Positions 1 through 32,973 of a stretch of DNA of 32,973 nucleotides are shown piece after piece. Position 1 is the stretch's first letter, and each line of letters begins with the position of its first letter. The stretch is from NCBI RefSeq assembly GCF_900163695.1, contig NZ_FUIC01000042.1, positions 1 to 32,973 of the forward strand. The letters run 5' to 3'. Under the pieces are notes generated by a model. That model was not told the DNA's origin, made no database searches, and saw only the letters and a list, made by a program, of their open reading frames with translations. The stretch comes from Gulosibacter sp. 10 (lineage in GTDB: Bacteria > Actinomycetota > Actinomycetes > Actinomycetales > Microbacteriaceae). Both the position numbers and the translations under genes were made by a program.

Positions 1-133
1 TCTGCTCGAAGCCGGCGGTTTCAGACCTCGACTACACCCTCGTTCGTGAAGAGCCATCAAACTGCGGGAAAGAGTGGGGATTTCCCCCTTAATGCGGTGA
101 CGGAGCTCATACTTTCGTACTGCATGCCGACAC

Positions 134-171
134 GGCGAAGGGGCCGGAAGCATTCTTCCGACCCCTTCGCC
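134..171 (-). terminator. Hairpin terminator downstream of first surface protein gene
   Basis: A 17-bp inverted repeat (arms 134-150 and 155-171) with a CATT loop and a single C/A mismatch lies just past the stop of the surface-protein gene. There is no clear T-run on the minus strand. The fold and position fit a terminator, and the arm core CCGGAAG recurs in the next terminator. Confidence 0.7.
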
Positions 172-198
172 GCCGCGTCAAGCGCGGGAACGGGATGT

Positions 199-1608
199 TC
201 AGCTCAGCTCGGCGCGACGACGCACGAGGTAGAGTCCGGCGCCTGCGGCCATGAGCACGAGACCCCCGCCGAGGAACACGGGCAGTGCCGGGTCGGCACC
301 GGTCTGCGCGAGTTCGCCGTCCTTCTCGTCACCCGCGCCCGGCTCGCCGGTCTCATCGCCGGCAGGCCCGTCGCCCGTCTCCCCGGGCTCGGAGCCGTCC
401 GTCGGCTCGGGCTCGTCGCCGGTCGGAGTCGGCTCCTCGTCCGTCGGCGCGGGCTCCTCCCCGCCCTCCTCCACCACGGCGAACGCCGCGACGGCCTCGA
501 CGATCTCGCCATCCTGCTCCTGCGAGACGCGGATCTCGTAGTCCCCGACGGGGATCGCCGCATCGGCCCCGTTCTCCGAGTAGACCAGCGTGCCGGCCAC
601 GCCGCCCTCGGCGTCGGCGAGCTGCTCCTCGCCGTCGACGTTCTCGACGTCCGCCCATTCCTCCTCGCCCGCGGAGCGGATGGAGAGCGCGAAGGGCGCT
701 TCCGGGAAGAATCCTTCGCCCGTGTAGGAGACGCCGTCGATCGTCTCCTCAGGGGTGTAGGACTCCTGCTCGACCCGCAACGACGCGTCGACCGGTGCGG
801 GCGTCTCGGCGCCATCGGTCACGGTGACGTCGATCCGGCGCTCGATGTGCGCGAGCTCGTCCCACGCGAGGACGGAGTAGTCGCCGGGCTCGGTGCCCTG
901 GTCGTAGACCTCGACCGTCACGTCGAACGCGCCGTTCTCGTCGGCCACGAGGGGGTTGGGGATGGAGCGCCCGACCGGCGCGTCGGTGCGCGGATCGTAG
1001 TCCGCCGCGAGGAGGTACACGTAGACCTCCGTGCCCGGCGTGAAGCCGGTGCCGCTCACCTGCAGCCCTTCGGCGTCGAGCTCCGCAGCCGTGATCTCCG
1101 TGGCCGACGAGATCTCGGGCCCCTCGATGGGCTCATCGCCCTCGACGACCTCGAAGCTCGCGGGCAGCACGCGGTCCTCTTCGCCCTCGCGCGAGACGGT
1201 CACCGTGAAGTCGATGACGCCGACCTCGACCGCCGCCGGGTCGCCGGTGCCGTTCACGATGTTGTACTCCACCGCGTCGCCTCGCACCGTGGTGCGCATC
1301 TCCGTGAGCGAGTCGACGACCACATCCCCGGCCTCCAGCCCCGTCACCGTCAGCACCACGCCCGGGTTCATGAACTCGACCTGCGTGACGGTCTGCGGCG
1401 AGACCGATACCTGCGCTTCGATGGCCTGCGGGCCGGCCTGCGCCTCGGGCGTGCGCACGTCCTCGCGCTCGAAGACCGTCCCGGCGGTCGTGATGCCCGG
1501 CAGGTCGGCGGATGCGGGGGCCGGCGGGGCCGATGCGAGTGCGGGCGGCGCGCCCAATGCGAATACCGAGAGCGCCGCGGCGGCGGCGAGCGTCAACGTG
1601 CTGTTCAA
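199..1608 (-). CDS. LAXTG cell-wall-anchored surface protein
   Basis: This is a 469-residue exported protein with a complete sorting signal. Residues 1-26 are a hydrophobic signal peptide ending near ALAS, but with no positive charge in the n-region. A beta-rich, acidic ectodomain follows. Its last module (about 273-375, YTPEETIDGVSYTGEGF to DYEIRVSQEQDGE) is shared with the neighbouring surface protein. A Pro/Glu/Asp/Thr/Gly-rich spacer (about 378-430) leads to LAQTG (433-437), a hydrophobic span and RRRAELS. LAXTG is the type of motif used by class E (housekeeping) sortases in high-GC actinobacteria. The start is TTG, with AGGAA about 8 nt upstream and no in-frame ATG or GTG before it. A Fur-family-like box lies 32 nt upstream. 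The ligand and function of the ectodomain are unknown; metal-related surface function is only suggested by the box. Confidence 0.85.
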   Translation of the reverse strand: MNSTLTLAAAAALSVFALGAPPALASAPPAPASADLPGITTAGTVFEREDVRTPEAQAGPQAIEAQVSVSPQTVTQVEFMNPGVVLTVTGLEAGDVVVDSLTEMRTTVRGDAVEYNIVNGTGDPAAVEVGVIDFTVTVSREGEEDRVLPASFEVVEGDEPIEGPEISSATEITAAELDAEGLQVSGTGFTPGTEVYVYLLAADYDPRTDAPVGRSIPNPLVADENGAFDVTVEVYDQGTEPGDYSVLAWDELAHIERRIDVTVTDGAETPAPVDASLRVEQESYTPEETIDGVSYTGEGFFPEAPFALSIRSAGEEEWADVENVDGEEQLADAEGGVAGTLVYSENGADAAIPVGDYEIRVSQEQDGEIVEAVAAFAVVEEGGEEPAPTDEEPTPTGDEPEPTDGSEPGETGDGPAGDETGEPGAGDEKDGELAQTGADPALPVFLGGGLVLMAAGAGLYLVRRRAELS

Positions 1609-1639
1609 GTGCGATTCCTTGCTCTGCGAATTTCCTAAT

Positions 1640-1654
1640 TGATTATCGTTATCA
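1640..1654 (-). promoter_or_regulatory. Fur/Zur-like box upstream of surface protein gene
   Basis: TGATTATCGTTATCA is a 7-1-7 near-palindrome matching the Fur-family consensus TGATAATnATTATCA at all but one position. It sits inside a longer repeat with ATTGAT/ATCAAT outer arms (1638-1656). On the minus strand it contains a -10-like GATAAT, so binding would block the promoter. It could serve Zur or Fur; the sequence alone does not decide. Confidence 0.55.
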
Positions 1655-1710
1655 ATACTAGAACATCTCGACGTCCTCCTCGCATGCCGACAGACGAGAG
1701 CGGGGAAAAC

Positions 1711-1748
1711 GACTGACGGGCCGGAAGTCTCCTTCCGGCCCGTCAGTC
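1711..1748 (-). terminator. Intrinsic terminator of second surface protein gene
   Basis: A perfect 17-bp stem (1711-1727 with 1732-1748) has a TCTC loop and is followed on the minus strand by GTTTTCCCC. It lies 33 nt beyond the stop codon of the upstream surface-protein gene, so the two paralogues are probably separate transcription units. Confidence 0.85.
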
Positions 1749-1780
1749 GTTCGGCTGCGTCGAGCGCAGCTCAGGGATGC

Positions 1781-2926
1781 TTAGCTCAGCTCCGCACGGC
1801 GGCGCACGAAGTAGAGTCCGGCACCTGCGGCCATGAGCACGAGGCCGCCGCCGAGGAACACGGGCAGTGCCGAATCGGCACCGGTCTGCGCGAGCTCGTC
1901 GTCGCCCTTGCCCTCGTCATCGGTCTGCGTGGGCTTCGTGTCGTCGGTCTCGGTCGGCGTCGGCTCGTCGGTCTCGGTCGGGACCGGCTCCTCGCCACCC
2001 TCTTCCGCGACCGTGAAGGCCGCGACGGCCTCGATGGTCTCGCCGTCGATCTCCTGCGAGACGCGGATCTCGTAGTCGCCCTCGGGGAACTCGGACGCGA
2101 TCTCGTTGACGTAGTAGTGGAGCGAGCCCGAGGCGATGCCCTCGCCGTCGGTCACCTGCTCGTTGTCGTCGACATTGTCGACGACCTGCCACTCGTCCTC
2201 GCCCGCGGCGCGGACCGAGAGGGTGAAGGCGGTCGAGGGCGCGAAGCCCTGGCCGATGTAGTCCACACCGTCGACGGTCTCGGCCGGGGTGTAGGTGTCC
2301 TTCTCGACGCCGAGCGTCGCCTCGACGGGCGCCGGGGTCTCGGTGTCGGTGGGCTCGGGGTCTTCCGTCTCGGTCGGCTCCGGGTCCTCGGTCTCCGTGG
2401 GCTCGGGGTCTTCCGTCTCGGTCGGCTCCGGGTCCTCGGTCTCGGTGGGCTCGGGGGCCTCTTCGCTGACGACGAAGATCTCGGTCTCGGCGGAAACGGG
2501 GTCGCCGTCCTCCGGAGTCTGCGAGATGCGGATCTTGTACTCGCCCTCGGGGAAGGGAGCCTGGACGCCGCCCTCGCGCAGGACTACCGCCCCGGCGACC
2601 CCGCCGTTCTCATCGGCGACCTGCGCCTGACCGGTGACCTCCTGCCACGTCTCGCCGCCGTCGGTGCTGATCTCGGCGATGAACGCCACCTCCGCGAGGA
2701 AGCCCGTGCCGGTGTAGGGGACGCCGTTCTCGGCGGTCTCGGCCGGCGTGTAGTGGCTCTGCGTGGTGGCGACGCCAGCGGCCTGCGTGCCGACATCGGT
2801 GCTCTCGGTGGGCTGGTCCGTCTCGGCCGGCGCGGCGAAGGCCGCCACCGGCGTGAACACGGCGCCGCACACGAGTGCAGCGCCTGCGAAGGCGGCACCG
2901 GCGGTGCGCTTACGAAGCTTGATCAT
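1781..2926 (-). CDS. LAXTG cell-wall-anchored surface protein with PTETEDPE repeats
   Basis: This is a 381-residue exported protein. The start was set at MIKLRKR, because AGGAAGAGA lies 10 nt upstream and this start gives a classical signal peptide (charged n-region, hydrophobic core, AFAAPAE cleavage region). A start at 2983 would put 19 unneeded residues in front. It carries two copies of the YTPAET...DYEIRVSQ module, separated by a PTETEDPE repeat linker. A Thr/Asp-rich stalk and the sorting signal follow: LAQTG (about 345-349), a hydrophobic span and RRRAELS. The last 38 residues are almost identical to those of the downstream neighbour, so the two genes are tandem paralogues. It is probably linked to peptidoglycan by a class E sortase, which is not in this window. 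The role is unknown; adhesin or binding-protein scaffold is a guess. Confidence 0.85.
   Translation of the reverse strand: MIKLRKRTAGAAFAGAALVCGAVFTPVAAFAAPAETDQPTESTDVGTQAAGVATTQSHYTPAETAENGVPYTGTGFLAEVAFIAEISTDGGETWQEVTGQAQVADENGGVAGAVVLREGGVQAPFPEGEYKIRISQTPEDGDPVSAETEIFVVSEEAPEPTETEDPEPTETEDPEPTETEDPEPTETEDPEPTDTETPAPVEATLGVEKDTYTPAETVDGVDYIGQGFAPSTAFTLSVRAAGEDEWQVVDNVDDNEQVTDGEGIASGSLHYYVNEIASEFPEGDYEIRVSQEIDGETIEAVAAFTVAEEGGEEPVPTETDEPTPTETDDTKPTQTDDEGKGDDELAQTGADSALPVFLGGGLVLMAAGAGLYFVRRRAELS
2349..2457 (-). repeat. 48-bp coding tandem repeat (two 24-bp sub-units)
   Basis: The linker of the second surface protein is built from 24-bp units encoding PTETEDPE. Alternate units use different synonymous codons, so the exact DNA period is 48 bp: copies at 2349-2396 and 2397-2444 plus a partial third. 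It is a likely site of length variation by slippage or recombination. Confidence 0.85.
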
Positions 2927-2997
2927 GCGTTCGTTGTCTCTTCCTGCAATGCCGCACACAAGGATGGCAGCGGCGTTCAACATTTCCTAAGCGAAAG

Positions 2998-3025
2998 GTT
3001 ATCTTTCCGTGACCTTGTAGCGCAA
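2998..3025 (-). promoter_or_regulatory. Candidate promoter of second surface protein gene
   Basis: On the minus strand TTGCGC (3020-3025), a 16-nt spacer and GATAAC (2998-3003) form a sigma-70-like promoter, which gives a leader of about 65 nt before the start at 2926. The leader shares TTAGGAAAT with the corresponding region of the first surface protein gene. Confidence 0.4.
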
Positions 3026-3059
3026 TAGCACTTTCGGCTGATACGTCATCCGGGGAAAC

Positions 3060-3099
3060 GCGAATGCGGGCCGGAGCCGAGGCTCCGACCCGCATTCGC
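3060..3099 (-). terminator. Terminator of rplJ-rplL operon
   Basis: An 18-bp stem (3060-3077 with 3082-3099) with one C/A mismatch and a CGAG loop is followed on the minus strand by GTTTCCCC. A second short hairpin (3100-3107 with 3113-3120) sits between it and the rplL stop. rpoB does not follow, so the operon ends here. Confidence 0.8.
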
Positions 3100-3133
3100 G
3101 GTGTCGCGGTGGGCGACACCGGTCAAGCAGAGA

Positions 3134-3520
3134 CTACTTGAGGGTCACCGACGCGCCGGCGGCCTCGAGGGCCTCCTTCGCCTTCTCGGCGTCTTCCTTG
3201 CTGGCGCCCTCGAGGACGGCCTTGGGCGCACCGTCGACGAGCGCCTTGGCCTCGCCGAGGCCGAGCGAGGTGAGGCCGCGGACCTCCTTGATGACCTGGA
3301 TCTTCTTGTCGCCGGCCGACTCGAGCACGACGTCGAACTCGGTCTGCTCCTCCTCGGCGGGGGCGGCGTCGCCACCGGCAGCGCCGGCAGCGGCAACGGC
3401 GACCGGAGCCGCAGCGGTGACGTCGAAGGTCTCCTCGAAGAGCTTCACGAAGTCGCTGAGCTCGATGAGGGTGAGGTCCTTGAACTGTTCGATGAGCTCT
3501 TCAGCGGTGAGCTTTGCCAT
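3134..3520 (-). CDS. rplL: Large ribosomal subunit protein bL12 (L7/L12)
   Basis: The 128-residue stalk protein recruits translation GTPases to the large subunit. The N-terminal dimerisation and L10-binding part is [20 protein letters not shown]. It is followed by an Ala/Gly-rich hinge (about 36-57) and the conserved C-terminal domain with EKTEFDVVL-like and [20 protein letters not shown] segments. Length is normal for the family. AAGGAGAAAAC lies in front of the ATG. It lies 45 nt downstream of rplJ and shares its transcript. A strong terminator follows at once, so it is not co-transcribed with rpoBC here. Confidence 0.98.
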
Positions 3521-3565
3521 GAGTTTTCTCCTTGTTGTGATTCTTGCCGCAGCGTCCGGGACGGA

Positions 3566-4081
3566 CTAGTTCGCGGACTCCTGCTTTTCGCGCAGCGCCT
3601 CGACGGTGCGAACCGCCTTGGCCGCGGGCGCGGTGAACATGTATGCGGCGCCAAACAGCGAGGCCTTGAACGCGCCGGCAAGCTTGCCGAGCAGCATTTC
3701 GCGGGACTCGAGGTTGGCCAGCTTGTCGACATCCTCCGCGGTGAGCACGGCGCCATCGAAGTAGCCGGCCTTGATCACCAGGTTGGGGTTGTCCTTGGCG
3801 AAGTCGCGCAGCGCCTTGGCCGCGTCGACTACCTCACCCTTGACGAACGCGATAGCGGTCGGGCCGGTGAAGTCGTCGTCAAGCCCTTCGATCCCGGCGT
3901 TGTTGGCCGCGATCTTGGCGAGCGTGTTCTTCGCCACGGCGTAGTTGGCTGACTCACCGATGGAACGACGCAGCTCCTTGAGCTGGGTCACGGTGAGACC
4001 GCGGTACTCAGTCAGCACGATGGCCGAAGAGCTCTCGAATTCCTTCGTGAGCTCAGCGACGGTAGCTTCCTTAGTCGCCAT
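3566..4081 (-). CDS. rplJ: Large ribosomal subunit protein uL10
   Basis: The 171-residue protein forms the base of the ribosomal stalk and holds the L7/L12 dimers through its C-terminal helix. The start at [15 protein letters not shown] is chosen because AGAGAGGAGA lies at proper distance. The longer open frame upstream runs through the L10 leader and is not protein-like. The conserved [21 protein letters not shown] and KNTLAKIA segments are present. It is the first gene of the rplJ-rplL operon and is preceded by an mRNA structure that probably gives autogenous control by the L10/L12 complex. Confidence 0.97.
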
Positions 4082-4099
4082 GGGTCTCCTCTCTTCTGT

Positions 4100-4215
4100 A
4101 TCGCACGCCAAAAGCGGGTGCTTTTCGCGTACCGCTCGTGCTGCTCCGGAAGAGCCGCCCCGCAACAGAAAACGCTCCGGCGCAGATGGCCGGAGCGGAG
4201 TCGCGCACCCGCTCA
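4100..4215 (-). promoter_or_regulatory. L10-type mRNA leader
   Basis: In the 5' untranslated region of rplJ, AGCGGGTGC (4113-4121) pairs with GCACCCGCT (4205-4213). This encloses a 9-bp hairpin, 4173-4181 with 4189-4197, with a 7-nt loop. A closing stem, an internal hairpin and a position just before rplJ match the known ribosomal L10 leader, which binds the L10(L12) complex and represses translation. The pairing is seen in the sequence; the assignment follows from family knowledge. Confidence 0.75.
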
Positions 4216-4299
4216 GAACACGGGATGCGCTTGCTACAGTCACCTGCGCTGGCCGTCCTGTCGAGGAACCTTCGTTCGGCTGCCGTGTCGAAACACGCA

Positions 4300-4355
4300 T
4301 GCCGAGCACCAGCGGTCTAAGGCTGTTGATCAGTGTAGGGGCAATTCGAGCCCGC
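4300..4355 (-). promoter_or_regulatory. Likely promoter region of rplJ-rplL
   Basis: The 342-bp gap between rplJ and the next gene upstream holds the L10 leader and, in this stretch, a minus-strand TTGCCC followed 17 nt later by CTTAGA, a weak sigma-70-like pair. No other gene is seen in the gap. Confidence 0.3.
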
Positions 4356-4423
4356 GCGCAAGAGGCCCGAGGAAGAACGGCCCGCGCCTCCGCAGCACCG
4401 GGCCCGCATCCCGCACGGCCGCC

Positions 4424-4765
4424 TCAGAAGCTGCGGTGCACCTGCGTGTTGCTCCCGAGCCGCTCGCGCGGGTCGCGGCTGTTGTCGCCGTCGATCCGGC
4501 GCTTGCGGGTGCCGACGATCTTGTTGACCTTCTGGTCGTAGCTCTGGAGGTTCGCGACCTCGCTGGCGGACTTGTGCTCGTACTCGTAGCGCTTGTCGTG
4601 GTTGCGGTAGCGCCGCATCTTCGCGCCGTAGAAGAGCACGCCGGCGAGCGGCCCGGCGAGGAGCAGGTAGAGGATGTTCTCGCTGTCGCCGGAGGAGTCG
4701 GCGAGCGGCACCGACTGCAGGTGCTGCGCGGTGTCGAAGAGGACGGTCAACAGATCGGGGCTCAT
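4424..4765 (-). CDS. Small single-span membrane protein of SPFH operon
   Basis: This 113-residue protein is of unknown family. A hydrophobic segment (about 31-48, ILYLLLAGPLAGVLFYGA) is followed by a strongly basic, Tyr- and Asn-rich C-terminal part (MRRYRNHDKRYEYEHKS, then KRRIDGDNSRDPRERLGS), which suggests one membrane helix with a cytoplasmic tail. It starts 13 nt after the zinc-ribbon gene, whose end carries its AGAAGGAA ribosome site, so the two are translated from one message. As last gene of the SPFH/zinc-ribbon operon it probably works in the same membrane complex. No catalytic motif is seen. Confidence 0.75.
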   Translation of the reverse strand: MSPDLLTVLFDTAQHLQSVPLADSSGDSENILYLLLAGPLAGVLFYGAKMRRYRNHDKRYEYEHKSASEVANLQSYDQKVNKIVGTRKRRIDGDNSRDPRERLGSNTQVHRSF

Positions 4766-4778
4766 GGGGGCGTTCCTT

Positions 4779-6344
4779 CTACGTGAAGAGCACCGCGAAC
4801 GCGATGGCGGCGCTGGCCGCGGTGCCGAGGATGCTGATCAGCGTCGAGACGCCGATGAGGCGGGCCTTGTGCACGGGCACGCTGCCCATCGTGGCGCCGG
4901 TGCGGCCGTTCACGGCGACGTAATGCGTGAACGCCTGCCCGTTCTTGACCTCGAAGTAGCTGTAGAGCCACACCGGCACGTAGAGCGAGACCCAGCGGGA
5001 TCCGTGCACCACCAGCTCCTCGTTCCGCCACCGCACCCCGCGGTCGTACCGGCGGATGGTCTCCCCCGCCCTGCTGCGGGCGATGGAGAGCACCCGCCCG
5101 TTGGCCATCGGCTCGACGGCGGCGACGTCGAGATCGCGCCGCTCGGAGGTGAACCCCCGCAGGTAGTTCGCGTTGTACGACACCGCCTTCTTCGTGTCGA
5201 AGGGCTGGATGGCGTTGATCACGTTGTTCGTGTTGAGCTTGACGTCCTGGTTCGCGCGCTCCCCCGAGGACTCGATGAGCACGTCGTCCACGGCGATGTC
5301 GAACTTGCGGCCGAGCTCGTACACGTCGGCATCGTAGACCCGGTAGCGGTTCTTGTCCGTGCCCCGCATGTACGAGCGGGTCTGGATCTCGCCCTGGCCG
5401 CGCAGGTCGACCGAGGCGTTCGCATCCATCGCCAGGTAGGGCATGTAGACGCCGACGACCTCTTCGGGGGCGAACTCGTGCACGAACTTGGGATTCGCGA
5501 AGAACTTCCGCGCGCCGACGAACTCGCGGATGTTCTCGACGGCCTGCTCCTTGGTGATGGAGAAGGGCAGGAGGCCGTCCGGCACCGCGCCGTTCGGCAT
5601 CTGCCGGTTGATGGAGAGCGTGTTGCGGCACCAGTGGCAGCGCGACTGCGTCGCCTCCGCCGTGTTGACCACCACATCCGCGCCGCACGCCTGGCACTTG
5701 AGCGTGACGACGTCCTCCGTCGACTCCTGGATGCGGGTCGCGCCCGACCCCATGTGGATGCCGCGGAGCTGGTTGATCGGGGAGTCGAACCCGAAGGTCT
5801 CCTCGATCGTGGCCTCGGCCCACTCGTACCGGCAGAACTGGCAGATGAGCGTGCCGCTCGAGGGCCGCGGGACGACTTCGGTCGAGCCGCACTTCGGGCA
5901 CTTGTCGAGGCCGTCCCGCTTCTTGGCCGAGGTGTCCGTGACCTTGATGCCGGGACCGCCCGCCGGAGGCGCCGCCTCGCCGGGGCGCTGCTCCCCGCTC
6001 CGCTCCCCCGGACCGGGATGCTGGCCCGGCACGCCCTGCGGAGGGTGCTGTCCGGGCATGCCCTGCGGCGCGCCTCCGGGTTGAGTGACAGGCCCCGCCG
6101 GAGCCCCCGGCTGCCCGCCCGGCGCGTACTGGCCGGCGGGCGCGGCTTGCGGGAACCCCTGCTGGCCGTTGCCCTGGGCGGGATGGCTCTGCTGCGACCC
6201 GGACATGGGCGCTCCTGTCTCCGGGGAACGCGATGGCTGATCGTCGTTCAGCCCGATCGAGTCCTGCACCGACTCCGGGAGATACGACAGCGCAGCGCCG
6301 AGCGGGCTGTTCCTCAGCCCCTTTCGCCACGGGAAGTCAACCAC
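4779..6344 (-). CDS. TFIIB-type zinc-ribbon membrane protein (YdjG-like)
   Basis: This 521-residue protein has a Gln/Gly/Pro-rich N-terminus (about 45-130) and then two zinc ribbons: CPKC...CQFC near 144-165, and CQAC...CHWC near 207-232. A conserved beta-rich domain covers about 235-480. A C-terminal hydrophobic span (about 498-521, LIGVSTLISILGTAASAAIAFAVLF) is a tail anchor. The start is GTG, supported by GGAAGGGA 4 nt upstream. Proteins of this kind occur with SPFH proteins in bacterial membrane-stress operons (Bacillus ydjFGHI). The gene lies 40 nt behind an SPFH gene and 13 nt before a small membrane protein. The biochemical role of this family is not settled; a part in organising or recruiting proteins at stressed membrane is an inference. 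Confidence 0.82.
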   Translation of the reverse strand: MVDFPWRKGLRNSPLGAALSYLPESVQDSIGLNDDQPSRSPETGAPMSGSQQSHPAQGNGQQGFPQAAPAGQYAPGGQPGAPAGPVTQPGGAPQGMPGQHPPQGVPGQHPGPGERSGEQRPGEAAPPAGGPGIKVTDTSAKKRDGLDKCPKCGSTEVVPRPSSGTLICQFCRYEWAEATIEETFGFDSPINQLRGIHMGSGATRIQESTEDVVTLKCQACGADVVVNTAEATQSRCHWCRNTLSINRQMPNGAVPDGLLPFSITKEQAVENIREFVGARKFFANPKFVHEFAPEEVVGVYMPYLAMDANASVDLRGQGEIQTRSYMRGTDKNRYRVYDADVYELGRKFDIAVDDVLIESSGERANQDVKLNTNNVINAIQPFDTKKAVSYNANYLRGFTSERRDLDVAAVEPMANGRVLSIARSRAGETIRRYDRGVRWRNEELVVHGSRWVSLYVPVWLYSYFEVKNGQAFTHYVAVNGRTGATMGSVPVHKARLIGVSTLISILGTAASAAIAFAVLFT

Positions 6345-6384
6345 CGCGTCCCTTCCATCCTGTATTCGAGTTGCCGACCGGCGA

Positions 6385-7680
6385 TCAGCCCAGGCCGAGC
6401 GCGCGGTTCTTCGCCGCGTCGTAGTCTTCCTGCGTGATGAGCCCCTGGTCGAGCATCTGCTTGTACTGCGCGAGCTTGGCGATGCTGTCGTCGCCGTTCT
6501 GCTGCGGCTGACCCTGCTGGCCCTGCGGCGCCTGCTGCTGCGGGGCCTGCTGGCCCTGGGCGGGCTGCTGCTGGCCCTGCTGCTGCGGAGGCTGCTGACC
6601 GCCCTGCTGCTGTTGCTGCTGGAAGGGGTTCTGATACGGGGCCGGCTGGTTGGGGTTCTGCTGGAAGTTCATGGCGCCGCCGGCGGCGTTCATGCCCATG
6701 CCCATCATCGCGATACCCTGACCTCCCGAGTTCTCGCCCGCGCTCTCGAAGCCGCGCGCGACCGACTGCTGCAGGAAGGACTGGCCGCGGGCGCCCGACA
6801 GCGCATCCGCCTTCTGCGCGTCTGCGAGCAGCTTCTTCGTGGTCTCGTCGTACTCGATCGCCTGGATGGCGGTCTTGACGATGACGAGGCCGCGGTCGCT
6901 CGACCACTGGTAGCCCTCCTCCACGGCGGCCGAGAGCGACTGCGCGAAGCCGAGCGCGTCGCCCTGGATGCGCGACATGCGGTTGCCCTTGTTCGGGTCG
7001 TTCGTGTAGTTCGAGAAGGCCGGGGCCAGCGACGAGACGACCTCGTTGAACAGCTGCGCGCCCGCGGGGTTGTCGATGTCGCCGAAGTCGAAGACCTTCG
7101 GGCTCGCGCTCGTGTAGGCCTGGGGGACGAAGTTGCGGACGAACAGGATGGGGTCGACGATGCGGAGCGTGTAGGTGCCGCGCGTGATCGCGCCCACCTG
7201 TGTGCCGAGGTACGCATCGTCCCAGTAGATCTCCGACTGCGTGCCGAAGCGGTTGTTCGGGATCTCCTTGAGGTTCACGTAGAACGCCATCTGCTGGCTG
7301 CCGGGGCGGCCGCCGTGCTTGAAGCGCTCCCACGAGGTGCCGACGGTCGAGGAGAGGAAGCCGCCGCCGGTGAAGACCGACTTGGAGTCCTGGCTCTGCG
7401 GCTCGAAGACGAAGCCTCCCGGCTGGGCGATGAAGCCGGTGATGCCGCCGTCCTCCATCGTGATGAGGCCGAAGCCCTCCGGCACCAGGATCTTGCTGCC
7501 GCTCGTGATGACGTGCTCCGAGCCCCGAGTGTTGGACCCGCGCCCGGCGTTCTGGCCGTTCGCGACGGCCGGGAAGATCGCGGCCGTCGGCGGAAGATTG
7601 CGCGGCGGCTCCAGGAAGTCGATCCACTGGTCGGCGAACATGCCGCCGATCGCACCGCTAAACGCCTGAATGAATCCCAT
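6385..7680 (-). CDS. SPFH-domain protein with C-terminal SHOCT (YdjI-like)
   Basis: This is a 431-residue protein. The SPFH-like core (about 1-300) begins MGFIQAFSGAIGGMFADQW and contains the ITSGSKILVPEGFGLI and VRNFVPQAY segments. A Gln/Pro-rich linker (about 340-395) with CAG-type codon runs follows. The last 30 residues, IAKLAQYKQMLDQGLITQEDYDAAK, are a SHOCT oligomerisation motif. The start at 7680 is supported by GAAGGGGAACCG. Upstream in-frame codons extend towards the opposite-strand nnrE gene and are not real. SPFH proteins form membrane-associated oligomeric rings or microdomains. As first gene of a three-gene operon with the zinc-ribbon protein it matches the ydjG-ydjI arrangement, but no pspA is seen next to it. 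Confidence 0.88.
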   Translation of the reverse strand: MGFIQAFSGAIGGMFADQWIDFLEPPRNLPPTAAIFPAVANGQNAGRGSNTRGSEHVITSGSKILVPEGFGLITMEDGGITGFIAQPGGFVFEPQSQDSKSVFTGGGFLSSTVGTSWERFKHGGRPGSQQMAFYVNLKEIPNNRFGTQSEIYWDDAYLGTQVGAITRGTYTLRIVDPILFVRNFVPQAYTSASPKVFDFGDIDNPAGAQLFNEVVSSLAPAFSNYTNDPNKGNRMSRIQGDALGFAQSLSAAVEEGYQWSSDRGLVIVKTAIQAIEYDETTKKLLADAQKADALSGARGQSFLQQSVARGFESAGENSGGQGIAMMGMGMNAAGGAMNFQQNPNQPAPYQNPFQQQQQQGGQQPPQQQGQQQPAQGQQAPQQQAPQGQQGQPQQNGDDSIAKLAQYKQMLDQGLITQEDYDAAKNRALGLG

Positions 7681-7851
7681 CGGTTCCCCTTCGTCTCGAG
7701 TGTGAGCAAGGGTAACGGAGCCCTCCGACATGTCGCTGTGCCGGGGCCTCGGAATGCGCTCGACGTCGCATGCCCCGCGGGAGATATCCGCCTGCCGGAT
7801 GACGCTGGCCCGAGTGCAACTATCGGCGGCCGTCGGTGGGAGACTGGTCCC

Positions 7852-8556
7852 ATGCGCAATGGATACACCGCCGCCCAGATCCGCGAGGCCGAAGCGCCCT
7901 TCCTCGAGCGCGGCGTGCCGCTCATGATCCGCGCGGCCCAGTCGCTGGCCGAGCACGTCACGAGCGTGCTGCCGGAGCCCGGAGCGGCGCGGGTGGTCGT
8001 GCTCGCCGGCGCGGGCGACAACGGCGGGGACGCGGTCTACGCCGCCTCCTTCCTGGCCGCCGCCGGGGTGCGCGTGCAGGTCGTCGCCGTGATGGGCCGC
8101 CTGCACGGGGCCGCGGAGGCCGCGGCCCGCGAGGCCGGCGTCGAGCTCCTCCCCGATGCCGACGCGGAGCGGATCGCCGAGCTGATCCCCGGCGCCGAAG
8201 TCGTCGTCGACGGCGTGCTCGGCATCGGCGCGGGCGGCGCCGCGGCCGGCGGCTCCCCGGCGCTGCGCGAGCCGGTGCGCTCGCTCATGGCCGAGGTCAA
8301 GCGCGCGGTCGCCGCGGCTCCCGCGCCCGGGCCGATCGTCGTGGCCGTGGACATGCCCTCGGGCATCGACCCCGACGACGGCGCCGTCGCGGACCCCGAT
8401 TCGGTGCTGCGGGCGCACCTCACGATCACCTTCATCGGCATCAAGGCGGGCCTGCTGCTCGACCCCGCCGCGTCCTTCGCCGGCAAGGTCTGGCTCGAGC
8501 CGCTGGGCGCCTCGCAGGCGCTCCTGCACGTGCGCCCGGCCGTCTCGCTCCCCTGA
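7852..8556 (+). CDS. nnrE: NAD(P)H-hydrate epimerase
   Basis: This is a 234-residue YjeF N-terminal domain enzyme that interconverts R and S forms of damaged NAD(P)HX so that the dehydratase can repair it. The nucleotide-binding GAGDNGGDA (about 50), DGVLGIGAGG (about 122) and DMPSGIDPDDG (about 168) motifs are present. Only the epimerase domain is present; the ADP-dependent dehydratase that is often fused to it must be elsewhere. It starts with ATG at MRNGYTAAQIREAE, and the ribosome site (GGGAG, spacing about 9) is moderate. It diverges from the SPFH operon over a 171-bp region and meets the YqaJ gene tail to tail. Confidence 0.92.
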   Translation: MRNGYTAAQIREAEAPFLERGVPLMIRAAQSLAEHVTSVLPEPGAARVVVLAGAGDNGGDAVYAASFLAAAGVRVQVVAVMGRLHGAAEAAAREAGVELLPDADAERIAELIPGAEVVVDGVLGIGAGGAAAGGSPALREPVRSLMAEVKRAVAAAPAPGPIVVAVDMPSGIDPDDGAVADPDSVLRAHLTITFIGIKAGLLLDPAASFAGKVWLEPLGASQALLHVRPAVSLP

Positions 8557-8571
8557 CGCCCCGGAGGCGCG

Positions 8572-9405
8572 CTACGGGATGCGCTTGAGCACTTCGTCGG
8601 CGAGCTCCACGAGCTTCGCGATCTCGGCGTCGTCCCGCTCGATCCAGACGAAGTTCGGCTGCGGGTCCTGCACCACGAAGTTCTCGTGGCGCTCCCACAC
8701 GAACAGGGTGCGCCGGGCGCCGAGCACGTACTGCTGCCACCACACCTGGCGCAGGTAGTTGCGGGGGATGCGCTTCCAGGTCTTGTTGACCGTCTTGATC
8801 TCGGCAAGCACGACCTCGTCGCCCCACTCGGCCAGCCCGTCGGGGGTCGCGAGGTGGCGCTCGTTCTCCGCCGAGCGGAAGAGCAGGCCGCATCCGGCGA
8901 TCCGGTGCTCGCGCATCACCCAGTCGGCGATGACCGGCTCGCGCCGGCGCCCGAAGTCGGTGTAGACGTTGCCGCCGAAGGAGCTGCCGTGCACCTTGTC
9001 CGCCGCCACGGCGCGCACCGAGGTGGGCGTCGCGAGCCGCGCCGCATCCGTCGCGGTGATGCCGCGGCGGCGCGCCTCGAGCCAGTCGTCGCGGTCCTCG
9101 GAGGAGCAGACGATACGCTGCGCCACCGGGCCGCGCGGCCGCGGGTTGCGCAGTTCCTCGAGGATGCCCGCCCTCCAGATCGTGCCCTGGACGGACTCGC
9201 CGACCGCGGCGCTGGGCCTGGTCTGCTGCGCCACGTAGGTCTCGAACACGCGCACGTCGTCCACGAGCCGGTCCTGCAGGCCCTCGATGCGCGGCTCCGG
9301 CTCCGCCGCCGAGAGTTCCGCGAGCGCGAGGGGCGCGAAGTCGCGCGCATCGCGCGACTCGGCCTCCTCGGCGGAAGTCGGACGGAACTGAACCATGACG
9401 GCCAT
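8572..9405 (-). CDS. YqaJ-like PD-(D/E)XK exonuclease domain protein
   Basis: This is a protein of about 277 residues. The N-terminal 90 residues are not recognised. From EDRDDWLEARRRGITATDAARL onward it follows the YqaJ viral-recombinase/alkaline-exonuclease family: the substrate-binding ITATDAA segment, ATPDGL (catalytic Asp), LAEIKT (Glu-x-Lys) and the QVWWQQYVLGA helix. Such nucleases degrade duplex ends for single-strand annealing, usually in phage. No single-strand annealing partner or other phage gene is nearby, so this is a standalone chromosomal copy, common in actinobacteria. The start is uncertain: ATG at 9405, 9396 or 9426 are all possible and none has a strong ribosome site. Confidence 0.8.
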   Translation of the reverse strand: MAVMVQFRPTSAEEAESRDARDFAPLALAELSAAEPEPRIEGLQDRLVDDVRVFETYVAQQTRPSAAVGESVQGTIWRAGILEELRNPRPRGPVAQRIVCSSEDRDDWLEARRRGITATDAARLATPTSVRAVAADKVHGSSFGGNVYTDFGRRREPVIADWVMREHRIAGCGLLFRSAENERHLATPDGLAEWGDEVVLAEIKTVNKTWKRIPRNYLRQVWWQQYVLGARRTLFVWERHENFVVQDPQPNFVWIERDDAEIAKLVELADEVLKRIP

Positions 9406-9470
9406 TCTGCCAAAGCCCACGGACATCCCGGCACGCACGCGCGGGGCGCGCCGGTTCCGGACGCGCGGCG

Positions 9471-10505
9471 CTACGCGGAGGGCGTGTCGAAGAACTTGGT
9501 GGGCTCGGAGAGCTCCTGCTCGAGGTCCGGCTCGCCGAGGGTCGGCGTCGGCAGGTCGTCGAAGGACTCGATGATCGTGGTCGGCACCGTCACCGCGACG
9601 GCGCCGTAGACCACCGCCTTGCCGAGCCCCTTGCGGATGGAGAGCCTGGGCAGCGAGCCGTAGTCGGCCCGGCCGCCGTGCTGGCCGGGGCCGATGATCG
9701 AGTGGCCGACGAACCCGGCGAGCGTCGCGTCCCCCGCGCCCGTGGTGTTCACGACGGTATCCACCCTCGCGAGCCCCCAGACCACCTCGTCCTCGGTGAT
9801 GGCCACGGCGCCGTCCTGCCCCATCGACACGAGCGCGACCTCGAGCCCGGTCTCCGCGATGATCTGCCGCCCGGCCTCGACGACGTCGCCCACCGTGTGG
9901 AGGTGGCGCTGCACGAGCGTCGCGAGCTCGTCCGCGTTCGGCTTGATGAGGTTGACGAGCCCCGAGCGCGTCCACTTGTCGAGCGAGGAGCCCGAGGAGT
10001 CGAAGGCCACGCGGGTGCCCAGGCGCCGGGCCTCGGCGAAGAGGCGGGCGAGGTCGCACTTCTCGCCGTTCTCGGGATGCTTCGGGATGGACCCCGAGAC
10101 CACGAGCCAGTCGGCGCGCAGCGACTCGATCTCGCGGATGGTCATGTCGACCACGGCCTCCCAGTCGCGCTCCGGGATCGGCACCGCCTTCTGGTTGACG
10201 TTGGTCGTGCGGCCGTTGCGCTCGAGCACCGCGGTGTTCACGCGCATCCGCCCGGGGATCTGGATGATGCGCAGCACCTGCGGGTGCGGCGTGCGGAACA
10301 GGAGGTGCTCGTCCTCGCGGCCGATCGGCAGCACCGCCGAGGTGGGCAGCCCCGCCACGTGCAGGGTGCGCGAGACGTTGATGCCCTTGCCGGAGAGGAA
10401 CTCCTGGATCTCGGTGGCGCGGTTCACCTTGCCCGCGTCGAAGTGCTCGACGAAGTAGGTGCGGTCGATCACCGGAGCCGGACTGAGCGAGACAACTGCG
10501 GGCAT
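9471..10505 (-). CDS. PfkB-family sugar kinase, 1-phosphofructokinase type
   Basis: This 344-residue ribokinase-fold kinase has the N-terminal substrate-binding GKVNRATEIQEFLSGKGINVSR, typical of the FruK/LacC branch. The C-terminal PfkB signature NTTGAGDATLAGFVG supplies the anion hole and catalytic Asp. It is likely to phosphorylate a sugar phosphate such as fructose 1-phosphate or tagatose 6-phosphate. No PTS fructose transporter or DeoR regulator sits next to it, so the substrate cannot be inferred from context. The tail after the signature is about 60 residues and contains an insert around GQHGGRADYGS. GAAAGGAACCCCC precedes the ATG. Confidence 0.85.
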   Translation of the reverse strand: MPAVVSLSPAPVIDRTYFVEHFDAGKVNRATEIQEFLSGKGINVSRTLHVAGLPTSAVLPIGREDEHLLFRTPHPQVLRIIQIPGRMRVNTAVLERNGRTTNVNQKAVPIPERDWEAVVDMTIREIESLRADWLVVSGSIPKHPENGEKCDLARLFAEARRLGTRVAFDSSGSSLDKWTRSGLVNLIKPNADELATLVQRHLHTVGDVVEAGRQIIAETGLEVALVSMGQDGAVAITEDEVVWGLARVDTVVNTTGAGDATLAGFVGHSIIGPGQHGGRADYGSLPRLSIRKGLGKAVVYGAVAVTVPTTIIESFDDLPTPTLGEPDLEQELSEPTKFFDTPSA

Positions 10506-10614
10506 GGGGGTTCCTTTCGCGAGACCGGCTCAACGCTATCGCGCGCGGATGAACGCTCGTGACGACGGTGCGCATATTTTGCGGATCGCCTGCGAAGCTG
10601 GAGGCATGACGGAG

Positions 10615-11574
10615 ATGATGCGCGCGTGCCTGGTACCGGAATTCGGCGACCCCGAGGTGATGACCATCGGCGAGGCGCCGAGGCCGTACATCGCGAACAG
10701 CGACACCCTGGTGCGCGTGAAGGCCGCGGGCGTCAACCCCATCGACAGCAAGACGCGCGCGGGGAAGGGCACGGCCCCGTTCATCGACCGCATGCCGTGG
10801 ATCCCCGGCGGCGAGTTCGCCGGCGTCGTCGAGCAGGCCCCCTACGAGCTCGCGCCGTTCCAGCCGGGCGACGAGGTGTTCGGCATGGTGCTCACCCCGC
10901 ACTACAGCGGCGCCTACGCGGAGTACGTGTCGACGCCGTTCATGTCGCTGGCGCGCAAGCCGCGATCGCTCGACTGGGCCTCGGCCGGGGCGACCCCGCT
11001 CGCCGCGCTCACCGCCTGGGCGGGCGTGGTCGAGGCCGGCCGCGTGTACTCGGGCCAGCGCATCCTCATCCACGCCGGCGCGGGCGGCGTCGGGCACTTC
11101 GCGGTGCAGCTCGCGCACTTCTACGGCGCCCACGTGATCGCCACCGCCTCGGAGCGCAACCTCGACTTCCTGCGCGAGCTCGGCGCCGACGAGGTGATCG
11201 ACTACCGCTCGCAGCGCTTCGAGGACGCGATCTCGGGCCCGGTGGATGTGGTGCTCGACCTGATCGGCAACGTCAAGGACCGCACCGGCACGCGCTCGCT
11301 CAAGGCGCTGCGCGACGGCGGCCTCGTGATCAATGTGCCCACCGGCTCCTGGCCGGAGATGCACGAGGAGGCCGCGGCCGAGAACCGCGACCTCCGCGCA
11401 TCCTCCCTCAAGCTCTCGCCCGAGGGGCGCATCCTCACGACGATCGCGCAGCTGATCGATCAGGGCGATCTCGTGACGCACCTCGACGCGAGCTTCCCGC
11501 TGGAGGAGGCCGTCGACGCGCATCTCCTGCTCGACGAGGGGCGCACCAGGGGGAAGCTCGCGCTCGAGCTCTAG
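10615..11574 (+). CDS. NADP-dependent zinc-type alcohol dehydrogenase/quinone oxidoreductase
   Basis: This is a medium-chain dehydrogenase/reductase of 319 residues. It has a GroES-like N-terminal domain (RVKAAGVNPIDSKTRAGKG, FAGVVEQ...FQPGDEVFGM) and a Rossmann domain with AGAGGVGHFAVQLA near 160 and ADEVIDYRSQRFED after it. The catalytic-zinc cysteine and histidine ligands are not evident, which favours the zinc-free quinone-oxidoreductase branch (NADPH:quinone or enone reductase). GGAGG at 10600-10604 fits the ATG at 10615 (10-nt spacing) better than the ATG at 10606, which would add three residues. It is divergent from the PfkB gene and convergent with the transporter, overlapping its stop by 4 bp. 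Confidence 0.87.
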   Translation: MMRACLVPEFGDPEVMTIGEAPRPYIANSDTLVRVKAAGVNPIDSKTRAGKGTAPFIDRMPWIPGGEFAGVVEQAPYELAPFQPGDEVFGMVLTPHYSGAYAEYVSTPFMSLARKPRSLDWASAGATPLAALTAWAGVVEAGRVYSGQRILIHAGAGGVGHFAVQLAHFYGAHVIATASERNLDFLRELGADEVIDYRSQRFEDAISGPVDVVLDLIGNVKDRTGTRSLKALRDGGLVINVPTGSWPEMHEEAAAENRDLRASSLKLSPEGRILTTIAQLIDQGDLVTHLDASFPLEEAVDAHLLLDEGRTRGKLALEL

Positions 11575-12992
11575 TGCGCCGTCTTGACCCCCTCGGGCAC
11601 GGGGTCGCTGGGCTTCCAGTCGTCCCACTCGCCCGATTCCTCCATGTCGCTGCCGAGGGGGATGCCGTGGCGGTTGCGCAGCAGGATGGAGCCGATGAGG
11701 CCGACGGCCGACATGATCATGAGGTAGATCGCCGCGCCGCCCCAGGCGTTCCCGTTCGCCTCGAACGTGGCCTGCACGATGAGCGGGGCGAAGGCGCCGC
11801 CGACGATCGCGCCGATCGCGTACGTGATCGAGACGCCCGAGAAGCGCACCGATGCGGGGAAGACCTCGGCGTACCAGGCGCTGAGGGGCCCGTAGCAGAA
11901 GCCGAGCGGGATGCCGAGCAGGCAGGTGCCGAGCACGAAGTAGATCGGGTTCTCGCCGCCCATGACCACGAGCGGGAACAGGCCCCCGGCCGCGAAGATC
12001 ATCAGCACGTAGCCGATGATGAACACGGGCTTCGCGCCGACCTTGTCGGCGATCCAGGCGCCGACGTACGTGAAGATCGCCCAGGAGATCGCGGCCAGGT
12101 TGAGGAAGAGGCTCACCTGCCCGCCGTCCATGCCCACCAGACCGCCCTCCTCGAGCGGCGTGGAGGCGTACTTCTGCACGACGCCGCCGACGAGCATGTA
12201 GCCGACGGCGTTGTCGCCCGCGAAGACGAGGGCCGCGACGAGCACGATGAGCGGGAAGCGACGCAGCAGCACCGGGATGGGCGCGGATTCCTTCTTGGCC
12301 GTCTCGAGGATCTGCAGGAACACCGGCGACTCCTCGATCGCGCGGCGCACGAGGTAGCCGATGATGATGAGCACGATCGAGAAGAGGAAGGCGATGCGCC
12401 ATCCCCACTCGGTGAAGGCGTCGGGGCCGAGCGCGGTCTGCAGGATCGTGAGCATGCCGGTGGCGAGCAGCATGCCGAACGGCACGCCCAGCTGCGGCCA
12501 GGCGCCGGCGCGGTTGCGGCCGCCGACCGGCGCGGTCTCGACCGCCATGAGGGCGGCGCCGCCCCACTCGCCGCCGGCGGAGATGCCCTGGAGCACGCGC
12601 AGCAGGAGCAGGATGACCGCGCTCACCGCCGCGGCGTCGCCGGTGGGCAGCACGCCGATGAGCGACGTCGCGACGCCCATGAGGATGAGCGTGGCCACGA
12701 GCACGGGCTTGCGCCCGTACTTGTCGCCGAAGTGCCCGGCGAGGAACGCGCCGAACGGCCGGAACAGGAACGAGAGGCCGATGGAGGCGAAGGAGACGAG
12801 CGTTGGCCCGGCCTCGCCGAGCGCCTCGCCCATGGGGCCGAAGAACTGCGGGCCGAAGATGAGCGCGGCCGCGAACGCGTAGATGAAGAAGTCGTACCAC
12901 TCGACGGTGGTGCCGACGATGGTGGCGGCGAGGACTCTTCGTCGTTCGCCTTTGGACGTGGGCCGATCGTGGGTCAGGGGCGCGGTTGCCAT
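11571..12992 (-). CDS. MHS-family MFS transporter
   Basis: This is a 473-residue twelve-helix transporter. The first helix has the metabolite:H+ symporter signature TTVEWYDFFIYAFAAALIF, and the loop 2-3 motif is GHFGDKYGRKPVL. Helix-rich segments continue to a basic, acidic-tailed C-terminus (ESGEWDDWKPSDP). MHS members import organic acids, shikimate, proline/betaine or aromatic acids with protons; the substrate here is not predictable. The start at MATAPLTHDRP is inside a longer frame whose upstream part overlaps the promoter. No catabolic genes are adjacent. Its promoter region contains a TetR-type palindrome. Confidence 0.88.
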   Translation of the reverse strand: MATAPLTHDRPTSKGERRRVLAATIVGTTVEWYDFFIYAFAAALIFGPQFFGPMGEALGEAGPTLVSFASIGLSFLFRPFGAFLAGHFGDKYGRKPVLVATLILMGVATSLIGVLPTGDAAAVSAVILLLLRVLQGISAGGEWGGAALMAVETAPVGGRNRAGAWPQLGVPFGMLLATGMLTILQTALGPDAFTEWGWRIAFLFSIVLIIIGYLVRRAIEESPVFLQILETAKKESAPIPVLLRRFPLIVLVAALVFAGDNAVGYMLVGGVVQKYASTPLEEGGLVGMDGGQVSLFLNLAAISWAIFTYVGAWIADKVGAKPVFIIGYVLMIFAAGGLFPLVVMGGENPIYFVLGTCLLGIPLGFCYGPLSAWYAEVFPASVRFSGVSITYAIGAIVGGAFAPLIVQATFEANGNAWGGAAIYLMIMSAVGLIGSILLRNRHGIPLGSDMEESGEWDDWKPSDPVPEGVKTAH

Positions 12993-13108
12993 TCGTGGAC
13001 TCCGTTGTCTCTCGGAATGATTCGTAGGTCGGCGCGGTGGCCGGGTCGGCGCGATCGAACGCCGTGAAGTGGACTGCATTGTCCGTCGGGCCCAACCTAC
13101 TACATACA

Positions 13109-13122
13109 TGACCGATTGGTCA
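13109..13122 (-). promoter_or_regulatory. TetR-type operator in transporter promoter
   Basis: TGACC, 4 nt, GGTCA is an inverted repeat about 117 nt upstream of the MHS transporter start, overlapped by promoter-like TATGTA on the minus strand. TGACC/GGTCA arms are typical of TetR/AcrR operators. There is no tetR gene beside it. Confidence 0.5.
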
Positions 13123-13158
13123 GTAATTCCGGGTATCGATCGGCGCACGGAAACCGAA

Positions 13159-13192
13159 GCGCCCCGCACCCTCCGAGGAGGGTGCGGGGCGC
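13159..13192 (-). terminator. Terminator of rplK-rplA
   Basis: A perfect 15-bp GC-rich stem (13159-13173 with 13178-13192) with a CGAG loop lies 14 nt past the rplA stop; the minus strand then reads TTCGGTTTCC. Confidence 0.8.
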
Positions 13193-13205
13193 GGGGACGC
13201 CGGCC

Positions 13206-13895
13206 TTAGAAGGCGGAGACGTCGAGCGGGATCGCCGGGCCGAAGGTCGTCGAGACGTTGGCGCGCTGCACGTAGCGGCCCTTCGAGGACGACGGGCGGA
13301 GGCGGATGACCTCTTCCACGGCGGCCTTGAGGTTCTCGACGAGCTGCTCCTCCGAGAAGGAGGCCTTGCCCGCGATGAAGTGGAGGTTCGCGTGCTTGTC
13401 GACGCGGAACTCGATCTTGCCGCCCTTGATCTCCTGCACGGCCTTGGCCGCGTTGGGGGTCACGGTGCCGGTCTTCGGGTTCGGCATGAGGCCGCGGGGA
13501 CCGAGGACCTTGCCGAGACGACCGACCTTGCCCATCATGTCCGGGGTGGCGACGGCCGAGTCGAAGTCGGTCCAGCCGTCGGCGACCTTCGCGATGAGGT
13601 CGTCGGCGCCGACCTCGTCGGCGCCCGCCTCGAGCGCCGCCTCAGCGGCCGGGCCCTGGGCGAAGACGATGACGCGGGCGGTCTTGCCGGTGCCGTTGGG
13701 CAGGCTCACGGTGCCGCGGACCATCTGGTCGGCCTTGCGGGGGTCGACCGCGAGGCGCATCGCGACCTCGACGGTGCTGTCGAACTTCTGCGAGGAGGTC
13801 TCCTTCGCGAGGCTCACGGCCTCGGCGATGCTGTAGGCCTTGCCTTCCTCGATCTTCTCGGCCGCGGCGCGGTACGCCTTGGACTTCTTCGCCAT
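13206..13895 (-). CDS. rplA: Large ribosomal subunit protein uL1
   Basis: This is the 229-residue protein of the L1 stalk, which moves with E-site tRNA. The [37 protein letters not shown] segment and the [12 protein letters not shown] loop are classical. Length is normal. GTTAGGAGCACAAC precedes the ATG. It lies 119 nt behind rplK; in bacteria L1 can also repress translation of this operon by binding mRNA near rplK. Here the partners rplJ-rplL are 9 kb away, an arrangement seen in other actinobacteria. Confidence 0.97.
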
Positions 13896-14014
13896 GTTGT
13901 GCTCCTAACAAGAGTGTGCGGTGTGCGAGCCTGGCTTGCTCTCCCGCGGAATAATGCAGACGTCGCGATCGGAACCGCATGTTCCGCGCTGCGCGACGCG
14001 AGGGGTGGTCAGGG

Positions 14015-14449
14015 CTATTCGCCCGTGACCTCGATGCCCATCGAACGAGCGGTACCCGCGATGATCTTGGCGCCTGCCTCGATGTCGTTCGCGTTGAGGT
14101 CGACCTTCTTGGTCTCCGCGATCTCGCGGCACTGGTCGAGGGTCATCTTGCCGACCTTGTTGGTGTGCGGGACGCCGGAGCCCTTCTTGACGCCGGCGGC
14201 CTTCTTGATGAGCTCCGCGGCGGGCGGGGTCTTGAGCGCGAACGTGAACGAGCGGTCCTCGTACACGGTGATCTCGACCGGGACCACGTTGCCGCGCTGC
14301 GACTCGGTGGCGGCGTTGTACGCCTTGCAGAACTCCATGATGTTCACGCCGTGCTGACCCAGCGCCGGACCGACCGGCGGTGCGGGGTTCGCGGCGCCGG
14401 CCTGGATCTGCAGCTTGATCAGACCCGAGACCTTCTTCTTCGGTGCCAT
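14015..14449 (-). CDS. rplK: Large ribosomal subunit protein uL11
   Basis: This 144-residue protein binds 23S rRNA at the GTPase centre beside the stalk. The start is [20 protein letters not shown], with AGAAGGTAAACAAC upstream; an in-frame extension to 14581 is not used. The Pro-rich linker ([23 protein letters not shown]) and the C-terminal rRNA-binding part ([13 protein letters not shown]) are complete. It sits between nusG and rplA. The 167-nt gap to nusG contains short hairpins, including CCATCCGT/ACGGATGG at 14568-14587, and may hold a separate promoter or a control site. Confidence 0.97.
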
Positions 14450-14616
14450 GTTGTTTACCTTCTTTCGTGCGAATGGCGGGTTGCGGCCCGCGCACTCTCC
14501 CGGGTGCCCGGCCGTTCCGGGCTCCGGTGGTCTGTCGTCCGCCGTGCGGCGGATGAAGTGGTGTTGGCCATCCGTCTGCACGGATGGGGTGGGTGCATCC
14601 GAGGATGCGGGAGGTC

Positions 14617-15522
14617 CTAGAGCTTGGAGACCTGGTCGAACGTGAGCTCGACCGGCGTCTCGCGGCCGAAGAGCGATACCAGCGCCGTGAGCTTGCCCGC
14701 CACGGGGTTGATCTCGCTGATCGATCCGCTGAGGCCCTCGAAGGAGCCCTCCTTGATCGTGATCGTCTCGCCGATCTCGTAGTCGACTTCCGCGACCGGG
14801 GCCTTGCCGGCTCCGCTCGAGGCCTTCGCACTCGACTTGCTCGAGGCGTCGGGCACGTCGACGAGACTCTTAAGCATTTCAAAGGCTTCCTTGAAACGCA
14901 ACGGGGTGGGGTTGTGCGCGTTGCCGACGAAGCCGGTGACGCCCGGGGTGTGGCGCACGACCGACCAGGTGTCCTCGTTGAGCTCCATGCGCACGAGCAC
15001 GTAGCCGGGGATGCGCACGCGGGTCACCATCTTGCGCTGGCCGTTCTTGATCTCGACCACGTCCTCCATCGGCACCTGGACCTCGTAGATGTAGTCGTCC
15101 ACGTCCATGGTCTGCGCGCGCTGGTTGAGGTTGTCGCGCACCTTGCGCTCGAAGCCGGCGTAGGTGTGGATGACGTACCACTTGCCCGGCTTGAGGCGCA
15201 GCTCGCGCTTGAACTCGGCGTAGGGGTCGACCTCCTCCTCGGCCTCGTCCTCGGTGGCCGCCTCCTGGGCCGCCGCCTCCTCGGCGGTGTCGACGTCGAG
15301 GACGTCGTTGACGAGGGCGTCGACCTCGGGATCGCCCGCCTCGCTCGTCGCCTCGGCCTCGTCGCTGGTGTCCGCCGCCTCGGCGTCGGCCTGGTCGGCG
15401 ATCGCGTCTTCGTCGACGGACTCGACGACGCCGCCCTCCTGGGACTCCTCGACCTCGGAGCTCTGCTCCTCGGCGGTGCCGAAGAGGTCGTTCGGGTCGG
15501 AAAGGTTGCGGTCTTCAGTCAC
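14617..15522 (-). CDS. nusG: Transcription termination/antitermination protein NusG
   Basis: This 301-residue protein binds RNA polymerase to modulate pausing and couples to Rho or ribosomal S10. Residues 1-105 are an acidic, low-complexity extension rich in Glu, Asp, Ala and Ser. The NGN domain starts at [19 protein letters not shown] (about 114), and the KOW domain is the last 55 residues ([21 protein letters not shown]). Long acidic extensions are typical of actinobacterial NusG; enterobacterial NusG has about 180 residues. The start is GTG (15522) with no clear Shine-Dalgarno sequence. It is the second gene of secE-nusG-rplK-rplA. Confidence 0.95.
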
Positions 15523-15573
15523 AGAGAATCAACTCGCTTCGTTCGTCGGTGGATGCGTCGGTACGGCAGTGGG

Positions 15574-16128
15574 TCAGGGCGTCGGCGCGACGGGCTGCTC
15601 TTCGCCGCCGCCGATCCAGGAGAAGAGGGAGCCCAGTTCGGTGCCGGTGCCGAACACCCACGAGGCCGCGTAGTTGAACAGGAAGTCGAGCAGGGCGACC
15701 AGCGCCATCACGATCACGAGGAAGCCGAGCACGACGCCCACGTAGCGCCAGAGCTCCTTGCGCGTGGGGGTGACGACCTTCTTGAGCTCGGCGATGACCT
15801 CGCGGAAGAAGCGGGCGAGGCGGTTCTCCGACTTCTGCTTGCGCTTCTTCTTCTCGGCCTCCGCCTCGCGGCGGCTCGCGGTCTTGCCGGACTTCTTCCG
15901 ATCGTCGGCCTTCGTCCTGGTCTTCGACTTGACGGCTACGGCCTTCTCGGCCTCGCCGCCCTCGTCGTCGCGCTCCGCGCCGTCGTCGGCGGCATCGGCC
16001 TCTTCCACATCGGAGGATTCCGTGGACTGCGCCTCGGCGGTCTCGTCAGTCGTCTCGCTGTCGAGTGCATCACCGTTGCTGTTGGTGAGTTCGTCGTCAC
16101 GCTCATCACCAGACGTGCCAGTCGCCAC
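15574..16128 (-). CDS. secE: Preprotein translocase subunit SecE
   Basis: This is the clamp subunit of the SecYEG channel. The C-terminal core is complete: an amphipathic helix (RLARFFREVIAELKKVVTPT) and one membrane span (YVGVVLGFLVIVMALVALLD). In front is an acidic then Lys-rich extension of about 110 residues. The start was placed at a GTG (16128) because AAGGGA lies 8 nt upstream, giving 184 residues. A GTG at 16188 would add 20 residues but has no ribosome site. The order secE-nusG is the usual one, but tRNA-Trp, usually just upstream on the same strand, is here on the opposite strand. Confidence 0.93.
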   Translation of the reverse strand: MATGTSGDERDDELTNSNGDALDSETTDETAEAQSTESSDVEEADAADDGAERDDEGGEAEKAVAVKSKTRTKADDRKKSGKTASRREAEAEKKKRKQKSENRLARFFREVIAELKKVVTPTRKELWRYVGVVLGFLVIVMALVALLDFLFNYAASWVFGTGTELGSLFSWIGGGEEQPVAPTP

Positions 16129-16350
16129 GCGGATTCCCTTCGAAGTATGTCGGTCGGCGCGCTCTTCCCCGAAACTGCTTTCGGGCACGCCGCATGATGC
16201 CGATCGGCAACCTCACCAGGGTACGCCACGGCCCGAGGAGTGTCGAGCGAACGGGGTGGAAACGCCGCCCGGAATGGCGTACGCTAACCTGGTTGTCGCA
16301 TGGCTCACGCCGTGCGCTCGACGGCAGTGCGATCGGCTTCCGATCCGCAC

Positions 16351-16423
<73 letters not shown>

Positions 16424-16445
16424 CTCTTACGCATCCTGCATCGGC

Positions 16446-16490
16446 GCGGTCGCGCGGAGGCTCACTCACGGGGAGCCTCCACGCGACCGC
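16446..16490. terminator. Large hairpin between tRNA-Trp and convergent gene
   Basis: A stem with a single mismatch (16446-16463 with 16473-16490, 18 positions) and a 9-nt loop lies 22 nt past the tRNA. The converging gene ends at 16587. No T-run is evident on either side. It probably ends the tRNA transcript, perhaps both. The rest of 16424-16586 shows nothing else. Confidence 0.6.
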
Positions 16491-16586
16491 GTCGCACTGG
16501 TTAACGGGAGTTCCTGGGCGGGCTGGGCGCAGGCCCACGGGGCGGCGCTCGTCGATCCGGGCACACCGCCCCCTTCGCCACGCTCG

Positions 16587-16841
16587 TCAGAACAGGCCCG
16601 GAGGGGCCGCCATGCCGACGCCCGCACCCACCGCGGCGAAGATCCCGCCCATGACCAGCGCGTTGATCACGAACGGCTGATGCGGTCCGATGACGTCCTT
16701 GTCCGGATTCTTGCCCTCGCCCGCTTCGAACTTGGCCTTGCGCGCTGCGTACCTCTCGCGCTGCTTCGATGATTTCAGAGCCAAGGGCATGACCAGCGCG
16801 GCCAGGCCTCCCATGATGACGGCGAAAAAGAGCGATGCCAT
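16587..16841 (-). CDS. Small two-span membrane protein
   Basis: This 84-residue protein is of no recognised family. The N-terminal span is about 3-22 (SLFFAVIMGGLAALVMPLAL), followed by a basic loop KSSKQRERYAARKAKFEAGEG and then a second span (about 60-80, FVINALVMGGIFAAVGAGVGM). GAGGAAATCGC in front of the ATG supports this start; the longer frame upstream runs through the shared promoter. It is divergent from a TetR regulator, with a perfect palindrome between them, so it is the most likely target of that regulator. The function is unknown. Confidence 0.75.
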   Translation of the reverse strand: MASLFFAVIMGGLAALVMPLALKSSKQRERYAARKAKFEAGEGKNPDKDVIGPHQPFVINALVMGGIFAAVGAGVGMAAPPGLF

Positions 16842-16889
16842 GCGATTTCCTCGTTTTCCTGATGCTGATGCTGATGCGCGACCATAGTA

Positions 16890-16902
16890 TGTACACCGTA
16901 CA
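16890..16902. promoter_or_regulatory. Palindromic operator TGTAC-3-GTACA
   Basis: A perfect inverted repeat TGTACACCGTACA lies in the 133-bp region between the small membrane protein and tetR, 48 nt from the former start and 72 nt from the latter. TGTAC/GTACA arms are a common TetR-family operator form, so both genes may be controlled from here. Confidence 0.65.
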
Positions 16903-16974
16903 ATTCGAGGCAAGCCGGTACCCTCGATTCCGAGCGGCCGCCTCGACGCCGGTCGCCGGTGAGGAGGTCCTGCC

Positions 16975-17604
16975 ATGCAGCAATCCGGGTCTCGCCGGTC
17001 GGCGAAGCGCGGCCCGCGCGGCGACCTCGATCGCACCGTCATCCTCGAAACCGCCGACCGGCTCCTGCGCACGCGCGGAACCATCGACGGCATCTCCCTG
17101 CGCGCGATCGCGGCAGAGGTCGGCGTCGCGACGAACGCGCTCTACACGTATTTCCCATCGCTCTCGCGCATCTGGCACGACCTCGGCGACGAGCGCCTCG
17201 GCACGCTGCATCCAGAAGACCTCCTCGCCGTGGACTGCCGCAGCTGCGCGCTGGTCTCGCTGGCGCGGCGCGCGCAGGAGATGGCGATGATTCCCGGCAC
17301 GCTCTCCCTGCTGCGCGCCCAGCCCATCCTGGGGGTGCATTCGTTCCGCCTCAGCGAAACGCTCCTCGCGCTCACCGCCGACGCCCGCGTGGATCCCCGC
17401 GATGCGCACGATCTGCTGCTCGCCTGGTCGTACGGCAGCATGGCCCTCGCCGAGGAAGGCTGGACCAGCAGCACCGACGAGATCAGGGCGCAGCGCGCCC
17501 TGACCGATTTCCCGCTGGTCGCGACCAGATCGGAGCCGGATCGGGAAGCGCAGTTGCACGCGCTGCTGCGCGGGATCGGGATCCGGCACACCTGCGAGCC
17601 CTGA
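16975..17604 (+). CDS. TetR/AcrR-family transcriptional regulator
   Basis: This is a 209-residue repressor-type regulator. The HTH domain covers about residues 20-67 (RTVILETADRLLRTRG...ISLRAIAAEVGVATNALYTYFPS). The helical ligand domain that follows is unlike well-known members and has two Cys close together (DCRSCALVS). GAGGAGG at good spacing supports the ATG. It diverges from a small membrane protein gene over a palindrome (16890-16902), which points to autoregulation and control of that neighbour. The ligand is unknown. The end is convergent with another small membrane protein gene. Confidence 0.9.
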   Translation: MQQSGSRRSAKRGPRGDLDRTVILETADRLLRTRGTIDGISLRAIAAEVGVATNALYTYFPSLSRIWHDLGDERLGTLHPEDLLAVDCRSCALVSLARRAQEMAMIPGTLSLLRAQPILGVHSFRLSETLLALTADARVDPRDAHDLLLAWSYGSMALAEEGWTSSTDEIRAQRALTDFPLVATRSEPDREAQLHALLRGIGIRHTCEP

Positions 17605-17692
17605 CGATCGATGACCGCGACCACCCGAAAGCACCCGGTGCGATGCGAAGGTCGGCGGCCGATCGGGGATCCGAGGCCGATCGGGCCGCGCC

Positions 17693-18052
17693 CTATGCGT
17701 CGAGCGATGGAATCGTGAGCCAGAACAGGGCGGCGAGACCGGCGCTCACCAGCAGGGCGAGGATCGAGACGACGAGCGCGGCGATCTCGAGCCCCGCTCT
17801 CGGGCCGCGTCTGGCGAACCCGACCCCTGCGAGCAGGATGCCGACGAGCGCCGGGATCGGGGAGAGCCCCGGCCACGGCACCGCCGCCAGGAAGGCGAAC
17901 AGCGCGACCCCGATCGCCGCGATGCTCAGACCGGCGCCGCCGGTTCGCCGCCGTTCGACGTCGGGATCCGAGATCGGCGGGCGGGGGTGCGGAGCCGGGA
18001 CAGGGGCCTCGGCCCAGAAGCGAGCCTTGTCGTCAGGGGCGTTCGAGGGCAT
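17693..18052 (-). CDS. Three-span membrane protein, DUF4190-like
   Basis: This 119-residue protein has a Pro-rich soluble N-terminus (about 1-40) followed by three hydrophobic spans: LSIAAIGVALFAFLAAVPW, IPALVGILLAGVGFARR and LEIAALVVSILALLVSAGLAALFWLTI. The shape resembles DUF4190 proteins, which often carry this GLSIAAIGxAL pattern. AAAGGTGAGGACTC precedes the ATG. It starts 46 nt after the second ABC permease on the same strand and may be the last gene of that operon. The function is unknown. Confidence 0.72.
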   Translation of the reverse strand: MPSNAPDDKARFWAEAPVPAPHPRPPISDPDVERRRTGGAGLSIAAIGVALFAFLAAVPWPGLSPIPALVGILLAGVGFARRGPRAGLEIAALVVSILALLVSAGLAALFWLTIPSLDA

Positions 18053-18097
18053 GAGTCCTCACCTTTCCGGAGAGTGCGCGGGCGGCCCGAATGCGGC

Positions 18098-18850
18098 TCA
18101 GGTCCGGGCGTCGCTGCGTTCGAGGATGCTGGTGCTGATTCCGACGATCGCCGCGGAGAGCACGACGGCGGCGATCAGGATCGAGACGACCACCGAGGTC
18201 TCGATGACTCCCGTGTCGGCGAACGCCGCGGTGCCGAGCTGGGTGACCCGGCTGATCAGCCCGTAGGGGCTGACGAAGATGATGCCGTCGACGCCGATGG
18301 TGAGCAGCGCGGATGAGAATCCGGCGCCGAGGAAGGCGACCGCGATCGGCGCGGCGAAGGACCGCATCAGCATCGACAGCCCGGACTGCAGCGCCGCGAT
18401 GGGGATGCTCGCGAGCGCGATGAGCAGGCTGATGCCGAAATACTCCCCCGGCAGCATGCCGTCGAGTCCGAACACGAGCTTCCCCATCGCGATGACGCAC
18501 ACGAGCATGACCGCCTGCATCGATATCGCGAGGATCGCGACGGATGCGACCTTGCCGGTCACGATCGACAGGGAGCGGGTGGGGCCGCTCATGAGCGCGT
18601 TCCAGTTCGAGCCGCGATGCTCGGAGCGCCACACGAGGGAGGCGAGGATGCCGACGCCGATCGCCAGCGGGAAGAGCCCGTAGAACACGACCGATCGCAG
18701 CCACAGCGTGTGCCAGCCGTCTTCGAGCGGATTGCCGTCGGCGAGAGTGGTCGCGGAGCCGGTGATGGCGAGCGCGGCCGGCAGGATGAGCACGACCGCC
18801 CAGCTCATGGACCGCTTGAGTTTGAGCGCTTCGGCGCGGATGGTCCGCAT
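18098..18850 (-). CDS. ABC-2 type permease, lantibiotic-immunity style (second)
   Basis: This 250-residue permease has about six membrane helices and begins MRTIRAEALKLKRSMSWAVVLILP, the N-terminal pattern of MutE/EpiE/SpaE-like subunits (RAE.LKLKRS). A conserved RSEHRGSNWNALMSGP loop follows, matching the EHQGNGWLLSATSG loop of the upstream permease. One base separates it from that permease, so the two are translated together. With the ATPase they form an exporter of the type that expels or excludes lantibiotics, bacitracin-like peptides or other membrane toxins. The substrate is unknown and no lantibiotic biosynthesis gene is in the window. Confidence 0.85.
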   Translation of the reverse strand: MRTIRAEALKLKRSMSWAVVLILPAALAITGSATTLADGNPLEDGWHTLWLRSVVFYGLFPLAIGVGILASLVWRSEHRGSNWNALMSGPTRSLSIVTGKVASVAILAISMQAVMLVCVIAMGKLVFGLDGMLPGEYFGISLLIALASIPIAALQSGLSMLMRSFAAPIAVAFLGAGFSSALLTIGVDGIIFVSPYGLISRVTQLGTAAFADTGVIETSVVVSILIAAVVLSAAIVGISTSILERSDART

Positions 18851-18851
18851 G

Positions 18852-19601
18852 TCAGGCCTCCTGTCGATCGAACAGGCCGGTCAGCAGGATGAAGAGCGCG
18901 GCGGCGACGGCTCCGAGGATCCCGACGCTCGCGAAGGATGGCGCGATCTCCACCAGTACGCCGTCCCGGTATTCGGCGGGCATGCCCAGGGCGTAGTAGC
19001 CCCACGGCACCAGGTGCTGCACCCAGGCGGGCATCTCGACGCTGATCATCGCGAAGATGATGCCGAGCAGGCCGACGCCGATCCCGACCAGCTGGTTCTC
19101 GATCTTCGCCGCCAGCAGCAGCTGCACGGCGAGGATCACCAGGCTGACCACGGTCGCGGAGACGGTGACGCCGGCCCAGCGCCCGATCGGGACGGGAGCG
19201 CCGGTGCCGAGCATCGCGACGGCGATCCCGAACGCGATGACGGAGGCGAGCACGATCGCCCCGACGATGAGCACTCCGAGCGAGACGAACTTCGCACGGC
19301 ACAGCCTGCCCGGCGTCGCTCCCGAAGTGGCCGAGAGCAGCCAGCCGTTGCCTTGATGCTCGATGTCGACCTGCCTGCTCGCGAGCACCGCCAGCAGCAG
19401 CGGCGAGGCGATCAGCGTGCCGTGGCAGATGCCGTTGAGCAGCAGATTCCAGGCCTCGTCCGAGCCCGGGGCGAAGGACGGATCGGACGTGATCGCGTAG
19501 AGGACGATGCCGAGGATGAGCGCGAACAGCACCGGCACGAGCACGCCCACCCGCAGGTGCCGCATCTTCGCGAACTCGTTCGCGACGACCTCGCCCGTCA
19601 C
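18852..19601 (-). CDS. ABC-2 type permease, lantibiotic-immunity style (first)
   Basis: This 249-residue permease has six predicted helices. The N-terminus VVANEFAKMRHLRVGVLVPVLFAL and the loop DIEHQGNGWLLSATSG are characteristic of the permeases in lantibiotic-protection exporters. The ATG overlaps the stop codon of the ATPase gene (ATGA). The second permease follows after one base; the pair are distant paralogues and probably make a heterodimeric channel. Confidence 0.86.
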   Translation of the reverse strand: MTGEVVANEFAKMRHLRVGVLVPVLFALILGIVLYAITSDPSFAPGSDEAWNLLLNGICHGTLIASPLLLAVLASRQVDIEHQGNGWLLSATSGATPGRLCRAKFVSLGVLIVGAIVLASVIAFGIAVAMLGTGAPVPIGRWAGVTVSATVVSLVILAVQLLLAAKIENQLVGIGVGLLGIIFAMISVEMPAWVQHLVPWGYYALGMPAEYRDGVLVEIAPSFASVGILGAVAAALFILLTGLFDRQEA

Positions 19602-20503
19602 AGTCCTCCTCCTGCGGTCAGGCTCATGAAGACCTCTTCGAGGGTCTGCTCGTCGCGGCGGACTCCGAACACCCCGATCCCCTCCCCGACCAGCGCGGCG
19701 ACGACGCCCGCGGCGGCGCGGTCGTCGAGTCCCGGCAGGCGGAGCACGGCGTTGTCGAGGGTCGCGCCGCGCTGTCGTGCGAGGACCTCGTGCGCGCGCC
19801 TCGGGTCGGAGCAGTCGATGAGCACGTCCGGCGTCGCGGCGGAGAACAGCTCGTCGCGGGTGCCCTGGAAGATCATGCGCCCGCCGGAGAGGATGCCCAG
19901 GTCGGTCGCGGTCCTGTCGATCTCCCCGAGCAGGTGCGAGGACACCATCACCGTGACGCCGCCGTCGGCGAGGCGTCGCAGGAGGTCGCGGATCTCCTCG
20001 ATCCCGGCGGGATCCAGGCCGTTCGTCGGCTCGTCGAGGATCAGCAGCCTGGGCTGTCGCGCGAGGGCCATCGCGATGCCGAGGCGCTGCTTCATCCCGA
20101 GCGAGAACTCGCGGACCTTCTTGTCCATCTGCCGCTCCATACGCACGGTGCGCACGGCGAGGTCGATCTGTCGATCGTCCAGTCCGAGGAGGCGCTGGAC
20201 GATGCGCATGTTCTCCCGCCCGGTGAGGTGCCCGTAGCCGGGCGGCGACTCGATCAACGACCCGATCCGCCCCAGCAGCTCCCGACGGGTGCCGCGGGTC
20301 ATCGGCTCGCCGAGCACCTCGGCCCGTCCGCTGGTGGGGCGGATCAGCGACAGCAGCATCTTCATCGTGGTCGACTTGCCCGACCCGTTCGGCCCCAGGA
20401 ATCCGTACACGGAGCCCTCGGGGATGCGCAGGTCGAGCTCCTGCACGACGGCGCGATCGCCGTATCGCTTGGTCAGCTTCTCCGTGACGACGACATAGCT
20501 CAT
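19598..20503 (-). CDS. ABC transporter ATP-binding protein (exporter, lantibiotic-protection type)
   Basis: This 301-residue ATPase has Walker A GPNGSGKST (about 37-45), the Q-loop region, signature SLGMKQRLGIA, Walker B LLILDEPTNGLDP and the switch-His region SSHLLGEIDR. The C-terminal extension after residue 215 is that of the DrrA/MutF group. It is the first gene of a three- or four-gene operon with two permeases. The upstream region faces the response-regulator gene and holds repeats that could bind it, so induction by the adjacent two-component system is likely. Confidence 0.93.
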   Translation of the reverse strand: MSYVVVTEKLTKRYGDRAVVQELDLRIPEGSVYGFLGPNGSGKSTTMKMLLSLIRPTSGRAEVLGEPMTRGTRRELLGRIGSLIESPPGYGHLTGRENMRIVQRLLGLDDRQIDLAVRTVRMERQMDKKVREFSLGMKQRLGIAMALARQPRLLILDEPTNGLDPAGIEEIRDLLRRLADGGVTVMVSSHLLGEIDRTATDLGILSGGRMIFQGTRDELFSAATPDVLIDCSDPRRAHEVLARQRGATLDNAVLRLPGLDDRAAAGVVAALVGEGIGVFGVRRDEQTLEEVFMSLTAGGGL

Positions 20504-20520
20504 GCCGTCTACGCTCCCAA

Positions 20521-20537
20521 GAGCCGCGTCGCGGCTC
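20521..20537 (-). promoter_or_regulatory. Short hairpin in leader of ABC operon
   Basis: GAGCCGC, 3 nt, GCGGCTC lies 18 nt upstream of the ATPase start. It may act in the leader of the message or be part of an operator; nothing decides between these. Confidence 0.35.
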
Positions 20538-20548
20538 GTCTGCTCGAA

Positions 20549-20600
20549 CGACTAACTTCGCCTAGTCGAACGGCATTACTCGGGCCGGTGCGCGTAGTCG
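20549..20600 (-). promoter_or_regulatory. Repeated CGACTA/TAGTCG half-sites upstream of ABC operon
   Basis: CGACTA (20549-20554) and TAGTCG (20563-20568) form an inverted repeat with 8-nt spacing, and a further TAGTCG lies at 20595-20600. They lie 46-97 nt upstream of the ATPase start, where a NarL/LuxR-type response regulator would bind. The link to the neighbouring regulator is inferred. Confidence 0.45.
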
Positions 20601-20620
20601 TTCCGCATTACCCGCTCGGC

Positions 20621-20648
20621 CGCTCGCCGACGCGACGGTCGGCGAGCG
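20621..20648 (-). terminator. Hairpin after response regulator gene
   Basis: A perfect 11-bp stem (20621-20631 with 20638-20648) with a 6-nt loop begins one base past the response regulator stop. It has no T-run. It probably separates the regulator operon from the ABC operon. Confidence 0.6.
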
Positions 20649-20649
20649 C

Positions 20650-21321
20650 CTACGGGGCGTCGGCGGCGAGGCCCATCCGGTGCGCCAGCACCACGGCCTG
20701 CACCCGATCGCGAAGCCCGAGCTTCGCGAGGATCCGTTGACCGTGCACTCGCACCGTGTTCTCCGAGACGAACAGCCGCTCCGCGATCTCGCCGTTCGAC
20801 AGGCCGCCTCCGATCAGCGCGAACACCTCCCGCTCCCGCGGCGTCAGCTCGCCGAGACGAGCGTCGTCCGCCGCGGGCTCCGGGACACCCGCCGGCGGCG
20901 CCGTCGCGGCGAAACGATCGAGCAGTCGCCTGGTCGTGCTCGGGGCGACCACGGCATCGCCGTTATGCACATGATGGATCGCGGCCACGAGCTCCTCGAA
21001 CGGGGCGTCCTTGAGCAGGAACCCCGAGGCTCCGGCCCGGATGGCGTCGTAGGCGTACTCGTCGAGGTCGAACGTCGTCAGCACCAGCACCCTCGGACCG
21101 CCCTCGGCGCGGATGCGACGGGTCGCCTCGACCCCGTCCATGCGGGGCATCCGGACGTCCATCAGCACGACATCGACTTCGGTCTCCCGCAGCATCGCGA
21201 GCGCCGTGTCGCCGTCGTCGGCGTCGGCCACGACCTCGAACTCCGGCCGCGTCTCCAGGACGGCGCGGAATCCCATCCGGTACATCTCCTGGTCGTCGAC
21301 CAGCACGAGCCTGATCGTCAT
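20650..21321 (-). CDS. NarL/LuxR-family response regulator
   Basis: This 223-residue regulator has a receiver domain with acidic pocket VLVDDQE, phospho-acceptor Asp55 in VVLMDVRMPRMDG, and the conserved LVLTTFDLDEYAYDAIRAGASGFLLKDA stretch. The C-terminal LuxR-type HTH is LTPREREVFALIGGGLSNGEIAERLFVSENTVRVHGQRIL. The ATG overlaps the kinase stop (ATGA), which shows cognate pairing and translational coupling. The ABC operon 146 nt downstream on the same strand is its probable target. Confidence 0.95.
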   Translation of the reverse strand: MTIRLVLVDDQEMYRMGFRAVLETRPEFEVVADADDGDTALAMLRETEVDVVLMDVRMPRMDGVEATRRIRAEGGPRVLVLTTFDLDEYAYDAIRAGASGFLLKDAPFEELVAAIHHVHNGDAVVAPSTTRRLLDRFAATAPPAGVPEPAADDARLGELTPREREVFALIGGGLSNGEIAERLFVSENTVRVHGQRILAKLGLRDRVQAVVLAHRMGLAADAP

Positions 21322-22577
21322 CCGTCACCTCCGGTCGGCAGCACGGCCCGGACCTCGAACCCGCCGTTCTCCGGCGAGCCTGCTGTCAGCGAGCCGCCGT
21401 AGGCGGCGACCCGCTCCCGCATCCCGACGAGGCCGTGCCCGCCGGGCTCGCGTGCATCCGGTCCTGCGGGCGCCCCCTCCCCGTCGTCGGCCACGCGCAC
21501 TTCGACCTCGCCCTCCCGGTAGGCGATCGACAGCCGGACGAGGCCGAGCATCGGCCCGCCGTGCTTGCGGGCATTCGAGAACGCCTCCTGCACGATGCGA
21601 TAGGCGGCCAGATCCACGCCGACGGGCAGCGCGAACCGTTCGCCGGCGGTCGTCACGTCGACCCTGATCCCGGTGGAGCGCAGCTCGCCGACGAGGCCGT
21701 CGAGCCGGTCGAGGCCGGGCTGCGGCGAACGGGACGGCCGGCTGTCGTCGCGGAGCACGTCGAGCATGCGCCGCATGTCCGCCATCGCGGTCCGGCCGGT
21801 GTCGCGCACCTGCGCCATCATCGCGCCGGCCTTGCCCGGCTGCGCCTCCGCGGTTCTCGACGCGCCGTCGGCGACCACGACCATCGTCCCCACGCTGTGC
21901 GCGACGATGTCGTGGATCTCGCGAGCGATCCGCGCCCGCTCCTCCGCCGCCGCGACCAGCGCCCGGGCATCGCGCTCGCGCGCCAGCTGGCGGGCGAGCT
22001 CCTGCAGCCCCGCCACGTGCCGACGTCTCACCCGCGCCGTCGCACCGACGACCGCGGCGAGCACGTCCGCCAGCACGAGCATCCCCGCCTCCCCGATCCG
22101 CAGCGCCTCGTCCTGGATGAGGGGCCGAGCCGCGACGACCATCCAGACTCCGACGGCGATCGTCGCGGGCAGCACGATCCTCCACCCGTAGCGTGCGCCC
22201 AGGAAGTACAGCAGCAGCGCCAGCACCACCAGCGGCGCGACGGAGTAGCCGAGCCCGAGCAGTACATATCCCCAGGCGAGCAGGAGGAGCACGGCCGCGA
22301 TCGGCAGCGGCGAACGGCGCCGGACGACGAACAGCACGCAGAGGCCGAGCGAGAGGAGCTCGGCCGCCACGAGGCCGGGCAGCGTCAGCTCTCCGGTGAC
22401 GACGTACTGCACGAGCAGGTACATCGCGTCGTAGAGCAGGATGCCGAGGGCCGCGACGATCTCGATAAGGAGCTCGTGCCTGCGGAACCAGCGGCCCGCG
22501 GCCGTGGACGGAGGCGGAACGGACGCGGAGTCGGGCAGGGCGTCGCGCTGCCTCGTCCCCGCCTCTGAGCCGCTCAT
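21318..22577 (-). CDS. Two-component sensor histidine kinase (HisKA_3 type)
   Basis: This 419-residue kinase has membrane segments between about 36 and 150 with very short outside loops, so it is likely to sense within the membrane. A cytoplasmic dimerisation helix follows, with phospho-acceptor His222 in ERARIAREIHDIVAHS. The HATPase domain has the N-box AYRIVQEAFSNARKHG and the G-box GGHGLVGMRERVAAYGG. Kinases of this build next to drug or lantibiotic-type ABC exporters commonly respond to cell-envelope-active peptides; the stimulus here is not known. It is the first gene of the regulator operon. Confidence 0.93.
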   Translation of the reverse strand: MSGSEAGTRQRDALPDSASVPPPSTAAGRWFRRHELLIEIVAALGILLYDAMYLLVQYVVTGELTLPGLVAAELLSLGLCVLFVVRRRSPLPIAAVLLLLAWGYVLLGLGYSVAPLVVLALLLYFLGARYGWRIVLPATIAVGVWMVVAARPLIQDEALRIGEAGMLVLADVLAAVVGATARVRRRHVAGLQELARQLARERDARALVAAAEERARIAREIHDIVAHSVGTMVVVADGASRTAEAQPGKAGAMMAQVRDTGRTAMADMRRMLDVLRDDSRPSRSPQPGLDRLDGLVGELRSTGIRVDVTTAGERFALPVGVDLAAYRIVQEAFSNARKHGGPMLGLVRLSIAYREGEVEVRVADDGEGAPAGPDAREPGGHGLVGMRERVAAYGGSLTAGSPENGGFEVRAVLPTGGDG

Positions 22578-22635
22578 GCCCAGGAATGCTATCGCGGGCG
22601 CATCCCCGCGTCCCGCACGTCGCGGCCCGCCGCCA

Positions 22636-23088
22636 TCACCGGGCCTCCGGCGGCTGGGCGAGCGCCTCGGCGCAGCGGAGCAGCGCCTCGCCGAGCGCCG
22701 CGCGCTGGGCCTCGCTCAGCGACTCGCCCATCCGACGCTCGATGGGATAGACGACGGCGGCCGCGCGTGCCAGCAGTCCGCGCCCTTCATCGGTCAGCTG
22801 CGTGGGCAGCACCCGGCCGCTCTCCGCCTGCTCGGGACGGGTGACGAGGCCGCGGTCCTGCAGCGCGCGCAGGAGCCGGCTCGTCGCCTGGCGCGTGACG
22901 AACACCTGACGCGCGATCTCCGAGTTCGAGGCGCCGGGGTTCCTGCCGATCACCTCGAGGCAGGAGTACTGCGGCGTCGAGAGGCCCAGCGGCGCCAGCG
23001 CCTCGTCCATGCGGGAGCGCAGCGCGCTCTGCGCCTCCTTCAGCCGGTAGCCGATCGTCGCGCGGTAGTCCTGCCCCGGTTGCTCCAT
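22636..23088 (-). CDS. MarR-family transcriptional regulator
   Basis: This 150-residue winged-helix regulator has a DNA-binding core around 45-95: LSTPQYSCLEVIGRNPGASNSEIARQVFVTRQATSRLLRALQDRGLV, then the wing RPEQAESGRVLPTQLTDEGR. The ATG has no Shine-Dalgarno sequence and lies close behind promoter-like TTGACA, so a very short or absent leader is possible. It is divergent from the VOC-AlkA operon, with two identical-type inverted repeats in between, one touching its own start codon. This suggests a repressor of itself and the operon, released by a small electrophile or antibiotic. The ligand is not deducible. Confidence 0.92.
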   Translation of the reverse strand: MEQPGQDYRATIGYRLKEAQSALRSRMDEALAPLGLSTPQYSCLEVIGRNPGASNSEIARQVFVTRQATSRLLRALQDRGLVTRPEQAESGRVLPTQLTDEGRGLLARAAAVVYPIERRMGESLSEAQRAALGEALLRCAEALAQPPEAR

Positions 23089-23130
23089 GTCAACATTCTG
23101 ACATACACTCTTGATGTCAACTTGCTGACA
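23088..23130. promoter_or_regulatory. Two MarR-type operator boxes
   Basis: TGTCAACATTCTGACA (23088-23103) and TGTCAACTTGCTGACA (23115-23130) are the same TGTCA-6-TGACA inverted repeat, repeated at a 27-bp period. They cover the promoters between marR and the VOC gene; the first box touches the marR start codon. Confidence 0.75.
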
Positions 23131-23151
23131 TGCATATTCGGAAGGAACCCC

Positions 23152-23523
23152 ATGGCAGTCACCGGCCCCGACTTCATCGCCCTCCAGGTGCGCGATCTCG
23201 ATCGCGCTGCCGACTTCTACGAGACGCGGCTCGGCCTGCGGCGCGCGCCCGTCTCGCCTCCCGGCGCCGCGGTCTTCGCCACGAGCCCGATCCCGTTCGC
23301 GGTGCGCGAGCCGCTCCCCGGCGTCGACCTCGACCGGGCAGCCCCGCGGCCCGGGCTCGGCGTCGCCCTCTGGCTGCACTGCGACGACGCGCAGGCGCTC
23401 CACGACTCGTTGGCGGCCACCGGCGTGGAGATCGCGAGCGCCCCGCAGCCGGGCCCGTTCGGCCTCGCCTTCACCTTCATCGACTCCGACGGCTACGCGG
23501 TGACCGTCCACGACCGGGCATGA
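23152..23523 (+). CDS. VOC-family (glyoxalase/bleomycin-resistance-like) protein
   Basis: This is a 123-residue paired beta-alpha-beta-beta-beta fold protein: FIALQVRDLDRAADFYETRLGLRRAP in the first half, and ALHDSLAATGVEIASAPQPGPFGLAFTFIDSDGYAVTVHD in the second. Members bind or modify small molecules such as glyoxal adducts, bleomycin and fosfomycin. The usual metal ligands at the first strand (His) appear absent (Ala/Gln there), so binding rather than catalysis is possible. GGAAGGAACCCC precedes the ATG. Its stop overlaps the AlkA start (ATGA), so both are made together under MarR control. Confidence 0.9.
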   Translation: MAVTGPDFIALQVRDLDRAADFYETRLGLRRAPVSPPGAAVFATSPIPFAVREPLPGVDLDRAAPRPGLGVALWLHCDDAQALHDSLAATGVEIASAPQPGPFGLAFTFIDSDGYAVTVHDRA

Positions 23524-24512
23524 CCCCGACGATCCGGCTGCCCCGGCCGCCGGGGTTCTCCCTCGAGGCCGGCAGCGCCTTCGTCATGGACTTCGCCGCG
23601 AGCCAGGGCGGCGAGGCCGCGCCCGCGCTCAACCTCGCGTTCGCGCTCGACCGCACCTGGCAGCCGGTCGGCGTGCGCGTCTCCGAGCGGGATCGGATGC
23701 TCGACGCGGAGATCGTCGCCGACCCGCGCTCCGCGAGCGCCGAGGCCATCCGCGGAGACCTGCTGCGCATCCTCAGCCTGCACCCGGCCGAGGACGACCC
23801 GCTCGCCGAGATCGCCGCGCGCGACCCGATCGTCGAGCACCTGCGGCGGCGCTATCCGGGCCTGCGCCCCGTGCAGTTCCCGACGCCGTGGGAGGCCGCG
23901 GCCTGGTCGGTCATCGGGCGCCGCATCCGCATCGTCCAGGCCGCGCGGATCAAACAGCGCCTCTCCGAGCGATTCGGGATGCGCACGGAGTTCCCGGGCG
24001 GCCAGACCCTCTGCAGCTTCCCCGGCCCCGACGCGGTCCTCGACCTCTCCGCGATGCCCGGGCTCACCGCGCGCAAGTTCGAGACGATCAGGGGGCTGGC
24101 GCGCGCCGCGCTCGACGGGGCCCTCGACACCGGACGGCTGCGGGGCCTGCCGCCGGCGGAGGCCGCGGCCGAGCTGCAGCGGCTCTCCGGCATCGGGCCG
24201 TTCTCCGCGGAGCTCATCCTGGTGCGCGGCGCCGGCGCTCCCGATCTATTCCCGTCGCACGAGCCGCGGCTCGCGAAGGCCATGGCCGCGCTCTACGGCG
24301 CCGAGGACGGGCACGAGCACGAGCGGATCGCCGAGCGGTGGCGGCCGTACCGCAGCTGGGTCGCGCTCCTCATCCGCCGCTGGCTCGAGGACGAGACCGG
24401 GGAGATCGCCCGCAGCGTGCCGGTCGACGCGGTCCCGAGGCCCGATTTCGCGAGGCGGCCCCCGGGCCGGCGGACGGACGCGGGCCAGGCGTCCGGCATC
24501 ACGCCAGCTTGA
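23520..24512 (+). CDS. AlkA-like DNA-3-methyladenine glycosylase, altered catalytic residue
   Basis: This is a 330-residue HhH-GPD protein. The N-terminal domain (1-115) is AlkA-like. The glycosylase core contains PTPWEAAAWSVIGRRIRIVQAARI, the hairpin LSGIGPFSAELILVRGAG (about 222-240) and DLFPSHEPRL (242-251). In AlkA relatives the catalytic Asp lies in FPxxD; at that place here the sequence reads FPSHE, so Asp appears replaced by Glu248. The enzyme would flip and excise alkylated bases; whether Glu works is not known. The last codons and stop are supplied by the left copy of a direct repeat that flanks the abi cassette. It is translated in overlap with the VOC gene under a MarR operator, which suggests induction by alkylating or electrophilic compounds. 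Confidence 0.85.
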   Translation: MTPTIRLPRPPGFSLEAGSAFVMDFAASQGGEAAPALNLAFALDRTWQPVGVRVSERDRMLDAEIVADPRSASAEAIRGDLLRILSLHPAEDDPLAEIAARDPIVEHLRRRYPGLRPVQFPTPWEAAAWSVIGRRIRIVQAARIKQRLSERFGMRTEFPGGQTLCSFPGPDAVLDLSAMPGLTARKFETIRGLARAALDGALDTGRLRGLPPAEAAAELQRLSGIGPFSAELILVRGAGAPDLFPSHEPRLAKAMAALYGAEDGHEHERIAERWRPYRSWVALLIRRWLEDETGEIARSVPVDAVPRPDFARRPPGRRTDAGQASGITPA

Positions 24513-24526
24513 TCGCCCGCTCCGAG
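24498..24526. repeat. Left direct repeat flanking abi cassette
   Basis: This 29-bp sequence, starting ATCACGCCAGCTTGATCGCC, matches 25403-25440 except for a 9-bp unit (GATCGCCCT) present only in the right copy. On the minus strand it spells SERAIKLA-stop, the end of the truncated membrane protein gene at 25404; on the plus strand it gives the ITPA-stop of AlkA. Confidence 0.85.
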
Positions 24527-24527
24527 C

Positions 24528-24548
24528 CGGAGGATTCGCACACCTCCG
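24528..24548 (-). terminator. Weak hairpin after abi gene
   Basis: CGGAGG, 9 nt, CCTCCG, 24 nt past the abi stop; short stem and no T-run. Possible terminator only. Confidence 0.3.
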
Positions 24549-24571
24549 TTCGAGGCAGGACCGGCGAGTAC

Positions 24572-25288
24572 TCAGCGAAGGCCGGTCGCGCTGGTCAAAC
24601 CCGGGATCGGACAAGAAGCGATGGCCGCATCGAGCGTGGAGGTGCCGGCGACGTAGGCGCACGCGTCCGGGTCGATCAGTTCGAACAGTTCCTGCACCTC
24701 GGTGAGGCGATCCTCCAGCCCGGTGCGCGTGGAGAACACCGGCTCATTATGTGCGAGCCGGTTGCGGAACTTCACCACACGGGCGACCAGATCATGCACC
24801 CGCGCCCTCGCCGTGCCCCTGGGGAATGCCCGATGCAGCATCGGATTCCACAGCGTCGGCGTCCGCTCCGCGACCGTCAGATTCGCCCAGAACCCGAACG
24901 TCAACGCGGCCACGACCTCGGCGTGCGTCGGCGCCGAGCTCAGCCCGCGTTTCGCGTCCGCGACCCGGGACAGACTCACCTGATTCCGGCGACGCTGCCG
25001 AGCACGAGCACGCTGCACGCCCTGCTCCAACCGGAACAACGACGACCGCTCGTCGACCGACCAATCCGGGAAACGCAGCGAAAGTTCGCGGTCGTAGGCG
25101 TTGCGGACAGCAATTTCGAGGTGTCCGACATCCACGATCCCGGCAGCGGCGACGCGCGAGTTCCACGAGTACGTCTCCATCGCCAGAGCATGGTCTCCGT
25201 TCGCGACAGCGAGGTACCGCCGGTAACGCGGCGCGCTCAACCACCGCTCGGCCTGTACGGCATCGAGAGCGCGGGATGATTCCGACAT
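24572..25288 (-). CDS. Abi-family HEPN protein (abortive-infection ribonuclease type)
   Basis: This is a 238-residue protein of the Abi_2 (AbiD/AbiF-like) group. The N-terminal half has RYRRYLAVANGDHALAMETYSWNSRVA and the conserved GHLEIAVRNAYDREL (about 55-69). A central LTFGFWANL (about 129-137) is typical of the family. The HEPN catalytic motif R-x4-H is R175-H180 in KFRNRLAHNEPVF. HEPN proteins of this kind cleave RNA and arrest growth on phage attack; some act with an RNA partner. The ATG has only a weak AGCAGG site. A compact structured RNA lies 22 nt upstream. Base composition looks less GC-rich than the flanking genes, which, with the flanking direct repeats, suggests recent acquisition. 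No protein antitoxin is adjacent. Confidence 0.88.
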   Translation of the reverse strand: MSESSRALDAVQAERWLSAPRYRRYLAVANGDHALAMETYSWNSRVAAAGIVDVGHLEIAVRNAYDRELSLRFPDWSVDERSSLFRLEQGVQRARARQRRRNQVSLSRVADAKRGLSSAPTHAEVVAALTFGFWANLTVAERTPTLWNPMLHRAFPRGTARARVHDLVARVVKFRNRLAHNEPVFSTRTGLEDRLTEVQELFELIDPDACAYVAGTSTLDAAIASCPIPGLTSATGLR

Positions 25289-25306
25289 GCCTGCTATGCT
25301 AGGCGT

Positions 25307-25366
25307 ATCGCCCCGCGGGAACCGTCCTCTGTCTGGCCCAGCCAGTTAGGCACCGCGGGGCTTTGT
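25307..25366 (+). ncRNA. Structured RNA candidate next to abi gene (abiF-RNA-like)
   Basis: A 9-bp perfect stem GCCCCGCGG/CCGCGGGGC (25310-25318 with 25353-25361) encloses a hairpin CTGGC-CCA-GCCAG (25333-25345) and single-stranded GAACCGTCCTCTGT and TTAGGCA that could pair in part. On the plus strand it ends in CTTTGTCC, terminator-like, and is preceded by an extended -10, TGCTATGCT (25292-25300), so an RNA of about 60 nt transcribed away from abi is plausible. On the minus strand the same fold would be the 5' leader of abi. A conserved abiF RNA motif near abiF genes is known from comparative genomics; whether this one belongs to it needs a covariance search. Strand is uncertain. Confidence 0.5.
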
Positions 25367-25402
25367 CCTGCCCATGCTCCGCTCAATCTTGCGGCAACCG
25401 GG

Positions 25403-25440
25403 ATCACGCCAGCTTGATCGCCCTGATCGCCCGCTCCGAG
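25403..25440. repeat. Right direct repeat flanking abi cassette
   Basis: The 38-bp right copy includes a 9-bp tandem duplication (GATCGCCCT then GATCGCCCG) that is single in the left copy. It encodes the last residues (SERAIRAIKLA-stop) of the truncated membrane protein on the minus strand. Confidence 0.85.
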
Positions 25441-25640
25441 AGCCAGACGAAGAGCGCCAGGAGCACGAGCGCGGCGCCCAGCAGCGGCGCCGCGCTCGCC
25501 GCGCTCAGCCCCGCCGCATCCGTGACGGCTCTGGACCCGAGGTTGAGCATGTTCGTGTTCAGCGCCTGCGGGATGAGGTAGCCGAGCGGCCGCAGCGACC
25601 CCTGCAGCACGACGGCGATGCCCGCGACCGGGTGCAGCTC
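25404..25640 (-). pseudogene. C-terminal remnant of a membrane protein (permease-like)
   Basis: An open frame on the minus strand ends in about 75 convincing residues: HPVAGIAVVLQGSLRPLGY, a linker, then a span APLLGAALVLLALFVWLSERAIRAIKLA. This is the shape of the last helix and tail of a transporter permease. Upstream of this the frame turns into unlikely Arg/Gln-rich sequence and there is no start or ribosome site, so the N-terminal part is missing. The gene seems broken by deletion at its 5' side, next to cmtR, and its 3' end is duplicated beyond the abi cassette. Confidence 0.6.
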
Positions 25641-25725
25641 GCGCTGCTCGCCCTGCGCACGGGGACCGCGCCGCTGTAGCCGCCAAGAGCAGGGCATCGC
25701 ATTTCCCTTAGGTCATCGACCGCTG

Positions 25726-25748
25726 TATAGTCAGCATATGCTGACTAT
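25726..25748 (+). promoter_or_regulatory. cmtR operator/promoter: perfect 22-bp palindrome over the start codon
   Basis: Bases 25727-25748 are a perfect palindrome with half-site ATAGTCAGCAT. The -10 element TATAGT (25726-25731) overlaps its left end, and the cmtR ATG (25738) lies at its centre, 6 bases past the -10, so transcription should start on or near the A of ATG (leaderless). CmtR binding would cover -10, start site and first codons together. Confidence 0.85.
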
Positions 25749-26097
25749 TGCTTCTCGGGTGGACGCGATGAACCGCCTCGGCCGCGCGATGGCCGACCCG
25801 ACCCGCTCGCGCATCCTGCTCTCCCTCCTGAACGGGCCGGGGCATCCGGCCCAGCTCGCCCGCGAACTGGAGCTCACGCGCACGAACGTGTCGAACCACC
25901 TCGCCTGTCTGCGCGGATGCGGGATCGTGGTCGCCGAGCCCGAGGGCAGGCGCACTCGGTACGAGATCGCCGATCCGCATCTGGCCGCCGCGCTGACGGC
26001 GCTGGTGGATGTGACGCTGGCCGTCGACGAGAGCGAGCCCTGCGTCGATCCGGCCTGCGGAGTTCCGGGCTGCTGCGGGGCGGAGGCGGGGCGATGA
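25738..26097 (+). CDS. cmtR: Cd(II)/Pb(II)-sensing repressor CmtR
   Basis: This is a 119-residue ArsR/SmtB-family metal sensor, closely matching Mycobacterium CmtR in LGRAMADPTRSRILLSLL, LTRTNVSNHLACLRGCGIVVAEPEGRRTRYEIADPHLA and the CVDPACG tail. The metal ligands Cys57, Cys61 and Cys102 fall at exactly the family positions. Extra Cys at 107, 112 and 113 lie in the tail. Metal binding releases the protein from its operator. The gene has no ribosome site and the likely transcription start is at the ATG. The stop overlaps the start of a cation-efflux gene (ATGA), which is the regulated partner. Confidence 0.95.
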   Translation: MLTIASRVDAMNRLGRAMADPTRSRILLSLLNGPGHPAQLARELELTRTNVSNHLACLRGCGIVVAEPEGRRTRYEIADPHLAAALTALVDVTLAVDESEPCVDPACGVPGCCGAEAGR

Positions 26098-26774
26098 CGG
26101 CGACGGCGGTTCCCGACCGTACGAGGGTGCTTCGGCGACGGATCCGGATCGTCGTCGCGATCACGATCACCTGGAACGTCATCGAGGCGGTCGTCGCGCT
26201 CGCGGCCGGCGGGGCCGCCTCCTCCGCAGCGCTGATCGGCTTCGGGCTCGACTCCGTCGTGGAGGTGCTCTCCGCCGCAGCCGTCGCCTGGCAGTTCGCG
26301 TCCCCCTCCCCCGAGCGCCGGGAGAAGGTCGCGCTGAAGGTGATCGCGGTGTCGTTCTTCGGCCTCGCCGCCTACGTCTCGGTCGACGCGATTCTGTCTC
26401 TGGCGGGGCTGCGCGAACCCGAGCACTCCCCGGTGGGGATCGTGATCGCGGCGCTGAGCCTCGCGGTGATGCCGTTCCTGTCGTGGTTCGAGCGGCGCAC
26501 GGGTCGCGAACTTGGCTCCGCCTCCGCGGTCGCGGATTCCAAGCAGACGCTCATCTGCACCTATCTCTCCGCCGCGCTGCTGGTCGGGCTGCTGCTGAAC
26601 AGCCTGGCGGGGTGGGCATGGGCGGACTCGGTCGCCGCGCTCGTGATCGCCGGATTCGCCGTCCGGGAGGGCGTCGAGGCCTGGCGGGGCGACGCCTGCT
26701 GCGCGGCTCCCGTGACCGCGCTCACCGGGGAGCGCGAGCAGTGCGAGGACGACTGCTGCCGGACCGGGATGTGA
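26094..26774 (+). CDS. Cation-efflux (CDF-like) transporter of cmtR operon
   Basis: This is a 226-residue membrane protein with six hydrophobic helices, from RIVVAITITWNVIEAVVALAAG through LICTYLSAALLVGLLLNSLAGWAWADSVAALVIAGFAVREGVEAW. Metal-site-like acidic residues lie in helices 2 and 5 (GLDSVVEVLSA, WADSVAAL) and near VADSKQT. The Cys-rich tail GDACCAAP...CEDDCCRTGM probably binds soft metal ions. It belongs to the cation diffusion facilitator-like group often found with CmtR. It is coupled to cmtR by an ATGA overlap, so it should be induced by Cd or Pb. It would export metal from the cytoplasm. Confidence 0.87.
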   Translation: MTATAVPDRTRVLRRRIRIVVAITITWNVIEAVVALAAGGAASSAALIGFGLDSVVEVLSAAAVAWQFASPSPERREKVALKVIAVSFFGLAAYVSVDAILSLAGLREPEHSPVGIVIAALSLAVMPFLSWFERRTGRELGSASAVADSKQTLICTYLSAALLVGLLLNSLAGWAWADSVAALVIAGFAVREGVEAWRGDACCAAPVTALTGEREQCEDDCCRTGM

Positions 26775-26845
26775 ACGTCACCCACCCCGCACGAGCGGTG
26801 AGGAGGCGGCCCCGTGCAGCGCCCGGAACCGCGACAGCGCTCCCC

Positions 26846-27703
26846 TCACTTGCCGCTGTAGACGGGGAACGCCGAGTGCTCCCCGTAATCCCGCTCGTCC
26901 AGATCCCGCAACACCCCCATATCCCCAGCCGAGATCTCGAAATCAACCCGCGAATTGACGCGCATATGCTCCGGATTCGCCGTCTTCGGCAGCGACACGG
27001 TGCCGAGCTGCAGCGTGTACCGGATGCACAGCTGCGGCACGCTCACCCCGTACCCCGCCGCGATCGCCCCGACCCGCGGATTATCCAGAATCTTCCCGTG
27101 CGCGATCGGCGAGTACGCCTCGACCAGGATCCCCTTACCCCCGCAGTAATCGATCAGCCCCGACGGGGTATTGCCCGCGTGCACGAGGATCTGGTTCACG
27201 TGCGGGACCACGGCACCATGCTCGAGGATGTTCTCGAGATCCCGCTCCAGGAAGTTCGACACCCCGATCGCCCGGACCTTGCCCGCCTCAAGCGCCTCCT
27301 CCAGCGCCCGCCACGCCGCGAGATTGCCCTCGAAATAATCCCCGCCACGGAAGTCCTCCCACGGCTGCGGCGCATGGATGAGCATCAAATCGATATACCC
27401 GATATCGAGCAGCGCCAGCGACTCCTCGATCGCGGCCACCGCCTGGTCGTAGTCCTTGATCTCCGCCGCGAGCTTCGTCGACACGAACAACTCCTCCCGC
27501 GGCACGCCGGAGCCGCGCACGCCCTCGCCCACCCCGCGCTCATTGCCATAGGCCTGCGCGGTATCGATATTCCGATACCCGACCCCGATCGCGGCCTTCA
27601 CCGCACCGGCCGCCTTATCATCATCGATGAACCACGTCCCCAGCCCGAGCCTCGGGATCGTGACGCCGTTCGACAGGGTGTAGGTCTCGTCCAGGACGCT
27701 CAT
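26846..27703 (-). CDS. Aldo/keto reductase
   Basis: This 285-residue NADPH-dependent TIM-barrel reductase of AKR5-like type contains NGVTIPRLGLGTWF, GYRNIDTAQAYGNERGVGEG (catalytic Asp and Tyr), LFVSTKLA (Lys), IDLMLIHAPQPW (His), VRAIGVSNF and LPKTANPEHM (NADP-binding Lys). All four catalytic residues are present, so it is likely active on aldehydes or ketones. The ATG overlaps the cupin stop (ATGA), as last gene of a four-gene coupled operon. Parts of the gene use more A/T-ending codons than its neighbours, which might mean a different origin; this is an impression, not a count. Confidence 0.94.
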   Translation of the reverse strand: MSVLDETYTLSNGVTIPRLGLGTWFIDDDKAAGAVKAAIGVGYRNIDTAQAYGNERGVGEGVRGSGVPREELFVSTKLAAEIKDYDQAVAAIEESLALLDIGYIDLMLIHAPQPWEDFRGGDYFEGNLAAWRALEEALEAGKVRAIGVSNFLERDLENILEHGAVVPHVNQILVHAGNTPSGLIDYCGGKGILVEAYSPIAHGKILDNPRVGAIAAGYGVSVPQLCIRYTLQLGTVSLPKTANPEHMRVNSRVDFEISAGDMGVLRDLDERDYGEHSAFPVYSGK

Positions 27704-28134
27704 GCGTGCTCTCCATTCTTCGGCAGTTCGTCGTACAGCTCGTCACCGACCGGCTCGAGCCATTCATTGCTCACGTTCGCACCCGGAGTGATGAACGCGA
27801 TGTGCGAGCACCAGGAACCGACCTTCGCACCATGCCAGTGCTTGGTCCCGGCGGGCACTCGGATCGCGGTGCCCGGCTCCATGCTCACCGGCTCCTCGCC
27901 CTCGGCCTGGTACCAGCCGCTGCCGGCCGTGCACAGCAGGATCTGGTCGCCGCCGCTGTTCTCGCCGTGGTGGATATGCCAGTTGTTCCGGCAGCCCGGC
28001 TCGAAGCTCACGTTGCTGACGGGAACGCTCCCGTCGGCGAGCGGGGCGAGGTAGCTCTGACCGATGAAGTGCTCGGCGTAGGCGTCGTTGGGCTCCCCGA
28101 GCGGGAAGATCTGGTCGAATTCGGTGTCGGTCAT
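27700..28134 (-). CDS. Cupin-domain protein
   Basis: This 144-residue single-domain cupin has motif 1 WHIHHGENSGGDQILLCTAGSGWYQ and motif 2 PGTAIRVPAGTKHWHGA, with the His/His/Glu or Gln/His metal ligands in place. Similar proteins accompany carboxymuconolactone decarboxylases or reductases and are often annotated as quercetin-type or cupin isomerases; the reaction is not known. The ATG overlaps the stop of the reductase gene and its stop overlaps the aldo/keto reductase start, so it is co-translated in a four-gene operon. Confidence 0.92.
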   Translation of the reverse strand: MTDTEFDQIFPLGEPNDAYAEHFIGQSYLAPLADGSVPVSNVSFEPGCRNNWHIHHGENSGGDQILLCTAGSGWYQAEGEEPVSMEPGTAIRVPAGTKHWHGAKVGSWCSHIAFITPGANVSNEWLEPVGDELYDELPKNGEHA

Positions 28135-28868
28135 GCTGACTCCTTCTCGTGGTCGATGCTGTAGCGCAGCCAGACGCTGCCGCCTTCCCGGACTTCGGCG
28201 GACTGCAGCGTGAAGCCCCTCGGGCCGTCCGGGGTGCGGCCGCCCGTCTCGAACAGGGCCGGGCTGTCGGACGCGCCGTCGGCGGCGGGGGCGATGACGA
28301 CGCTGATCTCGTCGCACAGCCCGGCGTGGACGAACGACCAGTTCAGGACTCCGCCGCCGCCCAGCATGAGCGTCTCGATGCCGAACAGCTCCTTGAGCTT
28401 GGCCAGGAGCAGGTCCCGGTCGAGCTCCTCCTCGCCGGCGATCACATAGGAGATGCCGAGCTTCCGGAGAAACGCCTTGTAGGCGTTCGAGGCGCGGCCG
28501 GTGAGCACTTCGAGGACGTGCGCGTGCGTCGTCCGATAGGTCAGGTCCGGACTCTCCCAGCCGAGCCTCCCGGACGGGTCGATGGAGACGTAGTACTTCT
28601 CCGCATCCTGCACTGCCACGAAATCGCCCTCGGGCACCGGTGCGGCGTGCTCGTCGAGGGCGGGATGCCGGTAGCGGGTGAAGTTGTCGTCGGTGGTCAC
28701 CCGGCCCGACAGCCACCCCTGATGGCGGTAGTGCGGGTTCTCGCCGAACGCGAGGGCGTAGAACACGTCGCCAGCCGTCGACGCTTCCGGGATGCTCATG
28801 TAGTTGCCGATGATCTTCCCGTCGAGAGACGTGAGCATGTGGCAGAAGATGAACGGTCGATCCGTCAT
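28131..28868 (-). CDS. RibD C-terminal/dihydrofolate-reductase-family protein
   Basis: This 245-residue NADPH-dependent reductase fold protein has MTDRPFIFCHMLTSLDGKIIG at the N-terminus (RibD-like SLDGK) and the NADPH-binding LMLGGGGVLNWSFVHAGLCDEISVVIAPAADG near residues 165-200. It has no deaminase domain, and no riboflavin genes are near, so a role in riboflavin synthesis is unlikely; it is more probably a xenobiotic or metabolite reductase. The ATG overlaps the stop of the XRE gene and its stop overlaps the cupin start. Confidence 0.9.
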   Translation of the reverse strand: MTDRPFIFCHMLTSLDGKIIGNYMSIPEASTAGDVFYALAFGENPHYRHQGWLSGRVTTDDNFTRYRHPALDEHAAPVPEGDFVAVQDAEKYYVSIDPSGRLGWESPDLTYRTTHAHVLEVLTGRASNAYKAFLRKLGISYVIAGEEELDRDLLLAKLKELFGIETLMLGGGGVLNWSFVHAGLCDEISVVIAPAADGASDSPALFETGGRTPDGPRGFTLQSAEVREGGSVWLRYSIDHEKESA

Positions 28869-29758
28869 TGGAGGTCCTCCTTATGCTGTGGGGCAGGCCG
28901 ATCCCGGCCGTGCGTCTTGCCGGTGGCGGCGAGGCTGCCGAGCATTTTCAGCCGGTCCGCAGTCGGGCTCTCGGGCGGCGCGGTCCAGACCACGAGCTGC
29001 TGCTCGGCGTCATGGGCCTCGACGAGGGTGTCCCAGTCGAGGACGAGTTCTCCGACCTCCCCGTGGTCGAGCGTCTTCGTGCCGGTGCTCAGACTCTTCA
29101 CCGCACGAGCGGCCCACCATTCGGCGAACTGGCGGTCCAGGACGGATAGCTCTCCGACCAGCGCCGTCAGCTGCGGATCATCGGGGTACTTCGCCGCCTC
29201 CATCCGCAGTTGCGCGACCGCGGTCTGCGCGACCGACTCCCAGTCGGCGTAGAGGGCGCGCATCACCGGATGCGTGAAGAGGATGCGCACGTAGTTGCGC
29301 CGCTTCACCGGGATCTGCCCGAAATCGACCATCATCGCAGAGGCGAGGTCGTTCCAGGCGAGGATGTCCATACGCCGTCCCATGACGATCGCCGGCGTCG
29401 TGGTGAGATCCGCCAGCACGCGCTGCAGCTGAGGCTGCACCTTCTGCTTCGTCCGCCGCGGTGCTCGGCTGGGTGGTTTGCCTGCGAGGCTGAAGAGGTA
29501 GCGTCGCTGGTCCTCGTCCATCCGCAGCACATCCGCGAGCGTGTTCAGCACGGGTGCGGAGACGGCGATCCTGCCCTGTTCGATGCGGGTGTAGTAGTCG
29601 GTGCTGATCGAGGCGAGCCTCGCGACCTCCTCGCGACGCAGCCCGGCGACGCGGCGCGGCCCCGATCCCTCGGGAAGTCCGGCCTCGCGCGGCGTGATCT
29701 CGCCGCGGCACGTCTTGAGGAACGAGCCGAGCTCGTTCATCTTCGCGTCTCCGACCAT
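28865..29758 (-). CDS. XRE regulator with MmyB-like ligand-binding domain
   Basis: This 297-residue regulator has an N-terminal HTH around 10-75 (LGSFLKTCRGEITPREAGLP, RRVAGLRREEVARLASISTDYYTRIEQGR). An MmyB-type PAS-like domain follows (ILAWNDLASAMM to LVLDWDTLVEAHDAEQQLVVWTA), which in this family binds a fatty-acid-like ligand. The start at 29758 is supported by GGGAGGA 7 nt upstream. In many actinobacteria such regulators control an adjacent reductase gene. Here it is the first gene of a four-gene operon in which each junction is a 4-base overlap, so it is probably autoregulated. Confidence 0.93.
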   Translation of the reverse strand: MVGDAKMNELGSFLKTCRGEITPREAGLPEGSGPRRVAGLRREEVARLASISTDYYTRIEQGRIAVSAPVLNTLADVLRMDEDQRRYLFSLAGKPPSRAPRRTKQKVQPQLQRVLADLTTTPAIVMGRRMDILAWNDLASAMMVDFGQIPVKRRNYVRILFTHPVMRALYADWESVAQTAVAQLRMEAAKYPDDPQLTALVGELSVLDRQFAEWWAARAVKSLSTGTKTLDHGEVGELVLDWDTLVEAHDAEQQLVVWTAPPESPTADRLKMLGSLAATGKTHGRDRPAPQHKEDLQ

Positions 29759-29908
29759 GCCGAAATCCTCCCACCGTCCGCCGCATCTGTGAGGGGGAGG
29801 AAAAGCTCCCCGGGGGCACGGCGCCGAGACGAGTCTCCCGGCATATGGCGAGCTCCGCGACCCCGTGCGCTTCCGTCGGCACCCGCACATCATCGGCAGC
29901 GGGCCGCA

Positions 29909-30490
29909 TCACTCCGCGAGCTCGATGACAACCGGACGGTCGTCATCCCATCCCCGCAGGATCGAGAGGTCGCCCTCCACCGCTCCGATGCGCATGATGC
30001 CGTTGTAGGCGCCCACGTCGGCGTAGTAGAGCACGATCGCGTTCCCCGGGGCGTACCAGCCGATCGTGCCCGCCGGAGCGCTCTCCCCCGAGGGCATCCA
30101 CTCCGTCGTGAGCGGACGGGGAGGCTCGGCGAGCACTTCCTGCCCGCCGTAGTCGGAGAAGTCGAGCGTGAGCGGTAGCTGGTCGATCAGGTCTCGTGCC
30201 GCCGGGTTGTCCCAGAGCCTCGCCTCGAGCACCTGATCGTCGATCCGAATGCGGATGGGGGTCTCGCTCATGGTTCCTCCTTCGGGTTCTCCGTTCGACT
30301 CCGTCGGTGCTCCGGGGACGTCCGGAGCCGTCGGGGCGCCGCTGTTCTGGGAGAGACCGGGCGGCGGGGCGTCGGCCGTCCGGCACGCCGCGAGCACGGC
30401 GCACAGCAGACCCGCGGCAAGCAGGGCGAGGAGCCGCCCCGGGCGCGCCCTCACGGCGGCGGGCTGCTGAAGACGGAGGCGATCGGACAT
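29909..30490 (-). CDS. Lipoprotein with cyclophilin-like domain
   Basis: This 193-residue protein has a type II signal peptide (GRLLALLAAGLLCAVLAAC, lipobox LAAC), a Pro/Gly/Glu-rich spacer (37-75), and a cyclophilin-like beta-barrel: IRIRIDDQVLEARLWDNPAARDLIDQLPLTLDFSDYGGQEVLAEPPRPL, then GTIGWYAPGNAIVLYYADVGAYNGIMRIGAVEG. This fold appears in the DUF3830/cyclophilin-like family and is not a proven isomerase. It would sit on the outer face of the membrane. It starts 55 nt past the acyl-CoA dehydrogenase stop and 150 nt before the XRE operon. An internal Met (about residue 74, with GGAGGAACC in front) could make a shorter cytoplasmic form. Confidence 0.85.
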   Translation of the reverse strand: MSDRLRLQQPAAVRARPGRLLALLAAGLLCAVLAACRTADAPPPGLSQNSGAPTAPDVPGAPTESNGEPEGGTMSETPIRIRIDDQVLEARLWDNPAARDLIDQLPLTLDFSDYGGQEVLAEPPRPLTTEWMPSGESAPAGTIGWYAPGNAIVLYYADVGAYNGIMRIGAVEGDLSILRGWDDDRPVVIELAE

Positions 30491-30545
30491 GTTTCGACGC
30501 TAAGGCGGCCGCCCGTCTCGAGGGAGTCCCTGGGAGTACCCCCGA

Positions 30546-31781
30546 TCAGGAGAGCCCCGATGCCGCGAGCGGATCGAAGCCTTCGGCAGCGAGCATCGCC
30601 TGCAGTTGACGCCTCCGCACGCCCGTGTTGCTGCCCTCGATGATCGGGTAGGCGAGAGCGTCGTTCAGGTGCCGCACCAGTGGGAAGTTCGAGTCGTAGG
30701 CGGTGACGCCCACGACCTTGATCAGGTCGTTCACCACGGCGAGACCGCTCTCGGATCCGAACACCTTCGAGTGCAGCGCCAGCTCTCCCCCGGCCGGATC
30801 CTGGGCGATCACCGCGTCGAGCGATCGCCAGCCGAGCAGGCGCATGGCCTCGATGCGCCCCTTCGTGTCGGCGAGGACGTCGGAGACCGACTGGTACTCG
30901 ATGATCGGCACGGCGCCGCCGCGCTTCTGCGTGGTCGCGAACTCGTAGGCGACCTCCCACGCCCTGCGGGCGGCGGCGGTCGCGAAGGTGCCGATCGAGG
31001 CGCCGCTCGCCATGAAGGCGTTCAGGGTGAGCCGCACGCCGTCGCCTTCCTCGCCGATCAGATGGGACTTCGGCACGCGCACGTCGTGCAGCCGCACGCG
31101 GGCGGTCATGCACCCAGTGAGGCCGGGCAGATCGTAGTACTCCTCCACCTCGATGCGGCCCGCGAGCTGCTCGCGCTCGGCGACGACGAGCGAGACCCCG
31201 CCGGGCGTGCGGCACACGATGGTCATGATGTCCGGTCCGTCGCCGTCCCACCCGGGCAGCAGCGAGGACCAGGCCTTGCGCCCGTTGACGACCCACTCGT
31301 CGCCGTCGGGCACCGCCGTCGTCAGCACTCCGTCGGCGGGTGCTTCCGCGCCGAAGTTCGCGCTGCCATCCGGCTCGCTGAACGCCATCGCGGCCACCGG
31401 CGCCCCCTCGGATGCGAGGAACGGCGAGACGAAGCGCTCGATCTGTTCGGGCGTGCCCACCTCGTACACCGGCGCGAGCGCGATGAGCGGCCCCGCCATC
31501 GTGATGAAGAAGTCCGGCGACTCGACCGCGATCTCCTCGATGAAGAGGGCCGCGTCCACCCCGTTCGTGGCGGCGCCGCCGAAGGGGGCGGGGATCAGGG
31601 CGCGCAGCATCCCCGCCTCGACGGCGGCCTCGACCGCCGGCCGCATGAGACCGGCTCGAATCTGCGGATCCCGTTCGGCCCGCACCTGCTCCATCAGTGG
31701 TGCGAGCACGCCGCGCGCGAATGCGCGGACATCGGACTTCAGCTGCTGCTGTTCGGGGCTGAGCGCGAAGGAAACGGACAT
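30546..31781 (-). CDS. Acyl-CoA dehydrogenase family protein
   Basis: This is a 411-residue FAD enzyme. The N-terminal helical part is LSPEQQQLKSDVRAFARGVLAPLMEQVR. The middle beta part contains AMAFSEPDGSANFGAE (FAD contact) and DGDEWVVNGRKAWSSLLPG. The C-terminal part ends in HLNDALAYPIIEGSNTGVRRRQLQ, where Glu before Gly matches the catalytic base position of the family. It oxidises an acyl-CoA, passing electrons to ETF; the substrate is unknown. No acyl-CoA ligase or enoyl hydratase is nearby. The AraC-type regulator gene upstream on the same strand is a plausible controller. GGAGATGCGAAG precedes the ATG. Confidence 0.9.
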   Translation of the reverse strand: MSVSFALSPEQQQLKSDVRAFARGVLAPLMEQVRAERDPQIRAGLMRPAVEAAVEAGMLRALIPAPFGGAATNGVDAALFIEEIAVESPDFFITMAGPLIALAPVYEVGTPEQIERFVSPFLASEGAPVAAMAFSEPDGSANFGAEAPADGVLTTAVPDGDEWVVNGRKAWSSLLPGWDGDGPDIMTIVCRTPGGVSLVVAEREQLAGRIEVEEYYDLPGLTGCMTARVRLHDVRVPKSHLIGEEGDGVRLTLNAFMASGASIGTFATAAARRAWEVAYEFATTQKRGGAVPIIEYQSVSDVLADTKGRIEAMRLLGWRSLDAVIAQDPAGGELALHSKVFGSESGLAVVNDLIKVVGVTAYDSNFPLVRHLNDALAYPIIEGSNTGVRRRQLQAMLAAEGFDPLAASGLS

Positions 31782-31815
31782 CTTCGCATCTCCTCTCTGA
31801 GACGGATGACTGATC

Positions 31816-31849
31816 GGCGGGCCCGGAGCATCGGGGCTCCGCGCCCGCC
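31816..31849 (-). terminator. Hairpin terminator of AraC-family regulator gene
   Basis: A 14-position stem (31816-31829 with 31836-31849) with one C/C mismatch and a 6-nt loop lies 30 nt past the araC-type stop, before the dehydrogenase start. Its CGGAGC/GCTCCG core is like that of the rplL terminator. Confidence 0.65.
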
Positions 31850-31878
31850 CCCAGTCTCACGAGGAGCGATCGAGCGCG

Positions 31879-32835
31879 CTATGCCATCCGTGCGCGAGAA
31901 CTCTGCAGTTCGCGCAGTGCCCGGAACTCCCTCGGCGACGCGCCGTGGAACCGCCGGAAGGCACGCCCGAAGGAGCTCGGATCCGGGTACCCGACCGCCT
32001 CTCCGACGGCGGTGACCGATCCTCTTCCGTCCGCGAGCAGCTCGGCGGCGCGGCGCATGCGCATGGATCGCAGCGCGGCCGCGAAGGTCTCCCGCTCCCC
32101 TTCGAACGCGGAGTGCAGCGTGCGCGGCGAGACCCCGAACACCCGGCTCACGCTGTCGACGGAGAGGGCCGGATCGGAGAGATGGCGGCCGAGATACCGC
32201 ACGATCAGCGCGCGCATGCCGACGGGCTGGAGCTCGGCGGCATCGAAGCTCCGCTCGGTGAGCGCGGCCGCCACCGCCGAGGAGAAGGAGAGCGCGAGCT
32301 CCTCGGACGCCCGGACGGGCACCTCGCCCCCCATCGACCACAGCGCCCGGATCAGAGCGATCGCGGCGGCGGCCGCGCCCGACCGGCCGATCGGCGCGCC
32401 GAGCGGGATCCCGACCCCGCGAATGTGCTCGTCGAGATGCTCGTGGGGGACGCGGAACGAGAGCATCCGCCAATCCCGGTCGAAGTCGAGGTAGAAGGGT
32501 CGAGTGGTGTCGAGCACCGTGAACTGCCCCGGCTCCACCACCGAATCGGCCGCGCCCTGCTTCGCCCGGCAGCGGCCCTGTAGCTGCAGGTTCACGAAGT
32601 AGTAGGGCTCCGCCGTCGCGGAGACCTCGCTGGAGCCGTGATGCGTCGCCTGGATCGGGGAGCCGACGCTCGCCCGGTTGAGCGCGCCGAGCGCACGGGT
32701 CTGGATCCGGGAGGCGAACCCCTCGGGGCGGCCGACCGGAATCGGCAGCAGCGGCACGAACGCACGGCAGATGACCTGCTGGTAGTACTCGAACTGATCT
32801 GCTTCGGGGAGCGTGCTCGTATCCCAGACGGCCAT
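31879..32835 (-). CDS. AraC-family transcriptional regulator
   Basis: This is a 318-residue regulator. The N-terminal AraC-binding-like domain (about 10-190, FEYYQQVICRAFVPLLPIPV...YYFVNLQLQGRCRAKQ) is of the FeaR/NahR-like type used by activators of aromatic or amine catabolism. The C-terminal double HTH (about 215-310) has LSVDSVSRVFGVSPRTLHSAFEGE and SVTAVGEAVGYPDPSSFGRAFRRFHGASPREFR. GGAACGGAGGCGCGACC precedes the ATG. It lies 97 nt upstream of the acyl-CoA dehydrogenase on the same strand, separated by a hairpin, so it probably activates that gene from its own promoter. The 138 bases to the window end hold no recognised element. Confidence 0.92.
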   Translation of the reverse strand: MAVWDTSTLPEADQFEYYQQVICRAFVPLLPIPVGRPEGFASRIQTRALGALNRASVGSPIQATHHGSSEVSATAEPYYFVNLQLQGRCRAKQGAADSVVEPGQFTVLDTTRPFYLDFDRDWRMLSFRVPHEHLDEHIRGVGIPLGAPIGRSGAAAAAIALIRALWSMGGEVPVRASEELALSFSSAVAAALTERSFDAAELQPVGMRALIVRYLGRHLSDPALSVDSVSRVFGVSPRTLHSAFEGERETFAAALRSMRMRRAAELLADGRGSVTAVGEAVGYPDPSSFGRAFRRFHGASPREFRALRELQSSRARMA

Positions 32836-32973
32836 GGTCGCGCCTCCGTTCCGCGCTCGTCTCCATCATAGGGAGGCGGGCTCCCGAGGCGGCCGACGCT
32901 CGATCGACGAAGCCGCGTAACGACCGCCCCCTCCTCCACCTCCGTACCTCCGAATCTTGGCCGCGAATGGTCG

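Follow-up and report, generated by a model that had tools for sequence, protein, structure and literature searches.

An AbiF-like HEPN–RNA module between long direct repeats in Gulosibacter, probably inserted with target duplication

A 0.9-kb segment of the Gulosibacter sp. 10 contig analyzed here (the window, 32,973 nt) is best explained as an AbiF-like toxin–RNA module inserted with a long target duplication, a reading to which we give a probability of roughly 0.6. The module would have entered between an alkA-like gene and the 3′ remnant of a permease gene, leaving some 30–40 bp duplicated on both sides (Table 1). The folded RNA, upstream and on the same strand, most likely binds and restrains the HEPN ribonuclease, and phage infection or loss of the module would free the toxin. 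Both the neutralization and a role in phage defense are inferred by analogy with AbiFCd of C. difficile, neutralized by an upstream RNA according to the passages of PMC12373285 that deal with it (RCd22), and with PbAbiF, likewise neutralized by RNA in the corresponding part of a review (PMC12737573).

Table 1 Features of the cassette and its flanks in the window.
Feature	Position	Strand	Remarks
alkA-like glycosylase gene	23520..24512	+	ends inside left repeat
Left direct repeat (29 nt)	24498..24526	.	holds alkA stop codon
Cassette between repeats (876 nt)	24527..25402	-	order: RNA, then abi gene
AbiF-like HEPN protein, 238 aa	24572..25288	-	AF2 model, 8vz6 match, PADLOC, alignment
HEPN motif R175-N-R-L-A-H180	24749..24766	-	
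Structured RNA upstream of abi	25305..25369	-	stem arms 25353-25361 and 25310-25318; model R1
Right direct repeat (38 nt)	25403..25440	.	permease remnant 3′ end
Permease gene 3′ remnant	25404..25628	-	49-51% identity to C-termini of longer proteins
ArsR-family regulator gene, right neighbor	25738..26097	+	

Between the repeats lie a single open reading frame and a single fold, with room for nothing else, which agrees with an earlier note on this DNA that had described a 29-bp sequence at both ends of a segment carrying only an Abi-family HEPN gene and a compact RNA. The encoded protein very probably has an AbiF-type fold: its AF2 model matches the PbAbiF structure 8vz6, at a Foldseek E-value that fails to reach 0.001 (low Z rows of the structure comparison were disregarded), and by sequence a designed repeat protein ranks above 8vz6 (0.0018 vs 0.021). 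Residues R175, N176, R177, and H180 are invariant across 25 aligned sequences. PADLOC matched the protein to PD-T4-5 (E 2.8e-12), which a section of PMC9519451 presents as an abortive defense gene distantly related to AbiF/D, with no mention there of an RNA or of flanking repeats, and which differs from the window gene in being plasmid-borne in E. coli. Pfam returned only a sub-threshold hit to HEPN_Swt1 and none to Abi_2 at E ≤ 1. With AbiF toxin–ncRNA antitoxin systems the window locus shares the HEPN fold, the RNxxxH motif, and a structured RNA that immediately precedes the gene on its own strand; it differs in its actinobacterial host, in a protein only 16–18% identical to PbAbiF, in an RNA unmatched by the abiF family of Rfam, and in that neither a motif pair nor a terminator after the RNA is shown in the window.

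Comparison of homologous loci makes it highly likely that a conserved RNA precedes these abi genes. Its common form comprises a purine-rich lead, a CCCCGG stem, an AUG-like internal segment, a variable hairpin, an AGAGG-like segment, and CCGGGG. A covariance model built from 37 sequences was applied with a cut-off of E ≤ 0.01; it matched 28 of the 70 loci taken from the window's family and 57 of 67 loci found class-wide, and all 29 control loci stayed without a match. The matches lie upstream on the gene's strand in 27 and 57 loci, respectively, and in one locus (L038) on the strand opposite to the gene; 47 of them fell outside the training set. In an alignment fitted to the tested structure, the two helices have 95.5% paired cells, with 68 cells changed on both sides against a shuffled mean of 21.9, and this signal falls sharply when the pairing is slid; further pair types show no excess (9 vs 9.2). 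The variable results for hairpin P3 (450 of 2000 shuffles in a first, non-significant test; 151 in a second parsing, where 2000 shuffles averaged 124.7 and peaked at 147; at least 3 bp in 29/68, where the null averaged 20.2 with sd 3.0 and peaked at 31) leave the proposed RNA resting on the two helices and not on this hairpin. Two loci (L261 and L082) carry two RNA copies upstream of a single abi gene, an arrangement reminiscent of type III repeated antitoxins.

Searching 80 genomes with the model yielded 31 matches at E ≤ 5e-6, of which 23 adjoin a listed abi place (G130:C1 on the other strand), another falls within a stretch that matches abi, and the remaining seven are without abi on the RNA's strand within ~2 kb; among weaker matches (E 5e-6 to 0.01), 1 of 19 adjoins abi. 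The window's own genome (G000) gave no match at the threshold and filter of this genome-scale search. The window RNA has a 9-bp basal stem and scores 23.5 bits against model R1 (E 4e-4), its row having been in the training alignment. Folded alone, 114 nt are mildly stable (z −1.9, with 9 of 200 shuffles equally stable), and because the isolated fold is only mildly stable, the window RNA rests on comparison rather than energy; as judged from its sequence, it is a divergent, weak member of the family. Rfam gave nothing at E ≤ 1 in the window and nothing at E ≤ 5 in 15 relatives, and its abiF family (RF03085) was absent from the matches to the window stretch even at E ≤ 10 and from those to the relatives at E ≤ 5. 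At E ≤ 10 a short window stretch drew only four weak matches, far below the cut-offs, and no Rfam 15 family matches the RNA above chance.

The two repeat copies of the window share 21 identical nucleotides, followed by an extra 9-bp unit in the right copy and a further 8 identical nucleotides. Aligned flank to flank with a gap allowed, they score 48, compared with a maximum of 36 over 3000 mispaired flanks drawn from 70 homologous loci, and a search of the genome assembly (55 contigs, 99% complete) for the shared 21-mer, with up to 3 mismatches, brought up these two copies alone. The repeats had been taken for the 3′ end of a neighboring membrane-protein gene; the right copy is indeed a 3′ gene end, although the gene is a remnant and not intact. 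Of this remnant, a putative ABC permease as read from the sequences, about 73 C-terminal codons align to homologues, one of which, fully read, has 248 aa; a homologue is present in 3 of 198 other genomes of the family. The proposal that the cassette restores the stop of AlkA is not required, since the stop lies within the repeat and would be present without the cassette too. A scan of 24480-25760 found no promoter and two terminator-like sites within the gene strand. Elsewhere in the window, the permease remnant stands beside a regulator–cation-efflux pair that is matched on many actinobacterial plasmids (25404-26774), and positions 199-2983 hold two paralogous surface-protein-like reading frames with similar C-terminal ends and acidic repeats.

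Flanking repeats recur at a minority of homologous loci. We examined 70 of the 90 places listed for the 60 of 398 family genomes with a match. A second set of 68 loci (L204 and L218 left out as duplicates) came from a search across the class, where 65 of 394 genomes had a match. In near windows, 14 of these 138 loci score at least 40, and dropping L241 and L257, whose repeats are the RNAs of tandemly arranged abi genes, leaves 12: 4/70 in the first set and 8/68 in the second, each against 0 of 3000 mispaired pairs, the second null having been computed without 19 loci of shared sequence. The other 126 are without a strong flanking repeat, and a borderline locus (L034, an 18-bp exact pair scoring 36) was excluded from the count. 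A test with wider windows gave 5/70 loci at 44 or above (expected 0.0), with L087 (69 bp, 75%, spacing 1.8 kb) passing this test only; in a control of 86 non-abi loci, also taken with wider windows, long gapped alignments brought two loci to 45 and 41. The repeat-flanked loci represent seven sites: the window, L102, L038, L054, L261, L222, and one target shared by six loci (L201, L203, L212, L213, L225, and L226, two of them on one contig). As read from their sequences, the sites at L102, L038, and L054 are an FMN reductase gene, a terminator following prfA, and an HNH gene, respectively; that of the window is the permease remnant, and the target shared by six loci is the 5′ end of a small membrane gene.

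Such positions could alternatively belong to a site-specific element whose repeats are attL and attR, with an integrase that targets gene ends acting in trans or since lost, a rival that we regard as unlikely. At five of the seven sites (the window, L102, L038, L054, and the R site described below) the repeat is a gene end or terminator, with the gene whole or ending there, and a putative large serine recombinase is encoded near the alkA unit of a Leucobacter (L065), both of which favor it. Set against this, no common core was seen among the site repeat sequences, and the repeat-to-repeat spacing of 905–1132 bp in the nine loci measured fits the RNA and abi only. The window cassette has no room for a recombinase of its own, such as an integrase-based (CIME-like) element would use, although one may act in trans. 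That a missing integrase marks a non-autonomous cassette, as the earlier note had proposed, need not follow: no shared repeat core was seen, and some selfish modules are described as inserting with a long duplication of their target. Some restriction–modification systems insert with target duplications of ~100 bp (Mruk and Kobayashi, PMC3874152), the work of Nobusato 2000 and Furuta 2010 being covered in passages of PMC3874152, PMC1643837, and PMC3031569. What those passages have in common with our loci is a toxin-like unit between long direct repeats and a single copy at the empty site; here the cargo is a HEPN–RNA pair, the repeats measure 29–38 bp instead of ~100 bp, and the hosts are Actinomycetes.

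Pre-insertion sites were found for two related cassettes. G130 has the order terminator–RNA–abi–terminator, and in the congener G191 its flanks (94.7% and 90.0%) meet over a single 37-bp copy; the terminator occurs twice in G130 and once in G191. At this prfA-side site a third congener, G240, carries two terminator-like copies with a different insert of ~5 kb between them (L186:1050-6050). G457 and G468 lack the cassette that G081 has at the reductase end, and their flanks meet over 91 and 97 bp; of seven congeners aligned, the other five are not clean, and G252 has another gene there. For the window itself, no usable empty site was found in 60 relatives and 11 genus genomes with AlkA, via the permease end in 199 family genomes, or in an AlkA contig search and plasmids (these genome sets include the window's own genome); the plasmid matches listed concern the regulator–cation-transporter pair alone. 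The suggested comparison of the alkA-cmtR interval in relatives produced no single-copy site for the window; in congeners of two other hosts, those of G130 and G081, single-copy sites show that related cassettes were inserted.

Relatives of the alkA locus (L064 and L065) have other downstream DNA or a contig end. In the Leucobacter locus (L065:3264-6939), the putative large serine recombinase frame is close to the AlkA unit, which directly precedes a putative ComEC-like frame, and these surroundings suggest a mobile island. The HNH site of L054 was rejected as an empty site: all 29 loci read, from 39 other genomes with a match, are without abi in the flank covered, and the far flank does not align. 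At L271:3015-4691 (G828), a 122-bp copy (98%) of the 3′ end of an sdaA-like gene stands beyond abi; relatives of G828 keep abi there with no second copy in view, and the site was counted neither way.

In one family, toxin modules are arranged in arrays. A 120-bp element, R, has a match in 32 of 35 genomes; 17 of the 32 have a single match, and G786 has eight, which lie together on one contig. As L314, L315, and L270 show, positions 1-92 of R are the 5′ end of a gene for a small membrane protein, and the modules between copies (L265, L306-L312, and L316-L318) are abi, HicA/HicB-like, PIN, DUF5615, and Fic. The HicA/HicB-like label is a putative one read from the sequences, Pfam having given only sub-threshold DUF7387. 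Whole cassettes recur in other genomes between the same borders (for instance 845 bp in L269, 92%; 826 bp in L307, 96%), and a stretch that measures 0.21 kb in G704 is 4.36 kb long in G587. Like integron gene-cassette arrays, these are modular, bordered by a repeated element, and common to several genomes; the R border instead contains a copy of a gene's 5′ end, and no integron integrase was noticed.

The recurrence of whole cassettes also fits homologous integration of the Campbell type, in which DNA of a relative already bearing the module beside the same gene end was taken up, with later exchange and amplification by recombination between repeats. The repeat copies of G081 differ at 9 of 104 nt, neither being clearly ancestral, and this divergence, like the 9-bp indel between the window copies, speaks against the insertion reading and would suit an imported homologous end. 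Repeats of 18–38 bp (L034, L054, the window, and L038) are nevertheless short for homologous recombination, and the first insertion is left unexplained, so that we consider this origin improbable. A duplication of the permease end that was purely local, with abi gained separately and unconnected to it, would accord with the missing empty site of the window and with the 126 loci lacking strong repeats, but it is very hard to credit given that RNA and abi are closely bracketed by repeats here and in unrelated hosts and that other cassettes have single-copy empty sites. We accordingly retain insertion with target duplication as the preferred reading; sequence comparison makes insertion of the window cassette itself likely, and the opinion that the duplication arose at that step without an integrase stands evenly balanced.

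More tentatively, toxin modules of Actinomycetes, AbiF-like HEPN–RNA pairs included, might be cassettes sufficient in themselves: they would insert at the ends of genes, duplicate a long target stretch in doing so, and then form integron-like arrays without a dedicated integrase, by recombination between the bordering repeats. Among the titles that our searches of an open-licence library returned, none describes abi or toxin cassettes with target duplications, or such arrays. Single-gene defense and toxin modules raise the question of how they move in the absence of a transposase, and since module, RNA, and borders can be read here, along with the pre-insertion site for two relatives, the mechanism becomes testable. 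The RNA family extends the AbiF/Cas13-ancestor picture into the Actinomycetes. A duplicated gene end, to judge from the toxin-cassette arrays, may serve as the basis of an integron-like store.
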